Positions 1-64,000 of a DNA stretch of 64,000 bases are shown here, piece after piece. Positions within the stretch are counted from its first letter, which is position 1; every line of letters begins with the position of its first letter. The position numbers were made by a program, and so were the translations under genes. Below the pieces are notes generated by a model, which did no database searches, was not told the DNA's origin, and was given only the letters and a program-made list of their open reading frames with translations. Source of the DNA: Agromyces larvae (GTDB lineage: Bacteria; Actinomycetota; Actinomycetes; Actinomycetales; Microbacteriaceae); the NCBI RefSeq assembly GCF_022811705.1, contig NZ_CP094528.1, positions 1,426,001 through 1,490,000 of the forward strand, written 5' to 3'.

Positions 1-2380
1 CGTCACCGCGGTCGCCCCCGCCGCCGCGGCCGCCGCCGTTCCCGGGGTCATCCGCAGGCGGCAGGTCGCCGACCTCGGCCGGCGTGGCGGGCGCGGTCGT
101 CTGCTCTGGTGCCGGCGTGTACTGCTGGAACCCGTCGGCACGCCCGACGACCGGGCCGGGACCGAGCTCGCTGAACTCTCCCCCGCCGTACTTCGCCGCC
201 GCGACCGACATCACGATCGGCCACATCCGGTGTCGTGCCGTCGCCGCCTGCCCGCTGGCGAACGAGATGCCGCGCTGGTTGGCGTCGCCGGTCACGCTGA
301 CCACCGCGGCGGCCGTCGCCACCCGCGTGCTCGCGCCCACCATCCAGGTGTCCTTCGCACCGTCGGTCGTGCCGGTCTTGCCGATCAGCGGGACGCGCGG
401 CGAGGTCGCCGCGTTCGACGCACTGCCCGTGCCGCTCGACATGACGCGCCGCAGGCCGTAGTGCATACCGGCCGCCACCTCGGGCACGACCGCTTGGGTG
501 CAGGTCGACTTCGGCGGGGCGATCTCCTGGCCGTCCTTGCCCACGATGCGGTCGATCGCGATCGGCGAGCACGACACGCCGTTGTTCGCGATGCCCGCGA
601 ACGCGATCGCCATGCTGAGCGGGGCGACCTCGTTGGTGCCGATCACCGCCGACGGGACGTGGAGCAGCGGGTCGCCGTCGGCGCGGTGCACGCCGAACGC
701 CTCGGCCTTCTGGGCGATGCCGCACTGGTCGAGCAGCTTCGCCATGCCGAGGAACCCGGTGTTGATCGATCCGATCGTCGACTCGAGCGCGCTGTAGTTG
801 GCACCGGCCTCATTGGCGTCGTTGCGGGGATTCCAGCCGGCGTCGGCGACCTGGGGGCCGAGGCAGCTGTCGCGGAACGCACCCCAGTTGCTCTTGCGCC
901 GCGAGTCGACGCGCTCGCTCAGGCCGTGCCCCTCCGCGAGCCACTGCGCGAGCGTGAACACCTTGTACGAGGATCCGGGCTGGAACCCGCTGGAGCCGCC
1001 GTAGTCGTAGTCGGTGTTGTAGTTGATGCCGGTGTACTCGGGGCGACCGGCGACGACGGCGGGGTCCTGGCTGTACTGCTTGTTCTGCGCCATCGCCAGC
1101 ACGCGACCGGTGCCGACCTCGACGCTCGAGATGACCCCGCCGACATCCCAGCCTGGGTACACCTGCGGAACGTTCTCGGCGATGGCGCGTTCGGCGGCGC
1201 CCTGCAGGTCGAGATCGAGCGTGGTGTAGATCTGGTAGCCGCCGCGGCGGAAGTTCAGGAACCGCTCCTCGGCGTCGTCGCCGAACGCCGGGTCGTTCTC
1301 GAGGATCTGGGTGACGTAGTCGCAGAAGTACGCCGAGCCCCCAGCCGTCTGGCAGCCGGTGCTCGGTTCGGTGATCACCGGCTGGATCGGCGTGGCGACG
1401 GCCTCGTCGTACTCGGCCTGCGTCACCTTGCCCTCGTCGAGCATCTTCTCCAGCATGTAGTCGCGGCGCAGCAGCGTATCGGCGTACCCGTTGGCGGCGC
1501 CGTTCGTCTCGCTCTCGGGCAGATCGAGGCGGAACTTCTGCGGGTTGTTCACGATCGCCATGAGCGCGGCGGCCTGCGCGAGCGTCACATTCGCGGCGGA
1601 CGTCGAGAAGTAGTAGTTCGCCGCCGCCTCGATGCCGTAGACGGTGCCGCCGAACCCGGCGATGTTCAGGTAGCCGAGCAGGATCTCGTCCTTGCTGTAC
1701 CGCTTCTCGACCCCGATCGCGAGGCGCATCTCCTTCAGCTTGCGATCGATGGTGGTCTCGGTCACCTTGTCGTAGCAGGCGAGGCGGGCCTCGTCGAGCT
1801 TCGCCCGCTGCTCGTCGGCCGAGAGCTCCTCCTCCTCGGCCTCCTCGCTGAGCCGTGCGCCCGCGTCGCGTTCGCACTCCTGCACGCGCACGTTCTTCAC
1901 GTACTGCTGGGCGATCGAGGAGCCGCCCTGCGTCTGCCGGCCGGCGGCCGTGGTCAGCGCCGCGCGCACCGTGCCCTGCAGGTCGATCCCGCCGTGGCTG
2001 TAGTACCGGGGGTCCTCGCCGGCGACCGCGGCATCCTTCACGTACTGGCTGACCTGATCCCACCCGACCTCGACGCGGTTCTGGTCGTAGAACGAGGCGA
2101 GGTGCACCGGCGTGCCATCGGAGCTCATCGCATAGATGTCACTCTTCTCGCTGAGCTCGCCGATCTCGAGGTAGCCGGGCAGGTTATCGAAGATCGAGAT
2201 CGTGCTGGATGCGGTGACGCCCACCATTGCGAGTCCCGGTGCCGCGGCCGTCACGACGAGCCCCGCGGCGGCGGCGCTCGCCAGCAGCAGTCCGAGGACG
2301 CCCCCGAGGATGCCGCCGGGTGTCCTCGTCTCGGCGAAGTCGCGGTTGCGCTTGTTGCGCGGCTTCGTCGGACGGGCCAT
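1..2380 (-). CDS. Class A penicillin-binding protein (3' end outside window)
   Basis: Bifunctional peptidoglycan glycosyltransferase/transpeptidase that polymerises and crosslinks the cell wall outside the membrane. About 793 residues are visible. A basic N-terminus is followed by one membrane segment (about 23-55), then a GT51 domain with the catalytic glutamate in AGEDPRYYSHGG (120-130) and GGSSIAQQ (151-158), then a penicillin-binding transpeptidase domain with SSYK (469-472), SIN (537-539) and KTGT (667-670). The tail becomes glycine-rich and leaves the window before a stop. The ATG at 2380 has GGGAGGTG just upstream. All catalytic motifs are intact. The family is certain; which PBP paralogue it is cannot be told. 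Confidence 0.95.
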   Translation of the reverse strand, partial: MARPTKPRNKRNRDFAETRTPGGILGGVLGLLLASAAAAGLVVTAAAPGLAMVGVTASSTISIFDNLPGYLEIGELSEKSDIYAMSSDGTPVHLASFYDQNRVEVGWDQVSQYVKDAAVAGEDPRYYSHGGIDLQGTVRAALTTAAGRQTQGGSSIAQQYVKNVRVQECERDAGARLSEEAEEEELSADEQRAKLDEARLACYDKVTETTIDRKLKEMRLAIGVEKRYSKDEILLGYLNIAGFGGTVYGIEAAANYYFSTSAANVTLAQAAALMAIVNNPQKFRLDLPESETNGAANGYADTLLRRDYMLEKMLDEGKVTQAEYDEAVATPIQPVITEPSTGCQTAGGSAYFCDYVTQILENDPAFGDDAEERFLNFRRGGYQIYTTLDLDLQGAAERAIAENVPQVYPGWDVGGVISSVEVGTGRVLAMAQNKQYSQDPAVVAGRPEYTGINYNTDYDYGGSSGFQPGSSYKVFTLAQWLAEGHGLSERVDSRRKSNWGAFRDSCLGPQVADAGWNPRNDANEAGANYSALESTIGSINTGFLGMAKLLDQCGIAQKAEAFGVHRADGDPLLHVPSAVIGTNEVAPLSMAIAFAGIANNGVSCSPIAIDRIVGKDGQEIAPPKSTCTQAVVPEVAAGMHYGLRRVMSSGTGSASNAATSPRVPLIGKTGTTDGAKDTWMVGASTRVATAAAVVSVTGDANQRGISFASGQAATARHRMWPIVMSVAAAKYGGGEFSELGPGPVVGRADGFQQYTPAPEQTTAPATPAEVGDLPPADDPGNGGGRGGGGDRGD

Positions 2381-2531
2381 GCGCACCTCCCCCGGTGGAT
2401 CTGTCGGCACGGGACGCCGGCGAGCGTCCGCGGCGTCCTCCTCCATGCAACATCAGCGGGGGCGGCTTGTCCAGCCGTCGGAGGGCGGGGCCGGCGTGAC
2501 GGATGCCGCGACGGAGGTGTACCGTCACGGC

Positions 2532-3077
2532 ATGGGGGACGCGCAGGGGGCGCGTGCGACCGAGCCCGCGGTCGGGCGCGGCAGCGCCGGTGCGGCGCGC
2601 ACGTTCGTCGACGTCGCCTTCACCGACCACGGCGTGCACGGCGTGGTGCTGGTGAGCGCGCTGACCGCGATCGGGTGGCACTTCGACACCGACCTCGAGG
2701 TGCTCGGGTTCATCGTGGGGTCGGTCGTCGTGCTGTGGCTCACGCATGTGTACGCCGCGGTCGTCGCCGGGCGACGCACCCCCGCCGGACGCGGGATCGC
2801 GCTCTGGCGGGCGGTGCTCTCGGCGGCCGCGCACACGGCAGGTCTGCTGCTGGCCATGCTGCTGCCGGTGTTCTTCCTGCTGCTCGCGGTGATCGGCCTC
2901 GTCGACGAGTACGTCGCGTACTACCTCGCCCTCTGGGTCGGCGTCGCCGAGCTCGCGGTGATGGGCTGGCTGAACTCGGCCCGCCCCGGCAATCCCTGGT
3001 GGATGCGCACGCTGGGCGCGCTCGTCACGGCCGGCTTCGGCGTTGCGGTCATCTGGCTCGGCACGCTCGTGCACTGA
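2532..3077 (+). CDS. Hypothetical membrane protein, 181 aa
   Basis: Integral membrane protein with about four hydrophobic segments: residues 37-52, 56-76, 93-120 and 160-178. No enzymatic motif was recognised. The frame is open further upstream but would run into the divergent PBP gene, so the ATG at 2532 is preferred; GGAGG lies about 14 nt upstream. It is divergent from the PBP gene and ends at a hairpin shared with the converging gene. The coding frame has the G/C third-position bias of its neighbours. Function unknown. Confidence 0.75.
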   Translation: MGDAQGARATEPAVGRGSAGAARTFVDVAFTDHGVHGVVLVSALTAIGWHFDTDLEVLGFIVGSVVVLWLTHVYAAVVAGRRTPAGRGIALWRAVLSAAAHTAGLLLAMLLPVFFLLLAVIGLVDEYVAYYLALWVGVAELAVMGWLNSARPGNPWWMRTLGALVTAGFGVAVIWLGTLVH

Positions 3078-3095
3078 CACGCTCGTGCACTGAAT

Positions 3096-3127
3096 CGGAT
3101 GCCTCGCGCGCGAGCCCGCGGCATCCG
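3096..3127. terminator. Bidirectional hairpin between converging genes
   Basis: An 8-bp perfect stem, CGGATGCC paired with GGCATCCG, encloses a GC-rich 16-nt loop. It sits between two converging genes and has no clear U-tract, as is common for actinobacterial terminators. Confidence 0.5.
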
Positions 3128-3141
3128 ACCGCCCTGGTCGT

Positions 3142-3720
3142 CTACGCTCCCGTGCCCGCTCGACGCACCGCGTCGCGGAGCCCGTCGAGCGCGACCGGAT
3201 CGACCAGTTCGCGTATGGCGGTGAGGCTGATCGACGACGCGCCGAGATCCTCGAGGGTGCGCTTCGGGAGCACCCAGAACCGCCACGGCCGCAGGTCGAG
3301 CGGGTCGTAGGCCTCATGGCTCGTCGAGGTCTGCACGGCGAAGACGTAGACGTCGCCGCGATGGGTGGCCACGCCCGAGTATCCGGTGCGCGGATGCCAC
3401 GACTGACCGCGCAACCCGGTGAAGACGATGCGCGCGAGCTGACGTTGATCCCACGCCTGCAGGAAGGCGGCGGATTTCACCACGATCGCCAGATCCTCCC
3501 AGCGGAGGTCGACATCGTCCCACTCGACGCGCGTGGCGCGCATGCCCAGTGCACGGGCGACGAGGAACTCGGCCAGCAGGGCGCGAACCGTGTTCGTGCG
3601 CAGATCGGGGGCGGCGTAACGCCAGAAATCGATGACCTGCGCGTTTAATCCGACGAAGTCCTCATCGCCGTCGAGGGCGGGCAGGGCTGTCGGGACCAGC
3701 CAGTCGATCTGCTGCTGCAT
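3142..3720 (-). CDS. Hypothetical protein, possible PD-(D/E)XK-like fold
   Basis: A 192-residue soluble protein with no signal peptide. The stretch VRALLAEFLVARALG followed by EWDDVDL and then IVVKSAAFLQAWDQ resembles a restriction-endonuclease-like family in which the usual core is D...(E)VKSaayLQ.W. Here the acidic residue expected before VK is a valine, so catalysis may be lost or the resemblance may be only structural. The chosen ATG at 3720 lies immediately after AGGGA; an in-frame TTG at 3774 is possible but has no better ribosome site. The fold assignment is inferred from motif spacing only. Confidence 0.7.
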   Translation of the reverse strand: MQQQIDWLVPTALPALDGDEDFVGLNAQVIDFWRYAAPDLRTNTVRALLAEFLVARALGMRATRVEWDDVDLRWEDLAIVVKSAAFLQAWDQRQLARIVFTGLRGQSWHPRTGYSGVATHRGDVYVFAVQTSTSHEAYDPLDLRPWRFWVLPKRTLEDLGASSISLTAIRELVDPVALDGLRDAVRRAGTGA

Positions 3721-3819
3721 TCCCTGAGGATAGCCAGGCGGGTCACCCCCGGTCTGCCCCGCAACAGGGGGCAATCGCGGGTGCGAGGCATCCGATGCTC
3801 GCGATCGTGGAACGCCGAA

Positions 3820-3854
3820 GAGGCGAGGCGCCCGCGTCGCGGTCGCCTCGCCTC
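3820..3854 (-). terminator. Hairpin after the lipoprotein gene
   Basis: A perfect 11-bp stem (GAGGCGAGGCG with CGCCTCGCCTC) and 13-nt loop lie about 35 bp beyond the stop codon of the lipoprotein gene on the minus strand. Confidence 0.65.
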
Positions 3855-3888
3855 CCCGGGGATCCGTTTCGGAGTCCGGGCGTGACGG

Positions 3889-4548
3889 TCAGCTCTTCAG
3901 GAAGACCGGCTCGCCGCCGTACTGGCTGAACGGGTTGTCGTCGAGGGCCGACGGGCCGGTGTAGAGGATGCCGCCGATCTGGTCGCCGCCGTCGACCCAC
4001 GCGCCGACGACGCAGCTCGTGATGCTCTCGGTGCCGGCGTCGAACTCCTTGGAGAAGGACTCGCTGGGGCAGTCGTCCCAGCCGATGACCGAGACTTCCT
4101 GGGCCGGCTGGCCGGTGACGGTGGCCGGGATGAAGCTGGTGTAGTCGGCATCGAAGGCGATCTCGGCACCGTCGATCTTCCGCTGCTCGAACTGGAGCAG
4201 CACGACGTTGTACCCCTTCAGCTGCGGGATCTCCGCGACGAGCAGGTCGACCTGCGCGGGAGTCGCCGGGGTGCTGCTCAGCAACCGGGCCTGGATCGTG
4301 GCGGACGCGTCGTCGTAGTTCACGAACGTGTAGGTGAACCACTCGCCGTTCTCGATGACGTCGCCGGGCTGGGCGACCCCGCCGGCCGTGGCATCGGTCG
4401 AGATGTCGGTCGACTCCTCGGTCTCTTCGGTCTCGGCGGGCGCATCGACGACCTTCTCGGTCGGCTGCGGGGTCGGCAGCGTGATGCAGCCCGTGAGGCC
4501 GAGGCTGAGCGCTCCAGCGAGCACGACGGGCAGGACGATCTTCTTCAT
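3889..4548 (-). CDS. Putative secreted lipoprotein, 219 aa
   Basis: The N-terminus MKKIVLPVVLAGALSLGLTGC is a lipoprotein signal peptide with lipobox LTGC, so Cys21 should be acylated and the protein anchored on the outer face of the membrane. An acidic Thr/Glu/Ser-rich linker (about 30-55) precedes a globular domain with two cysteines (in DDCPSES and TSCVVG) that could form a disulphide. No enzymatic motif is evident. The ATG has AGGAG eight bases upstream. It is followed by a strong terminator, so it is probably monocistronic. Function unknown. Confidence 0.88.
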   Translation of the reverse strand: MKKIVLPVVLAGALSLGLTGCITLPTPQPTEKVVDAPAETEETEESTDISTDATAGGVAQPGDVIENGEWFTYTFVNYDDASATIQARLLSSTPATPAQVDLLVAEIPQLKGYNVVLLQFEQRKIDGAEIAFDADYTSFIPATVTGQPAQEVSVIGWDDCPSESFSKEFDAGTESITSCVVGAWVDGGDQIGGILYTGPSALDDNPFSQYGGEPVFLKS

Positions 4549-5005
4549 GCTTGGTTTCTCCTGTGACTTCGAGACCTTCGTCGGCGACGCAGTGGCGAAC
4601 GCCATCGACGAGACGACCGCGGTCGATTCGTCGGGCGTGGGGCTGTCCACTCGGGAGCTGCCGCATCGGGGCGTCGTCGGCGAGGGCGCGAAGGTCGAAT
4701 CCGCTCGGCCTGGGACTCCCTGTGCGTCGGACGTCGATGCGGAACCCAGCGCGCAGCCCCGCTCCGGCATCCAGCGCGCGACAGCATCGCGAGCGTATCG
4801 GGTGGTGACGGCGGTGGCGACGGGGACGACTCCCCATCGACTCGACGGCTCCGGTCACGATAGGAGTCGGCGGCGCGACCTCGCCCGCGGAGAGTCCGTC
4901 CGCGCCTGGTGAGGCGTCGTCATCCGCCACGAGTCGGCCGTGGGCGGCGGTGGCTCGCGGCGGGGAACGGCCGCGGTGGGGGCGCGGTGCCGTACATTGC
5001 CCTAC
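4549..5005. other. Gene-poor stretch of 457 bp
   Basis: This lies between two divergent genes. Several frames are open because of high GC, but none has a start, ribosome site and protein-like composition together. The promoters of both flanking genes should be here; no clear -10/-35 pair was recognised. Confidence 0.4.
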
Positions 5006-5464
5006 GTGGACCTGTCCGACATCCTCGCAGCCATCGGTATCGTCCTTCTCGCGCTCGGCGGCGGGACGTTCTGGTCGTTCTCGACCGGCGTGATGCCCGG
5101 TCTGGGCCGTACCGACGATCAGACGTTCGTGTCGTCGATGAGATCGATCAATCGTGCCGTGGTGAACCCGCTGTTCCTGTTGCCGATCTTCCTGCCGCCG
5201 CTGCCGCTGGTGTGGGCAGGTCTCATCGACCTGGATGGCCCGCGCGGATGGTTGCTCGTCGCTGCCGGCGTCGTCTTCTTCTGCGGAGCGGTCATCGTGA
5301 CCGTCGGCGGGAACGTCCCGTTGAACACCGCGCTGGAGCAGTCATCGTCGTCTCCATCCGCTTCGCGCGTCGCGTTCGAACGCCGCTGGAACGTGTTGAA
5401 CGGGGTGCGTTCGGTCTCGTCCGTCGCCTCGATCGTGCTGGCGGTGCTCGCGCTTGCAGTCTGA
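5006..5464 (+). CDS. DUF1772-like membrane protein
   Basis: About 152 residues with four hydrophobic segments (near 5-30, 54-74, 80-105 and 132-152). The pattern of an N-terminal membrane helix with GTFWSFSTGVMPGL, a conserved RSINRAVVNPLF and the later NVPLNTALE resembles the DUF1772/anthrone-oxygenase-like family, typically small four-helix membrane proteins of unknown bacterial role. Start is uncertain: the GTG at 5006 best matches the family's N-terminus but has a weak ribosome site, and in-frame GTGs at 4940 and 4976 are possible. Its 3' end abuts the broken integrase gene on the other strand. Confidence 0.72.
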   Translation: MDLSDILAAIGIVLLALGGGTFWSFSTGVMPGLGRTDDQTFVSSMRSINRAVVNPLFLLPIFLPPLPLVWAGLIDLDGPRGWLLVAAGVVFFCGAVIVTVGGNVPLNTALEQSSSSPSASRVAFERRWNVLNGVRSVSSVASIVLAVLALAV

Positions 5465-5911
5465 GCCTCGAGCTCGCGGTTCTTCGGCGGCGCGTTCGTT
5501 GGCGAGGATGTGCTGGATCATTCGGTCGCAGCGGCCGACGGTGAGCTGCTCGAAGCGCACAGCGCCGTACCGGGGAACGATGATCTTCCGCGCGGCGGTC
5601 TCGTCCGCCTCGAAGGTCGAGAAACTGAGGCTTCCCGCCTGCGCCCTGCTGCGAACTTGTTCGAGCCCGAGTTCGACGCCTTCGGCGATCGTGTTGCGCG
5701 GAGTGAGTCCGCTGCCGCCGCCGGCACTGAAGCGGGCGGCCTTCCGCTCGAGGTCCGCGCGCGCCTCTTCTTCGGTGTCGCCGCTCGCGCGCAGCCGCTG
5801 CAGGGCGCCGCTGTCGTCTCTGGTCGCTCCGCGGGCCTGATAGCGACCGCTGGCGAGGCGCGTGACGCTGACCGCGCCGAGCTCGCCGGGTGAGGTTCGG
5901 GGCCTAGCCAT
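5342..5911 (-). pseudogene. Truncated tyrosine integrase (relic)
   Basis: The first ~145 residues of this frame match the front half of a phage/ICE tyrosine recombinase. There is an arm-binding region (SVTRLASGRYQARGATRDD then a DTEEEARADLERKAA helix) and a SAM-like core-binding domain (TIAEGVELGLEQVRSR... IIVPRYGAVRFEQLTVGRCDRMIQHILAN). Resemblance stops near 5465, where the frame runs antisense into the neighbouring DUF1772 gene. The whole catalytic domain (R...HxxR...Y) is absent. The gene start overlaps the excisionase-like gene by 8 bp, the classic xis-int arrangement. It is a remnant of an element once integrated at the adjacent tRNA-Gln. Confidence 0.78.
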
Positions 5912-6101
5912 GTCGCTGGTCCCCCACCCATCTGAGGACATCGGCGAGCTCGTAGCGCGCATGCCGACCGAGGTTCAGGAACGGCGGGCCGGCGGGCGTG
6001 AGCCGCCAGTCCTCGAGCGTGCGTTCCGGGAGCCGCAGGAGCTCCGAGAGGTCGTGCTGCGTGAGGAAGGAGGGAGCCGTCTGCGTCGTCGTCTCGTTCA
6101 T
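5904..6101 (-). CDS. Excisionase-like helix-turn-helix protein
   Basis: A 65-residue protein with an HTH_17/MerR-type winged helix: SFLTQHDLSELLRLPERTLEDWR followed by PPFLNLGRHARYELADVLRWV. Such proteins bind the recombination-site arms and bias the integrase toward excision. The ATG at 6101 was chosen because residues upstream of it are not protein-like. It sits between tRNA-Gln and the integrase fragment and overlaps the latter by 8 bp. The reading frame is intact, but without a functional integrase it is probably vestigial. Confidence 0.75.
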   Translation of the reverse strand: MNETTTQTAPSFLTQHDLSELLRLPERTLEDWRLTPAGPPFLNLGRHARYELADVLRWVGDQRHG

Positions 6102-6297
6102 GCACACGAGGTGCGCGCGACAGGTCCGCAACCAGCGGGATGCCTCGTGGCTGGCTCGTCGCGACCAGTACAACCGTTCGCAGATGGGAGCACGACGAGG
6201 GTTTCTGGTCCCGTTTCTGGTCGTTCGACCTCGATCGGGACGGACGAGAAGGATGGGCAAAGGGTGACTTCGCCGCGGAATCCTGCGCCTCTTACAG

Positions 6298-6369
6298 CTG
6301 GGGTACCTGGACTCGAACCAAGAACAACTGAACCAGAATCAGCCGTGTTGCCAATTACACCATACCCCA
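6298..6369 (-). tRNA. tRNA-Gln (CTG anticodon)
   Basis: A 72-nt cloverleaf on the minus strand. The acceptor strand TGGGGTA pairs with TACCCCA, with discriminator G. The T-loop contains GTTCGAGTCC and the anticodon region reads GATTCTGGTTC, giving CUG. CCA is not encoded. The relic xis/int pair lies just beyond its 3' end, as expected for an element that used this tRNA as attB. Confidence 0.95.
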
Positions 6370-6589
6370 ATGGCCCTGAACCGCGTCCCGGGCCGACAAG
6401 TAACTCTAGCCCACGGCGTGGCACCGGCCAAATCGAGCGAGGCTCGATTCGGGAGACGGCGAGGGCGGCGTCGAAGGCGGGTCACCAGGTCTCGAAACGC
6501 GTCCGACCCCGCCGGGCGCTCCTCGACCAGCCAGCCACCAGCGCACCCAGCGAGCCGCCAGCGCGGCCGCCCGCGTCAGCTCAGCCGCG

Positions 6590-8104
6590 TCAGCCCAGCC
6601 GCGCCTGCAAACCCGCGATCCGCTCGAGCGAGTCGATCTTGCCGAGGATCTGCATCGACTCGAACAGCGGCGGCGACACGCGTCGGCCCGACACGGCGAC
6701 CCGTACGGGCGTGAACGCGACGCGCGGCTTCAGCCCGAGGCCGTCGATGAGCGCGGCGCGCAGCGCCTCCTCGATCTCGGCCGTCGCCCACGACTCAGCA
6801 GGCACCCGCTCGAGCGCATCGGCAGCGGCGGCCAAGACCGAAGGCGCGTCGGCCGGCAGCGACGCCACAGCTGCGTCGTCGTACGTCAGCCCCGAGGCAT
6901 CCGTGAACAGGAAGCCCAGCATGCCGGGCGCCTCGCCGAGCAGGCCGATGCGCTCCTGCACCAAGGGCGCAGCCGACGCGAGGATCGCCTCGTCAGCCGC
7001 CGAAAGCGGCCCCGAGACCACGCCGGCAGCAGCGAGGTACGGAACGACGCGGGCGGCGAAGTCGGCGGGGTCGAGCAGGCGGATGTGGTCGCCGTTGATC
7101 GCCTCGGCCTTCTTCTGGTCGAAGCGGGCGGGGTTCGGGTTGACGTTCGCCACGTCGAAGGCGGCGACGAGCTCGTCGCGGCTGAACACGTCGCGGTCGG
7201 CCGAGAACCCCCAGCCGAGCAGCGCGAGGTAGTTGAGCAGCCCTTCGGGGATGAACCCGCGGTCGCGGTGGTGGAAGAGGTTCGATTCGGGGTCGCGCTT
7301 GCTCAGCTTCTTGTTGCCCTCGCCCATGACGTACGGCAGGTGGCCGAAGCGGGGCACGAAATCGGACACGCCGATGTCGATGAGCGCCCGGTAGAGGGCG
7401 ATCTGGCGCGGCGTCGACGAGAGCAGGTCTTCGCCGCGCAGCACGTGGGTGATGCCCATGAGCGCGTCGTCGACGGGGTTCACGAACGTGTAGAGCGGCG
7501 CGCCGTTGGGTCGCACGACGACGAAGTCGATGGTCGAGCCGACCGGGAAGTCGATGCGGCCGCGCACCAGGTCGTCGAACCCGAGGTCGACCTCGGGCAC
7601 CCGCAGGCGCAGCGCGGGCCGGCGCCCTTCGGCGCGGAAGGCGGCGCGCTGCTCCTCGGTCAGCGTCCGGTCGAAGTTGTCGTAGCCGAGCTGCTTGGCA
7701 CGCCCGGCCGCCTCGTTGCGGGCGTCGATCTCCTCGGCGGTGGAGTAGCTCTCGTACAGGTGGCCGGCGGCCTTCAGCCGCTCGATGAGGTCGGCGTAGA
7801 TCTCGCTGCGCTGCGACTGCCGGTACGGCGCGTGGGGGCCGCCGACGTTCACGCCTTCGTCCCAGTCGAGGCCGAGCCAGGTGAGCGCGTCGATGATCTG
7901 CTCGTAGCTCTCTTCGCTGTCGCGCGCGGCGTCGGTGTCTTCGATGCGGAATACGAAGGTGCCGCCGGTGTGGCGGGCGTACGCCCAGTTGAACAGGGCG
8001 GTGCGGACGAGCCCCACGTGCGGGGTGCCGGTGGGCGACGGGCAGAAGCGGACGCGGACGTCGCTGCCGGTGGCGGTGGTCGTGGGGTGCGCGGTGTCAG
8101 ACAT
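6590..8104 (-). CDS. gltX: Glutamyl-tRNA synthetase
   Basis: Charges tRNA-Glu with glutamate, and possibly also tRNA-Gln in the amidotransferase route usual for actinobacteria. The 504 residues are normal for bacterial GluRS. The class I signatures are present: [19 protein letters not shown] (HIGH-type motif, about 17-35) and KKLSKRD (KMSKS-type, about 250). The ATG at 8104 is preceded by GGGAAG. The start overlaps the end of the lysR gene by 8 bp, so the two are probably cotranscribed and translationally coupled. The nearby tRNA-Gln is on the same strand downstream. Confidence 0.97.
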
Positions 8105-9137
8105 CGCTTCCCATCGTATCGAGCACGCCGGCGGCACCGATCGCGCCCGCGGCATCGATCGACCCGGCTGGATCGACCGCCCCCACCGTCGGGCGCGCGG
8201 CCTCCAGCGCGCGCATCGCGGCGGCGACGGCGGGCACGCGCGCGCCGCCGCGGGCGGTCACCAGGTGCAGCGACCGTTCGTCGCCTCGGGCGGTGGGCCG
8301 GGTGACGACGCCGGGATGCCGCGGCGAGGCCGCGAGCGCGAGCCCGGGCAGCAACGCCACTCCGAGCCCCTCGGCGACCATGCCTTCGACGGCGACGAAG
8401 TTGTCGGTCTCCACGACGATGCGCGGCACGAATCCGGCGTCGTCGGCGAGGTCGAGCAGGTGCCCGCGGCAGCGGGGGCATCCGGCGATCCACGGTTCGT
8501 GTGCGAGGGTCGCGAGGTCGACGACCTCGTCGGTCGCGGCCGGATGCTCCGCCGGCAGCACGACCCGTACGGGCTCGCGCCCGAACTCGTGCACGTCGAG
8601 CCCGCGCGCACTCTCGCGGTGCGGATCGTCACGGTCGCCGGGGTAGCTGAACGTCACGGCGAGGTCGGCCCGGTCGGCGCGTACCGCGGCGACCGCCTCG
8701 GGCGGCTCGGCTTCGACGTAGGTGACGGTGAGCCCCGGATGCGTGCGGCCGAGTTCGGCGATGAGCCGCGGCACGAGGGTCGCCGATGCCGACGGGAACG
8801 CGACGAGCCGCACCCGCCCGGCGCGCAGGCCCCGCAGGGCCGCCAGTTCGCCCGCAGCGGCTTCGAGGGCGGTCGCGACCGCGTGCGCGTGCCGGGCGAG
8901 CACCCGGCCGGCTTCGGTCAGGCGGATGCCGCGGCCCGCGCGCTGCACGAGGACGACGCCCGTTCGTTCCTCGAACCGCCGCAACTGCTGGCTCACCGCG
9001 GGCTGGCTGTAGCCGAGCGCCGTCGCGGCCGCGGTGAGCGAGCCGTGTTCGGCGATCGCCCGGACCACGCGCACGGTCTGCACGTCGATCGCGGCGAGCA
9101 GATCGGCGACGAGTTCGTCGGTCGTGGCATCCGTCAT
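8097..9137 (-). CDS. LysR-family transcriptional regulator
   Basis: 346 residues. An N-terminal winged helix (about 20-78: [39 protein letters not shown]) is followed by a periplasmic-binding-protein-like effector domain (about 105-300) containing [26 protein letters not shown] cysteine pair near residue 220 is unusual and could be redox- or metal-responsive (inference). The C-terminal ~30 residues are an Ala/Gly/Asp-rich tail that overlaps gltX by 8 bp. It is divergent from a broken class V aminotransferase gene, its likely original target, and an inverted repeat lies between them. Confidence 0.92.
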
Positions 9138-9160
9138 CGCTGAATCATAATGGTGCGTTA

Positions 9161-9174
9161 TTCGAACCATCGAA
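9161..9174. promoter_or_regulatory. Inverted repeat, candidate LysR operator
   Basis: TTCGA-N4-TCGAA is a perfect dyad in the gap between the divergent lysR and aminotransferase genes. TCGAATG recurs at 9187-9193, giving a second half-site. The position fits autoregulation plus control of the divergent gene. Confidence 0.45.
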
Positions 9175-9219
9175 TGCCTGCGGTTGTCGAATGGAACCTC
9201 TCCCCCCGAAACTGATCGC

Positions 9220-10268
9220 ATGCACCCCGCCAGCTCCGCCTACCCCACCGGCCGCGGCTACCTCGCCGCCTGCACGATGGGCCTGCCGACGACCGCGACC
9301 CACGACGCCGTCGCCCGCGACCTCGACCGGTGGAGCCGCGGCCGTTCGGTGGCCGGCGACTACTCCGCAGCGGTCGAACGCGGCCGAGCGCACGCCGCGC
9401 GACTGCTCGGCACCGGCCCGTCGCGCGTCGCGATCGGATCGCAGGTGTCGGTGTTCGTCGGCTTCGCCGCGGCGTCGCTGCCGACCGGGGCCGAGGTGCT
9501 GTGCGTCGACGGCGACTTCAGCTCGGTCGTCGCACCGTTCCTCGCGCGCGGCGACCTGCGGGTGCGGCATGTGCCGCTCACCGGCCTCGCGGACGCGATC
9601 GGGCCGCGCACCGCGCTCGTCGCCGTCTCCCTCGTGCAGTCGGCCACCGGCGAGCTCGCCGACCTCGCCGGGATCTCGCGCGCCGCCCGCGACTCCGGCG
9701 CCCTGCTCGTCGTCGACACGACGCAGGCCACGGGATGGCTGCCCACCACCGGGCTCGACGCCGACCTCGTCGTCTGCCACGCCTACAAATGGCTGAGCGC
9801 GCCCCGCGGCGCCGCCTTCGCATCGTTCGGCGAGCGCGCCCTCGCCGAATTCACCCCGCAGGCCGCGGGGTGGTACTCGGGCGCCGACCCGTGGGCGAGC
9901 TGCTACGGCCCCGACCTGCACCTCGCCGCCGACGCGCACCGGTTCGACGTCTCCCCCGCCTGGCATGCGTGGGCCGGTGCCGAGGTCGCGCTCGAGTTCG
10001 CCGCATCCCTCGACGCCGAACAGGTCCGACGGCACGATGTCGGGCTCGCGAACGCATTCCGGGCCGGGCTCGGCCTCGAGGCATCCGACAGCGCGATCGT
10101 GACCTGGCCCGACGCCGACTGCGACGACCTGCGGGCGCTCACGCGTCGGGCATCACCGCATCGGGTCGCGCCGGGCGTGCCCGCGTCGCCTTCCACCTGT
10201 GGAACGACGACGAGGATGTCACGCTGGCGCTGCGCGCGGTCGGGCGCGTGGGCGTCATGGCGCCCTGA
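9220..10268 (+). pseudogene. Class V PLP aminotransferase, frameshifted near 10143
   Basis: Fold-type I, class V aminotransferase resembling cysteine-desulfurase/isopenicillin-N-epimerase-like enzymes. The PLP lysine is visible in VVCHAYKWLSAPRG and the cofactor-binding aspartate in LLVVDTTQATGW. The start ATG at 9220 is followed by a good frame up to LRALT at 10143. The expected ending, ASGITASGRAGRARVAFHLW to VGVMAP and a TGA at 10268, is in the next frame, so one G appears to be missing after 10143. Intact length would be about 349 residues. It may be a true mutation or an assembly error; the unshifted frame has no sensible ending. Confidence 0.8.
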
Positions 10269-10291
10269 GCCTGGCGATGGGGGCGCGCGCG

Positions 10292-10382
10292 CTTCGACAG
10301 GCTCAGCGAGCGGCGGGCTCGGCGTGCTTCGACAGGCTCAGCGAGCGACGGGCTCAGCGCGCTTCGACAGGCTCAGCGAGCG
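10292..10382. repeat. Three direct REP-like repeats, 35-bp period
   Basis: CTTCGACAGGCTCAGCGAGC occurs at 10292, 10327 and 10362, exactly 35 bp apart, followed by decayed copies up to about 10410. The core CTTCGACAGGCTCAG is shared with repeats near 20.7 kb and 30.3 kb. It occupies the gap between the converging aminotransferase relic and the FAA hydrolase gene. Confidence 0.85.
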
Positions 10383-10410
10383 GCGGCGCGCTCAGCGAGC
10401 GGCGGCGGGC

Positions 10411-11184
10411 TCAGCGCGCGGCGCGCACCGGGTTCGACAGCGTACCGAGCCCGGCGATCGTGACCTCCACGGTGTCGCCGTCGTGCAGCTGAGCGACGCC
10501 CGCGGGCGTCCCGGTGAGGATGACGTCGCCCGGCAGGAGCGTGAACGCCGCCGAGGCGAACGCGATGATCGCCGGGATCGAGTGCACCAGGTCGGTGAAC
10601 GGCGCCGACTGGCGGGTCTCGCCGTTCACGCCGGCCTCGATCCGCGATGCCGCAGGATCGAACTCGGTCTCGATCACGGGCCCGAGCGGGCAGAACGTGT
10701 CGAAGCCCTTCGCGCGTGCCCACTGGCCGTCGCGGCGCTGCAGATCCCGCGCGGACACGTCGTTCGCCGCCGTATAGCCGAACACCACCCCGAGCGCGTC
10801 GGCCTCGGGCACGTTGCGGGCGACCCGCCCGATCACGACCGCCAGCTCGCCCTCGAAGTCGACATGCTCGCTCTGGGTCGGCAGCACGATCGCGTCGCCG
10901 GGGCCGATCACCGACGTGTTCGGCTTGAAGAACAGCATCGGCTCGTCGGGCACCTCGTTGCCGAGCTCCTCGGCGTGGGCACGGTAGTTGCGCCCGACCG
11001 CGATGATCTTCGACCGCGGGATGACGGGCGCGAGCAGCTTCGCCTCGCCGAGCGGCACGCGCTCGCCGGTCGGGTCGTAGCCCGCGTACATCGGGTCGCC
11101 CTTCAGCACGACGAGCTCGTGCTCCTCCTCGTCGACGATGCCGAACGAGATCGACTCACCGTGGCTGAACCGCGCGACCTTCAT
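10411..11184 (-). CDS. Fumarylacetoacetate hydrolase family protein
   Basis: 257 residues of the FAH fold, which includes fumarylpyruvate hydrolases, acylpyruvases and 2-hydroxyhepta-2,4-diene-1,7-dioate isomerases. Metal-binding signatures are visible: [17 protein letters not shown] (about 60-76), the [13 protein letters not shown] glutamates (about 108-120), [13 protein letters not shown] (about 138-150) and the C-terminal [12 protein letters not shown]. These are consistent with hydrolysis or decarboxylation of small 2-oxo acids in the cytoplasm. The ATG at 11184 was chosen over a longer non-conserved frame. Substrate cannot be deduced; a gene of this family between ilvE and gltX is a familiar actinobacterial arrangement. 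Confidence 0.92.
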
Positions 11185-11212
11185 GCGACCACGGTACCGG
11201 GCTTCGGGGGCC

Positions 11213-12595
11213 TCACGCGTCCGGCGCCGGGAGCTTCGCCTCGACACGCGCGAGCAGGCGGGCGCCCGCGGGCAGATGCGTCTCGACGTACGGCATGCCC
11301 TTCGCGAGGACGATCTCGATCAAGTGCGACACCACCTCCGTCGCGCGCCGCTGCGCTGCGCTCTCGCCCCACCGCTGCGTGTATCCGAGAATCCGCGACG
11401 CGATCGCCCTCGCGGAGTCCGAAGCGTCGGACGCCGAAGCGGAGTCGGCGCCTTCCGCAGGGGTGCCGAATCTCTCGAGCTCGGCGACCGCATCCCTGGT
11501 CGCTTTCCACGCATCCTCGTCCCCCACGTCCTCGTCCTCCTCCGCTCCGGATGCCGCGTACGGCAGCGACCCGTTATCGAAGGTGCGGTGCAGGGCGAGA
11601 TGCGTGAGCTCGTGGAGCAGGGTCGATGCGAGTTCGGGCGTCGCTTTCCGCATCTGATCGATGACCGACTCGAGCTGCGCGAGTGATCGCACATGTGAGA
11701 ACAGCGGTGTGCTCGGACCGAGGAATGCGGGAACCTCCACCGCGATCGTCACTTCGGCGTAGTTCGCGATCCCCGCTGCGCGTTCGCCGGAGGCGGCGGA
11801 AAGGGAGGTACCGTTCAGCACCTTGAGGGTGAAGCCCGATTCGACCTCGTGCGCATCCCTCGAACGATGCACGGTCGAGAGGATCCGCCGGATCAACGGC
11901 TCCGCGCGTCCTCGCACCTGGGCGAGCGCCAGAGCGAACAAGGACGTCACCCGGTCGTCCTGCTGCGGCGTCGTCCCATCCGCGCCCCGGAACGGGCCGA
12001 CCAGTTCCTCGCCATCGAGGACCAATTGCCGCAGGCGCGCGCGTTCGGCCTGCTTCCGGTCCTCGAGTTCGGCCGCCAGCTTGAGTTCGCGCTCCCGGTC
12101 GGCTCGCACGTGTTCGGCCTCCCGCTCGCGTTCAGCGCGATCTCTGGCGCGTTTCGCAGTGCGCTCCTCGCGTGCACGGGCTTGCTGGAGGACGTCGATC
12201 CGCTGGTCGATCCACTCCAACATCTTCTTCCGTTCGTCGCCGGACGCCGTCCGCTCGACGTCCGCGCGCAATCGCAGCACGTCGGCGACATCGTCGTAGG
12301 TGTCGAGCATGGCCCGGACACGTCGCCCTTCGCCCGGCGTGGTGAGGTCGAAGTCCACATCCTTGATCCTGACGCGCTGCACCGACGCGAGCACAGCGTC
12401 AGACCCACTCAGGATCCTGCTCACCGCGGCGTTCCCGGCGGCCTGCTGGAGGCTCGTGACCATCGTCCGCAGTGGATCGGGGCCCATCGCCACTGCACCG
12501 GGGCGGCCGGCGACTCGCCGATCGACCCGATCCACTCCGTCCCCATCGGAACGGCACGACGACCCTGCCGTGGTGCGTCGTGGGTCGTGAACCAT
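11213..12595 (-). CDS. Putative zinc metalloprotease with eCIS-cargo-type motif
   Basis: 460 residues. The N-terminal region contains [14 protein letters not shown] (49-62), matching the LQRxAGNxAV signature found at the front of many proteins associated with extracellular contractile injection systems. A long charged Arg/Glu-rich helical segment (about 105-195) looks like a coiled coil. The C-terminal half carries HELTH (328-332), a HExxH zinc-protease motif, in [15 protein letters not shown]. There is no signal peptide. The ATG at 12595 has GGAG nine bases upstream. No contractile-system genes are in the window, so it is an orphan between FAH and ilvE. A role as a delivered toxin is inference. 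Confidence 0.72.
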
Positions 12596-12714
12596 GTCGG
12601 AGTACTCCGGGTCGCCTCAGAGCTGGGCATCATGCAGGATCGCTCGTCCCACGGTAGCTGCGCACCAACTGCCCGTGAGGGAATACCTCCGTCTGTTCGG
12701 GCAAGCCGCGTCGC

Positions 12715-13830
12715 TCACGCGTCGAGGCGCAGCATCCACCCGTGGCGGTCCTCGACGCGCCCGTACTGGATGCCGGTGAGCTCGGCACGCAGGCTCAGCG
12801 CGAGCTCCTGCGACTGGGGGCCCGAGTGCACGATCTCGAAGTCCTCGGCGAGCAGGCGCCCGATCGGCACGACGACCGCGGCGGTGCCGCACGCGAACGC
12901 GCCCACGATGTCGCCCGACGCCGCACCTTCGCGCCACTCGGTGAGCGTCACCGGCCGCTGCTCGACCTGGTGTCCGCGGTCGGCGGCCAGCTGCAGGATC
13001 GACGCGAGCGTGATGCCTTCGAGGATCGAGTCGGACTCGGGGGTGACGAGCGTGCCGTCCTTGCGGACGAGCACGACGTTCATGCCGCCGAGCTCTTCGA
13101 GCCGGTCGCCCTCGTTCAGGAAGAGCACCTGCTGGCAGCCCTTCTCGTACGCCTCGGCCTGCGGCAGCAGGCTCGACGCGTAGTTGCCGCCGGCCTTCGC
13201 CGCGCCCGTGCCGCCGTGGCCCGCGCGCGCGTACTGCGTCGACAGCCAGATGTTCACCGGTTCGACCCCGCCCGGGAAGTACGCACCGGCCGGGCTCGCG
13301 ATGAGGTAGTACGCCACCTTCTTCGCGGGCCGCACCCCGAGGAACGCCTCCTTGGCGAACATGAACGGCCGCAGGTACAGGCTCGTCTCGTCGGCCGTCG
13401 GCACCCACGCGCCGTCGACGGCGACGAGCTGGCGCAGCGAGTCGATGAAGTACTCGACCGGCAGCTCGGGCAGCGCCAAGCGGTGCGCCGAGCGCTGCAG
13501 CCGCGCCGCGTTCTCGTACGGGCGGAACGTGTGGATCGACCCGTCGGCGTGCCGGTACGCCTTCAGGCCCTCGAAGATCTCCTGCGCGTAGTGCAGCACC
13601 GCGGCGGCCGGGTCGAGCTCGATCGGGCCGTACGGCGAGACGCGCGGGCGGTGCCAGCCGCCCTTCTCACTCCAGCACAGGTCGACCATATGGTCGGTGA
13701 AGTGGTTGCCGAACCCGGGGTCCGCGAGGACCGCCTCGCGCTCCGCGTCGGAGCGGGCCTCGGAGTTGCGGGTGACGTTCCAGGTGAGGCCGGCTGCGCT
13801 GGGTGCCTGGAGCGGGAGGTTGATGGTCAT
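12715..13830 (-). CDS. ilvE: Branched-chain amino acid aminotransferase
   Basis: Fold-type IV PLP enzyme that carries out the last step of valine, leucine and isoleucine synthesis from the 2-oxo acids with glutamate as donor. The 371 residues are normal for the actinobacterial long form. EIFEGLKAYRHADG and the PLP lysine in GGTGAAKAGGNYASSL are visible. It starts 24 bp after the leuB stop on the same strand, so leuB-ilvE form an operon. The ribosome site is weak (GAAAG), which suggests coupling to leuB. Confidence 0.97.
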   Translation of the reverse strand: MTINLPLQAPSAAGLTWNVTRNSEARSDAEREAVLADPGFGNHFTDHMVDLCWSEKGGWHRPRVSPYGPIELDPAAAVLHYAQEIFEGLKAYRHADGSIHTFRPYENAARLQRSAHRLALPELPVEYFIDSLRQLVAVDGAWVPTADETSLYLRPFMFAKEAFLGVRPAKKVAYYLIASPAGAYFPGGVEPVNIWLSTQYARAGHGGTGAAKAGGNYASSLLPQAEAYEKGCQQVLFLNEGDRLEELGGMNVVLVRKDGTLVTPESDSILEGITLASILQLAADRGHQVEQRPVTLTEWREGAASGDIVGAFACGTAAVVVPIGRLLAEDFEIVHSGPQSQELALSLRAELTGIQYGRVEDRHGWMLRLDA

Positions 13831-13854
13831 GATGTTCGCTTTCGTGGGAACGGT

Positions 13855-14910
13855 TCAATCTTCGGCGAGGCGGGCGACGACGGCGTCGCCGATCTCGGAG
13901 GTCGAGCGACGGGCGTCGCCGCGGTCGGCGAGGTCGGCGGCGACCGCGCGTTCGACGCGGGTCGCGGCATCCGTCTCGCCGAGGTGGCGGAGCAGGAGCG
14001 CGACCGAGACGATCGCGGCGGTCGGGTCGGCCAGACCCTTCCCGGCGATGTCGGGAGCCGAACCGTGCACCGGCTCGAACATGCTGGGATAGCGGCCGTC
14101 GGGGTTGATGTTGCCCGAGGCCGCGAGGCCGATGCCGCCGCTGATCGCGCCGGCGAGGTCGGTCAGGATGTCGCCGAAGAGGTTGTCCGTGACGATGACG
14201 TCGAATCTAGCAGGATCTGCGACCAGGAAGATGGTCGCGGCATCGACGTGCAGGTAGTCGACGGCGACGTCGGGGAACTCGGATGCCACGGCGTCGACCG
14301 TGCGCTTCCACAGCGACCCGGCGAACACCAGCACGTTGGTCTTGTGCACCAGGGTGAGCCGCTTGCGGCGGGCCGCGGCCTGCGCGAACGCGAACCGCAC
14401 GACCCGCTCGACACCGTACGCCGTGTTCACCGACACCTCGTTGGCGACCTCGTGCGGCGTGCCCTGGCGGATCGCGCCGCCGTTGCCGACGTACGGGCCC
14501 TCGGTGCCCTCGCGCACGACCACGAAGTCGACCTCGCCGGGGTTCGCGAGCGGGCTGGTCACCCCCGGGTACAGCACCGTCGGGCGCAGGTTCACGTAGT
14601 GGTCGAGCTCGAACCGCAGCTTCAGCAGCAGCCCGCGTTCGATGTTGGCGCCGGCCAGGCGCGGGTCGCCGGGCACGCCGCCGACGGCGCCGAGCAGGAT
14701 CGCGTCGTGGCGCTTGATCGCGTCGAGATCGGCGTCGGTGAGCACGTCGCCCGTCTCGAGGTAGCGCGCGGCGCCGAGCGAGAACGGGGTCTGCTCGAAC
14801 GAGACATCCGACCCGGCGGTGACCGCCTCGAGCACCTTCGTCGCCTCCGCGACCACCTCGGGGCCGATCCCGTCGCCGGGAATGACTGCGAGCCTGACCG
14901 TCCGTACCAT
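13855..14910 (-). CDS. leuB: 3-Isopropylmalate dehydrogenase
   Basis: NAD-dependent oxidative decarboxylation of 3-isopropylmalate to 2-oxoisocaproate in leucine synthesis. 351 residues begin [18 protein letters not shown]. The substrate/metal motif of the family, [20 protein letters not shown], and the NAD motif [14 protein letters not shown] are complete. The ATG at 14910 follows AGGGAG; upstream frame residues are not conserved. First gene of the leuB-ilvE pair. Confidence 0.97.
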
Positions 14911-15072
14911 GGAGCTCCCTTCGCGCGCCAGCCCTCCCAGCGTATCCGCTGACGTGCCGAGCCTGAGCCTCGGTGGGCAACCGTCCGCCGCAGACCGGCG
15001 CGGCACCCGGGGGGCGGGGCCGCGCCGCTCATCCTGTCTGCGCGTCGCCGGCTGCGCCGACGCCGCGGATGC

Positions 15073-16662
15073 CTATTCGGTGATGTCGACCTCGACCATG
15101 ACGTCGGCGGCGATCTCCTCGCGCACCGCGTCCAGCACCTCGGCGGGCACGGGCGAGTCGACGGTGAGGATGCTGAGCGCCTGCCCGCCGGCCTCGCGGC
15201 GCGCGATGGCCATGCCGGCGATGTTGATGCCGGCCTCGCCGAATCGGCTGCCGTACACGGCGACGATGCCGGGCCGGTCGGTGTAGAGCATGACGATGTG
15301 GTGCTCGGCGATCGGCACCTCGATCTCGTACCCGTTGATGCCGACCAGCTTCTCGATCTGCTTCGGGCCGGTCAGCGTGCCCGACACCGACAGCTGCCGG
15401 CCGTCGGCGAGCGCTCCGCGCAGCGTGATGACGTTGCGGTACTCGGGGCTGTCGGCCTCGGTGATGAGCCGCACGGCGATGCCGCGCTGCTCGGCCAGCA
15501 GCGGCGCGTTGACGTACGACACCGTCTCGCTGACGACGTTGGTGAAGACGCCCTTCAGCGCGGCCAGCTTCAGCACGCTGACGTCGTAGTCGACGAGCTC
15601 GCCGCGCACCTCGACGTCGAGGCTGGTGAGCGCACCGGTCGCGAGCCCGCTGAACAGCAGGCCGAGCTTCTCGACGAGCGGGATGCCGGGGCGCACGTAC
15701 GGGTCGATGACGCCGCCGGCGACGTTGACCGCGTCGGGCACGAGCTCGCCCGACAGGGCGAGGCGCACCGACTTCGCGACCGAGACGCCCGCCTTCTCCT
15801 GCGCCTCGTCGGTCGACGCGCCGAGGTGCGGGGTGACGATGACGTTCGGCAGGCCGAGCAGCGGCGACTCGCGCGGCGGCTCGGAGACGAACACGTCGAG
15901 CCCGGCGCCCGCGATGGTGCCCGCGACGAGGGCGTCGTGCAGCGCGTCCTCGTCGATGAGGCCGCCGCGCGCGACGTTCACGATGTACGCCGACGGCTTC
16001 ATCTTCGCGAACTGCTCGGCGCCGATCATGCCGACCGTCTCGGGCGTCTTCGGCATGTGGATGGTGATGAAGTCGCTGCGCTCGAGCAGCTCGTCGAGGC
16101 TCACGGTCTGCACGCCGAGCTGCTGCGCCCGCGCCGAGGTGATGTACGGGTCGTACGCGATGACCTCGACGCCGAAGGCCTGCAGCCGAGCGGTGATGAG
16201 CGCGCCGATGCGGCCGAGGCCGATGATGCCGACGGTCTTCTCGTACAGCTCGGTGCCGGTGTAGGCCGAGCGCTTCCACTCCCCCTGCGCGAGCGCGGCG
16301 TGCGCCGCGGGGATGTGTCGGGCGAGGCTCAGGATGTGCCCGACGGTGAGCTCGGCGGCCGAGATGATGTTCGAGGTCGGCGCGTTCACGACCATGACGC
16401 CGGCGGTGGTCGCCGCCTTGATGTCGACGTTGTCGAGCCCGACGCCCGCTCGCGCGATGACCCGCAGCTTGGGGGCCGCGGCGATCGCCTCGGCATCGAC
16501 CTTCGTCGCCGAACGCACGAGGATCGCGTTCGCGTCGGCGATCGCCGAGAGCAGCGCGGTGCGGTCGGTGCCGTCGACCGAGCGGATGTCGAAGTCGGGC
16601 CCGAGGGCATCGACGGTGGCGGGCGAGAGTTCTTCGGCGATCAGCACGACCGGCTTGGACAC
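15073..16662 (-). CDS. serA: D-3-phosphoglycerate dehydrogenase
   Basis: First committed step of serine synthesis: 3-phosphoglycerate to 3-phosphohydroxypyruvate with NAD. 529 residues in the long actinobacterial form: substrate/NAD domains with EKTVGIIGLGRIGALI (about 140-155) and LGASTDEAQEKAG, an allosteric-substrate-binding domain, then an ACT domain (last ~75 residues, GINIAGMAIARREAGGQ), normally the site of serine feedback inhibition. The GTG at 16662 was chosen because GAAGGA lies seven bases upstream and the family begins SKPVVLIAEEL. Divergent from the TDT transporter gene. Confidence 0.96.
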   Translation of the reverse strand: MSKPVVLIAEELSPATVDALGPDFDIRSVDGTDRTALLSAIADANAILVRSATKVDAEAIAAAPKLRVIARAGVGLDNVDIKAATTAGVMVVNAPTSNIISAAELTVGHILSLARHIPAAHAALAQGEWKRSAYTGTELYEKTVGIIGLGRIGALITARLQAFGVEVIAYDPYITSARAQQLGVQTVSLDELLERSDFITIHMPKTPETVGMIGAEQFAKMKPSAYIVNVARGGLIDEDALHDALVAGTIAGAGLDVFVSEPPRESPLLGLPNVIVTPHLGASTDEAQEKAGVSVAKSVRLALSGELVPDAVNVAGGVIDPYVRPGIPLVEKLGLLFSGLATGALTSLDVEVRGELVDYDVSVLKLAALKGVFTNVVSETVSYVNAPLLAEQRGIAVRLITEADSPEYRNVITLRGALADGRQLSVSGTLTGPKQIEKLVGINGYEIEVPIAEHHIVMLYTDRPGIVAVYGSRFGEAGINIAGMAIARREAGGQALSILTVDSPVPAEVLDAVREEIAADVMVEVDITE

Positions 16663-16822
16663 AGAGCGATCCTTCGGGGACGAATGGCGCGCAGCACGGC
16701 GCACCTGCGGTGGGATGCGCCACACGCCGTCGGGGCGCCTTTCGCCAATCGTACTGGAGTATGACGAACCGTCTCGTTCGGTGACACCGTGCGACCGGCG
16801 ACCCGGACGCTATCTTGATCCC

Positions 16823-18004
16823 ATGCCTCCCGCACTCGCGGTCGCCGAGCCCCGACTCGTGCAGCGCCTCGACCGGGCGGTGCAGGGTCTGACCCCGGGA
16901 TACTTCGCACTCGTGATGGCGACCGGCATCGTCTCGATCGCGATGCGCACCGACGGCCGGCCGGTGCTGTCGCTGGTGCTGCTCGTCATCGCCGCCGTCG
17001 CCTACGTGCTGCTCATCGTGCTGAACGGCATCCGCCTGGCACGCCACCGCGCCGCGATGGCCGCCGACTTCGCCGATCCGGCTCGCGCGTTCGGGTTCTT
17101 CACCTTCGTCGCCGCCACCTGCGTGCTCGGCAGCCGGCTGAGCGCCGAGGGGTGGCACGGCGCGGCGCTCTGGCTGCTCGTCGCCGCGTTCGCGGCCTGG
17201 GTGCTGCTCGGCTACACGGTGCCGTGGACGGCGGTGCTCGGCGGGGCGAAGCGCACGGCGCTGCGCACGGCGAACGGCACCTGGTTCATCTGGTCGGTCG
17301 CGAGCCAGTCGATCGCGGTGCTCGCCGCCACCCTCGAAGCCGAGGTCGACACGGGTCGGAACGCGATGGCGCTGCTCGCGGTGTTCTCCTGGTCGATCGG
17401 CACGTTCCTGTACTGCGCGGTCGGCGTGTTCGTCGGCGTGCGCATGCTCGCCTACCCGTTCACGCCGGCCGATCTCACCCCGCCGTACTGGGTGGCCATG
17501 GGTGCGACCGCGATCACGGTGGTCGCGAGCGCTCGCATCGTCGAGATGGCCGACGCGCCCATGGTGGCGGCGACCAGCGGACTCATCGCCGGCACTGCGG
17601 TGTTCTTCTGGGCGTTCGGCACCTGGCTGATCCCGCCGCTGATCGTCGCGGGGTACTGGCGTCACGTGCGGCACCGCTACCCGCTTCGCTACGAGGCGAC
17701 GCTGTGGAGCATCGTGTTCCCGCTCGGCATGTACGGCGTCGGGGCGCAGTTCCTCGGCGAGGTCGATGCGCTGCCGATCGTGCACGCGGTCGGTTACGTC
17801 GAGAGTTGGATCGCGCTGGCGGCGTGGGCGGTCGCCTTCGTCGCCATGCTCGCGCATCTCTGGCGTCGGGTGCTGGCCCCGGCGCGCCCCGGCGACGGCC
17901 CCGGCGCTCCGCCGGGTCAGGGCACGACGACGCCGCCGACGGCGCCGAGCAGCACCGAGAGCGAGGCGAAGAGCGCGCCCGACACGCCCAGCCCGGCGAG
18001 ATAG
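16823..18004 (+). CDS. TDT-family (TehA/SLAC1-like) transporter
   Basis: A 393-residue membrane protein with ten hydrophobic segments. It starts LTPGYFALVMATGIVSIA, the typical first helix of tellurite-resistance/C4-dicarboxylate (TDT) carriers and SLAC1 anion channels. The soluble C-terminal tail (about 350-393) is rich in Pro, Thr and Ser and is not conserved. Its last 88 bp overlap the converging gene at 17917. Substrate is unknown: anion, dicarboxylate or sulfite are all possible within this family. Confidence 0.88.
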   Translation: MPPALAVAEPRLVQRLDRAVQGLTPGYFALVMATGIVSIAMRTDGRPVLSLVLLVIAAVAYVLLIVLNGIRLARHRAAMAADFADPARAFGFFTFVAATCVLGSRLSAEGWHGAALWLLVAAFAAWVLLGYTVPWTAVLGGAKRTALRTANGTWFIWSVASQSIAVLAATLEAEVDTGRNAMALLAVFSWSIGTFLYCAVGVFVGVRMLAYPFTPADLTPPYWVAMGATAITVVASARIVEMADAPMVAATSGLIAGTAVFFWAFGTWLIPPLIVAGYWRHVRHRYPLRYEATLWSIVFPLGMYGVGAQFLGEVDALPIVHAVGYVESWIALAAWAVAFVAMLAHLWRRVLAPARPGDGPGAPPGQGTTTPPTAPSSTESEAKSAPDTPSPAR

Positions 18005-18300
18005 CAGGCGACCACGATCAGGATGCCCCGCCGCCGCCCCAGCACGAACGCGATCGCGAACAGCGCCGGCGGTGCGATGAGCGCCGCGACCATGATCGCC
18101 CAGCCGCCCGGCGTGAATCCGAGACCGAGGGCGAGCAACTGCAGCAGGCTCTCGAGCACCTCCCACAGGTCGTAGGCGAAGAAGAGCCCGAAGAACGCGG
18201 CGAGCGTCGCCCGCAGCCAGAGCGGCAGCTCGCGTCGGGCGGTCGGCTGCGTCTCGGGAACGAGCTCGGATGCTCCGCCGTCGCCGGTGGTCGCACTCAT
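17917..18300 (-). CDS. Small membrane protein, 127 aa
   Basis: Three hydrophobic segments (about 28-62, 66-88 and 92-126) after a hydrophilic N-terminal 25 residues; no recognised family. The ATG at 18300 overlaps the stop of the preceding gene as ATGA, so the pair is translationally coupled and probably works together. The 3' end overlaps the TDT transporter gene on the other strand by 88 bp. Function unknown. Confidence 0.75.
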   Translation of the reverse strand: MSATTGDGGASELVPETQPTARRELPLWLRATLAAFFGLFFAYDLWEVLESLLQLLALGLGFTPGGWAIMVAALIAPPALFAIAFVLGRRRGILIVVACYLAGLGVSGALFASLSVLLGAVGGVVVP

Positions 18301-18779
18301 GCCGTCACCCCCAGCACGAACGGCAACGGCACGAGCAGCAGCGCGCCGACCGCGAGCCACAGGAGCCGAAGCGGCGCACGTCGCACGAGCGCGAACACGA
18401 GCGCGAACCAGAGCGCGGGCGCGAGCACCGCGAGCCAGAGGCCGAGGCCGTACATGAGGTCGCCGAGCACGCTGGTGCCCGGGGCATCCGTTCGCACCAC
18501 CGTCACGAGCCACCCGACCGTGTACAGCAGGTAGACGCCGCCGAGCACACCGAGCACCACGAGCTCGAGCGATCCGATCGTCGGCCGACCGGTCGGGTCG
18601 GCCGAGGAGGTCGGCCACGCGGACGGGGATTCGTCGCCGATCGCGCCGCCCGCCGCACCTTCGGCGTCGGCCTGCGTCTCGCGGGACGCGGGCCCGCCGA
18701 CGACCTTCCACCCGGGCGCGAGCGTCGGATCGTCGTCGCCCTCCCAGCGGAAGGCCTCCTCGTCGGAGTCGGTCGCCAT
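18297..18779 (-). CDS. Membrane protein with acidic N-terminus, 160 aa
   Basis: An acidic cytoplasmic N-terminal half (about 1-65, containing FRWEGDDDPTLAPGWKVVGG) is followed by three membrane segments (about 70-92, 108-130 and 136-157). The short FRWEGDDDPTL-type motif seems distinctive but I do not recognise its function. Stop overlaps the next gene (ATGA). It begins 9 bp after the cutC stop, so all three may be one transcript. Confidence 0.75.
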   Translation of the reverse strand: MATDSDEEAFRWEGDDDPTLAPGWKVVGGPASRETQADAEGAAGGAIGDESPSAWPTSSADPTGRPTIGSLELVVLGVLGGVYLLYTVGWLVTVVRTDAPGTSVLGDLMYGLGLWLAVLAPALWFALVFALVRRAPLRLLWLAVGALLLVPLPFVLGVTA

Positions 18780-18788
18780 GCGCCCACC

Positions 18789-19550
18789 CTACCGAGCGTG
18801 CGAGGTGCGAACCGCGTCCGCCTCGCGCGCGGCAGCCACCGCCGCGGCGACCACCTCGGCGTCGGTCGCGTCGAACGCATCGGCTCCGCCGCCCGGGCCG
18901 CCGCGGCCCCGCGTCGCAGGGCGGCGAGCGGACAGGTGCACGGCGTCGACGCCGGCCGAGGCGAGCGCGGCGATGTCGCCGACGCGCACGCCGCCGCCGG
19001 CCATCACCTCGAGCTCGTCGCCGACCGCCGCCCGCATCGCGGCGAGGCCGGCCAGGCCCGCCCGGCAATCGGGCGCACCGCCCGAGGTGAGCACGCGGCG
19101 CACTCCGCGGCCGTGCAGCGAAACGACCGCTGCGACCGGATCGGCGGCCGCGTCGACCGCGCGATGCACGGTGACGTCGAGCCCTCCGGCGGCGTCGACC
19201 CAGCGTGCCAGACGCTCGTGGTCGAGCCCGCCCGCCTCGTCGAGCGCGCCGACGACCACTCCGTCGGCGCCGAGCCGGACGCACCAGCGGATGTCGCGCT
19301 CCACCTGCGCCGCCTCGTCGGCGTCGTACACGAATCCGCCGCCGCGGGGTCGCACGAGCACGTGCACGAAGCTCGCAGCACCTGCCTGCCGGGCCGCATC
19401 GACCGCCGCTTCGATGAGCCCGGCCGCGGGGGTCAGCCCGCCCAGCCCGAGCGCCTGGCACACCTCGACGCGCGCAGCACCCGCCTGGAGCGCGAGGCGA
19501 ACGCCCGCGACATCCTGCACGGCGATCTCGACCGGAAGACTCGTCAGCAC
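18789..19550 (-). CDS. cutC: CutC-family protein
   Basis: 253 residues with a TIM-barrel pattern: VEIAVQDVAGVRLALQAGAARVEVCQAL at the front, then GGLTPAAGLIEAA, RPRGGGFVY, GADGVVVGAL, DVTVHRAVDAA, RVLTSGG and VMAGGGVR, all hallmarks of CutC. The family was named for copper homeostasis but its biochemical role is unsettled. A GTG start at 19550 fits the family N-terminus; GGAGGAGG lies 12 bases upstream, slightly far. It follows the ilvC terminator, so it may have its own promoter in the 98-bp gap. Confidence 0.92.
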   Translation of the reverse strand: MLTSLPVEIAVQDVAGVRLALQAGAARVEVCQALGLGGLTPAAGLIEAAVDAARQAGAASFVHVLVRPRGGGFVYDADEAAQVERDIRWCVRLGADGVVVGALDEAGGLDHERLARWVDAAGGLDVTVHRAVDAAADPVAAVVSLHGRGVRRVLTSGGAPDCRAGLAGLAAMRAAVGDELEVMAGGGVRVGDIAALASAGVDAVHLSARRPATRGRGGPGGGADAFDATDAEVVAAAVAAAREADAVRTSHAR

Positions 19551-19599
19551 CTGGTCACCGTACCTCCTCCGCGGAATCCGACTCCCACGCACACCGCGA

Positions 19600-19629
19600 G
19601 GGCGGGACCGGCCGAAGCCGATCCCGCCC
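19600..19629 (-). terminator. Hairpin after ilvC
   Basis: GGGCGGGA pairs with TCCCGCCC around an inner CGGC/GCCG stem, 20 bp beyond the ilvC stop. It is a good candidate for the end of the ilv transcript. Confidence 0.65.
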
Positions 19630-19648
19630 CCTGCGGTCGATCCGTGCG

Positions 19649-23093
<3,445 letters not shown>

Positions 23094-23134
23094 GCGATTC
23101 CTTCTGATGGACGGTGAGCGGAAATGCGCAGCAC

Positions 23135-24829
23135 TCAGCCCGTGGTCGCGCCTTCGGCAGCGGAGCGCACGAGCTTCGAATACTTCGCGAGAACACCGCG
23201 GGTATAGCGCGGGGGAAGTGGCGCCCAGCCTTCACGGCGGGCTGCCAGCTCGGCTTCGTCGACCAGTAGGTCGATGGAACGAGCCGCGATATCGACCCGA
23301 ATCAGATCACCATCGCGCACGAAGGCGATCGGACCTGCGTCCACTGCCTCGGGTGCCAGATGGCCGACGCACAGACCGGTTGTGCCGCCTGAGAATCGAC
23401 CGTCCGTCAAGAGTAGTACATCTTTTCCGAGGCCGGCGCCCTTGATGGCCGCCGTGATGGCGAGCATCTCGCGCATGCCGGGGCCGCCCTTCGGCCCCTC
23501 GTAGCGGATCACCACGACGTCGCCGTGCGAGATCTCGCCGTTCGTGAGCGCGTCCATCGCGGCGCGCTCTCGCTCGAACACGCGGGCGGGGCCCTCGAAC
23601 ACCGTCGCGTCGAAGCCGGCGGTCTTCACGACCGCTCCCTCGGGCGCGAGCGTGCCCTTCAGGATGGTGAGTCCGCCGGTGGCGTGGATCGGGTCGTCGA
23701 GGGTGTGCAGCACCTCGCCGTCGAGCGGCTCCGGGTCGAGCTCCTCGAGGTTCTCGCGCATGGTCTTGCCGGTGACGGTGAGCACGTCGCCGTGCAGCAG
23801 CCCGGCGTCGAGCAGCGCCTTCATGAGCACGGGCACGCCGCCCCGGCGGTCGACGTCGTTCATGACGTACTTGCCGAACGGCTTCAGATCGCCGATGTGC
23901 GGCACCTTCGAGCCGATGCGGTTGAAGTCGTCGAGCGTGAGCTCGACCTCGGCCTCGCGCGCGATGGCGAGCAGGTGCAGCACGATGTTGGTCGAACCGC
24001 CGAGCGCCATGCCGACGGCGATGGCGTTCTCGAACGCCTCCTTGGTGAGGATCTGGCGCGCGGTGATGCCCCGGTTCAGCAGGTTGACGACCGCCTCGCC
24101 CGACCGGTGCGCGTAGTAGTCGCGGCGGCGGTCGGCCGACGCGGGCGACGCCGACCCCGGCAGCGAGAGCCCCAGCGCCTCGGCGACCGAGGCCATCGTG
24201 TTCGCGGTGTACATGCCGCCGCACGCGCCCTCGCCCGGGGCGAACGCGCACTCGATGCGCTTGGCGTCGGCCTCGCTCATCTTGCCGGCCTTGACCGCGC
24301 CGACCGCCTCGAACGAGTCGATGATCGTGATGTCCTTCTCGGTGCCGTCGCTCAGGCGCACCCAGCCGGGCGCGATCGAGCCGGCGTAGAGGAACACGCT
24401 GGACAGGTCGAGCCGGGCCGCGGCCATCAGCATGCCGGGGATCGACTTGTCGCAGCCGGCGAGCAGCACCGAGCCGTCGAGGCGCTCGGCCTGCATGACG
24501 ACCTCGACCGAGTCGGCGATGACCTCGCGCGAGACGAGCGAGAAGTGCATGCCCTCGTGACCCATCGAGATGCCGTCCGACACCGACACGGTGCCGAACT
24601 GCAGCGGATAGCCGCCGCCCGCGTGCACGCCCTCTTTCGCGGCGCGCGCGAGGCGGTCGAGCGAGAGGTTGCAGGGGGTGATCTCGTTCCACGAGCTCGC
24701 GATGCCGATCTGCGGCTTGTCCCAGTCGGCGTCGCCCATGCCGACGGCGCGGAGCATGCCTCGGCTGGTGGTGGCTTCGATGCCGTCGGTGACGACGCGA
24801 CTACGGGGCTTGGGGTCGATCTGGGACAT
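23135..24829 (-). CDS. ilvD: Dihydroxy-acid dehydratase
   Basis: Fe-S enzyme that dehydrates the dihydroxy acids to 2-oxo acids, the step after IlvC. 564 residues. Cluster-ligand cysteines are visible in [21 protein letters not shown] and [26 protein letters not shown] is the usual C-terminal signature. It begins 9 bp after the trehalose gene stop and precedes ilvB by 41 bp on the same strand. The order ilvD-ilvB-ilvN-ilvC places all common branched-chain steps except transamination in one run. Confidence 0.98.
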
Positions 24830-24838
24830 GCGTCGAGT

Positions 24839-27133
24839 CTATGGCCAGCGCGGAGATGCCCCCGCCGCGGCCGTCCTCGCCTGGACGAGGTGCTCGAGGA
24901 GCTCTGCGACGTCGGCGGTGCTGCGCACGCGGTGCGAGGCGATCGACTTGCCCGACCCCACCTTCACCCCGAGGTCGTCGGCTTCGAGCACCGCGAACGC
25001 ATCCTCGTCGGTGACGTCGTCGCCGAGGTACAGCACCCCGCTGGCCCCCACGTGCTGCCGCAGCCGGCTGAGCGACTCGCCCTTGTCGCTCGAGCGCACC
25101 GAGAACTCGAGCACGCTCTTGCCCGACCGCACGGTGATCCCCGGCAGCTCCTCGGCGACCCGTTCGCGAGCGGCCTGCTGCAGCGCCACCCCGGCGGCCG
25201 GAGACATCCGACGCGTGTGCAGCGCGATGCCCGCGGGCTTGCGCTCGATCCAGGCGGCCTCGCTCGCCGCGGCGACGCGCTCGACCAGCTGGGTGAGCCG
25301 ATCGAGATCCTCGCGCTCGGCGTCGCGCAGATCGATGGTGACCGCGCCGGTGTCGAGCTGCAGCTCGACCCCGTGCGATCCCGACAGCAGCACACCCTCG
25401 GGCGGCGCTGCGACTTCGGAGAGGCTGTCGAGCGCGCGGCCCGACACGATCGCCACCCGCGTGTCCGGCAGGGTGAGGAGCTGTTCGATCGCCCGTCGTG
25501 CGCCGTCGGTGGCCCTGGCGTCCTCCGGCCGGTCGACGATCGGCGCCAGCGTGCCGTCGAAATCGAGGGCGACGAGCATCCGGTCGGTGCGGGCGAGCCC
25601 GTCGAGATCGGCGATGAGCTGCTCGGAGAGTCCCGCGGCGAGCTTGCCCGAACCCGTGAGCGCTTCGAGGAAGCTCGCCGACCAGTGCGCCACATCGTTC
25701 TCGCGGACGCGTTTGCGCAGCGATCGCATCCGTCGCGCCCGCTCCTTGGGCGGCATCTCGACGGCGCCCATCATCGCGTCCTTCAGCCCCTCGATGTCGT
25801 GCGGGTTGACCAGGATCGCCTGCCGCAGCTCGTCGGACGCGCCCGTGAACTCGCTCAGCACGAGCGCGCCGTCGTTGTCGAACCGGCACGCGACGTACTC
25901 CTTGGCGACCAGGTTCATGCCGTCGCGCAGCGCGGTGACGAGCATCACGTCGGCGGCGAGGTAGAGCGCCACCATCTCTTCGCGCGGATACCCGTGATGC
26001 AGGTACGCGACGGCCTGATGGCCGAGCGTCGACTGGTCGCCGTTCAGCCGGCCCACCATGAGCTCGATCTCGTCGCGCAACTGCCGGTAGGTCTCCACCC
26101 GCTCGCGGGACGGGCTGGCCACCTGCACGAGCGTCGCGTCCTCGACCGACAGCCGGCCGTCGCGCAGCAGCTCGCCGAACGCCTTGATGCGATGCCGGAT
26201 GCCCTTGGTGTAGTCGAGGCGGTCGACACCGAGCATGACGGTCTTCGGATCGCCCAGTTCTTCGCGGATCTGCCGCGCGCGCTCCTGCACCTCGGGCCGG
26301 CGGGCGATCTCCTCGAAGCCCGCCGCGTCGATCGAGATCGGGAAATGCCGGGCCACCACCCGTCGGGTGCCGGTGCCGCCGACCGTGTCGTCGGGCACCT
26401 CGATCACCGTCCCGCGCGTGGTGTAGCCGAACAGCCGGCGCACGGCGCGCGTGAAGTTGCCGGCGTCGGCCGCGCGCTGGAATCCGATCACGTCGGCGCC
26501 GAGCAGGCCGTCGACCACCTGGCGCCGCCACGGCAGCTGCGAGTAGATGCCGTAGGCGGGGAACGGAATGTGGTTGAAGAACCCGATCACGAGATCGGGC
26601 CGCTGCTCGCGCAGCATGCGCGGCACGAGCTGGAGCTGGTAGTCCTGCACCCACACGACCGCGTCCTCCGCGGCGGCGCGGGCGGCGGCCTCGGCGAACC
26701 GGCGGTTGACCCGCACGTACGCGTCCCACCACTCGCGGTGGAACGTCGGCGGAGCGATCACGTCGTGGTACAGCGGCCAGAGGGTGTCGTTCGAGAAGCC
26801 CTCGTAGTAGTCGGCCACCTCGTCGGCCGACAGCGGCACCGGGATGAGTTCGATGCCGTCGTGCTCGAACGCGTCGAACTCGCGGTCGGCGACGCCGGCC
26901 CAACCGATCCAGGCGCCGTCGGCGGCGCGCATGACGGGTTCGAGCGCGGTCACGAGCCCGCCCGGCGAGGTCTTCCACTCGATCTCGGCGCCCGTGCCGC
27001 CGACGTAGTCGACGGGCAGCCGGTTCGACACCACGATCATGTCGTAGCGCACCGCGGACGGCGCGGCGACGCGGTCGCCGACGGCGACGGGCGCGGCGTC
27101 GGGCGCGGGATCGGTTTCGGGGGCGTTCGTCAT
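24839..27133 (-). CDS. Fused trehalose-6-phosphate synthase/phosphatase
   Basis: A 764-residue bifunctional protein. Residues ~30-490 are a GT20 (OtsA-type) UDP/GDP-glucose:glucose-6-phosphate glucosyltransferase: VVSNRLPV, WVQDYQLQLVP, FFNHIPFP, LGVDRLDYTKGIRHRI and RDGMNLVAKEYVA. Residues ~515-755 are a HAD-type OtsB phosphatase: ALDFDGTLAPI (about 521-531), VAIVSGR, and LYLGDDVTDEDAF. Together they make trehalose from glucose-6-phosphate in the cytoplasm. The disordered N-terminal 28 residues are Ala/Pro/Asp-rich. GGGAGGA precedes the ATG. It is 9 bp upstream of ilvD, so trehalose synthesis and ilvD are likely cotranscribed. Confidence 0.96.
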   Translation of the reverse strand: MTNAPETDPAPDAAPVAVGDRVAAPSAVRYDMIVVSNRLPVDYVGGTGAEIEWKTSPGGLVTALEPVMRAADGAWIGWAGVADREFDAFEHDGIELIPVPLSADEVADYYEGFSNDTLWPLYHDVIAPPTFHREWWDAYVRVNRRFAEAAARAAAEDAVVWVQDYQLQLVPRMLREQRPDLVIGFFNHIPFPAYGIYSQLPWRRQVVDGLLGADVIGFQRAADAGNFTRAVRRLFGYTTRGTVIEVPDDTVGGTGTRRVVARHFPISIDAAGFEEIARRPEVQERARQIREELGDPKTVMLGVDRLDYTKGIRHRIKAFGELLRDGRLSVEDATLVQVASPSRERVETYRQLRDEIELMVGRLNGDQSTLGHQAVAYLHHGYPREEMVALYLAADVMLVTALRDGMNLVAKEYVACRFDNDGALVLSEFTGASDELRQAILVNPHDIEGLKDAMMGAVEMPPKERARRMRSLRKRVRENDVAHWSASFLEALTGSGKLAAGLSEQLIADLDGLARTDRMLVALDFDGTLAPIVDRPEDARATDGARRAIEQLLTLPDTRVAIVSGRALDSLSEVAAPPEGVLLSGSHGVELQLDTGAVTIDLRDAEREDLDRLTQLVERVAAASEAAWIERKPAGIALHTRRMSPAAGVALQQAARERVAEELPGITVRSGKSVLEFSVRSSDKGESLSRLRQHVGASGVLYLGDDVTDEDAFAVLEADDLGVKVGSGKSIASHRVRSTADVAELLEHLVQARTAAAGASPRWP

Positions 27134-27222
27134 TCGGCGGTCCTCCCTGACATCGGATTCAGGCTAACAGCCGTGCCCCCGCCGGACAGGGGGTTGCGAC
27201 CGCGCAGGGGTCGCGACCGAGC

Positions 27223-27290
27223 GGGCGCTGCGACCGGTCGGGCGCTGCGACCGGTCGGGCGCTGCGACCGGTCGGGCGCTGCGACCGCGC
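27223..27290. repeat. Four tandem 17-bp repeats upstream of the trehalose gene
   Basis: The unit GGGCGCTGCGACCGGTC occurs four times head to tail, the last diverging at its final three bases. The array ends at the base before the YhgE-gene stop codon, in the 157-bp gap upstream of the trehalose gene. Each unit contains GACCGGTC, itself a palindrome. Confidence 0.85.
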
Positions 27291-29246
27291 TCAGCCGAGC
27301 GCGGTCGCGGCGAACCCGATCGAGCGGATGCCCCGCCTCCGGCCGACCACGAGCGCCGTGCCCGCGATCGCGACCGCCGCCATCGCCGCGAGCACGCCCG
27401 CCGCCCCGGCGACGGCGCCACCGCTCGCGCCCGCGACGATCGCCTGCATCCCGTCGACCGCCCAGGTGAGCGGCAGCAGCGGACTGATCGCCTGGAACGG
27501 CCCGCTCAGCACCTCGACCGGCAGCAGTCCCCCGGTCGCGGCGAGCTGCAGGGCGAGCAGCACGAGCGAGACGATCGCCCCGCCCCGGCCGAGTGCGACC
27601 GTGAGGAACGCGTGGATCGCGGTGAACGCGAGCGCGAGCAGCGCCGAGAAGGCGAGCGTCTGCGGCAGCACGCTCCAGCTCACGCCGAGCGTGGTGTGCA
27701 CGAGCGCCACCACGGCGGCCGCCTGCACGAGCGCCACCAGCCCGGCGCGCGCGAGCGTGCGCCACACGAGGCCGCCGGTCGACGCGGTGCTGCGCAGCGC
27801 CTCGCGGCCGAACGGCCGGAACACGAGGAACATCGCGAGCGCCCCCACCCACAGCCCGATCGGGGCGAACAGCATGGCGATGATGCCGCCGGTGCCCTCG
27901 ATCTCGTGGTCGCGCGCGGCGTCGACCACGACCGGCTCGGAGACGACCTTCGCGGTGCGCTCGGCGTCGAGGTCGGTGAGCGCCTTCGCCTGCTCGGCGC
28001 CCGAGGCGAGCCCGTCGGCGAACGTGCGGGTGCCGTCGGCGAGCTGCCCCGCACCGGAGGCGGCCTCGCCGGCTCCGGTGGAGAGCTGCCCGAGGCCGGT
28101 CGCGAGCTCGCCGACGCCCGACGCGAGTCCGGTCGCGCCGTCGCGCAGGCCGGCCGAGCCGGTCGCGAGCTGCGCGGCGCCGCCGGCGAGTCCGTCGATT
28201 CCGCCCTGTACGCCGTCGATGGCGCCGCGGGATGCCGCGGCGAGCTGCTGCCCGCCGGTGGCGAGCCGGCCGAGCTGCCCGCGGACGCCGTCGATCGTGC
28301 CGGCCGCCTCGGCGAGCTGCGGGTACTGCTCGACGAGTTCGGGGTGTTCGGCGAGCAGGGCGGCGAACCGGTCGGCCACCGGCCCGACAGCCTGCTCGAC
28401 CTGGTCGACGCCCTGGGCGATGCCGCCCGTATACGCGTCCCACTGGTTCGAGATCTCGTCGAGTCCGGCCGCACCGCGACCGAGGTCGCCGAGGCCCGCC
28501 GCGATGCCGTCGACGCCCTCGGTGTACCGGCGCACGCCGTCGGCGTACGCCGCGGCGCCGGTCGCGGCATCCGTGGCCCCCGATGCCGCCTGCGCGACAC
28601 CCCCCGAGAGCTGACCGACACCGTCGGCCAGGCCGGAGGCGCCCGTCGCGAGCTGCCCGGCGCCGTCGGCCGCTTCGCCGAGCGAGCCGCCGAATCCGGC
28701 CAGTTCGGCGTAGAACCCCTCGAGATACTGGGCGGTGAGCTGCTGCCCGAAGGCCGCGGTCATCGCGGTGCCGACCGACTGCGCGACCGAGCCCGCGAGG
28801 TAGCCGTGCGCGTCGTCGGTGCGGATCTGCAGCTGCGCCTGGGTCGGGTCGGCGCCGCCGAGCGAGGTCACCGAGGCCGAGAACGCCGAGGGGATGGTGA
28901 GCACCGCGTACGCGTCGCCCGAGGCGAGCAGATCGGCCGCCTCGTCGCCGTTCGAGATCGTCCACGAGAATCCGGCGGAATCGGGGCCGGTGAGCTCGGT
29001 GACGAGCTGGCGGCCCGCGAGCACCGGCTGCTCGGTGCCGTCGGGCAGGGTCATGGTGACCATCTCGTCGTCGTTCACGACGATCGCGGGGATGGCGTCG
29101 AGCCGGTCGTCGGCGCCGCCGAGCGCGCCGGCGATGATGCCGGCGACCGCCAGCGGCACGACGAGGACGGTGGCGAGCAGGGCGGCCGCCCGAGTGCGGC
29201 GACGACGCACGCCGGTGCCGAGCAGGGCCTGGAGTCTGGTGCTCAT
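27291..29246 (-). CDS. YhgE/Pip-type membrane exporter protein
   Basis: 651 residues in the YhgE/Pip (ABC-2-like) layout: one N-terminal membrane helix (about 18-45), a long extracytoplasmic region (about 50-450) made of degenerate heptad/undecad repeats such as GxxxLxxGxxxLxxG (for example ATGASGLADGVGQLSGG), then five or six C-terminal membrane segments (about 455-640). Members are involved in export of virulence or envelope factors. The ATG overlaps the stop of the MMPL gene as ATGA, so both are translated together under tetR control. Confidence 0.88.
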   Translation of the reverse strand: MSTRLQALLGTGVRRRRTRAAALLATVLVVPLAVAGIIAGALGGADDRLDAIPAIVVNDDEMVTMTLPDGTEQPVLAGRQLVTELTGPDSAGFSWTISNGDEAADLLASGDAYAVLTIPSAFSASVTSLGGADPTQAQLQIRTDDAHGYLAGSVAQSVGTAMTAAFGQQLTAQYLEGFYAELAGFGGSLGEAADGAGQLATGASGLADGVGQLSGGVAQAASGATDAATGAAAYADGVRRYTEGVDGIAAGLGDLGRGAAGLDEISNQWDAYTGGIAQGVDQVEQAVGPVADRFAALLAEHPELVEQYPQLAEAAGTIDGVRGQLGRLATGGQQLAAASRGAIDGVQGGIDGLAGGAAQLATGSAGLRDGATGLASGVGELATGLGQLSTGAGEAASGAGQLADGTRTFADGLASGAEQAKALTDLDAERTAKVVSEPVVVDAARDHEIEGTGGIIAMLFAPIGLWVGALAMFLVFRPFGREALRSTASTGGLVWRTLARAGLVALVQAAAVVALVHTTLGVSWSVLPQTLAFSALLALAFTAIHAFLTVALGRGGAIVSLVLLALQLAATGGLLPVEVLSGPFQAISPLLPLTWAVDGMQAIVAGASGGAVAGAAGVLAAMAAVAIAGTALVVGRRRGIRSIGFAATALG

Positions 29247-32200
29247 CGGATGGCCTCCTGGATCACGGGGCTGAGACGGACGGTTCGGATGCCTCGCGCC
29301 GCGAACGCCGCGGCGGGGCGGCCGGGGGCGACTCCGGCGATGACCGCGACCTGCCGCGGCACGAGCGCCGCGGCGGCCGCCCACAGACGGGCGTCGTCGG
29401 CGCCGGTCTCGTCGTCGAGGTCGATCACGACGGCGTCGGGCTTCTCGGCGAGAGCCGCGGCGAGCGCGACGAGGGTGCGGTCGACCGCACCGAGCGCGGC
29501 CACCGGGGTGTCCTCGGCGAACGGCGCCGACGCGTTCGAAACGGCGTCGGGCGAGGCATCCGATGCGGCCGCGCCGGAGGCCTGCGCCGCCCGCTCGACC
29601 CACACCCGCCGGGCGCGGCGCGACGGCCACAGCCGGTACCAGGCACGCGTCGCGTCGAGGCGCGCGCCGACCTGTTCGCCCACCGTGCGCGCGTTGCCGT
29701 CGCCGGCCGCGACCTCGGCGATCGCGACCCGGCGTGCGACCGCTCCCGCCTCCGACGGCAGGGGGCGGCCGAACACGGCGACCCGGCCCGACACGGGCTC
29801 GAGCCGGCCCGCGAGCGTCGCGGCGACGATGCGGCGGTCGACGGGCTCGCCCTCGACGAGCAGCAGCCCGCCCGCGGGCACCTCGACGTCGACCGGGCCG
29901 ACCGGCCGGTCGGCGAGCCCGAACACGGCGCGCTCAGCGCGGATCACGGCGGTTGAGCCGGCCGCCCATGCGGCCTGCTCGAGGTGGTCGCGAAGGCCCT
30001 CGCCCTCAATGTCGACCGACGGCAGCGCACGATCGAGCCACCTCGGCAGCCACCACGCCCCGCGCCCGGCGAGCGCCATCGCGGCGGGAACGAGCGTCAT
30101 CCGCACGAGGAACGCGTCGAACGCGACGCCGACCGCGAGCGCGAACGCAATGCCCTTGATCACGCCGGACCCTTCGGGCACGAACGCGAAGAAGACGAAG
30201 AACATGATGAGCGCCGCGGCCGTGACCACGCGCGCGGCGTGCTGGAACCCGTGCACGATCGCGGTGCGGGGCTCGCCCTTCGACACGCTCGGGGCACCTT
30301 CGGCCCCCGCTCCCTGAGCCTGTCGAAGGGCCTGAGCCGCCTCCGCTCCCTGAGCCTGTCGAAGGGCCTGAGCCGCCCCGGCTCCCTCGGCCGCCCCCGC
30401 TCCCTGAGCCTGTCGAAGGGACCGTACATACTCCTCCCGCATCCCCGACACGAGGAACACCTCGTAGTCCATCGCGAGGCCGAACAGCACCGCCATGAGC
30501 AGGATCGGCAGGAAGCTGAGGATCGGCCCCGGCTCGATGTGCAGCAGGTCGGCGAACCATCCCCACTGGAACACCGCGACCGTCAGCCCGATCGCGCCGA
30601 ACGCCGACAGCAGGAACCCGAGCGCGGCTTTCAGCGGCACGAACACCGAGCGGAACACGATGAGCAGCAGCACGATCGACAGGCCGACGACGATGAGCGC
30701 GAACGGGATGAGCGCGTCGTCGAGCCGGTTCGAGATGTCGATCGACACGGCCGTGTAGCCGGTGACGGCGATCGGGGTGCCGAAGTCGGCGGCGATCGAG
30801 GGTTCGAGCTCGCGGATCTCCTCGACGATGCGCTTGGTCTCGGGGTCGTTCGGCGCGCTCTCGGGGATGACCTGGATGATCGCGGTGTCGACGGTCTCGT
30901 TCGGCAGGCCCTGCCCGACGTACGCGACGCCGTCGAGCGCAGCGATGCGGTCGCCGATCTCGTCGAGGTCGTCGAAGATGTCGGTCGTCTGCGTGATGTC
31001 GACCGTCACGATGAGCGGGCCGTTGTAGCCGGGGCCGAAGCCGTCGGCGATGAGGTCGTACGCCTCGCGCTGTGCGCTGCCCGGCTCTGCGGTCGCGTCG
31101 CTCGGCAGGTTGAGGTCGAGGCTCGCCGCGGGGATCGCCGCAGTGCCGAGCACCCCGACGACGAGCACGAGGAACACCGCGGGCGCCTTCAGCACCAGGT
31201 CGACCCAACGGCGCCCCATGGTGCGCTTGCCGCCCTCGTCGTGCGCGACCGCCCGCCGGTGCGCCCGGCTCCCCGGCTTCGGCACCAGGCGGCGACCGGC
31301 GACGCCGAGCAACGCGGGCAGCAGCGTGACCGCCCCGGCCACCGCGACGAGCACGGCGAACGCGGCACCCACCCCCATCACGCTGAGGAACGGGATGCCG
31401 ACCACGAGCAGGCCGAGCAGCGCGATGATCACGGTGAGGCCGGCGAACACGACCGCGCCGCCCGCGGTCGCGACCGCTTCGGCCGCGCTGTCCTCCGGAT
31501 CCTGCCCGCGGGCGAGCTGCGTGCGGTGCCGCGACAGGATGAACAGGGCGTAGTCGATGCCGACCGCGAGTCCGATCATGACCGCGAGCATCGGGGCGGT
31601 GCTCGACACCGGTGCGAAGGCGGCGACGATCGAGATGCCGCCGAACGCCAGCCCGACCCCGAGGATCGCGGTCAGCAGCGGCATCCCCGCCGCGAGCAGC
31701 GACCCGAACGTGATGACGAGCACCACGCCCGCGAACACCACGCCGAACACCTCGGTGAGCGTCAGCCCGAAGCTCGTCTCCTGGAACACCTCGCCGCCGA
31801 ACGCCACCGCCATGCCGGCGTCGTCGGCGATCGCGCCGGTCGCGGTCACGGCCTCGATCGAGGCATCCGTCACCTCGGCGACCGACCCGTCGAACTGGAC
31901 CTGGAGGTACGCGGTGCGCCCGTCGTCGGAGACCTGATCGCCCGCGTACTCGTCGAACGGGCCGAGCACGCTCGCGACGCCGTCGACCTGTTCGAGCTCC
32001 GTCTCCATCGCGGCGATCGCGTCGCGGAAGGGCGGGTCCTCGACGGATGCCCCGTCGGGAGCCTCGACGACCGCCTTCGCCTGCGCGCCCGCCGTCTGCG
32101 GGAACACCGCGGCGAGGTGGTCGATCGCCTCCTGCGACTCGGTGCCCGGGATCGCGAACGACTCCTGGAGCTGACCGCCGAGCCCGACCCCGGCGCCGAG

Positions 32201-32290
32201 GAACGCGGCGAGCGCGAGCGCCCACGCGCCGATCACGAGCCAGACGCGGCGGAATGCGAACCGCCCGATGCGGTGGAGCAGCAATGCCAT
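29243..32290 (-). CDS. MMPL/RND transporter fused to a degenerate ABC-ATPase-like domain
   Basis: 1015 residues. Residues ~1-755 form an MMPL (RND-type) exporter: membrane helix at 12-35, two extracytoplasmic domains, helix bundles with GLAVGIDYALFILSRHR and GLAMDYEVFLVSGMREEY. Residues ~624-660 are a REP-derived insert reading SLRQAQGA and ALRQAQGA. After ~765 a different domain follows. It resembles an ABC ATPase in layout (PVGPVDVEVPAGGLLLVEG, then ATLAGRLEPVSGRVAVFGRPL, later DAVVIDLDDE near 952 as a Walker-B-like strand), but the Walker A GxxGxGKST is missing. ATP hydrolysis is therefore doubtful. First gene after tetR; likely TetR-repressed efflux or lipid exporter. Confidence 0.9.
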   Translation of the reverse strand: MALLLHRIGRFAFRRVWLVIGAWALALAAFLGAGVGLGGQLQESFAIPGTESQEAIDHLAAVFPQTAGAQAKAVVEAPDGASVEDPPFRDAIAAMETELEQVDGVASVLGPFDEYAGDQVSDDGRTAYLQVQFDGSVAEVTDASIEAVTATGAIADDAGMAVAFGGEVFQETSFGLTLTEVFGVVFAGVVLVITFGSLLAAGMPLLTAILGVGLAFGGISIVAAFAPVSSTAPMLAVMIGLAVGIDYALFILSRHRTQLARGQDPEDSAAEAVATAGGAVVFAGLTVIIALLGLLVVGIPFLSVMGVGAAFAVLVAVAGAVTLLPALLGVAGRRLVPKPGSRAHRRAVAHDEGGKRTMGRRWVDLVLKAPAVFLVLVVGVLGTAAIPAASLDLNLPSDATAEPGSAQREAYDLIADGFGPGYNGPLIVTVDITQTTDIFDDLDEIGDRIAALDGVAYVGQGLPNETVDTAIIQVIPESAPNDPETKRIVEEIRELEPSIAADFGTPIAVTGYTAVSIDISNRLDDALIPFALIVVGLSIVLLLIVFRSVFVPLKAALGFLLSAFGAIGLTVAVFQWGWFADLLHIEPGPILSFLPILLMAVLFGLAMDYEVFLVSGMREEYVRSLRQAQGAGAAEGAGAAQALRQAQGAEAAQALRQAQGAGAEGAPSVSKGEPRTAIVHGFQHAARVVTAAALIMFFVFFAFVPEGSGVIKGIAFALAVGVAFDAFLVRMTLVPAAMALAGRGAWWLPRWLDRALPSVDIEGEGLRDHLEQAAWAAGSTAVIRAERAVFGLADRPVGPVDVEVPAGGLLLVEGEPVDRRIVAATLAGRLEPVSGRVAVFGRPLPSEAGAVARRVAIAEVAAGDGNARTVGEQVGARLDATRAWYRLWPSRRARRVWVERAAQASGAAASDASPDAVSNASAPFAEDTPVAALGAVDRTLVALAAALAEKPDAVVIDLDDETGADDARLWAAAAALVPRQVAVIAGVAPGRPAAAFAARGIRTVRLSPVIQEAIR
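30311..30420. repeat. Three REP-like repeats inside the MMPL coding region
   Basis: TCCCTGAGCCTGTCGAAGGG occurs at 30311, 30347 and 30401. Spacings of 36 and 54 keep the frame, and on the minus strand they are translated as LRQAQGA blocks. They fall in a cytoplasmic loop between transmembrane bundles. Confidence 0.88.
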
Positions 32291-32475
32291 CGGAGGAGAC
32301 CCTTCGGATCAGCGGCCGGCGAACGGCACGAGTGGTTCGGAGCGGAGCAGCAATGCCATCGGAGGAGACCCTTCGGATCAGCGGCCGGCGAACGGCACGA
32401 GTGGTTCGGAGCGGAGCAGCAGTGCCATCGGAGACCCTTCGGATCAGCGGCCGGAGGCCGGCACGAGCAGTTCGG
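32275..32475. repeat. 69-bp tandem triplication between tetR and the MMPL gene
   Basis: Units begin at 32275, 32344 and 32413. The first two are almost identical; the third (with the real tetR stop at 32444) has diverged and lacks 3 bp. The MMPL start codon lies in the first unit. Each unit contains an in-frame TGA upstream of its ATG, so only the ATG at 32290 can begin the MMPL frame. Confidence 0.88.
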
Positions 32476-33040
32476 TGAGCACGGCGACGAGCGCATCCCG
32501 GACCTCGGCGGGGTCGGTCTCGAAGCTCGGGTCGTCGTCGAGGAAGGTGGCCCCGGCGACGAGGGTGTACACGGCTCCGGCGAGCGCGACGCCGAAGCGC
32601 AACTGTTCGATCAGCGGCGCGTCGTCGGCGCAGATCGCCTCGGCGAGCGTGCGGATGACCGCGTTCGCGCGGTCGATCACGGGCAGCCCGTGCAGCGACT
32701 GCGCCTGGTTCACGACGATGTGCACCGCGAGCCGGTGGCCGAGCAGGAAGTCGACGAACCGTTCGACGAACTCGCCGCGCACGGCACCGGAACGCCCGTC
32801 GCGCACGAACTCGGCGACGAGCTCATCGAGCGCGTCGACCGCGGGGGTGACCGCGGCCTCCAGCAGCGCCTCCTTCGAGGCGTAGTGGTAGAGCACGCTC
32901 GACTTCGCGTACCCGGCGTGCGCGGCGATCTGCTGCAGCGAGGTGCCCGCGAAGCCCGCCGAGGCGAACTGTTCGAGCGCGGCCTGGCGGAGCTCGTCGC
33001 TCGCGCGGAGGCGGGCGGGGGCCTGAAGGTCGGTGGGCAT
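32444..33040 (-). CDS. TetR-family regulator
   Basis: 198 residues. The N-terminal TetR helix-turn-helix (about 13-60) reads LRQAALEQFASAGFAGTSLQQIAAHAGYAKSSVLYHYASKEALLEAA. The C-terminal ligand/dimerisation domain is all-helical and not assignable. It lies directly upstream of the MMPL and YhgE genes on the same strand, with a perfect operator-like palindrome 15 bp ahead of its own ATG. This indicates autoregulation and repression of the export operon. Confidence 0.94.
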   Translation of the reverse strand: MPTDLQAPARLRASDELRQAALEQFASAGFAGTSLQQIAAHAGYAKSSVLYHYASKEALLEAAVTPAVDALDELVAEFVRDGRSGAVRGEFVERFVDFLLGHRLAVHIVVNQAQSLHGLPVIDRANAVIRTLAEAICADDAPLIEQLRFGVALAGAVYTLVAGATFLDDDPSFETDPAEVRDALVAVLTELLVPASGR

Positions 33041-33054
33041 ACGACGACGCTAAT

Positions 33055-33083
33055 TGACCGATCGGTCAGATCCTGACCGATCG
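33055..33083. promoter_or_regulatory. TetR operator
   Basis: TGACCGATCGGTCA (33055-33068) is a perfect 14-bp palindrome; TGACCGATCG recurs at 33074-33083 as an offset partial site. Position just upstream of tetR and between divergent genes is ideal for autoregulation. Confidence 0.75.
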
Positions 33084-33137
33084 TGCAGATTCACGGACGA
33101 CTCCCAGCGCGCCGCGGCGCGGCGGTAGCGTGAGCCC

Positions 33138-33323
33138 ATGCGCAAGTACCTCTTCAGCGGGGCCGTGCTCGCGGCGATCTTCAGCGGAATCGGCGTCGTG
33201 CGCGCCACGATCGCGGGTCCCCGCGACTGGCGGCTCCTGCTGATGTGGGTCTCGTGGGCTGCGAGCCTGGCGATCGCGATCGGCACCGTCGCCGAGGACG
33301 CGAAACAGGGCGAACTGGAGTAG
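33138..33323 (+). CDS. Small membrane protein, 61 aa
   Basis: Two hydrophobic segments (about 5-25 and 33-51) with an acidic C-terminus ending DAKQGELE. Divergent from tetR and sharing its operator region, so it may be co-controlled. Ribosome site is weak. No family recognised; coding bias and intact membrane pattern support it. Confidence 0.6.
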   Translation: MRKYLFSGAVLAAIFSGIGVVRATIAGPRDWRLLLMWVSWAASLAIAIGTVAEDAKQGELE

Positions 33324-33424
33324 TCGCGGGTCGGCCTCGACGCTGACGGCGTGTCAATTGGCAGTCCGGCCCGAGCACGGGCCAGACTGACAGCACCCCG
33401 AAACCCGCGACGAGAGGACCGACG

Positions 33425-33877
33425 ATGTTCCGCCGCTGGCGCCGCGCGCGACAGGCCGCGCAAGCCGCCCACCACGTCGCACCGACGGCCGCACGCCCTA
33501 CCACTGCGGCCGATCTGCGCGGCGAGCACATCTTCGAGCTGTTGAACGCCAAGCTCGGGGAATTCCTCGGGCCGGGCGGGGGCTGGTCGGTCGTCCGCCG
33601 CTCCGACGGCGACACCGATCGCATCTTCCACGCGATGCTCACGCACCAGATCGCCGCCGAACTGACGCGCGCGATCCTCGAGGAGCGCGAGCAGGTCGCC
33701 GTGGTCGTCGACTCCGACGACATGTCGATGGTGCTCGGCTGGGAGCCGGCGCCGCTCGTCGTCTGGGCCGAACCGACCGTCGACGCGCCGGAGCCGGCTC
33801 AGGTCGCGGCCGACGCGGCGCACGAGACGGCCGAGCCGGCCGCCACCGCCGACGAACCCGTCGCGCACGCCGCCTGA
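33425..33877 (+). CDS. Hypothetical protein, 150 aa
   Basis: A basic N-terminus (FRRWRRARQAAQAA) precedes a small globular region (about 30-110: DLRGEHIFELLNAKLGEFLGPGGGWSVVRR, then TRAILEEREQVAVVVD) and an Ala/Glu-rich disordered tail. GAGAGGA lies just before the ATG. No signal peptide or catalytic motif. Soluble, function unknown. Confidence 0.65.
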   Translation: MFRRWRRARQAAQAAHHVAPTAARPTTAADLRGEHIFELLNAKLGEFLGPGGGWSVVRRSDGDTDRIFHAMLTHQIAAELTRAILEEREQVAVVVDSDDMSMVLGWEPAPLVVWAEPTVDAPEPAQVAADAAHETAEPAATADEPVAHAA

Positions 33878-34028
33878 CCGGTCGGCACCGGCCCGGGCCC
33901 GCCCGGTCCAAAATCCGGGCCCGATTCTTGTACGGCAACGGCCTCGCCGAGGCATCCGTCTTTCCTAGCGTGTTCGCAGGGCGACCGCCCGCGCGCCGAC
34001 CGGCGCACCGACACGAGGGAGCACGACT

Positions 34029-34703
34029 ATGACCGCAGCCGAGCCCACGGCCAGCCGGGCCGCACGTTCCACCGCGAGAGACCTCGCCCAGATCGCCGTC
34101 TTCGCCGCACTCATCGCCGCGCTCACCCTGCCGGGTGCCATCCCGGTCGGCGTCGGCGTGCCGATCACCCTGCAGACCCTCGGCGTCATGCTCGCGGGCT
34201 CGATCCTCGGGGCGCGCAAGGGCGCGCTCGCGGTCACCGTGTACGTCGCCCTCGGCCTGGCCGGCCTGCCGATCCTCGCGGGCGCGAGCGGCGGCCTCGG
34301 CGTGCTCGCCGGACCGAGCGGCGGATTCCTCCTCGCGTTCATCCCGGCGGCGTTCGTGATCGGGTGGATCGCCGCGCGGTTCGCCCCGCGCCTGCGGCTC
34401 GTGACCCTGCTCGTCGCCAACCTCGTCGGCGGCATCCTCGTCGTGTACCTGATCGGCGTGCCGTGGCTCGCGGCCGCCCTGCACCTGCCGCTCTGGCAGG
34501 CGTTCCTGGTCGGTGCACTCCCCTACCTCCTCGGCGACATCGCGAAGGCCGTGGTGACCGCGCTCGTCGCGGCCGCCGTGCACCGGGCCTGGCCCGGGCT
34601 CATCGCCGCCCGCGACTGGCCGTGGGCGCGGCGCGGCCGCGAGGCATCCGTCGCCGGCTCCGTGACCGCCCCGACGGCGACCGAGGCAGCGGCCGGAGAA
34701 TGA
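34029..34703 (+). CDS. bioY: Biotin ECF transporter S component
   Basis: A 224-residue BioY protein with six membrane segments. The hallmark regions ALIAALTLPGAIPVGVGVPITLQTLGVMLAG and YVALGLAGLPILAGASGGLGVLAGPSGGFLLAF are complete. It captures biotin for the ECF module encoded immediately downstream; its stop overlaps bioM as ATGA. The C-terminal ~30 residues are a non-conserved Ala/Thr tail. Confidence 0.96.
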   Translation: MTAAEPTASRAARSTARDLAQIAVFAALIAALTLPGAIPVGVGVPITLQTLGVMLAGSILGARKGALAVTVYVALGLAGLPILAGASGGLGVLAGPSGGFLLAFIPAAFVIGWIAARFAPRLRLVTLLVANLVGGILVVYLIGVPWLAAALHLPLWQAFLVGALPYLLGDIAKAVVTALVAAAVHRAWPGLIAARDWPWARRGREASVAGSVTAPTATEAAAGE

Positions 34704-35395
34704 GCGAGATCGTCTTCGAGCACGTCACGCACCGATTCGACGGTGCGGACGTGCTCGTCGACGTGTCGCTGCGGCTCAGCGAGCCGCGCATCGGCATCGT
34801 CGGGGCGAACGGGTCCGGCAAGTCGACGCTCGCGCGCATGATCAACGGGCTCGTCGACCCCTCGGAGGGGCGAGTGCTCGTCGACGGCCTCGACGTCGCG
34901 CGGCACGGGCGCGAGGTGCGCCGCCGCGTGGGGTTCGTGTTCACGAACCCCGATACGCAGATCGTGATGCCCACGGTGCGCGAGGACGTCGCGTTCTCGC
35001 TGCGCCGGTTGCGGTTGAGCGAAGCGGATGCCGCGGAGCGCGTCGACCGCGCCCTCGACCGGTTCGGGCTGACCGACCTGGCCGACCGGCCCGCGCACCG
35101 CCTGTCGGGCGGGCAGAAGCAGTTGCTCGCGCTCGCCGCGGTGCTCGTCGCCGAGCCCGCGGTGCTCGTCGCCGACGAGCCGACGACCCTGCTCGACGCC
35201 CGCAACTCGGCACTCGTCGACCGGCACTTCGCCGCCCTCGACCAGCAGCTCGTCATCGTCACCCACCGGCTCGAGACGGTCGCCGACTTCGACCGGGTGC
35301 TCGTCGTCGATGCCGGCCGCATCGTCGCCGACGACGTGCCGCAGGTCGCGCTCGAGGCCTACCGCGATCTGATCGCCGCCGTGGAGTCGCCGTGA
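34700..35395 (+). CDS. bioM: Biotin ECF transporter ATPase
   Basis: 231 residues of a complete ABC ATPase: Walker A GANGSGKST (about 34-42), Q-loop NPDTQIVMP, signature LSGGQKQ, Walker B AVLVADEPTT, and H-loop VTHR. It energises biotin uptake with BioY and BioN. Start and stop both overlap the neighbours by 4 bp (ATGA with bioY, GTGA with bioN), showing strict coupling of the operon. Confidence 0.95.
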   Translation: MSEIVFEHVTHRFDGADVLVDVSLRLSEPRIGIVGANGSGKSTLARMINGLVDPSEGRVLVDGLDVARHGREVRRRVGFVFTNPDTQIVMPTVREDVAFSLRRLRLSEADAAERVDRALDRFGLTDLADRPAHRLSGGQKQLLALAAVLVAEPAVLVADEPTTLLDARNSALVDRHFAALDQQLVIVTHRLETVADFDRVLVVDAGRIVADDVPQVALEAYRDLIAAVESP

Positions 35396-35985
35396 TCGGC
35401 GCATACGTGCCGGGCGGTTCGCTGCTGCACCGCACACCCGCCGGGTGGAAGCTGGTGCTGCTCGGAGCATCCGTCATCGTCGTCGTGCTGCTGCGCCCGT
35501 GGTGGGCGACCGCGATCGCGTGCGCTGCGGTGCTCGCGCTGTTCGCGCTCGCCCGCATCCCGCTGCGCACGCTCGTGCGCCAGCTCGCCCCGATCGGATG
35601 GATCCTGCTCCTCGCGGTGCCCCTGAACGCCCTCTTCGCCGGCTGGGAACAGGCCGCCACGGTGGGCCTGCGCATCGTCGCGTGCGTAGCGCTCGCGGCG
35701 CTCGTGACGCTCACGACCCCCGTGACCGCGATGCTCGACGCGTTGCAGCGCGCGATCCGACCGTTCGGCCGGCGCATCGACGCCGACCGGGTCGGTCTGG
35801 TGCTCGCGATGACGATCCGGGCGGTGCCGCTGATGGCCGAGATCGTGCGCGAGGTGCTCGACGCACGCCGTGCCCGAGGTGCGGAACGCTCGATGCGCGC
35901 GATCGCGGTGCCCGTCGTGGTGCGGGCGCTGCGCACCGCCGACGGCATGGGCGAGGCCCTCATCGCGCGCGGCGCCGACGACTGA
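35392..35985 (+). CDS. bioN: Biotin ECF transporter T component
   Basis: A 197-residue transmembrane EcfT-type protein: GSLLHRTPAGWKL at the front, four or five hydrophobic segments, and the coupling-helix motifs near VLDARRARGA (about 160). Couples ATP hydrolysis by BioM to BioY. GTG start overlaps the bioM stop. Followed by a strong inverted repeat. Confidence 0.94.
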   Translation: MIGAYVPGGSLLHRTPAGWKLVLLGASVIVVVLLRPWWATAIACAAVLALFALARIPLRTLVRQLAPIGWILLLAVPLNALFAGWEQAATVGLRIVACVALAALVTLTTPVTAMLDALQRAIRPFGRRIDADRVGLVLAMTIRAVPLMAEIVREVLDARRARGAERSMRAIAVPVVVRALRTADGMGEALIARGADD

Positions 35986-36064
35986 CGCGCACCGATCATC
36001 GCGCGCCGGCCGGGTTCTGCACAGGCGGCCCGCGGATGTCGCCGGGTGCCGCCAGACTGGTCGA

Positions 36065-36086
36065 CGGCCCGCCTCGAGGCGGGCCG
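36065..36086 (+). terminator. Palindromic hairpin after bioN
   Basis: A perfect 22-bp palindrome centred on TCGA, with arms CGGCCCGCCTC/GAGGCGGGCCG, about 80 bp after the bioN stop. No U-tract follows beyond TT. Confidence 0.6.
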
Positions 36087-36131
36087 TTCCACGTCGCGGA
36101 GGGTCGGCACGATCATGGGTTCGGCACGGTC

Positions 36132-36953
36132 ATGATGGGCATCACGCACGCCACGAGCGGCGCCGCAGCGTGGGTGGCCCTCACCAGCACCATGCCGGTG
36201 CTCACCCTGGGCGCGCATCCGCTCGACCCCACGGGCGTACTCGCGGGCGCGGCCGTGTGCGCCGGTGCGGCGCTGCTGCCCGACGCCGACCACCGCAGCG
36301 CCACCATCGCGCAGTCGGTGCCCGTGCTCGGCCGCCTGGCCACATCGGTCGTCGGCGAACTGACCGGAGGGCACCGGCACGGGGCGCACTCGGCACTGGC
36401 GGTCATGGTGGTCGCGGTCGCCTCGTGGGCGCTGTCGCTCGTGGTGCTGCCCGCCGAGACGCTCGGCATCGGCTCGGTCGGCACCGCGCTGGGGGCGGAG
36501 CAGATCGCGCTCGGCGCGGGCGCCGGCACCGCGGCGCTCACCGCGTTCGGGCTGCGGGCCCGCGATTTCGTGGCGTCGTGGCCGCTCGCCTGGTTCTGCG
36601 GCCTGCTGCTCGGCACGTTCATCGCGCTGCTCGCACCGCAGCAGGCGGCCTGGTTCCCCCTCGCGGTCACCGCTGGGTTCGCCGTCCACCTGCTCGGCGA
36701 CCTGCTCACCGTCGGCGGGCTGCCGGGCCTGCTCTGGCCGTGGGTGCCCCGACCTCCGCGATCGCTGCGCCCCGTGCCGGTGCTCCGGCTGCTCTGGCTG
36801 CCGAACGGCTACATCGCGCTGCCGCTGCTCGGGCGCACCGGATCGACCCGCGAGACCCTGTTCGGCATGCTGCTCGCGCTCTACGCCTTCGCCGGATCCG
36901 GGTGGGAATGCCTCGTGCTGCTCGGCGTCGAGCCTGCGCTCGGGGCGGGGTGA
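36132..36953 (+). CDS. YdjM/DUF457-type membrane-bound hydrolase-like protein
   Basis: 273 residues with about seven membrane segments and the family's metal-binding set: MMGITHATSGAAAW at the start, LLPDADHRSAT (about 60) and GGHRHGAHSALAV (about 84). The family is annotated as metal-dependent hydrolases; the physiological substrate is unknown. Two adjacent ATGs (36132, 36135) are possible starts; no strong ribosome site. The IS element begins 28 bp after the stop. Confidence 0.85.
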   Translation: MMGITHATSGAAAWVALTSTMPVLTLGAHPLDPTGVLAGAAVCAGAALLPDADHRSATIAQSVPVLGRLATSVVGELTGGHRHGAHSALAVMVVAVASWALSLVVLPAETLGIGSVGTALGAEQIALGAGAGTAALTAFGLRARDFVASWPLAWFCGLLLGTFIALLAPQQAAWFPLAVTAGFAVHLLGDLLTVGGLPGLLWPWVPRPPRSLRPVPVLRLLWLPNGYIALPLLGRTGSTRETLFGMLLALYAFAGSGWECLVLLGVEPALGAG

Positions 36954-36981
36954 GCGTGCAGGGCGCGTCGGAGCGACCGGG

Positions 36982-38208
36982 GGTTATAGGCAAGAACGTG
37001 TGGATGGGATCTTGATCTCGCGGCGGAATCACGCGGCAGCACGAGTATTGTCATGGTCCGCGACCCTTAGTCGTGAACCATCCCTCGAATCAGACGCGCT
37101 GCATGGTATGCGGATCGTTGCTCGTGAAGAACGGGACGACCGCGGCCGGAACGCAGCGGTGGCGGTGCCGGGACTGCGGGGCCTCCTCCGTACGGCGACG
37201 TCCGGATGTCACCAGACGTGAGCAGTTACGCCGGTTCCTGACCTGGCTGACGGGCAAAGCATCTCAGGCCGAGCTCGGCGGCGGTACTGGACGTTCCTTC
37301 CGTCACGACACCGCCTGGTGCTGGGACCTTCAACCCCGCATGCCGATCACCGGTGAAGTCCATGACGCGGTCCTCGTCGACGGCGTCTGGGTCGGGTCCT
37401 GGTGCCTCCTGATCGCGCAATCCTCGACCGGGACCGTGATCGCCTGGCAATGGGCCGCAAGCGAGTCCACTGCCGCGTGGGAAGCCCTGTTCACCCAGAT
37501 CCCACCACCGACCGTGGTCGTCACCGATGGGGGCTCCGGGATCCGTTCCGCACTCGCGCGAACCTGGCCAGACACCAAGGTCCAACGCTGTATCTTCCAC
37601 CTGCAGATGAACGTGACCCGCGAACTCACACGCAAACCACGCCTGCACGCCGGCAAAGCACTCCGACAGATCGCGCTCGCCCTGACCGATGTCCACACGG
37701 TCGATGACGCGATCACCTGGCGGCTCACGCTCGAAGCCTGGTGGCAGAAATACGGGCACCTCACCCGAGAACGCAGCATGTACGACAACGGCCAGTTCGG
37801 GTACACCCATCACCGGCTCCGCAAAGCCTGGGTGATCCTGCACCGCGCCGCGCAAGCCGGACACATCTTCACCAACCTCGAGCACGGCAACCCAAGAGCA
37901 ACCTCACGCTTGGAAGGCCTGAACTCCCAGATCCGCAACCTCCTCCGCCACCACCGCGGCATGCCGATCGAACACCGCCGAAGGGCCGCCGAATGGTTCC
38001 TGCTCCTCCACGAGATCCCCATCGATCAAGCACACAAGCACGCCCACCAGCCCGCACCGAAACACGTCGAACCACCGACAGAAGACCCCATCGGACCCGC
38101 ACTCTACGACACCGCCCTGAGCGCCGAAGAAGGCCTCTGGACCCGCTCAGGATGGGCAGGCAGAACATGACACGCCCGACACCATCCACACGTTCTTGCC
38201 TATAAGCC
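36982..38208 (+). mobile_element. IS1249-like insertion sequence with 9-bp target duplication
   Basis: Terminal inverted repeats share 24 identical bases (36984-37007 and 38182-38205, beginning TTATAGGCAAGAACG) plus outer GG/GGC ends. The element is bounded by direct repeats GCGACCGGG at 36973-36981 and 38209-38217. One transposase gene fills it. Intact ends and matching target duplication indicate a recent, complete insertion. Confidence 0.92.
37073..38170 (+). CDS. Transposase, IS256-superfamily IS1249-like
   Basis: 365 residues. N-terminal zinc ribbon CMVCG...CRDCG (about 10-35), then a DDE nuclease core: first Asp in AVLVDGVWVGSW, second in VVVTDGGSG, and glutamate in ATSRLEGLNSQIRNLLRHHRG, the position typical of mutator/IS256-type enzymes. 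The GTG at 37073 is the first in-frame start inside the left repeat. All catalytic residues are present, so it is probably functional. Confidence 0.9.
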   Translation: MNHPSNQTRCMVCGSLLVKNGTTAAGTQRWRCRDCGASSVRRRPDVTRREQLRRFLTWLTGKASQAELGGGTGRSFRHDTAWCWDLQPRMPITGEVHDAVLVDGVWVGSWCLLIAQSSTGTVIAWQWAASESTAAWEALFTQIPPPTVVVTDGGSGIRSALARTWPDTKVQRCIFHLQMNVTRELTRKPRLHAGKALRQIALALTDVHTVDDAITWRLTLEAWWQKYGHLTRERSMYDNGQFGYTHHRLRKAWVILHRAAQAGHIFTNLEHGNPRATSRLEGLNSQIRNLLRHHRGMPIEHRRRAAEWFLLLHEIPIDQAHKHAHQPAPKHVEPPTEDPIGPALYDTALSAEEGLWTRSGWAGRT

Positions 38209-38233
38209 GCGACCGGGCCCGAAGAACCGACGA

Positions 38234-38260
38234 ACCCCGAGAGATGAGATCTCTCGGGGT
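38234..38260 (-). terminator. Hairpin terminator of the disrupted tRNA gene
   Basis: ACCCCGAGAGAT pairs perfectly with ATCTCTCGGGGT around a 3-nt loop, 34 bp beyond the tRNA fragment's 3' end on the minus strand. It is probably the original tRNA-gene terminator on the chromosomal side. Confidence 0.7.
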
Positions 38261-38293
38261 TGTCGACGAGGGTTCTGTCGTGCTGCTTCTGTA

Positions 38294-38330
38294 TGGTGCA
38301 CCCCCAGGGACTTGAACCCTGAACCCACTG
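38294..38330 (-). other. Prophage attachment site: 3' fragment of tRNA (probably Lys)
   Basis: On the minus strand this reads CAGTGGGTTC, then a T-arm CAGGGTTCAAGTCCCTG, acceptor strand GGGGTGC, A and CCA. The anticodon and D arms that should lie at higher coordinates are absent and replaced by prophage DNA. The sequence best fits tRNA-Lys. It is the expected attL/attR of a phage that integrates into the 3' end of that gene. Confidence 0.78.
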
Positions 38331-38445
38331 GACAGCAGACCGTGTTACCTCGTGCTACCTAATGTTCCCTGATCAGGCCTTTCTCGTGACACGGTAGGCG
38401 CTGGGAAGCCTAGGGAACGATCCAAAGTGGAGACCAAATGGAGAC

Positions 38446-38757
38446 CTACGACGCCGCCCGGGTCTTCTTCTTGAGCTTCCCGTTCGGCTTCAACGTGTAC
38501 GTGATCACCTGCCCGCCAGGCGCGAACGCGCCGAGGATCAACAGAACGAGCGGCACGATGAACGCCGTCAGAAGGCCGAGGATGATCAGGAAGATGATGC
38601 CGCCGCATCCCCACTGGTTCTTCCGGAACACGACGACCTGCTGCTCGTCGGCGTAGCGGACCTCGAGGCCGGACTGGATCGCTTGGTCGAAGACCTTCGC
38701 GAGCGCCGGGTGGCTTGGGCGTGTCACGTTGTTCGATGCTTCCCCCATGTGGGCCAT
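38446..38757 (-). CDS. Phage-borne membrane protein, 103 aa
   Basis: A hydrophilic N-terminal half (about 1-50), two adjacent hydrophobic segments (about 52-70 and 72-86), and a basic tail KPNGKLKKKTRAAS. ATG at 38757 or 38748; neither has a strong ribosome site. As the gene nearest the attachment site it is a plausible lysogenic-conversion or superinfection-exclusion gene, but this rests on position only. Confidence 0.6.
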   Translation of the reverse strand: MAHMGEASNNVTRPSHPALAKVFDQAIQSGLEVRYADEQQVVVFRKNQWGCGGIIFLIILGLLTAFIVPLVLLILGAFAPGGQVITYTLKPNGKLKKKTRAAS

Positions 38758-38831
38758 GATGCACTACGGGGTGGGGCCTGCGCATCCATCCGAGGCGGGA
38801 TCGAACCGCCGAGGGCTCGTCGTGAGTTCGT

Positions 38832-38875
38832 GTAAACCGTTTGACATTCTGGTTCTTTCGTGTAAACTAGTTTAC
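38832..38875 (+). promoter_or_regulatory. Sigma70 promoter overlapped by GTAAAC operator palindrome
   Basis: TTGACA (38841-38846), 16-nt spacer, TAAACT (38863-38868). GTAAACTAGTTTAC (38862-38875) is a perfect palindrome covering the -10 and ending at the base before the ATG; another GTAAAC lies upstream at 38832-38837. Transcription would begin at or next to the ATG. Confidence 0.75.
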
Positions 38876-39247
38876 ATGAACACGGAGACCAGCATCACCA
38901 GCCGCATCCTCGACGGCGAGATCGTCCTCACCAAGCACAACGGCCACCTCGCCATCGCAGCCCTCACCGAGAAGCTGTACGCGACCCGCCTCATCACCGG
39001 CGAGACCGCGCTCCGCCACCTCGTCACCGCGACCAACAAGGCCGGCGAGCCGGTGCCCGTCATCACCCGCGGGATCATCGGCACGACCACCGTCGAAGGT
39101 CACGCGATCACGAAGGTGCTCGTCGACGAGCAGGAGATCATGATCCCCGCGGTTGGCCGCTGCGACCACTTCGAGACCGACAACCACGGCATCTGCTACG
39201 CCTGCGGCGCATACGTCCAGGCCGACGACGCCGGCCGCTACCTCTGA
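38876..39247 (+). CDS. Phage hypothetical protein with C-terminal zinc-like motif
   Basis: 123 residues on the strand opposite most phage genes. The first 90 residues are mixed alpha/beta (RILDGEIVLTKHNGHLAIAAL, LRHLVTATNKAGEPVPVITRG). The C-terminus has CDHFETDNHGICYACG, a possible C-x-H...CxxC zinc site. The ATG directly follows the -10 region, implying a leaderless mRNA. The strong but operator-covered promoter suggests expression in the lysogen or early infection under repression. No family recognised. Confidence 0.75.
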   Translation: MNTETSITSRILDGEIVLTKHNGHLAIAALTEKLYATRLITGETALRHLVTATNKAGEPVPVITRGIIGTTTVEGHAITKVLVDEQEIMIPAVGRCDHFETDNHGICYACGAYVQADDAGRYL

Positions 39248-39268
39248 ACCCCCGGATTGGACTGAACG

Positions 39269-39721
39269 ATGCCCGCCACGAAGCACGGCGACGTGTACGA
39301 ACTCATCGCCGCCTACACCGCAGACCGAGAAACCCCCCGCGGCCGCCGCTGGCAGCACCTCTCGTACACGGCACCGACACCGCACGGGTGGCTCACGTTC
39401 CGACCCGATGACGGGCAGAGGTGGTGGCTGATCCTCGAGCTCCCGAAGTTCGAACTCGAGTCGTCCGGTACCGAGTACCTGCCTGCGCCCGAGATGATCA
39501 TCGAGCAGATCGACGCCCTGCTGCAGCGTGCCGCACCCGACGCGTCCGCCGCTGTCACCGATGGTCTCGAAGAGCTCCGCACCCTCGTGGGTCGGCGTGA
39601 CGAGTTGACGGCGCGTATCCAGGCGGTCGCGGTCGACACCGTGCGCGCGGGCGGGGAGAAGATCAACGTGGCCCGCGCTGCGAAGGTGAGCCGTCCCACG
39701 CTCGACAAGTGGCTGGGGTAA
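39269..39721 (+). CDS. HTH-containing phage protein, 150 aa
   Basis: Follows the previous gene by 21 bp on the same strand, so both probably share its promoter. A central amphipathic helical region (about 75-125) is followed by a C-terminal helix-turn-helix, GEKINVARAAKVSRPTLDKWL, that ends the protein at its last residue. A DNA-binding role (repressor or autoregulator of the adjacent palindrome) is inference. The last codons lie inside the first CRISPR-like repeat. Confidence 0.75.
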   Translation: MPATKHGDVYELIAAYTADRETPRGRRWQHLSYTAPTPHGWLTFRPDDGQRWWLILELPKFELESSGTEYLPAPEMIIEQIDALLQRAAPDASAAVTDGLEELRTLVGRRDELTARIQAVAVDTVRAGGEKINVARAAKVSRPTLDKWLG

Positions 39722-39892
39722 CCCCGCGAAGGCGGGGAGCACGTGACCCCTCAACTCGATAACCGGATCATCCCCGCAAGGGCGGGGAGCAGGGTACTAC
39801 TGCGAATGACACTCGGATCATCCCCGCGAATGCGGGGAGCAAAGCGATGCCGTCATAGCACACCCGGATCATCCCCGCTGAGGCGGGGAGCG
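39714..39892 (-). CRISPR. Four type I-E-like repeats with 22-23-nt spacers, no cas genes
   Basis: Repeats (28 nt each) at 39714, 39764, 39814 and 39865. The last three share CGGATCATCCCCGC, a variable tetraloop and GCGGGG, then AGC. Read on the minus strand this is the actinobacterial I-E form: TGCTCCCCGC, loop, GCGGGGATGATCCG, where ATGATCCG equals the I-E crRNA 5' handle. The 39714 repeat has a degenerate handle, as expected for a terminal (trailer) repeat. Period is 50-51 bp, against the canonical 61. Loops differ in all four copies while stems are exact. Confidence 0.7.
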
Positions 39893-39937
39893 TTGCACCA
39901 CAGACACTAGCCGCCGAGCGGATGGGCGCACAAGGCC

Positions 39938-39990
39938 GTCGGCGTAGACTGCCTGCCGCGCGGGGCCGGCGCGCCTACTCGGGGGATCTG
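39938..39990. repeat. Imperfect direct repeat, copy A
   Basis: About 50 bp matching 40585-40636: both contain CGTAGACT, GGGCCGGCGCGC and TACTCGGG followed by GATCTG. Together the two copies bracket the DUF2335-like gene. Confidence 0.7.
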
Positions 39991-40493
39991 CGGCGCGATG
40001 CCGACACGATCTGAGCCGAGGCGCCGAGGATGGCAGGGATGACGCCAGCGATCGCCGCCGCCGGGTAACCGAGAACAAGCAGCACAACGGCTGCCACCAA
40101 CCCTCCAACGGTGAGCAACTGTGCCCCGATGGCGCCCACGACAACTGCCGTGGCCTCGGCACGGGTGAGCCGCCTGATCGCATCCGCGGAGACGCGCTCG
40201 CCGTAGACGTGCGCTTCGATGATCTGGCGAGCGCTGCCCGGCACAATCTCGTCGTATGCGGCGAGAGTGCCCTCATGCGGGAGCGGCCCGCTGAACGCCC
40301 GCGCTACCTCGAGGACTTCGCTGACAGTGTCCGCGTCGCCCGCGCTCTGTCGATCGACCGCACCTTCTGCTGGCGAGAGAGCTGAAGGGCCGTCTGCATC
40401 GCCCGAAGGCGGCTCGTGTCGCCCGTCACTCCGACGAACGCCCCGTGGGAGAGACCCCGAAGCGTCGCCTTCCCCGTGCTGTTCATGCGCCAA
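39975..40493 (-). CDS. DUF2335-like membrane protein
   Basis: 172 residues from a TTG start preceded by AGGAAAGGGAAG. The core SGPLPHEGTLAAYDEIVPGSARQIIEAHVYGERVSADAIRR (about 68-108) matches DUF2335, followed by two membrane segments (about 115-160). The N-terminal ~58 residues are low-complexity with poor third-position GC, whereas an ATG at 40486 in another frame has strong coding bias, so the true N-terminus may come from that frame through a frameshift near 40310. DUF2335 proteins occur often in phages; role unknown. Confidence 0.65.
   Translation of the reverse strand: MAHEQHGEGDASGSLPRGVRRSDGRHEPPSGDADGPSALSPAEGAVDRQSAGDADTVSEVLEVARAFSGPLPHEGTLAAYDEIVPGSARQIIEAHVYGERVSADAIRRLTRAEATAVVVGAIGAQLLTVGGLVAAVVLLVLGYPAAAIAGVIPAILGASAQIVSASRRRSPE
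40304..40486 (-). CDS. Alternative-frame small ORF overlapping the DUF2335 gene
   Basis: 60 codons from an ATG 7 bp inside the TTG start, sharing its ribosome site: begins NSTGKATLRGLSHGAFVGVTGD. Third positions are about 88% G/C compared with roughly 60% for the overlapping frame. It is either a real overlapping small protein or the true N-terminus of the DUF2335 protein if a frameshift exists. Confidence 0.35.
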   Translation of the reverse strand: MNSTGKATLRGLSHGAFVGVTGDTSRLRAMQTALQLSRQQKVRSIDRARATRTLSAKSSR

Positions 40494-40584
40494 CCCTACT
40501 TCCCTTTCCTGCGAGTCAGGTCAGTCTGCCACCACTTCGGTGCCCATGTCACCAGCCACGTGTCGGAATGCAGTTTGATCGCCA

Positions 40585-40636
40585 GTCGTCGTAGACTCGA
40601 CGCCTCGCGCGGGCCGGCGCGCTTACTCGGGATCTG
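40585..40636. repeat. Imperfect direct repeat, copy B
   Basis: Matches 39938-39990. It lies just upstream of the plus-strand gene at 40644 and contains TAGACT, a possible -10 element. Confidence 0.7.
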
Positions 40637-40643
40637 AGAGTAG

Positions 40644-41000
40644 GTGGAAGTGGCCCGTGACCCGCATGCCCGGCAGGAGCTGCGCTGGCATCCGCTGCAA
40701 GCAGCAGACGAGATCGAGGTCGGCGTGTGGCGGATGGTCGACTCGTTGGGTCGCGAGTACGGGGAGGTGCGGCTCGTCCGTCGCGGCCCCGAGATCGGGT
40801 ACCGGGCGGAGTACTGGCCGGAGCGGCATCCGCGCGAGCTCGTCGGGTACTTCCGCACCCTGCGTGCGTCGTGCGAGCAGGTCCACCAGGCGCAGGTGCA
40901 TGACAACGGTCGGGGGCGGCGTGACGGGTTCCTCACGGCCGGTCTGATCCACCCGTCGGCGGTGCACGACAGAAGCGCCCCGCCGCTCAGCGAGGGCTGA
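40644..41000 (+). CDS. Phage hypothetical protein, 118 aa
   Basis: Starts at a GTG. Compact alpha/beta protein: ELRWHPLQAADEIEVGVWRMVDSLGREYGEVRLVRRGPEIGYRAEYW, then HPRELVGYFRTLRASCEQVHQAQV. Strong coding bias and an aromatic-rich core support a real gene. It converges with the lysis genes. No family recognised. Confidence 0.68.
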   Translation: MEVARDPHARQELRWHPLQAADEIEVGVWRMVDSLGREYGEVRLVRRGPEIGYRAEYWPERHPRELVGYFRTLRASCEQVHQAQVHDNGRGRRDGFLTAGLIHPSAVHDRSAPPLSEG

Positions 41001-41035
41001 GGGCGGGGCGCAGCTGCCGGGGGGCCGGGGGCGGG

Positions 41036-41395
41036 TTACGCGGATGCTTCGTCGGATGCGTGGGATGCGGCCTGGGCGGAACCGCGCTGCATCGTCGGTG
41101 CGACCTTCCGCCAGAACTGGGAGTAGGCGGCGATCGCGACCACGAACGTCAGCAGGATCGCGGACGGGATCCCGAGACCCGCATACGCGCCCGTGAACCA
41201 CGCGGTCCCGGCGCCCGCGACCGCTGACACGGCGAACGCGGTCACCGACTTCGCCCACGCAGGCCACGTCGCGGACACGATGATGTTGATGATCACGGGG
41301 ATGAAGAACCCGACGATCACGGCCCACATCGCGGCATCCGTCATCGTGTCGGGCACGAGCAGTGCGTCGGCTTCACCGACTTCGAGGATGAGCAT
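41036..41395 (-). CDS. Putative holin
   Basis: 119 residues with an N-terminal segment and three hydrophobic stretches (about 23-45, 52-72 and 78-95), then a polar tail. AAAGGAG sits seven bases before the ATG at 41395. It is the last gene of the lysis cluster behind the amidase. Size, topology and position fit a holin; no sequence signature is decisive. Confidence 0.65.
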   Translation of the reverse strand: MLILEVGEADALLVPDTMTDAAMWAVIVGFFIPVIINIIVSATWPAWAKSVTAFAVSAVAGAGTAWFTGAYAGLGIPSAILLTFVVAIAAYSQFWRKVAPTMQRGSAQAASHASDEASA

Positions 41396-41397
41396 GC

Positions 41398-41766
41398 TCA
41401 GCTCCTTTCTTCGAGCCACCCTGGGGGCAGCGTCGACTCGATCGCCTGCAGCTCATCGGGCTCGAGCTCGGGTGCCGGATGCTCCTTCGGCCACTGCGCC
41501 CACACCCGGCGCAGGATCCGCGACCACTGCGCTTCCCGGTGCCGCAGCTGCGCGACCTCCTCGCGAAGCGGGCCGAGCTTCTGCTCGACGAGCTCGGAGA
41601 CGCGGCGGTCCAGCAGCAGATAGTCCTCGACCACGGAATGGCCGATCTCGGCCTCGACCTTCGCCGCCGTGGTCTCGTTCGCCCGGCGGTGGTTCAGCCA
41701 GGTGCCGACACCGATCGTGAGGGTGACGAGCGTGGCCAGCAGGGTGAGGAGCAGTTCGGCGTTCAC
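41398..41766 (-). CDS. Phage membrane-anchored coiled-coil protein
   Basis: 122 residues. An N-terminal membrane helix (about 5-24: LLLTLLATLVTLTIGVGTWL) is followed by a long charged helix (about 28-95) with heptad character. The layout resembles spanin-like or Bhla-type lysis accessory proteins, but this is by shape only. GTG start overlaps the previous gene's stop (GTGA), and the stop is 2 bp from the holin start. Confidence 0.68.
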   Translation of the reverse strand: MNAELLLTLLATLVTLTIGVGTWLNHRRANETTAAKVEAEIGHSVVEDYLLLDRRVSELVEQKLGPLREEVAQLRHREAQWSRILRRVWAQWPKEHPAPELEPDELQAIESTLPPGWLEERS

Positions 41767-42203
41767 AGTCGACCCCGGCTCTTCAGCCACAGCACCGCCC
41801 CCGAGAGGTCCAGCACACGCCACAGCGGCAGCAGCTGCAGCACGATCACCAGCAGCGCGGTCGGCACGCCACGCACCGCCAGCGCGGCCACGTACACGGT
41901 CAGCAGGCCCACGAGGGGAACCTTGCCGGCCAGCTCGAGCCACCACAGGGCGGGGAACACACTGCCCACGAGTGCGATACCGGCGGCCAGGGCGACGCCG
42001 AGGGACCACCAGCCCTGCCAGGCATGCCCGGTGATCGCGACCACCGTCTGCACCCCGACCGCCCACCCGATCAGCCCGAACGCGAGAAACAGGGCGTCCG
42101 TCGCCGGGAGCACCCAGGTCAGGATGCCCCGGAACCGCCAGTCGTGGGTGGAGCCGGAGTGCTTGGCCCAGACGGTGGCCGCCCAGATGCGCTTGATCGG
42201 CAT
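41763..42203 (-). CDS. Phage polytopic membrane protein in lysis cluster
   Basis: 146 residues with four hydrophobic segments (about 27-50, 54-84, 88-110 and 112-135), starting MPIKRIWAATVWAKHSGSTHDWRF. Lies 5 bp after the endolysin stop. It could be a second holin-like protein or antiholin. No motif recognised. Confidence 0.7.
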   Translation of the reverse strand: MPIKRIWAATVWAKHSGSTHDWRFRGILTWVLPATDALFLAFGLIGWAVGVQTVVAITGHAWQGWWSLGVALAAGIALVGSVFPALWWLELAGKVPLVGLLTVYVAALAVRGVPTALLVIVLQLLPLWRVLDLSGAVLWLKSRGRL

Positions 42204-42208
42204 CCCGG

Positions 42209-42973
42209 TCAGATGCCGAGCTTCGCGCGGATCTTGCGCAGCGACTCGAAGATGCCGTCACGGGTCGCGGCCTCCTTGCCTTCCTCCTGGAAGGTCGCGT
42301 CGTACTGGATCTGCGCCATGCGGAGCAGACCACCGGGCATGCCGCGCCCGCCCGTCGTGCTGCCGGGCACGACATCCTTCTTGAAGAGTGCGTCGTAGAT
42401 CGCGTTGAGCTGCTTAGCCTGTTCGGGGGTCATGTCGTCCTCCTGAATCGGGGTTGTGCCGCCGCCGGCGGGCGACGACTGATACTGCTGTGCAAGCCGC
42501 ACAAGACGGTCAAGATCGATCCCGCCCGGGCATGCCGTCGAGTACGACCCGCCATGCCCAAACGCGCAACCCTCACGGTGCCCGCGGACCGTCGACCGGT
42601 TGATCGGGATGCCAGCCCACGCCGCATCCTCAGCGATGATCCGCGCCACCGTGTCATACGACGCGTCAGAGATCGTCCACCCCGGCGCACCCGAGTTGTT
42701 CGCGATCTCGAACGTGATCGCCGACCCATCCCACGCCGCGTTCGACACAGACCAGGACCGTTCCTCACGCGGCACCACACCGAACGCGCGCCCATCCTCG
42801 AACACCTGATAGTTCGCGGACACCTGCTTCGACCCGGTACGCATCATCTCGAGCACCCCGGCCCCGCCGCGGGCTGCGTTGTGGTGGATGATGAACTCCA
42901 CCACCGGTCGACCGCCACGCGACGACCGGTTCGGGGTCGTGATCGACCCGGCAATATGCCTTGACCAGCTCAT
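42209..42973 (-). CDS. Endolysin, N-acetylmuramoyl-L-alanine amidase
   Basis: 254 residues. Amidase_2/PGRP-type domain (about 5-165): FIIHHNAARGG provides the first zinc histidine, ITFEIANNSG the family glutamate, and RGHREGCAFGHGGSYSTACPGG the later zinc ligands. It cleaves the stem peptide from muramic acid during host lysis. The C-terminal ~75 residues are helical and lack a recognised wall-binding domain. GGAGGA precedes the ATG. Confidence 0.9.
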   Translation of the reverse strand: MSWSRHIAGSITTPNRSSRGGRPVVEFIIHHNAARGGAGVLEMMRTGSKQVSANYQVFEDGRAFGVVPREERSWSVSNAAWDGSAITFEIANNSGAPGWTISDASYDTVARIIAEDAAWAGIPINRSTVRGHREGCAFGHGGSYSTACPGGIDLDRLVRLAQQYQSSPAGGGTTPIQEDDMTPEQAKQLNAIYDALFKKDVVPGSTTGGRGMPGGLLRMAQIQYDATFQEEGKEAATRDGIFESLRKIRAKLGI

Positions 42974-42984
42974 AGTTCCTCCGA

Positions 42985-43629
42985 TCAGGCGGGCTTGTAG
43001 GTGAATTCGCCGACAAGCTGATCGCCCGCCGCCCAAGAGAACGGCTGCGAACCAGACACCGGCTGCACCGCCCCAGAACCACCACCACGCGCAACCACAC
43101 GCGCCTGCGACACCGACGAGATCACCGCTCCGATATCAGCCACATACGTGACCGTCGTGGACAGGTCGTACAGGGTCGCGACGCCGTTGTAGAGCTGCGC
43201 GGGCGTCGACAGCGCAGCCGCCGTCACCGGCAACGTGAACGCAGGAATGCCCGACACGGAAGCCCCAGACGATCCGAGCGTGAACGCAAACCGAACCCGG
43301 ATCAGATCACCCTCACGACGCCACTCACACTGATTCGCCACCGACCCGCCCGAGCCAAGGTTCAAGTTCGTCAACGTCGGTGTGTACGCCGTCCACGGCG
43401 GCTGCAACAGCAGCCAGCCACTGTCAGCCCCGTTCCGCACATACAAGGTGTTCGTGTCCCGGGTCATGAGGATGCGGCCAGGCCAGCTGTCTGACGACGG
43501 CAGCGCGGCAGCGTTCGCGACCGAGAACATGTCCTGCCCGCCGAAGTGATCCGCCAACGCGCCCAGATCCCCCGGAATGTCGAACTCATCCGTTCCCAGA
43601 GGGACCGGCGCGCCAGTCACATCAGCCAT
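42985..43629 (-). CDS. Minor tail/receptor-binding-type protein, 214 aa
   Basis: Beta-rich, Gly/Ser/Ala-rich protein: PSSDSWPGRILMTRDTNTLYVRNG near 45-70, then WTAYTPTLTNLNLGSGG, a pattern often seen in distal tail or fibre proteins. Located between upstream minor tail genes and the endolysin, where adsorption proteins normally lie. The host receptor is unknown. Confidence 0.7.
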   Translation of the reverse strand: MADVTGAPVPLGTDEFDIPGDLGALADHFGGQDMFSVANAAALPSSDSWPGRILMTRDTNTLYVRNGADSGWLLLQPPWTAYTPTLTNLNLGSGGSVANQCEWRREGDLIRVRFAFTLGSSGASVSGIPAFTLPVTAAALSTPAQLYNGVATLYDLSTTVTYVADIGAVISSVSQARVVARGGGSGAVQPVSGSQPFSWAAGDQLVGEFTYKPA

Positions 43630-43635
43630 CCCGCA

Positions 43636-44508
43636 TCAACTCCACTCCATGTAGATACGCCCCGAGGCGGGTGCGGCAGCGTACTCCCGCCACCCGGTCG
43701 CGCCTGAGCGGAACCCGACCCCCAGCGCAGAGCCCACCTTCAGCGCGTCCGCGATTCCGCCGCGGATGTCGACCGCGCGGGAACCACCGGGCACGCTGAA
43801 CACCCCCCCGAGATTCGCGTTGCTCATCGACCCCGGCCGGCCGTTGAACCCGTGCAAGCCCATCGACGACGCCACGCCCGGCACGTTGTCCCAGTTCTGC
43901 ACCAGGTGCAGCTCCGCACGCGTGACCGACGCACCATCCGGGATCGTGTCCGCAATCGACGTGCCATACCCGTAGGCCGCGGTCCTCGAGTCCGAGATCT
44001 GAGCCGCGTCCCCGGCGAACCCCCCGTACCGCCAGTTCCCCGACCATGCCGGACCGAACCAGGCCGCACCCCCAGCAGGTGTCGGCGGCGGCGCCGGGCG
44101 CACATACTCCGACCCCTCCGGCTCCACCGAGTACCCGCCGGCGTGCACCACCCGGCCCGCGTGGTCCAAGCGCACCCGCGCCGCGTTCGCCGGCGCGCTC
44201 CCGAGGAACGGGTACCGGTAGACCACATGGTCATCACCCTCGACCGTCGCGATCCCGCTGCCCGTCGTCTGGACCGTCCCCATCGGGGCACCCATGATCA
44301 GCGCGCACACCGGCTTCAACCCGGCCGTGATGATCCGCACCCGGTCACCCGGCCACGGCGGAGGCCCCGACACCGGGATCTTCATCGTCACCCCGTTCAC
44401 GTCGACCTCAGCAAGGCGCGCATCCCAATCCATCCGGATGCACAGACCCTCCGTCGTGTCGGATCGGCCCTGCGCCAGCTCGAAGATCCGCTGCTCGTCG
44501 CTCACCAT
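43636..44508 (-). CDS. Minor tail protein, 290 aa
   Basis: The N-terminal part (about 1-90) is an OB-like tail domain: GLCIRMDWDARLAEVDVNGVTMKIPVSGPPPWPGDRVRIITAG. The C-terminal half resembles beta-sandwich adsorption modules (ADTIPDGASVTRAELHLVQNW). Separated from the previous gene by 0 bp (stop TAG then ATG). Tail-tip role inferred from position. Confidence 0.75.
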   Translation of the reverse strand: MVSDEQRIFELAQGRSDTTEGLCIRMDWDARLAEVDVNGVTMKIPVSGPPPWPGDRVRIITAGLKPVCALIMGAPMGTVQTTGSGIATVEGDDHVVYRYPFLGSAPANAARVRLDHAGRVVHAGGYSVEPEGSEYVRPAPPPTPAGGAAWFGPAWSGNWRYGGFAGDAAQISDSRTAAYGYGTSIADTIPDGASVTRAELHLVQNWDNVPGVASSMGLHGFNGRPGSMSNANLGGVFSVPGGSRAVDIRGGIADALKVGSALGVGFRSGATGWREYAAAPASGRIYMEWS

Positions 44509-45588
44509 CTAGGCCACCTCCGCGACGATCAGCTCCAACCGGATCGGCTCAGTCGGGTCGTTCGGGACACGGATGCCGCGCACCTCACCCAGCACCGCCT
44601 TGCCCTGCACCGGGTCACGCACCCACCCGAAGTCGGACAGGTCCAGGAGCAGCCCGATCGCGCCGACCTCGACCGTCACCGTCCGCGACCTGCGGTTCAC
44701 CAGCCGCGTCAGGATCGTCTGCGCCCCCTCCTGCGCCGCCGACTGCGACGTGTACACCGGCGAGGAATGCTCGTACGTCGACGGCCCCGCCCGGCCCACG
44801 CTCCGCGGATCCGAGTCGTCATCCAGCACCGCGAACGCCGAGAACTGGCCGTCGTCGGAGTGCGCCCAGACGAAGTTGAAGAACTCATCCGACTGGGACT
44901 CGTCCCAGCTGATCGTGCCGTCGATATCGAACTCCGGCACGCTCTCCGTCAGCCACCGGTCGGCCGGCAGCACCGTCAGCGCACCCTGCCGGGTCAGCCG
45001 CGGCCGCCCGTTCACCAGCGCCGCGAGGTTGTGCACCGCCGAGATCCGGTCGTCGTACACCATCCCCGCAGGCACCGGCACATCCTCGACCGACCGCAGC
45101 AGCGGGAACAACGCCAGCCGCTGCAACTCGCTCCACATCGACGCCCCCGTCGGAGGTGACGCCGGGTCGACGATCTTGCCCCGCTGTAGCATCCGGAACC
45201 GGTCCGCGAGGTCGACACCGACCTCCCAGTCCAGCACCCGGCCGTCCCGCAGCGACCGTCGACCCCCGTCGTTCCCGATGATCCGGAACACACCGAGCGG
45301 GATCGTCGCCTCCGCGTTCCGCAACCGCACCACCCGGGAAACGGTGACCTCCTGCCCGAACGGCGCCAGCAGCGCGTCACGCGACCTCGGCAGCAACTCG
45401 TCACCGAACCCCACGACCCGCAACGACCCCGACGCCTGAATCTCCCCATCCGCGTCCCACGTCAGGTCCCCGTCCGGGACCACGTTCAGCAGGGCCGTGC
45501 GGCCCTGGTACTGCGCCTGCGCCACCACGTACGACTCCACGTTGGAGTCGATCAGCGCAGCCCGCACCTCGTCTACCTCGTCGAACAC
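44509..45588 (-). CDS. Minor tail protein, 359 aa (DUF5047-like)
   Basis: A GTG start is preceded by GAGGGGG. N-terminal VLDWEVGVDLADRFRMLQRGKI and LRRVVRLRN-type strands suggest a tail-hub fold similar to DUF5047 proteins of actinophages. Order after the distal tail gene and before the OB-domain protein is typical for siphoviruses. Family match is from memory of layout; not certain. Confidence 0.72.
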   Translation of the reverse strand: MFDEVDEVRAALIDSNVESYVVAQAQYQGRTALLNVVPDGDLTWDADGEIQASGSLRVVGFGDELLPRSRDALLAPFGQEVTVSRVVRLRNAEATIPLGVFRIIGNDGGRRSLRDGRVLDWEVGVDLADRFRMLQRGKIVDPASPPTGASMWSELQRLALFPLLRSVEDVPVPAGMVYDDRISAVHNLAALVNGRPRLTRQGALTVLPADRWLTESVPEFDIDGTISWDESQSDEFFNFVWAHSDDGQFSAFAVLDDDSDPRSVGRAGPSTYEHSSPVYTSQSAAQEGAQTILTRLVNRRSRTVTVEVGAIGLLLDLSDFGWVRDPVQGKAVLGEVRGIRVPNDPTEPIRLELIVAEVA

Positions 45589-45600
45589 CAGGCCGCCCCC

Positions 45601-46422
45601 TCAGGCCAGCGGCGGCGGATTCCGCAGCGCATCGATGTACGTCGCCCACTCAGTCGCCGCCTGCCGGTACGTCGCCCGCGGCGGATACTTCCGATCCAGG
45701 AACTCGCGGAACGCCTGATAGCTGTACACCGCGACGATCACATCCAGCACCGGCCGGGTGACCTCATCCCCGGCGATATCCCACACATCCGTGTCACCGC
45801 CGACCCGGGCATCCCACGGGATCATCGGCACCGTGTCCACGGTCGCGAAGAACGCGCCGGGCAGCCGCATCCGCTCCGACCGGACGCAGATCACCGACTC
45901 CGCCAGAATCGCCGCCAGCGTCGACCGCTCCGCCTCCGACGTCGTCACGCACCGCAGCACGACCTTCTGCAACGCCGAGTAGACACCCGTCATCGCGAAC
46001 GTCCGCCCACCCGCCTGGTAGATCGCGGTCGGCCTCGTCCTCGTCAACCCCTCAGCGAAACGCGCCTCAGCCCGCAACCGCACCGCGTTCCGAGGCGCGA
46101 GCGGATCCGACACCACCACCCACCCCGGCGGCACGACGACCTCCGCCGACAGCGACAACGCGAACCCGAGCGAAACGCCGGACGCATCGAACTGCTCCAC
46201 CCGGTACGTCACCCGACCGCCGGGCGGGATCTCATAATCGGTGACGAGCAGCCCGCCCGCCACCGTCCGGCGCACCGCGTTCCGCACCGGCACCTGCCCC
46301 CACGTCGAGAGCTGCCAGATCGTAACCGACACCGTCCCCGCCAGCAGATCAGCCGGGTCCACGTCGATCACCGCACGCGGCGACGGGTCCATGTCGGAGA
46401 ACGCGGCCACGACCGACGCCAT
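45601..46422 (-). CDS. Distal-tail-type protein, 273 aa
   Basis: Immediately follows the tape measure gene (its ATG overlaps that stop as TGATG). Begins ASVVAAFSDMDPSPRAVIDVDPADLLAG; mostly beta with regularly spaced aromatic residues, ending in a helical C-terminus. Position right after the tape measure is that of Dit/minor tail proteins. Confidence 0.75.
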   Translation of the reverse strand: MASVVAAFSDMDPSPRAVIDVDPADLLAGTVSVTIWQLSTWGQVPVRNAVRRTVAGGLLVTDYEIPPGGRVTYRVEQFDASGVSLGFALSLSAEVVVPPGWVVVSDPLAPRNAVRLRAEARFAEGLTRTRPTAIYQAGGRTFAMTGVYSALQKVVLRCVTTSEAERSTLAAILAESVICVRSERMRLPGAFFATVDTVPMIPWDARVGGDTDVWDIAGDEVTRPVLDVIVAVYSYQAFREFLDRKYPPRATYRQAATEWATYIDALRNPPPLA

Positions 46423-48587
46423 CACGCACCTCCCCGGAACCGCCGCACCGACGCCTGCTGCTGCGCCCGGTCGTACGCTCCGATACCGGCCTGGACGACC
46501 GCCGTCAACGGGGTGCCCTCCACCACCAGGGTGAGACGGTCTCCCGGCCGCAACCACAGTCCGCCAGCACCCACAGCGGAGGCCGACGCCGCGGACGGTG
46601 ACGAGAGCGCGAACGGCACAGCCGGCCCGTCCCCGAACCCTGCCTCGAACTGCTCGATCAACGACGCACCGCCCTCAGCGATGCTCCGCCACCCTGCACC
46701 CGACAAGGGCCCCCGCTTCGCCGGCGAATGCGGGAAGAACGACTTCGCGAAGTCCAGCACCCCGCCGACCGCGTCGCCGACCGAGCCGAGCATCGACTTG
46801 ATGCCGTTGATGAAGCCCTCGATGATCGCCTTGCCCGAGTTGTAGAGCCAGTCACCGGCGCCGCGCACCGCATCCACGACCTTGTCCCGCAGCCCGGTCA
46901 CCCAGTTCACCGCAGTGGCGACCGCAGCGCCGATGCTGGCCGCCAGATGAGCGAACCAGCCCGTGACCCCCGAGATCACCGAGCCGACCTGGTTGCCGAA
47001 CTCGACCAGGGACCCGGCGCCGTTCATCACGGTCGTCATGAACTCTTCGAACGTCGAATCCCCGTCCAGCCATGACAGGAACCCGTTCAGGATCTCCCAG
47101 TTGGTCGCGAAGTTCTTCGCCATGTCGATCAGGAACGGGCTGATGTCGATCAGCCCCTGGATGATCAACGGCAGCAGCTCCGCACCCATCCGGGCGAGCT
47201 CGGGCAGCAGCGGGGCGATCTCCGTGATCAGATCGCCGATCATCGGCGCCGAGTCAGCAAGCGCCTGACCCAGCAGCGGGCCGACCTGCTCGATCACCTC
47301 ATTCAGGACGGGGATCAGGGTCGTGTTCGCCATGTCCGTGAGCGTCGTCAACGCCGGAATCAGCGCAGTGCCAAGTTTCGCCTGCGCGTTCTCCCACTCC
47401 GCCGTCAACCGGGCCTGCTGACCAGCGAGCGTGTCAGATTCACGCCCGAACGTGCCCTGCGCATCCGCGGTCTGCTCCATCAGGATGGCCAACGCAGCCT
47501 GCGCCTCAGCCTGCTTGAGCGCCTCACCCTCAAGACCGGAGAGACCCTGCGCCGCCAAGCGTGCGTTGATGTCGACCTGCTTCATCGACACGCCGTACCG
47601 CTCGATCGGGTCCCGCTCACCACGCAGCAGCGACGAGATCGCCGACACCGCGTCAGCCGTCGACCCACCGAACTGCGCAGCCAGATCAGCGCCCAGCTCG
47701 ATCAGCCCACCAGTCAGCCCGGTGACCTCGTCGAGCGGGATCGCCATGTTCTTCAGCTGGGCGCCCACGACCGTCGCGAACTCGTTGTACGAACTCGTCG
47801 ACAACCCGACCGCCTGCGCCGCGCCTGCAGCCCAGTCGCGGATCGTGCCCGCGTTGTCCTTGAACACGGCATCCACAGCGCCCATGGACTGCTGCAGGTC
47901 CGACGCCAACGACACGGAGTCCCGCAGGAAGTCGAACCCGGCACGCAACCCGTCCTGGATCGCGTTGCCGATCGACGACATCACGTTCGACGCGAAGTTC
48001 CCGATGAAGGAACCGATGCTGACACCCGCGATCAGCTTCCCGAACCCGGACGTGAACCGGTTCCCGCTCGAACGGCCGGCTTCCTCGAACTCGTCACCGA
48101 CGTCATCCGCGGCATCCGCGAGACGCTTCTGAGCCTGACGGAGATCGTTCGTCGAGTCCTGGGTGCGCTCGTTCGCGGCACCCAGCTGCCGGGTCGCGGA
48201 CTCGAGCCGCTCCTGTGCCCGCACCACCTGCGACGAATCCGCCGCGTACTTCTCCCGCGCCTCAGCGAGCTGCTTCTCAGCGACCCGCACCTTCCCGGCA
48301 GCGTCCTGCTCCTTCAGCCGGGCCGTCGACACCGCACGAGCAGCCTTCGCCACATCCTGCTCAAGCTGCTTCGTAGCCTTCGACGACGCACCGTCCGCGG
48401 CGGACTCGAACGCTTTCTTGAAGCCCGCGCCCGACGCCTTCCCCGAGTCGGTGCCCGTCTTCGCGAACACCTGCGTGAACCCGCTGGAAGCCTGCTTCGC
48501 AGATCCGTCCACCTCCGACGACACCGCACGGCGGAAGCCCTTGAATGTGGGGACGATCGCGACTTCACCAGAACCGACCTGAGCCAA
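46422..48587 (-). CDS. Tape measure protein
   Basis: 721 residues, starting at TTG. N-terminal coiled-coil of Ala/Lys/Glu/Gln repeats (about 45-140), then hydrophobic segments (about 165-200: FGKLIAGVSIGSFIGNFASNVM) and a long helical body with TLIPVLNEVIEQVGPLLGQAL. A C-terminal piece contains SFFPHSPAKRGPLSGAG, a signature seen in many tape measure proteins. It sets tail length and is packed in the tail tube. Follows the frameshifted chaperone genes, as in most siphophages. Confidence 0.92.
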   Translation of the reverse strand: MAQVGSGEVAIVPTFKGFRRAVSSEVDGSAKQASSGFTQVFAKTGTDSGKASGAGFKKAFESAADGASSKATKQLEQDVAKAARAVSTARLKEQDAAGKVRVAEKQLAEAREKYAADSSQVVRAQERLESATRQLGAANERTQDSTNDLRQAQKRLADAADDVGDEFEEAGRSSGNRFTSGFGKLIAGVSIGSFIGNFASNVMSSIGNAIQDGLRAGFDFLRDSVSLASDLQQSMGAVDAVFKDNAGTIRDWAAGAAQAVGLSTSSYNEFATVVGAQLKNMAIPLDEVTGLTGGLIELGADLAAQFGGSTADAVSAISSLLRGERDPIERYGVSMKQVDINARLAAQGLSGLEGEALKQAEAQAALAILMEQTADAQGTFGRESDTLAGQQARLTAEWENAQAKLGTALIPALTTLTDMANTTLIPVLNEVIEQVGPLLGQALADSAPMIGDLITEIAPLLPELARMGAELLPLIIQGLIDISPFLIDMAKNFATNWEILNGFLSWLDGDSTFEEFMTTVMNGAGSLVEFGNQVGSVISGVTGWFAHLAASIGAAVATAVNWVTGLRDKVVDAVRGAGDWLYNSGKAIIEGFINGIKSMLGSVGDAVGGVLDFAKSFFPHSPAKRGPLSGAGWRSIAEGGASLIEQFEAGFGDGPAVPFALSSPSAASASAVGAGGLWLRPGDRLTLVVEGTPLTAVVQAGIGAYDRAQQQASVRRFRGGA

Positions 48588-48603
48588 CGCCGCACACCCC
48601 CAA

Positions 48604-49259
48604 TCAGCGGAACGCGCTCCTGCGCTCCAACGCCGCGACCAACTCCGCCCGACGCTCCGGCGTCACATCCGCATTCGCATCCGGCACCGACCACGGCCGG
48701 CCGAAGTCGTACGGCTCCCGGTGCTTCCTCTGATCCCGGTGCACGTTGAAGTACGCCTCGGCCAGCACCAACTGCGCCAGACCCGATTCAGACATCGCGT
48801 ACCGGTCGTATCCGCGCAGCGATGCATGCAGGTGCGACCCCGTCTCACGGTTCAGCTCGAGCATCAGGTCACGGGTCTCCCCGAACGTCACCGTGCGGCC
48901 CACCGCGGACAACGGCAGGTTGAAGTACCGGCGGAAATCGAACCGCAGCGCCGACTTGTGCTCCTCGATCAGGTCGAGGAGCTCAGGGATTCCCCCAGCG
49001 GGATCTCAGCCGCCTCCTGGAACGCGGCGAAGAACGCACGCTGGAACCGGGTGCGCTCCAACGCACCCATCGAGTTGTACGCGTCCTCGAAGTCAGCCCC
49101 GAACACGACCCTCACGAGCTCGAACTGCTCGTCCTCGTCCTTGTCGCCCTGCAACGCCGTCCTGATCAGATCGGCCGGAAGGTCGAGGTCGATGGCGAGC
49201 GTGTGCCCAGCCTTCGTCGTGTACGTGAACACGTCGTCGACGACCTGGTACTTGGTCAT
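48604..49259 (-). CDS. Tail assembly chaperone, -1 frameshift product (GT type)
   Basis: The upstream frame (49259-48969) and the downstream frame ending at 48604 are joined through GGGGGAA at 48996-48990. After a -1 slip the sequence continues without a stop as IPELLDLIEEHKSALRFDFRRYFNLPLSAVGR into the second frame. The fusion would be about 218 residues. Such G/GT pairs chaperone the tape measure during tail assembly. The downstream frame has no convincing start of its own (only a TTG). Confidence 0.8.
48969..49259 (-). CDS. Tail assembly chaperone, unshifted product (G type)
   Basis: 96 residues: TKYQVVDDVFTYTTKAGHTLAIDLDLPADL then acidic helices, ending ESLSSST. The ATG at 49259 has GGAGG ahead. 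Position between the major tail protein and tape measure defines it. Made in excess over the frameshifted form. Confidence 0.85.
   Translation of the reverse strand: MTKYQVVDDVFTYTTKAGHTLAIDLDLPADLIRTALQGDKDEDEQFELVRVVFGADFEDAYNSMGALERTRFQRAFFAAFQEAAEIPLGESLSSST
48990..48996 (-). promoter_or_regulatory. Slippery heptamer GGGGGAA for -1 frameshifting
   Basis: Read as CTG GGG GAA in frame zero; a -1 slip gives GGG GGA. It lies 21 nt before the frame-zero stop, the usual distance in tail chaperone genes. Confidence 0.75.
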
Positions 49260-49355
49260 TCGTTCCTCCGTGGGTGAAGTGGGTGAGAGGTGTGGGCGAT
49301 GACGACAGGTGGACGCCCGCGTCACCCACGATCACGGACGCCCACCGGTCCAGAG

Positions 49356-49940
49356 TCAGGAGCCGCCGCCACCGTCAGCGGGAAGCAGCCACTCACCGAA
49401 GTGCCCGTTCGACAGGTCCGGCGAACGGTTGATCTTGAACGTGAGCTGGTAGCCCAGCACCTCGCCCCGCGTGGACTGATCCTCGGCAACCGACTGCACC
49501 TGCGCGTTCGGAGCCACACGCCGGCGGATCGCACCGTTCTTGAAGATCTCCTCCGTGAACAGCACGTACTGCGTCGAATGCCCGCCGCCGTCCACGATGA
49601 GGAAGCCGTTCGCGTCCGGCGTGCGACCCGACACGATCGAACGCACGAAGTTGTCCGTCTGCGCCGCCGTGGTCACAAGAGTGACGTTCGACAGGCCGGA
49701 CGGGATCGAATACGCGTCCTGCCAGAACTCGAGCGGGTTGCCGTCTGGCTCCCACGCCCACTGCGGGCCACCGTCGACCTTCACCAGACCCAGCTTCTTG
49801 TACTCCGGGTCCAGCACCAGATCCGGGGCGGCGCCCTCCGACGGCGTCGGGAACGCCGTCCCGAACGGTGCGATGCCGATGTTGCCCGTGACCGGTACGG
49901 CAACCGCGGCGATGTCGTTGCCCTGCGCATCTGCAGTCAC
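49356..49940 (-). CDS. Major tail protein
   Basis: 194 residues from GTG at 49940, chosen because AAGGAGG lies five bases upstream; an in-frame TTG at 49955 would sit on top of that ribosome site. Beta-rich: NIGIAPFGTAFPTPSEGAAP, later GYQLTFKINRSPDLSNGHFGEWL. Two genes before the tape measure, directly before the chaperones, where the tube protein is always found. Confidence 0.85.
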   Translation of the reverse strand: MTADAQGNDIAAVAVPVTGNIGIAPFGTAFPTPSEGAAPDLVLDPEYKKLGLVKVDGGPQWAWEPDGNPLEFWQDAYSIPSGLSNVTLVTTAAQTDNFVRSIVSGRTPDANGFLIVDGGGHSTQYVLFTEEIFKNGAIRRRVAPNAQVQSVAEDQSTRGEVLGYQLTFKINRSPDLSNGHFGEWLLPADGGGGS

Positions 49941-50010
49941 GACGTCCTCCTTCAATGCGGTCGCCCCGGCAACACCGGGGCGGGATGGATGGGTGGGTTG
50001 TGGGTGGAAC

Positions 50011-50442
50011 TCAGAACGCCTGCCCGTGGATCACGAGCTCGGCGGTGAAGTAGCGCCGTGCCCTCGGCGCGTCCTCGGGTACCGCGATCGGACCGGTGGT
50101 CGAGTTGACGGCGGCGATCGGGTTCCCCGGCTCGACGCCGGCGCTGGATGCGACGATCGCGCGCACGATCCGGGCCAGGTCGTTCGCGTCTTGAGGCAGC
50201 GACTTCGTGCCGGCAAACACGGTCACCCCGATCGATGCCTCGTCGGTGAGGATCGAAGTCTGCGTTGACCCGTCGAACCGGATCACGACGAGCTTCGACG
50301 GCCAGGCCCCGGTCGGCTCCGGCTCCTTCACGTCCACCACCACGTCGGCACACACCGCCTCCGGGCGGGCATCGAGCTCCGAGCGGACATGCCCAGTGAG
50401 CCAGAGTTCGACGTCAGGGAAGATCACGGCCGGCTCGATCAT
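50011..50442 (-). CDS. Tail terminator/completion-type protein
   Basis: 143 residues. MIEPAVIFPDVELWLTGHVRSEL, then PSKLVVIRFDGSTQTSILTDEASIGVTVFAGT is the strand-rich core seen in gpU-like terminators. The ATG at 50442 overlaps the upstream stop (TGATG); a GTG one codon earlier is also possible. Assigned by position before the major tail protein. Confidence 0.75.
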   Translation of the reverse strand: MIEPAVIFPDVELWLTGHVRSELDARPEAVCADVVVDVKEPEPTGAWPSKLVVIRFDGSTQTSILTDEASIGVTVFAGTKSLPQDANDLARIVRAIVASSAGVEPGNPIAAVNSTTGPIAVPEDAPRARRYFTAELVIHGQAF

Positions 50443-50711
50443 CACCTTCTCCGTGCGTTCGCGCGCAGCGCGCGCGCCAGGTTCCCGGTGCGCGACTCGA
50501 TCACCATCGCCTTGTCATCCCCAGCGACAACCAAGCCGACGTACCGGCGCTGCATCTTCCCGGTTGTGCGGATGCTGTTTCGGTACTGGCCCGTATCGAC
50601 CGGTGCGTTCGCCCTCGCCGTCGCCGCAACCCGTTCGGCGGCCGCATCCACGACGCCACGCACACCAGTCGACCGGCCCAACTGTTCGAAGAACGCGTTG
50701 TTGAACTCCAC
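50442..50711 (-). CDS. HK97 gp10-like head-tail protein
   Basis: 89 residues: GVRGVVDAAAERVAATARANAPVDTGQYRNSI is the classic gp10 signature (helix then APVDTG). The GTG at 50711 follows GGAGGG. The product joins tail to head in lambda/HK97-like phages. Overlaps the next gene by one base. Confidence 0.85.
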   Translation of the reverse strand: MEFNNAFFEQLGRSTGVRGVVDAAAERVAATARANAPVDTGQYRNSIRTTGKMQRRYVGLVVAGDDKAMVIESRTGNLARALRANARRR

Positions 50712-50714
50712 AGC

Positions 50715-51071
50715 TCATCCCTCCGTCATGTCCAGTGGGATCTCCACGACCGGTTGCCAGCCCGTGAACGGATTGGTGTCCGCCTCCGGGCGCGCATTCA
50801 CGTAGTAGACCTCGGAGCCTCGACGGATTCGGTCGCCGACCTGCACGTCAACGGCCGGGTCGACGCAGAACAGGCTCTTCGAGGTGAGCACCTGCTGCCG
50901 GGTCGCGTCCGACGGGGCCGTCGATGTGGACGACCCGATGAAGGCCCCGTCGATCGGCAGCTCGTCAAGCGGGCCATCCCACGGCCCCGGCACCGTGGCG
51001 CCGGGGTCGTAGGGGTTGGTCACGGGCGTCCGACGTTCACGCACCACCGGCTCGCCGAACGGGAACTCCAT
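50715..51071 (-). CDS. Head-tail stopper-type protein
   Basis: 118 residues, beta-rich: VLTSKSLFCVDPAVDVQVGDRIRRGSEVYYVNARPEADTNPFTGWQP. Matches the neck/stopper layout (DRI...Y.V.....NPFTGW). Start overlaps the previous small gene by 35 bp. Placed by order between connector and gp10-like proteins. Confidence 0.78.
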   Translation of the reverse strand: MEFPFGEPVVRERRTPVTNPYDPGATVPGPWDGPLDELPIDGAFIGSSTSTAPSDATRQQVLTSKSLFCVDPAVDVQVGDRIRRGSEVYYVNARPEADTNPFTGWQPVVEIPLDMTEG

Positions 51072-51255
51072 CGCTCACCTCCGTCTCCGCCGCCTTCTTG
51101 GTCGAAGGGGCGCGCTTACGCGTCGCAGACTTCGGGGCGGCCTTCGCGGGCGGCTTCCCGGCGATCGACCAGCCGTTCGCGAGGTAGGCGTCGGCAGCGT
51201 CGTCGGGAACGGTGACCTGCCGACCGCTCTTCTCGTGGGTCAGGGTGAGTGCCAT
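51037..51255 (-). CDS. Small phage protein with basic tail, 72 aa
   Basis: N-terminal ALTLTHEKSGRQVTVPDDAADAYLANGWSIAG looks like a small lectin-free head protein domain; the C-terminal half is Lys/Ala-rich. Starts at ATG 51255 and overlaps the stopper gene. Function unknown. Confidence 0.7.
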   Translation of the reverse strand: MALTLTHEKSGRQVTVPDDAADAYLANGWSIAGKPPAKAAPKSATRKRAPSTKKAAETEVSDGVPVRRAGGA

Positions 51256-51358
51256 GATTTTCGCCCTCTCCTACGGGCCCGGCCGGCGTGACCGCCGCGG
51301 CGGGCTCCGATGGGGTGCCCTGCGCGGTGATGGCGACGAACGCCTGCTCGAGCTGGCA
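51256..51358 (-). other. 103-bp gap with coding-like composition
   Basis: The frame continuing past the connector stop codon has strongly G/C-biased third positions and protein-like sequence (CQLEQAFVAITAQGTPSEPAAAV), yet no start codon. An ATG overlaps the connector stop in a different frame and yields an Arg-rich 39-residue peptide that is less convincing. Possibly a small gene damaged by a 1-bp change. Confidence 0.3.
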
Positions 51359-51886
51359 TCAGGCACCCCACGTCAGCCGGTACGGGGCGAGAAGCTCCTT
51401 CTCGGACTCCAGCAGCGGGATCGACACCGCACCGCCGTCGCCACCGGTGGCGACCCGAACCGAGGCGGGGCCGATCGACTGCTGCACCACCGCGCCCTGA
51501 TTCGTCGACGCCCGCTTCGCCAGCACGTCGATCAGAGCGGCGACTTCGGGAACCTCCGCGAGGTCGTACCCGTGGGTGAGGGTGACCTCGACAGTGCCCG
51601 GCTCGTCCGACCAGCAGCCCGACTTCAGGCTGAGGAATCCCGACCGGCGGGAGAACCGCACCGTATCGGTGACATCGCGCCCGTCGTTGACGACCTTCAC
51701 GAGCGCGACCACCCGAAGGGACGGCAGCAGGATGCGCCGGCCACCGGTGCCGTCGAGCTCGAGCAGCTCGGTGATGAGGGGCGCGACATGCCAACCGCAG
51801 TACCGGCGCACCGCGCCGTGCGCGGCGTCGATCCAGAACGCTGCGTCGCGGACGCCGGGTTCGACGATGCGTGCCACGCCCCTCAC
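51359..51886 (-). CDS. Head-tail connector, 175 aa
   Basis: GTG start. ARIVEPGVRDAAFWIDAAHGAVRRYCGWHVAP and LPSLRVVALVKVVNDGRDV then GYDLAEVPEVAALIDVLAKRA are typical of gp6/gp15-like connector adaptors that sit under the portal. Located between the capsid and the stopper gene. Adaptor assignment by layout and helix pattern. Confidence 0.78.
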   Translation of the reverse strand: MRGVARIVEPGVRDAAFWIDAAHGAVRRYCGWHVAPLITELLELDGTGGRRILLPSLRVVALVKVVNDGRDVTDTVRFSRRSGFLSLKSGCWSDEPGTVEVTLTHGYDLAEVPEVAALIDVLAKRASTNQGAVVQQSIGPASVRVATGGDGGAVSIPLLESEKELLAPYRLTWGA

Positions 51887-51890
51887 CCCC

Positions 51891-52046
51891 TCACTTGTCC
51901 TCGGGTTCGGCCGCCTTGTTCGCCGGGGTCTGCGCCTTGTTCCTCGGCTTCTGCGACTTCGCGGCGGGGGCCTTCTTCAGCAGGCCGCGCCGCTCGGCGT
52001 CCTCACGACGCCAGCGGACCCCGTCGATCACGACGATGTCGGCCAT
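51891..52046 (-). CDS. Small basic phage protein, 51 aa
   Basis: ADIVVIDGVRWRREDAERRGLLKKAPAAK then an Ala/Lys-rich tail ending EPEDK. The ATG overlaps the capsid stop (TGATG), giving good evidence of translation. Similar short proteins often follow capsid genes in actinophages; role unknown. Confidence 0.7.
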   Translation of the reverse strand: MADIVVIDGVRWRREDAERRGLLKKAPAAKSQKPRNKAQTPANKAAEPEDK

Positions 52047-53308
52047 CAGCCCTCACCGCCGACTTCGCCCACGACCAGGTACGCCGGCTTCCAGATGACC
52101 TGCGCGGCGCGCAGCTCGGCGCGCACGTAGGTCAGGTTGCGCTGCGCGTAGTCCTTGTGCTGGTTGAACGCCTGCACCGCGAGACCCTCACGGTCCAGCA
52201 GCGCGATCTGCCGGAAGTCGCCGAGAATGAACTGGCCCTTCTCGAGCCGCTCGGACACCGCACGCGGCCGCCCCCAGAGGGTCTGCGGGCCGGACCCGAA
52301 CGGGCCCTGACCGTAGAACCGCTCGTTGCCGTCCTGCAGCAGGTCGATCTCCTCGTCGTCCTCCGGCGAGAGCAGCACCGCGGTGACGGTTCCGCCCTGG
52401 AGGCGAGTGACCTTCGTGATGCCACGGCGAGCCGCCTTCACGAGGTCCATCGGTGCGTCCGAGGCGATCGCCTGCGACTGCACCCCCGAGGTGTGGAGGA
52501 CGCCCTTCGGCTGCCCGTCCGCGCCCGTGCCGTTGAGCAGGTAGTCCTCGACGACCGAGTCGAGCGAGTACTCGAGCTCGTTCTCCAGGTACGACGCGAA
52601 CGCCGGCGCGTCGGCGAGGAGGCTGTTCGTCACGTCGAACCCGTCGGCGTAGGTGAACACCTTCGCGTCCGCGAGCGCGGTCGTCAGATCCGACACCGGC
52701 TTCAGCGCCGCGTCGTCGTCGGCCGACGTGGCCTCGGGGACGATCGCCGCGTTGCGGGTGACCGCGGTGATCTGCACGTACTCGAAGCTTCCGCCCGTCT
52801 GGCCTCGCGAGATCAGGTCGAGCAGGGTCAGCTTCGGCCGCTGGACGAGGTCGACCGTCGGCACCCGGATCGGCTGGAGCCGGGCGACGTCGGTCGTGAG
52901 CACGGCCTTCGCGTTCCGCCGGTTCGCGAAGAAGTCCTTCATCGAACCGATCCGGACGGAGTCGATCTTCACCGGCGTGCCGGCGCCGATCGCCCCGCTC
53001 GGGAACTGCTTCTGGAAGGTCTGGTACGAGCCCGACTTCGTGAACCGCTCGCCGAGCGGCACGCTCGCGAGGTCCTCCGGGACGTCCTCGGCGGAGTCGT
53101 CCGACTTGCCGAGCTCGACGAGGTCCGCGAGGGCCTGCTCCGACTTCGCGATCCGCTCGAGTCGGGCCTTCAGCTCGGAGACCTCGGCGGCCTTCGTCTC
53201 GATCTCGGTGAGCTCGTCGTCGGTGAAGTCGCGCTTCTCCGCGGCGGCCTTCGACTGGATGTCGCGGAGCTCCTTCTGGAGCGCCGCGAGCTTCTCCTTG
53301 AGATTCAT
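52046..53308 (-). CDS. HK97-type major capsid protein
   Basis: 420 residues. The N-terminal ~105 residues are a helical delta/scaffold domain (LKEKLAALQKELRDIQSKAAAEKRD...), expected to be removed by the adjacent protease. The mature part has the Phage_capsid pattern: FEYVQITAVTRNAAIVPEAT, VSDLTTALADAKVFTYADGFDVTNSLLADAPAFASYLENELEYSL, DYLLNGTG and the C-terminal RNLTYVRAELRAAQVIWKPAYLVVGE. AAGGGG precedes the ATG. Confidence 0.94.
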   Translation of the reverse strand: MNLKEKLAALQKELRDIQSKAAAEKRDFTDDELTEIETKAAEVSELKARLERIAKSEQALADLVELGKSDDSAEDVPEDLASVPLGERFTKSGSYQTFQKQFPSGAIGAGTPVKIDSVRIGSMKDFFANRRNAKAVLTTDVARLQPIRVPTVDLVQRPKLTLLDLISRGQTGGSFEYVQITAVTRNAAIVPEATSADDDAALKPVSDLTTALADAKVFTYADGFDVTNSLLADAPAFASYLENELEYSLDSVVEDYLLNGTGADGQPKGVLHTSGVQSQAIASDAPMDLVKAARRGITKVTRLQGGTVTAVLLSPEDDEEIDLLQDGNERFYGQGPFGSGPQTLWGRPRAVSERLEKGQFILGDFRQIALLDREGLAVQAFNQHKDYAQRNLTYVRAELRAAQVIWKPAYLVVGEVGGEG

Positions 53309-53325
53309 CGGAATCCCCTTCTGCC

Positions 53326-54033
53326 CTACTGGGCGTCTGTGACGGTGATGAGTCCCAGGTGGTGCTTGGACTGCTCCGGCGTCGGCTCCTCGGTCTTGGC
53401 CCCGCTGGGCTCCTCGGCCTTGGCTTCGGTCGGCTCGTCTGCCGTTCCCTGGTCTTCCGCAGCGGCCGGCCCATCCGGGGCGGGCTGCTGGTCGTCCGCC
53501 TTCCGGCGGGCGTCTTCGAACGCCGCGCGTGCCGCGTCGTGCGCGGACTTCACGGCGAGGATCTCGGTCTCCTGGTTCGCCCCGACCGGCGCCACGGACA
53601 CCTCGTGCAGGTCGAGCTTGCGGAGCTCGTAGTAAGAGCCGCCGTCCTCCGGCTTCCGGTCAACCCAGGCGGCCTCGACGATGCCGTACGAGAAGCTCAT
53701 CTGCCGCACCAGCCGCGCCTTCAGCAACGCGTGCACCTGCTTCGCGTTGTTCGTGTCGAGCAGCTCGCAGTCCACCCAGAGGCCGTGCCCGTCCTCCTTC
53801 GCCTCGAGCGTCTGCCCGATGAGCATGAACGGGTCGTCCATCCGGTGCCGCCAGTACAGCGGGATCCCGGCGCCCTTGGACCCGAACCGGGCGAGACTGT
53901 CGGTGAACGCGCCCTTGACGACCATGTCGCCGTAACTGTCGACGACGTCGAACACGCTCGCGTACGCGGTGAACCGGCCGTCGCCGGCCTCGCCGATGGT
54001 CTTCAACTCAAGTTCGATCGTCTTCGTCAGCAT
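53326..54033 (-). CDS. HK97-family prohead protease
   Basis: 235 residues of a U35-type serine protease fold: FTAYASVFDVVDSYGDMVVKGAFTDSLARFG, PLYWRHRMDDPFMLIG carrying the catalytic His, and MSFSYGIVEAAWVDR carrying the Ser. The C-terminal ~65 residues are an acidic Pro/Glu/Lys linker. Between portal and capsid as in HK97; starts inside the portal end (26-bp overlap). Confidence 0.92.
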   Translation of the reverse strand: MLTKTIELELKTIGEAGDGRFTAYASVFDVVDSYGDMVVKGAFTDSLARFGSKGAGIPLYWRHRMDDPFMLIGQTLEAKEDGHGLWVDCELLDTNNAKQVHALLKARLVRQMSFSYGIVEAAWVDRKPEDGGSYYELRKLDLHEVSVAPVGANQETEILAVKSAHDAARAAFEDARRKADDQQPAPDGPAAAEDQGTADEPTEAKAEEPSGAKTEEPTPEQSKHHLGLITVTDAQ

Positions 54034-55471
54034 CGCTGTGCCCTCCTCCGAGCAGTTCGCGTTCGGCCTGGTCGTTCAGGCCGGATGCCGTGATGGCGGC
54101 GGCAGCAGATGAGAAGCCGAACTTCACGAGGTCATCGGTCAGCTCGCGGTCCCATCGGCCCCGATCCCACGGCTCGGCGCCAGCGGCACGCTGCGACGCG
54201 ACGACCTGCGCCTGCCGTGCCTTGAACTTCGCGAGCACCTCGCCGAGCGACTTCCCGTCCTGCGGTGACGCCTGCCCGCCGACCAGCACGTTCAACGGCG
54301 TCACGAGCTCGTCGCCGCCGTCGATGGCGGGCATGTTGAGCTTCGCGCGAGCCTCGTTCCGGACCATCCACGGCGCCCCGACCGCGGTCGACAGCATGTC
54401 CGCCTGCTCCTCGAACGAGCCGCGCAGCTTGGACTCGATGTTCGCCTCGATGTACAGCGAGGCCGCGCGGGACGGTTCGATCTTCGGCACCAGGGTCGCG
54501 TTCAGCCCCTGCTGCCACGCGTCGAAGTAGGGCCCCAGGTTGGGCCCGTAGAGCATCTGTTTGAACGCGAGGATGTTCGCGAACGTGCCCGGCCTTGCAC
54601 CCACCAGCTCAGGCGCCACGTAGAACGCCGACGCCACCTCGACGTCGGTCAGCTGCCGCCCCTCGAGGTCGAGGGTGTCCCGGGGCCGGAACGCATTCAC
54701 CGGCTTCACGGTCATCCCGTCCTCGAGAATCGGCGTGCCGCCCTCCTGCCCGCCACCCCGCGTGAACTCCTGCCACGACGACACGAACCGCGATCGAGCC
54801 GTCTCCTCCCAGCGGGCGCCGAGCGGCCGCTCCAGGACCATCGGCACCCGGGCGCCGTTCTTCCACACTGACCGGCGGTACCGGACCGCCTCGACCTGCT
54901 CGTCGAGGATGTCCTGCAGGGTCCGCAGCGGCGAGGTGCCGTTCACCCCACGCTCGGAGTAGCCGACGTCGATCAGGAAGCCCGCCGGGTCGTGCGAACG
55001 AGTCTTGCCCTTCACCGTGATCAGCACCTCGGTGATCCGGCCCAGCGCATCGCCCTTGAACCTCACCATCCGCGCCGGAATCCGCACCAGCTCGAACCCG
55101 TCCACATGCTCGATGACCTGCGCGACCGACTTGTCGTGCAGCAGGCCGTCGATCAGGTACGACTCCCAGAACCGGTACGCCGTCTGCCCCGGCGCCCGCG
55201 ACGGCCGCGTGAGCAAGTCGGCCAGCGGCCCCTCCCGCACCCGCAGCCGGTCGTCATCCGCGGCCCGTTCGTACAGGTGCAGCGGCGTCGACGCCAGGTG
55301 CCGGGCCACGAACCCCACGACCTTCCGGATCGAAGGCTGGTTCCGCCACGCCGGACCGTACGTCCACGCGTCGTCCCAGTTCGACAGCGGCACCCCCGGG
55401 TCCACCAGTTCGATCCCGGTGCCGGCCAGATGCTCGCCAAGCTCGGTCAGCGTCTCGAACACGGGCTTCAT
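54008..55471 (-). CDS. Portal protein
   Basis: 487 residues of the HK97-type (Phage_portal) family: YGPAWRNQPSIRKVVGFVARHLASTPLHLYER at the front, stem region VASAFYVAPELVGARPGTFANILAFKQMLYGPNLGPYFDAWQQGLNATLVP, and a crown rich in Ala/Glu. It forms the dodecameric DNA channel and binds the terminase. Its ATG overlaps the preceding small gene as ATGA. Confidence 0.94.
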   Translation of the reverse strand: MKPVFETLTELGEHLAGTGIELVDPGVPLSNWDDAWTYGPAWRNQPSIRKVVGFVARHLASTPLHLYERAADDDRLRVREGPLADLLTRPSRAPGQTAYRFWESYLIDGLLHDKSVAQVIEHVDGFELVRIPARMVRFKGDALGRITEVLITVKGKTRSHDPAGFLIDVGYSERGVNGTSPLRTLQDILDEQVEAVRYRRSVWKNGARVPMVLERPLGARWEETARSRFVSSWQEFTRGGGQEGGTPILEDGMTVKPVNAFRPRDTLDLEGRQLTDVEVASAFYVAPELVGARPGTFANILAFKQMLYGPNLGPYFDAWQQGLNATLVPKIEPSRAASLYIEANIESKLRGSFEEQADMLSTAVGAPWMVRNEARAKLNMPAIDGGDELVTPLNVLVGGQASPQDGKSLGEVLAKFKARQAQVVASQRAAGAEPWDRGRWDRELTDDLVKFGFSSAAAAITASGLNDQAERELLGGGHSDADEDDRT

Positions 55472-55674
55472 CGCGGCACCACCTGCACGTAGACGACCCT
55501 CGGCACCGGGACCAGCACGAACCCGGCGATCTTCACCGGCTGCGACTCCTCCAGCGACTCCGCCTCGACCAACGTCACGAACGACCGCGTCGCCGACTCC
55601 ACCACACCGCGGATCGCGGTCTCCGACGTCGCCACGATCACCGTCCGACCGGTGAGCGTCTTCAGCTCGCGCAT
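55468..55674 (-). CDS. Small phage protein between TerL and portal, 68 aa
   Basis: ELKTLTGRTVIVATSETAIRGVVESATRSFVTLVEAESLEESQPVKIAGFVLVPVPRVVYVQVV has a small all-beta (SH3/Sm-like) pattern. Strong GGAGGGGG site and ATGA overlap with the portal start. Function unknown; common in actinophages at this position. Confidence 0.78.
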   Translation of the reverse strand: MRELKTLTGRTVIVATSETAIRGVVESATRSFVTLVEAESLEESQPVKIAGFVLVPVPRVVYVQVVPR

Positions 55675-55692
55675 GCAAGCCCCCTCCCGGCC

Positions 55693-57276
55693 TCAGACGA
55701 CGATCAGGTCGTGCTCCTCGTACGCCGACGCCACGACCTGCGGCTCCGGCCGCACATCGAGCCCGTACAGCGCATTCGCGAGCGACACCAGCCCGCCGAT
55801 ATCGACCACCGACGCGACCCGATCCCACACCCGCACCTCACCGAGCCGCCGCGTCGTCGCGCCGGCCGCAGCCACGTCCAACGCCGGTTGCCCGCGATGC
55901 CGGAACGAACGATCCCGAACCTTGTCACGCAGTCGCCCGGCCGACGCACCGAGCGCCGGACCGGCGATCTCGATCACCTCCAGGCCCGCATCCTGCAACG
56001 GCTTCGCGAACTCCGCCGCCGGGCACCCCCGGGTCTGCAACGCCACATGACGGATGCCCTGCTTCGCAGCCACCTTCACCGCATGGTCCACAGCCCACAG
56101 CATCCCCGCCCGCCGGGCGATCAACTCCCCGTGCGCCAACCCGTCATCACGGAACCCCGCGACCGACAGGTACGTGAACTTCCGATCCGCCGACGTGTCC
56201 AACCCGAGCACCATCGGCGACCCATCCGCGACCACCGACCACTCGTCCCGGCACTCCGACCAGCCCAGCCCGTCGAGGTATACGTCGAGCCTTGCCGTCA
56301 CCCACTGGCACAGCACTTCCGTCCGGTAGCCGGCTTCGGTCATCCCTCGGATATCCGCGAGTGCGGACTGCACCGTCATCGCGCCGTGCCCGATCGACGG
56401 ATTCGCCTGCAGGATCCCGTCGACGTCGTCGAGTGCACATCCTTCCGGCGCGGACCACTCGAACAGGCCGAGAGAAACGTCGTGGTGGTTTGCGAACTCC
56501 TCCGCAGACTGCACCCCCGACTCAACGTAACGCTCCCAATCGGCGATCGATTCGAGTCCGGCATCCCGCTGCGTACGGAGCACGACGGCTAGAGCGTCGC
56601 CCGCGTTCGAGATGCCCCACAGCTGACCCGACCAGAACGACTTGGTGGTCTGCGACACCGCGTTCCACGCCGCCCAAGTCTTCTGCTCGCGCATCTCGTC
56701 CATCAGCATCCTGGCGGCCGGCTTGCCTCGAGCGTTCATCGCCGCCCGGATCTCGTAGTGTGCCCGCGAGAGCGCGTAGATGCCTTCCTTCCCGTTCGTG
56801 TCGGACACCTTCGCGGTCGCCGCCTGCAGAGCCGGAAGTGCAAGCTCGGCCTCCTCTGCAGTGGCAGGGTCCGGGTCGCACCACATCTTCACGAGCGACC
56901 ACGGCTCCCGGGCAATATCGAGGTTCTGCGCGACACCGACGACCTTGAACTTCACCGGCGGCACCCGGTCTGGATGCCGCGCCGAGTCAACGAATAGCCA
57001 CCACGCAGCGAGCACCGACGCCAGCAACGTCTTGCCTTGCTGTCGGGCGACGAGCACGATCACCCGGCGGAAGCGGTAGCTGCCGTCCTCGAGGAGTTCG
57101 AGCGCGTGGATAAGCAGCCATTTCTGCCACGGGTACAAGACCACGCCGAGGATCACGGCAGCGAACTCGATCACCTCGAAGCCGAGGGACGTCTCCGGGG
57201 TGAGCTCCCGCAGCGGCTTCGTCCACAGACGAGGCTCGGTTCGGCCGAATGGTCGGCGCTGCATCGCCTTCGGCAT
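55693..57276 (-). CDS. Terminase large subunit
   Basis: 527 residues. ATPase: VLVARQQGKT (74-83, Walker A), ARMLMDEMREQ (about 188-198, Walker B/catalytic Glu). Nuclease domain begins near MVLGLDTSADRKFTYLSVAG (about 355), with the first catalytic Asp. It cuts concatemeric DNA and pumps it through the portal. Position after TerS and before portal is canonical. Confidence 0.94.
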   Translation of the reverse strand: MPKAMQRRPFGRTEPRLWTKPLRELTPETSLGFEVIEFAAVILGVVLYPWQKWLLIHALELLEDGSYRFRRVIVLVARQQGKTLLASVLAAWWLFVDSARHPDRVPPVKFKVVGVAQNLDIAREPWSLVKMWCDPDPATAEEAELALPALQAATAKVSDTNGKEGIYALSRAHYEIRAAMNARGKPAARMLMDEMREQKTWAAWNAVSQTTKSFWSGQLWGISNAGDALAVVLRTQRDAGLESIADWERYVESGVQSAEEFANHHDVSLGLFEWSAPEGCALDDVDGILQANPSIGHGAMTVQSALADIRGMTEAGYRTEVLCQWVTARLDVYLDGLGWSECRDEWSVVADGSPMVLGLDTSADRKFTYLSVAGFRDDGLAHGELIARRAGMLWAVDHAVKVAAKQGIRHVALQTRGCPAAEFAKPLQDAGLEVIEIAGPALGASAGRLRDKVRDRSFRHRGQPALDVAAAGATTRRLGEVRVWDRVASVVDIGGLVSLANALYGLDVRPEPQVVASAYEEHDLIVV

Positions 57277-57290
57277 CGGCCTTCCTCCGT

Positions 57291-57926
57291 TTACGAGATG
57301 CCGCGCGCCTTCCGGAAGGCTTGCAGGTCGGTCATGGCAGGTTCGATCGGTGGGCCTGCTGGCGCCGCTCGGGCGACGACGCCGATCGCGTCACGCGCAG
57401 CCGGCGTCGCGCCGAGCTTCTCGAGCACGTTCATCAGATGCGGAATCAGGTACAGCGCCTTCGTCACCTGCAGCGGGTCTCCGGTCGCGGTCGCGGCGTC
57501 GATCTGCTCGGCCACACGTCGCCCGGCCGCTACGGCGGCGGCATCGATCGTCGGGAGCGAGAGCGCCTTCACCGTCTCGTCGAACGCGTTCGTCATGACG
57601 CGCTGGTCGCCAGGGATGCCGGCGAACCGCATGCGCAGCTCCGACAACCGGAGCACCCGGTCAACCGCGGTGACGTCGCCTCTCACGGCCTTCCCCCACA
57701 GGCCCGCCTGCAGCCGGTCGAGCCGGTCGAGCTCGAGGCGGCGGATATCATTCGGGTCCTCCTGCAACGCGGCGGCCGACATGCCGGCGGCGATCGCGTT
57801 CTCCGTCGCTCTTACCGAGGCGAACCCCAGCTCCTCGCGGATCCGACCGACCGGGATGCCCGCGCGGCGAAGCTCGAGCGCGCTCTGCGCCCGTTTGGCG
57901 CGCTCTGCGGCGGTCAACTTAGGCAT
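57291..57926 (-). CDS. Terminase small subunit
   Basis: 211 residues. N-terminal helix-turn-helix RAGIPVGRIREELGFASVRATENAIAAGM, then an oligomerisation helix region. Recognises the pac/cos site and stimulates TerL, which follows 14 bp later. The ATG at 57926 with GGAGG was chosen over an upstream start; it overlaps the methyltransferase end by 8 bp. Confidence 0.82.
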   Translation of the reverse strand: MPKLTAAERAKRAQSALELRRAGIPVGRIREELGFASVRATENAIAAGMSAAALQEDPNDIRRLELDRLDRLQAGLWGKAVRGDVTAVDRVLRLSELRMRFAGIPGDQRVMTNAFDETVKALSLPTIDAAAVAAGRRVAEQIDAATATGDPLQVTKALYLIPHLMNVLEKLGATPAARDAIGVVARAAPAGPPIEPAMTDLQAFRKARGIS

Positions 57927-59169
57927 CGGCTGCCTCCGTGAAGTCGACCTCGACACCGTTCCGCATTGGCACGACGCCGGTGTGCTCCTGCCAGCGACGA
58001 CAGATGACGTCCGCGTAGCGCGGGTCGAACTCGACGAGCACCGCGATCATGCCGAGATGGTGCGCGGCGATCATGGTCGTGCCCGACCCGGCGAACAGGT
58101 CCAGCACCGTCCCGCCAGGCGGGCACGAGTTCCGAAGCATCCGCTCGATCAGCTCGACGGGCTTCATCGTCGGATGCACCGCCGAGCGCTTGGGCCGCGG
58201 CACCTCGAATACCGTCGACTGCTTGTTGTCCCCGAACCACCGGACCCCCCCCCGCCCGAGCCGGCCGGAACCCCCCGGCGTGAATCCGTACAACACGGGC
58301 TCGTGCCGGTAGTGGTAGTCGGACCTGCCCAGCACGAGCGAGTCCTTCACCCAGACGAACGTCTGGCGTACCCGCACTCCAGCCGCCCGCATCGCGGCCA
58401 GGAACTCCTCCCGACCCTGCTCTGGGTGCGCCACATACACCGGCGCGCCGGGGCGGCACACGTCAACAACGACACCCATCGCCGACGCCACCAGGGCGGC
58501 AGCCTCCGAGAACGACCCATCATTCTGGATCGACAGTCTCCGGTCGGTCTTCCCGACGTACTGCACCCCGTACGGAGGGTCCGTCCACACTGCATCTGGC
58601 ACATCCCCGTCGAGCATCGCCCGCACGCCGTCAAGGTCCGCTGCGTCACCGACGAGCAGCCGGTGCACGCCCAGCTGCCACACGTCGCCGGGAGCCGAGA
58701 TCGGGTCACCCTCAGCCAGGTCCGGCGCGTCGTCCTCGTCGGTCAGCGCCACCGGCTCGTCGAGCTCACGCAGCAGCGCCGCGAGATCTGTCGAAGAGTA
58801 CCCCGTGCCGGAGAGGTCGCCGGCTTCCTGCAGCACCGCGAGCAGGTCAGCGTCGTCGTACCCGCCGAGATCCGCGATCCGGTTGTCCGCCAGAACGATC
58901 GCGGCCGCGCGCTCCTCGTCAACGTCGACGAGCACCGCCGACATCGACTCCCACCCGAGCGCCTTCGCCGCCGCGAACGTGTGATTGCCCGCGAGAATCT
59001 CGTTCGGGCGCCCCGTCAACGAACCGGCGTTGACCACGATCGGCTTGTACTGCCCGTGCCGCTCGAGCGACGCCTTCAGGGCCTCGACGTCACCCCGACG
59101 CGGGTTCCGGTGGAACGGCAGGAGCTCCGCGAGCGGCAGATCGAGCACCTGTAGCGTGACGGATTTCAT
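57919..59169 (-). CDS. ParB-like domain fused to DNA methyltransferase
   Basis: 416 residues. Residues ~1-135 are a ParB/Srx-like domain (LPLAELLPFHRNPRRGDVEALKASLERHGQYKPIVVN, ILAGNHTFAAAKALGW). Residues ~155-410 are an N4/N6 beta-type methyltransferase with TDPPYG (196-201), HPTMKPVELI and DLFAGSGTT (357-365) for AdoMet. Such fusions are frequent in phages and probably modify phage DNA against host restriction. Ends overlapping terS by 8 bp. Confidence 0.92.
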   Translation of the reverse strand: MKSVTLQVLDLPLAELLPFHRNPRRGDVEALKASLERHGQYKPIVVNAGSLTGRPNEILAGNHTFAAAKALGWESMSAVLVDVDEERAAAIVLADNRIADLGGYDDADLLAVLQEAGDLSGTGYSSTDLAALLRELDEPVALTDEDDAPDLAEGDPISAPGDVWQLGVHRLLVGDAADLDGVRAMLDGDVPDAVWTDPPYGVQYVGKTDRRLSIQNDGSFSEAAALVASAMGVVVDVCRPGAPVYVAHPEQGREEFLAAMRAAGVRVRQTFVWVKDSLVLGRSDYHYRHEPVLYGFTPGGSGRLGRGGVRWFGDNKQSTVFEVPRPKRSAVHPTMKPVELIERMLRNSCPPGGTVLDLFAGSGTTMIAAHHLGMIAVLVEFDPRYADVICRRWQEHTGVVPMRNGVEVDFTEAADA

Positions 59170-59365
59170 CGCGGGTTGACTGCCTTCCGTGTGTGATGGG
59201 GGGGGGCCAGACCACGGCGGGGAGGGAGGACGCCTGCGGGCGGGAGGCAGTCCGGCGCCCGAACGCTGTGAGATGCGACCGCCCCTCCCCCCTTGGAGAT
59301 TCACCGTGCGGCGTCGACGCGGGGTGGTCCAGCGTTCTGTCGGGCGAAGGTGGGATGCTCGGTAC

Positions 59366-59572
59366 ATGGACGTCGACAGCTTGGAGACGCAGTGCGTTCG
59401 TGCACTGGCGGAGATCCCCGATCCCGTGAGCGTGCGCGACATCAGAATGCTGATCACACCGCGCCCTACCGAGGGCGCCGTGCTCCGCGCGCTGGCTGAG
59501 CTGGTCGATGCGGGGCGTGTGGCGATCGACAATCGCGGGCTGTTCCAGTTGCGGTCGCACAGCACGCGTTAG
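59366..59572 (+). CDS. Small winged-helix-like protein on the opposite strand
   Basis: 68 residues: DVDSLETQCVRALAEIPDPVSVRDIRMLITPRPTEGAVLRALAELVDAGRVAIDNRGLFQLR has the spacing of a winged helix (helix-turn-helix then beta hairpin). It lies antisense to the surrounding operon and converges with the HNH gene with a 4-bp overlap. Could be a regulator; unsupported beyond fold pattern. Confidence 0.62.
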   Translation: MDVDSLETQCVRALAEIPDPVSVRDIRMLITPRPTEGAVLRALAELVDAGRVAIDNRGLFQLRSHSTR

Positions 59573-59865
59573 GCCCAGGCCCGGCTCAGCAGCCCGAGCG
59601 GCGGGAGCGGTGACCCGTTGCCGCGTTGCCGGTTGCACAGCGAGTGCGACGGGCGGAAGTTCGCCGGGTCCTCGCGGAGCTCGGGGTGGGTGGAGACCGG
59701 GTAGTAGTGGTCGTTCTCGAAGCTGTCGTCGGTGGTGCCGTCGGGGACGGTGTAGTCGATGGGCATGCCGTCCATCCAGCAGGGTGCGTCGGTGGCTTCG
59801 CATTCGGCGCGGAAGTCGGCTTTGAGTTGCTTGAAGCGGCGGGTCTGCTTGTGGTGGCTGCTCAT
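59569..59865 (-). CDS. HNH endonuclease
   Basis: 98 residues with APCWMDGMPIDYTVP, FENDHYYPVSTHPELREDPANFRPSHSLCNRQRGN: the DH...N...H pattern of HNH nucleases. Small HNH proteins next to terminase genes often assist genome packaging. The ATG at 59865 follows GAGGG. Confidence 0.86.
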   Translation of the reverse strand: MSSHHKQTRRFKQLKADFRAECEATDAPCWMDGMPIDYTVPDGTTDDSFENDHYYPVSTHPELREDPANFRPSHSLCNRQRGNGSPLPPLGLLSRAWA

Positions 59866-59878
59866 CGGTGGCCCTCGG

Positions 59879-59962
59879 TCAGTGTGGGGCGGTGGCCCAG
59901 GCGATCAGGAGGATGAGGGCGACGGCGAGGGCGAAGAGGGTGATGGATCTGCGGGGGCTCAC
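59879..59962 (-). CDS. 27-residue single-span membrane peptide
   Basis: A GTG start overlapping the GNAT stop codon as GTGA, then SPRRSITLFALAVALILLIAWATAPH: three basic residues, one membrane helix and a short polar end. The tight overlap on one side and 13-bp gap to the HNH gene on the other support translation. Function unknown. Confidence 0.5.
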   Translation of the reverse strand: MSPRRSITLFALAVALILLIAWATAPH

Positions 59963-60354
59963 GTGTCGGCGGCGAGGAGGGACCAGACTTCGACGTCGGC
60001 CCAGGTGTGGCGGTCGCGGCGGGCTTGGCGTGCGGTGCCTTCGTACTGGAAGCCGACGGCTTGGGCGAGGTGGCGGGAGCGGTCGTTGCCGGGGGTGATG
60101 ACGGCGATGATGCGGTGTCGGTGCTCGAGCAGGGTGGGGAGCAGGAGGCGGACGGCTTCGCTGATGTAGCCGTGGCCGGCGTGCGCCGGGTCGGCGTACC
60201 AGGCGAGGTAGGCGGCGTCGTGTGCGGCGGCGGTGACGACGAGGAGGCCGACCTGCTGTCGGGTTGCGGTGTGCGTGATCGGGATCGCGGCGGATGAGCC
60301 TTGCCTGGTCGGGATGGGCACGTGGGGCAGTCGGACCCGATCCGTCGCGAGCAT
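59959..60354 (-). CDS. GNAT-family acetyltransferase-like protein
   Basis: 131 residues. QVGLLVVTAAAHDAAYLAWYADPAHAGHGYISEAVRLLLPTLLEH holds the acetyl-CoA loop and GHGYISEA helix typical of RimJ/RimL-type GNATs; IAVITPGNDRSRHLAQAVGFQYEGTARQ is the matching C-terminal motif. Target unknown; may modify a host protein. The ATG at 60354 was chosen where the family-like sequence begins. Confidence 0.82.
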   Translation of the reverse strand: MLATDRVRLPHVPIPTRQGSSAAIPITHTATRQQVGLLVVTAAAHDAAYLAWYADPAHAGHGYISEAVRLLLPTLLEHRHRIIAVITPGNDRSRHLAQAVGFQYEGTARQARRDRHTWADVEVWSLLAADT

Positions 60355-60416
60355 GAGCCATCCTTCGCGGGTGAGGGTGCGGTGATGGAGTCGAGACCGG
60401 GAGTTCTCGGCGGGGG

Positions 60417-60452
60417 GCGCGGCGAGGGGGTGACGAGCGCCCCTCGCCGCGC
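60417..60452. terminator. Long GC hairpin upstream of the GNAT gene
   Basis: GCGCGGCGAGGGG pairs perfectly with CCCCTCGCCGCGC around a 10-nt loop in the 236-bp gene-free gap. It could be a terminator or a regulatory leader of the downstream operon. Confidence 0.5.
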
Positions 60453-60524
60453 TGACCGCGGTCCCTTGGTGCAAGGGGCGGTCGTTCCCGAACGCCGAGG
60501 AAGGGCCTCGGGCGGGCATGCGAA

Positions 60525-60554
60525 GAGCCCCTGTCCTTGTGTGGGCAGAGGCTC
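60525..60554 (-). terminator. Terminator of the early operon
   Basis: GAGCC and GGCTC flank CTG/CAG and CC/GG pairs around TTGTGT, forming an interrupted stem 37 bp after the HTH gene stop; CTCGCTTAGCGAG (60552-60564) adds a second overlapping palindrome. Confidence 0.5.
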
Positions 60555-60590
60555 GCTTAGCGAGATCCTAGCGCAGGGGTGTGACATTCC

Positions 60591-60827
60591 TCAAATCATG
60601 CGGAAGTTTCGGCGCTTCTCGGTGACGCGGGCGCGGTACGCGTCGAGCAGATCCCAGTGGTCGATGACGACCATGCCGGCCACGATCCGGTGCGGCATCC
60701 CGTCGTCGAGCCAGCGACGGATGGTGCGCCGGGTGCGGCCGACCCGGCGGGCTGCGGCCGCGATCGTGTACGTCGGTTGGTCGCCGTCGACGAGCGGCGG
60801 CCGGCAGGTTCGCACCATGAGGGTCAT
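60591..60827 (-). CDS. Helix-turn-helix protein (MerR/excisionase type), 78 aa
   Basis: PTYTIAAAARRVGRTRRTIRRWLDDGMPHRIVAGMVVIDHWDLLDAYRARV is a winged helix of the HTH_17 type. Last gene of the replication/early operon. Could act as an operon switch or recombination directionality factor; its distance from the attachment site makes a regulatory role more likely. Confidence 0.78.
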   Translation of the reverse strand: MTLMVRTCRPPLVDGDQPTYTIAAAARRVGRTRRTIRRWLDDGMPHRIVAGMVVIDHWDLLDAYRARVTEKRRNFRMI

Positions 60828-60829
60828 CG

Positions 60830-61486
60830 TCACTCCAGCCATTCGAGGATCCCTGCGTACGAGTCTGCCGGGATCACGTGCCCGCAGGCCGAGCACCACA
60901 CCTGCACGTCGTGAATGTCCTCGCTGTTCCACTCGGCCGAGACCGCGGCGACCCCGCACGACGGGCACGGGCGTGGGTGCACGAGGCGGGGCGGGCGGGG
61001 TGCGAGCGGGTAGGTGCTGCGCAGGTCGCGGAGCATGCGGTCCACGTCGGCCCAGTACGATTGCGCGGCGCCCGGGTAGGAGCCGCCGTACTGTGCGATC
61101 AGGTCGTCACGAGCCGCGAGCCACAGGGTCTGCATCGCGGTGAGCAGGTGCGCGCCTTCCACGGTGGTGGATGCCTGGAAGCCCTGCGTTTCACGTGCGT
61201 TCGACCAGGCGATGATCGTGGCCGACGGCGGCGGGCTCTTCAACTGCTCGGACCAGTACCCGACCCAGTTGATCAGCTGGGCGTACACGCTGTCGGAGTC
61301 GTCGGCGGCGGTGATCCGCATCGGCGCCGCCCACTCGGGCAGCGTCTCGCCCTTCTCGGTGCGGCCGCTGATCGCGATCGCGCGGACGTGGGCGAGCAGG
61401 TCGGGTGCCTCCGTGAGGTTCCGGCGGGCACGGTGGCGGAGCAGGCGCAGTTCGGCCTGGTCTTCGGTCTCCGCGGTCAGGTCCAT
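60830..61486 (-). CDS. Phage protein with C-terminal zinc ribbon, 218 aa
   Basis: Helical N-terminal domain (about 1-165) with TLPEWAAPMRIT and QLINWVGYWSEQL, then RPCPSCGVAAVSAEW...VWCSACG, two CxxC pairs forming a zinc ribbon. The start overlaps the previous stop (TGATG). Early-region nucleic-acid-binding role is inferred. Confidence 0.78.
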   Translation of the reverse strand: MDLTAETEDQAELRLLRHRARRNLTEAPDLLAHVRAIAISGRTEKGETLPEWAAPMRITAADDSDSVYAQLINWVGYWSEQLKSPPPSATIIAWSNARETQGFQASTTVEGAHLLTAMQTLWLAARDDLIAQYGGSYPGAAQSYWADVDRMLRDLRSTYPLAPRPPRLVHPRPCPSCGVAAVSAEWNSEDIHDVQVWCSACGHVIPADSYAGILEWLE

Positions 61487-61731
61487 CACAGGATCTCGTC
61501 GCCCCGGATGTCTCGGGGCTGGTCGTTCCCCGCGGTCTCGGCGAGGTGTTCGCCGGCCTGCTCGAGGAGGTCGGCGGCGTGCGATGCGGCCGCGGCGAGT
61601 TCCCTCGCGAGCTCGAGGGCTTGGAGCGGTGAGTAGTCCGTGACCCGGCGCAGCTGCTCGAGCTCGACCCGGTAGTCGTCGTTGACGGTGACGGTCGCGA
61701 GCTCGACGACGACCTCGACGCGGATGCTCAC
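61486..61731 (-). CDS. Small early phage protein, 81 aa
   Basis: SIRVEVVVELATVTVNDDYRVELEQLRRVTDYSPLQALELARELAAAASHAADLLEQAGEHLAE: strand then long amphipathic helices, acidic overall. GTG start overlaps the upstream stop and its stop overlaps the next start. Unknown function. Confidence 0.72.
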   Translation of the reverse strand: MSIRVEVVVELATVTVNDDYRVELEQLRRVTDYSPLQALELARELAAAASHAADLLEQAGEHLAETAGNDQPRDIRGDEIL

Positions 61732-62027
61732 GAGCTCGGCTCCTCGTCGAACCCGTCATCGGCGTGGTCCTCGTCGGCGTCACCATCGAGGTCCGCGAAG
61801 CCGTCGACGATCCAGTCCGCGGCGGTCAGCAGGCCGACCTCGTTCAGCCGCGGCCCCATGCAGACCGCGAGGAGCAGTGCTTCCGCCCTCGTCAGCTGCG
61901 CCTCGCTCAGGTGAGCCCACCGCCCCCCGGCCGCGAGCCTGCCGCGCAGCTCATCGGTCTCCCGCTCGAGGCGCAGGATCTCCGCATTCGCGACCTCCAG
62001 CATCTCAGCAGCGTCATTCGCACCCAT
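61728..62027 (-). CDS. Early phage protein with N-terminal coiled coil, 99 aa
   Basis: GANDAAEMLEVANAEILRLERETDELRGRLAAGGRW is heptad-rich and should dimerise; the C-terminus is strongly acidic (DGDADEDHADDGFDEEPSS). GGAGGG precedes the ATG. It lies just after dnaB. Unknown function. Confidence 0.74.
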   Translation of the reverse strand: MGANDAAEMLEVANAEILRLERETDELRGRLAAGGRWAHLSEAQLTRAEALLLAVCMGPRLNEVGLLTAADWIVDGFADLDGDADEDHADDGFDEEPSS

Positions 62028-62041
62028 CTCGACCACCCTCC

Positions 62042-63376
62042 TCAGTCCGGCACGACGGGATCCCACCCGCCGAACCACGTCTGCGACACCACCCGGGCGA
62101 ACTGGCCCTCCCACAGCAGCGACCGCATCCCGGTGTTCCCGTGCCGGTTCTTCGACACGTGCACGTTCAACCGGTCACCAGGCCGGTCGTCCGCCTCGAG
62201 CTGACGCTGCAGCAGCAGCACCACGTCCGCGTCCTGCTCGATCGCACCCGACTCCCGCAGATCCGCGATCGTCGGCGCCCGCCGAACCCGGCCCACCGGT
62301 TCCCGGTTCAGCTGCGACAGCACCACGACCGGGCAGTCCAGTTCGCGGGCGAGGATCTTCATCTGCCGCGAGTGCTCGCCGACGACCTCCCACCGTGGCC
62401 GGCCGCGCTCCTGCGACGGCACCAGTTGCAGGTAGTCCACGACGACGCCGGCGCACCGCTGATGCTGCTGCCGCACCGCCCGGGCGAACGCGGTGATCTG
62501 CGAGATCGTCACCCCCGACCGGTCGTCGATGAACAGCGGCAGATGCTGCACCTCGTGCCGCACACCGGCGACCTTCACCCAGTCCTCGTCGGACAGCTCG
62601 TGCCGCGACATCGGCCCCAGGTGCACCTTCCCGCGGAACGCGACCAGCCTGGTGAGCAGCTGCTCGGTCGACATCTCCAGCGACGAAAACGCGACCGGGC
62701 CGGTGCCGGCGAGCTCGTGCGCGATCTGCACCCCGACCATCGTCTTCCCCTCGCCCGGACGCGCGCCGACCACGTACAAGCACCCCGGTCGCAGCCCGCC
62801 GATGTACTCGTTCACCTCACGCCACGGCGTCGGCACGAACCGCGGCTTCTGCGACAGGTCCTCGACGAAGTCACCGAACTTCGCGCCGATCGGCGCGAAC
62901 TCGACGAGCCGTTCCCGGCCCGCCGCATCCACCGCAGCACGGGCCGCTTCGATCGCGGCCGCAGGGTCCTCGTCGTCCGCGAAGCCGAGCTGCGTGATCC
63001 GGGCGCCGACGTCGATCAGGCGCCGCTTCACCGCCTTCGCCCGCACGATCTCCGCGTACCAGCCGGCGTTCGCCGCCGTCGGAACCTCGCTCGTTACCTC
63101 GGACAGCAGGCCCACCCCGCCGGCCCGCTCGAGCTGCCCGGTACGGGTCAGCTCATCGCTGACGGTGACCAGGTCCACCGGGTCGCCACGGTCGGCCAGC
63201 GCGGCGGCCGCAGCGAAGACGAGCTCGTGCCGGGGCACCCAGAAGTCCTCGGCCGATACCAGTGCCAGCACCTCGACCAGGGCCCGCCGCGACAGCAGCA
63301 TCGACCCGAGCACGCTCCGCTCGGCCTGCTCGTCGAACGGGGGCGTCCGCTGCCCGGCCGGGGCATCCGCCGTCAT
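62042..63376 (-). CDS. Replicative DNA helicase, DnaB type
   Basis: 444 residues. N-terminal DnaB domain (about 12-115: DEQAERSVLGSMLLSRRALVEVL), linker, then a RecA-like ATPase with GARPGEGKT (204-212), CAGVVVDYLQLV (Walker B, about 305-316) and the DnaB motif near SKNRHGNTG. Slightly short versus host DnaB, normal for phage. Unwinds phage DNA during replication together with the loader encoded upstream. Confidence 0.93.
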   Translation of the reverse strand: MTADAPAGQRTPPFDEQAERSVLGSMLLSRRALVEVLALVSAEDFWVPRHELVFAAAAALADRGDPVDLVTVSDELTRTGQLERAGGVGLLSEVTSEVPTAANAGWYAEIVRAKAVKRRLIDVGARITQLGFADDEDPAAAIEAARAAVDAAGRERLVEFAPIGAKFGDFVEDLSQKPRFVPTPWREVNEYIGGLRPGCLYVVGARPGEGKTMVGVQIAHELAGTGPVAFSSLEMSTEQLLTRLVAFRGKVHLGPMSRHELSDEDWVKVAGVRHEVQHLPLFIDDRSGVTISQITAFARAVRQQHQRCAGVVVDYLQLVPSQERGRPRWEVVGEHSRQMKILARELDCPVVVLSQLNREPVGRVRRAPTIADLRESGAIEQDADVVLLLQRQLEADDRPGDRLNVHVSKNRHGNTGMRSLLWEGQFARVVSQTWFGGWDPVVPD

Positions 63377-63378
63377 CG

Positions 63379-63747
63379 TCACGAGCCGTCCTCCGTCGTG
63401 AGCTGCTCGTACCGGACCCGCTGCGCCTCGACCCAGCCCGGGTCGTGCGCGTTGGACATCCACTCGTCGCGGGTCATGCCGAGCACGCCGAGCACCCGTT
63501 CGAACCGGTCGCGCTCGTAGTCGGCCATCCGGGCCTCCTCGGCGAGCGCGGCCCGGTCCCGGACGTCGGCCGGCATCACCTGCCGGGTCTCGTGCCGGTA
63601 GTGCTCGATCACCGCGCTGCGGGCGTCGTCCCTGTGGAGGTCGCCGACGACCTCGTGCCAGGCGTCGACCATCGGCTCGGTGACGATGATGCGGCTATCG
63701 AGCCGCGCGGCGAGCGCGAGCATCGTCGCGGTGTGCTTCTTCAGCAT
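63379..63747 (-). CDS. Probable helicase loader (G39P-like)
   Basis: 122 residues. HTATMLALAARLDSRIIVTEPMVDAWHEVVGDLHRDDARSAVIEHYRHETRQVMPADVRD follows the all-helical G39P/loader pattern (aromatic W after VDAW, RxxIxEH). The ATG at 63747 has GGAGGA ahead. Located directly before dnaB, 2 bp away, and overlapping the upstream gene by 53 bp, a replication-module arrangement. Confidence 0.7.
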   Translation of the reverse strand: MLKKHTATMLALAARLDSRIIVTEPMVDAWHEVVGDLHRDDARSAVIEHYRHETRQVMPADVRDRAALAEEARMADYERDRFERVLGVLGMTRDEWMSNAHDPGWVEAQRVRYEQLTTEDGS

Positions 63748-64000
63748 CAGGTTCCTCCTCGTCGTACTTCGCCATGAGGGCGTCCAGCGAGCTCTCGCGG
63801 TCTCGCATCGGCACGACGCGTGGCGGCAGCGGCTCGTCATCCCAGCGGCCTTGGTTCAGCCAGGTCGCCGGATGCGGGATGTAGTTCTTGTCGGGCAGGT
63901 TCGGGTCGGTCGCGTACCGGTGCACGCCGTCGAGGATCGCCCCGACGAGTTCCGGATGACCGCGGGTGAGCGCGGCGAACTTCTTCGCTGCCGCCTGCTT
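63695..64000 (-). CDS. Phage replication protein, C-terminal part (5' end outside window)
   Basis: The last ~101 residues are visible: KKFAALTRGHPELVGAILDG, then NLPDKNYIPHPATWLNQGRWDDEPLP, a signature at the end of many phage replication-initiation/DnaD-like proteins, and an acidic-basic tail. It precedes the loader and DnaB, consistent with a replication initiator. Confidence 0.75.
   Translation of the reverse strand, partial: KQAAAKKFAALTRGHPELVGAILDGVHRYATDPNLPDKNYIPHPATWLNQGRWDDEPLPPRVVPMRDRESSLDALMAKYDEEEPDAEEAHRDDARARRAAR

Follow-up and report, generated by a model that had tools for sequence, protein, structure and literature searches.

What is an array of type I-E-like CRISPR repeats with unusually short spacers doing in a prophage of Agromyces larvae? 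The stretch of 64,000 nucleotides that we analysed (the window) carries four such direct repeats on its minus strand at 39714-39893, with start-to-start distances of 50, 50 and 51 nt. An initial annotation had suggested either a decoy for Cas proteins or a trimmed mini-array. Judged from sequence, our analysis favours a putative decoy, which may inhibit type I-E systems, over a trimmed immune array, because the spacers are homologous to those of a second array in the same genome (L009), no convincing targets were found, and spacers fold on themselves across the family. The case is built on the anatomy of the array, the inheritance of its spacers, the covariation of its hairpins, a spacing mode, a leader signal and the family-wide self-folding.

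Anatomy and setting of the array

Repeat and spacer limits were set by the standard 29-nt I-E repeat (Table 1). Read on the minus strand, the array consists of three crRNA-like units with spacers of 21-22 nt, against a normal 32 nt; the annotation had rightly called the spacers short but had put them at 22-23 nt, and the lengths are 21, 21 and 22 nt. The stem CCCCGC/GCGGGG is perfect in all four repeats and the loop differs in each, as had been noted, and no other perfect CCCCGC-N4-GCGGGG hairpin occurs across the 64-kb window. A 15-base pattern with up to two mismatches had eight matches in the window, a count reached in none of 100 shuffles. The exact handle that had been ascribed to all the repeats is present in three; the trailer-end repeat keeps only its hairpin and is degenerate in the way described for it. 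Compared with the properties of I-E arrays, the window array thus lacks 32-33-nt spacers and identical repeats (it has four distinct loops) and possesses the 6-bp stem and 8-nt handle, the handle being absent in one of four repeats. Apart from the loop and the first two bases, repeats 2-4 are the same as the I-E repeat found in a relative from the same order (G096), and the identity for repeat 2 is about 82% (23/28, counted by eye). The proposed mimicry of I-E repeats holds.

Table 1. Positions of the array elements and adjoining features in the window
Feature	Position	Strand	Remarks
150-aa ORF	39269..39721	+	No PHROG or Pfam match; directed toward array; stop codon inside trailer repeat
Repeat 1	39714..39742	-	Trailer end; hairpin present, handle gone; overlaps plus-strand ORF stop codon
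Spacer S1, 21 nt	39743..39763	-	
Repeat 2	39764..39792	-	Hairpin and exact handle ATGATCCG
Spacer S2, 21 nt	39793..39813	-	
Repeat 3	39814..39842	-	Hairpin and exact handle ATGATCCG
Spacer S3, 22 nt	39843..39864	-	
Repeat 4	39865..39893	-	Leader end; hairpin and exact handle ATGATCCG
Promoter-like leader, TTGTGC-N18-TAGTGT	39904..39933	-	Directed into array; same hexamers and spacing at the L009 array
172-aa ORF	39975..40493	-	Right of array; phrog_3996 membrane protein

The leader does not match the consensus sigma-70 promoter. The surrounding region is a prophage, as first proposed: to the right of the array, at 46.4-63.5 kb, there are matches to the tape measure, portal, terminase and DnaB-like helicase families. 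We found no T-run terminator at the array, which bears on the earlier caveat that the hairpins might serve only as terminators, and tRNA and Rfam searches gave no match there; identity as a terminator, a tRNA or an Rfam family was rejected. Other features of the window include a Mutator/MULE-type transposase left of the array (37073-38170), a pair of 21-nt repeats 30 nt apart (38827-38877), the second partly palindromic, which look operator-like by eye, and a single ORF that chains ParB-like and DNA methyltransferase family matches (57919-59565).

Relatives in the same genome and in viral contigs

The second array lies at C1:1948533-1948693 of the same 4.0-Mb genome. The two loci are homologous along the array, where the best piece spans 121 nt (86.8%), and along some 45 nt on the leader side; comparison of the 64 kb of the window with 16 kb at L009 found nothing further, which indicates that the cassette travels or is swapped as one piece. 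S2 has 19 of 21 positions in common between the two arrays and S1 its first 7 nt; the spacers are therefore inherited. The other end of the L009 array carries a 7-nt remnant, GCATCGT, that by eye resembles the 3' part of S3. Among ten ORFs around L009, one matches a phage-type helicase and two match phage families without an assigned function, and we describe this neighbourhood only as phage-like.

Viral contigs were scanned evenly for two such hairpins 40-56 nt apart, which gave an unbiased basis for the spacing mode. The 110 stretches recovered contain 139 hairpin pairs, 43 of them at 49 nt and 27 at 50 nt, and every other value is represented at most 11 times; several pairs at 54-55 nt resemble unrelated inverted repeats. 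A scan at longer spacings gave the usual peak at 61 nt among the matches listed. When later scans were included and near-identical units removed, 120 units remained (34 at 49, 25 at 50, 21 at 61, 7 at 62 and 33 elsewhere). The mode at 49-50 nt lies 12 nt under the normal 61-62 nt; the window spacings of 50, 50 and 51 nt fall within it but are 10-11 nt below 61, not exactly 12. Cas7 has a footprint of 6 nt, and 12 nt equals two such footprints. A general 6-nt quantisation (at first 61, 55, 49 and 43) was rejected: the deduplicated units leave only the 49-50 and 61-62 peaks, spacings below 58 nt other than 49-50 have no 6-nt rhythm (n = 25, p = 0.62), and the 43-nt units stem largely from contigs whose spacers resemble each other. 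In the available text of two studies, the number of Cas7 subunits tracks crRNA length and I-E Cascades tolerate spacers shortened by 6 or 12 nt (PMC6828817, PMC7296934).

Relatives of the window array have two to nine repeats. BLAST gave matches in 16 records, from eight S. sanglieri phages. The arrays that we read in phages Piccadilly and Eklok have spacings of 61, 60, 58, 49 and 51 nt and that in phage ZL12 has 61 and 49 nt, and each sits between annotated genes. The viral array at L119:519-682, unlike the others read, has three identical 20-nt spacers and identical hairpins. Saccharomonospora phage PIS 136 carries four unannotated I-E-like hairpins with identical loops and a period of 61 between two genes (L408:1454-1652), a normal-spacer mini-array in a named phage. 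On a Streptomyces plasmid, a separate three-repeat array (60, 61; L407:4048-4184) has a TACGAT-box leader unlike the leaders of the adjoining CRISPR arrays, and a Streptomyces aurantiacus plasmid has many consecutive 61-nt CRISPR array blocks, with no gene there in its (incomplete) table (L404:214-5120).

Repeat statistics were drawn from 204 repeats in 61 of 86 arrays, after dropping chains of undecided orientation and then arrays in which under half of the handles were of the I-E kind or that had no 41-51 period. Departures from the stem consensus at exactly two positions occur in 22 repeats and are compensatory in 13 of these. Positions outside the search pattern also agree with the I-E repeat: a T directly precedes the stem in 83%, and the handle has its two C in 74 and 78%. 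A -10-like TANNNT box is present 7-35 nt before the first hairpin in 16/42 leaders of the first set and 10/25 of the second. Jointly, with similar leaders removed, it is found in 26/63, against a mean of 4.0 in background upstream windows, and downstream of arrays in 3/88; the remaining 37 leaders do not have it.

Folding was assessed by comparing handle plus spacer with shuffled spacers, the shuffles keeping base composition and not dinucleotides. The idea of self-folding arose by eye from the first set, and the second set, part of which had been seen previously, includes possible host arrays and loci from a 47-50 nt scan. Short units folded more strongly than their shuffles (n = 68, mean z -0.70, p = 1e-6), as did the 53-63-nt-type units of mixed arrays (n = 34, mean z -0.98, p = 2e-4). 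The controls, limited to the first 80 units per list, gave a mean z of -0.19 for ordinary 61-nt viral arrays (n = 80, p = 0.13) and of -0.22 for host arrays, whose units come from few arrays (n = 80, p = 0.2), and 41-44-nt units had no excess (n = 9, mean z -0.25, p = 0.91). Under stricter removal of similar sequences, the excess persisted in the first set for units of 46-52 nt (n = 54, z -0.59, p = 1e-4) and of 53-63 nt (n = 28, z -1.31, p = 9e-5). New short spacers (46-52 nt) repeated it (n = 21, z -0.94, p = 0.008) and new 53-63-nt units did not (n = 13, z -0.30, p = 0.45). Excess pairing of the handle appeared in one of four sets only (p = 0.042, uncorrected). The window's own three spacers fold no more strongly than shuffles (z -0.10, 1.02 and -1.04), and self-folding is thus a family trend of modest size, not claimable for the window locus.

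Host systems and spacer targets

A genome-wide search for Cas7e (PF09344), the cas family searched, found none in the 4.0-Mb genome, so the absence of cas genes claimed for the locus extends, for this family, to the whole genome. Cas7e is present in 2/60 genomes of the same genus. In one of these (G056) the arrays are ordinary 61-nt ones that share the stem but carry the handle GTGAACC, and the other (G027) has no array within 20 kb around its Cas7e. Among 39 genomes from other families of the order, six have large 61-nt arrays; their stem is like that of the window array and their handle is ATGATCC (G063, G079, G081 and G096) or GTGATCC (G092 and G097). These arrays have a period of 61, near-identical repeats and many spacers, in all of which the window array differs. 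The matching I-E arrays that the annotation had looked to relatives for therefore exist in six genomes of other families and were found neither in the genus nor in the host itself, and the mimic fits the I-E systems of the order better than those of its present genus.

In Streptomyces, 23 genomes were split by eye into 11 with phage-type arrays and 12 that were dropped. Six of the latter had arrays less than 8 kb from Cas7e, two were doubtful and without Cas7e (G765 and G802), and the rest had identical loops or simple repeats. Cas7e is present in 6/11 genomes with phage-type arrays (6/13 with the two doubtful ones) versus 151/392 overall, and carriage of the array does not clearly track type I-E. 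A class-wide sample had Cas7e in 4/4 other genomes with short spacing versus 24/148. The host link drawn from it was rejected: G392, counted among the four, is a CRISPR locus belonging to the host, and no confirmation came from the Streptomyces genomes.

The spacer search in phage genomes that the annotation had proposed gave no convincing target for the window, although short partial matches would escape it. Spacers from the window and from three further arrays, compared with 50,697 phage records, matched only repeats or arrays or did so near chance, with one exception; S1 has a Gordonia phage match at 80% and an E value of 7. The exception is a 61-nt unit of a relative (L316), which agrees with the tape-measure gene of Rhodococcus phage REQ2 (L409:301-337) at 32/37 positions, handle included, with an E value of 0.04. 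A plasmid search with the spacers matched 72 records, and the four that we read are mostly ordinary 61-nt CRISPR arrays. Comparison of the spacers with all collected array loci gave no convincing target. S2, the spacer searched in its own genome, has no other site there at up to two mismatches and two at three. Because some spacers at first had no control, the target test in each array's own contig was re-run with all arrays masked; in these partial contigs 62/132 spacers exceed controls (p = 0.33), which is no enrichment.

In one host checked (G355), seven seed hits fall within 19 kb around cas, the best of them within a spacer belonging to the host's array, possibly by chance, and the idea of cas-promoter targeting was set aside for this host. 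The same genome contains a I-E spacer that resembles a spacer of its phage-type array (L320, about 3700-3735; 13 seed positions, every sixth ignored), again possibly by chance.

Competing readings and known systems

We tentatively read the element as a multi-unit RNA anti-CRISPR, similar to the Racr described below, that would load host Cas6e and Cascade with blank guides, and we give this close to an even chance. Binding and cutting by Cas6e would follow from established I-E biology. A promoter just right of the array would produce a short minus-strand RNA and, in a host with a I-E system, Cas6e would bind and cut each hairpin to release crRNA-like pieces in which a pseudo-spacer of some 20 nt is flanked by a true 5' handle and a 3' hairpin. 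These pieces would sequester Cas6e, Cas7e and probably Cas5e/Cas8e in an undersized Cascade with about four Cas7 rather than six. As the handles are intact, the likely product would be a small Cascade with a useless guide, one that has no target and, in much of the family, folds on itself, and host crRNAs would be outcompeted. The window array has lost only the trailer handle, a dispensable part, which we count in favour of this reading. Against it stand a host without Cas7e, the carriage in Streptomyces that does not clearly track type I-E, window spacers that fold no more than shuffles, the unit classes above without a folding excess, the missing 6-nt rhythm and the 37/63 leaders without a box. 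In the available text of PMC7296934, moreover, I-E Cascades whose spacers are 6 or 12 nt shorter still support slow degradation by Cas3.

A broader proposal, on the doubtful side in our view, is that phages, those of Streptomyces and this prophage at the least, carry a class of 'blank-guide' arrays whose handled tandem crRNA mimics, mostly two Cas7 footprints shorter, would give self-pairing guides and a target-blind undersized Cascade. Such a class would act against CRISPR by complete but dud crRNAs and not by a handle-less repeat, and the 12-nt trimming would link the decoy to the architecture of Cascade. The named Streptomyces phages with arrays between annotated genes make the idea directly testable. 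The REQ2 match counts somewhat against blank guides; it slightly lowered our estimate both for this class and for the anti-CRISPR reading and slightly raised that for spacers aimed at other phages.

The main rival, which we consider unlikely, is that the units are regulatory crRNAs like CreR/CreA, their short spacers guiding host Cascade to bind, not cut, a phage promoter or one of the host, such as that of the cas operon. The intact handles and the first 7 nt of S1 kept between the window and L009 suit this explanation, as do spacers such as AGNCTNAGGGGNGT, which recur with changes in different viral contigs (by eye; the phages may be related), and CreR has been described for type I-E in the available text of PMC13131331 and PMC12737573. 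It is opposed by the lack of a seed-match excess in the partial own contigs, by an S2 whose nearest other sites in the genome have three mismatches, by the location of the best G355 hit in a host array spacer, and by self-folding, which would hinder targeting.

We regard it as improbable that the array is what is left of a host CRISPR array that a phage once captured and that has decayed and lost its function. The host without Cas7e, the missing trailer handle and the 7-nt spacer remnant at L009 would fit decay, but compensatory stems, a leader signal and a sharp 49-50 mode in many contigs would not. A shade more improbable is a structured element, RNA or DNA, that has nothing to do with CRISPR, a terminator or protein-binding iterons for example, with a chance likeness to I-E repeats. 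GC-rich hairpins between converging ORFs could be of this kind, and the folding excess could mean another structured RNA; the unsearched positions, however, follow the I-E repeat in the 204 repeats, and neither a T-run terminator nor an Rfam match was found at the array. Very improbable is an interviral mini-array that aims at other phages via the host CRISPR system, for which the REQ2 match speaks, although it also covers the handle, as does the existence of such arrays in viruses with host-identical repeats, but here most spacers are too short, the repeats are not identical and the other matches among phage records are repeats, arrays or near chance.

Our search of the open-licence literature turned up no account of phage-borne I-E arrays with short spacers, which is not proof of absence. 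The virus-borne mini-CRISPR arrays just mentioned, as portrayed in the available text of PMC11656645 and PMC6858448, have no cas genes, host-identical repeats and one or two spacers, and target mostly related viruses. The window array is like them in its lack of cas and its host-type repeats and unlike them in that all loops differ, the spacers are about 20 nt and no convincing target was found. The crRNA-like regulators CreA and CreR, in the portions available of PMC9458426 and PMC12737573, combine ectopic degenerate repeats with a resident CRISPR system and a promoter target that is matched in part; the window array has the degenerate repeats, and the promoter target and resident system were not found here. 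For CreTA, the former source reports that repeat degeneracy resists recombination (PMC9458426), and by analogy divergence of the repeats may shield arrays of the window type.

The preferred reading, an RNA anti-CRISPR, places the array closest to the Racr, which in the available text of PMC10651486 are solitary repeat units, RacrIE1 and RacrIE2 included; two I-E candidates inhibited a I-E system. The window array and the Racr are both phage-borne, intergenic repeat mimics without cas genes. RacrIF1 has no 5' handle, leaves out Cas5f/Cas8f and gives a Cas6f-Cas7f complex (PMC10651486), whereas the window array has four units in tandem, of which three keep the 5' handle, and short pseudo-spacers. 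According to the same text, SRUFinder dropped matches below 90% identity and ignored full matches that lay in clusters within 100 bp (PMC10651486), so that a class like the window array would have been passed over. If our reading is right, multi-unit crRNA decoys are a phage answer to type I-E immunity, and the survey of solitary repeats had set them aside by design.
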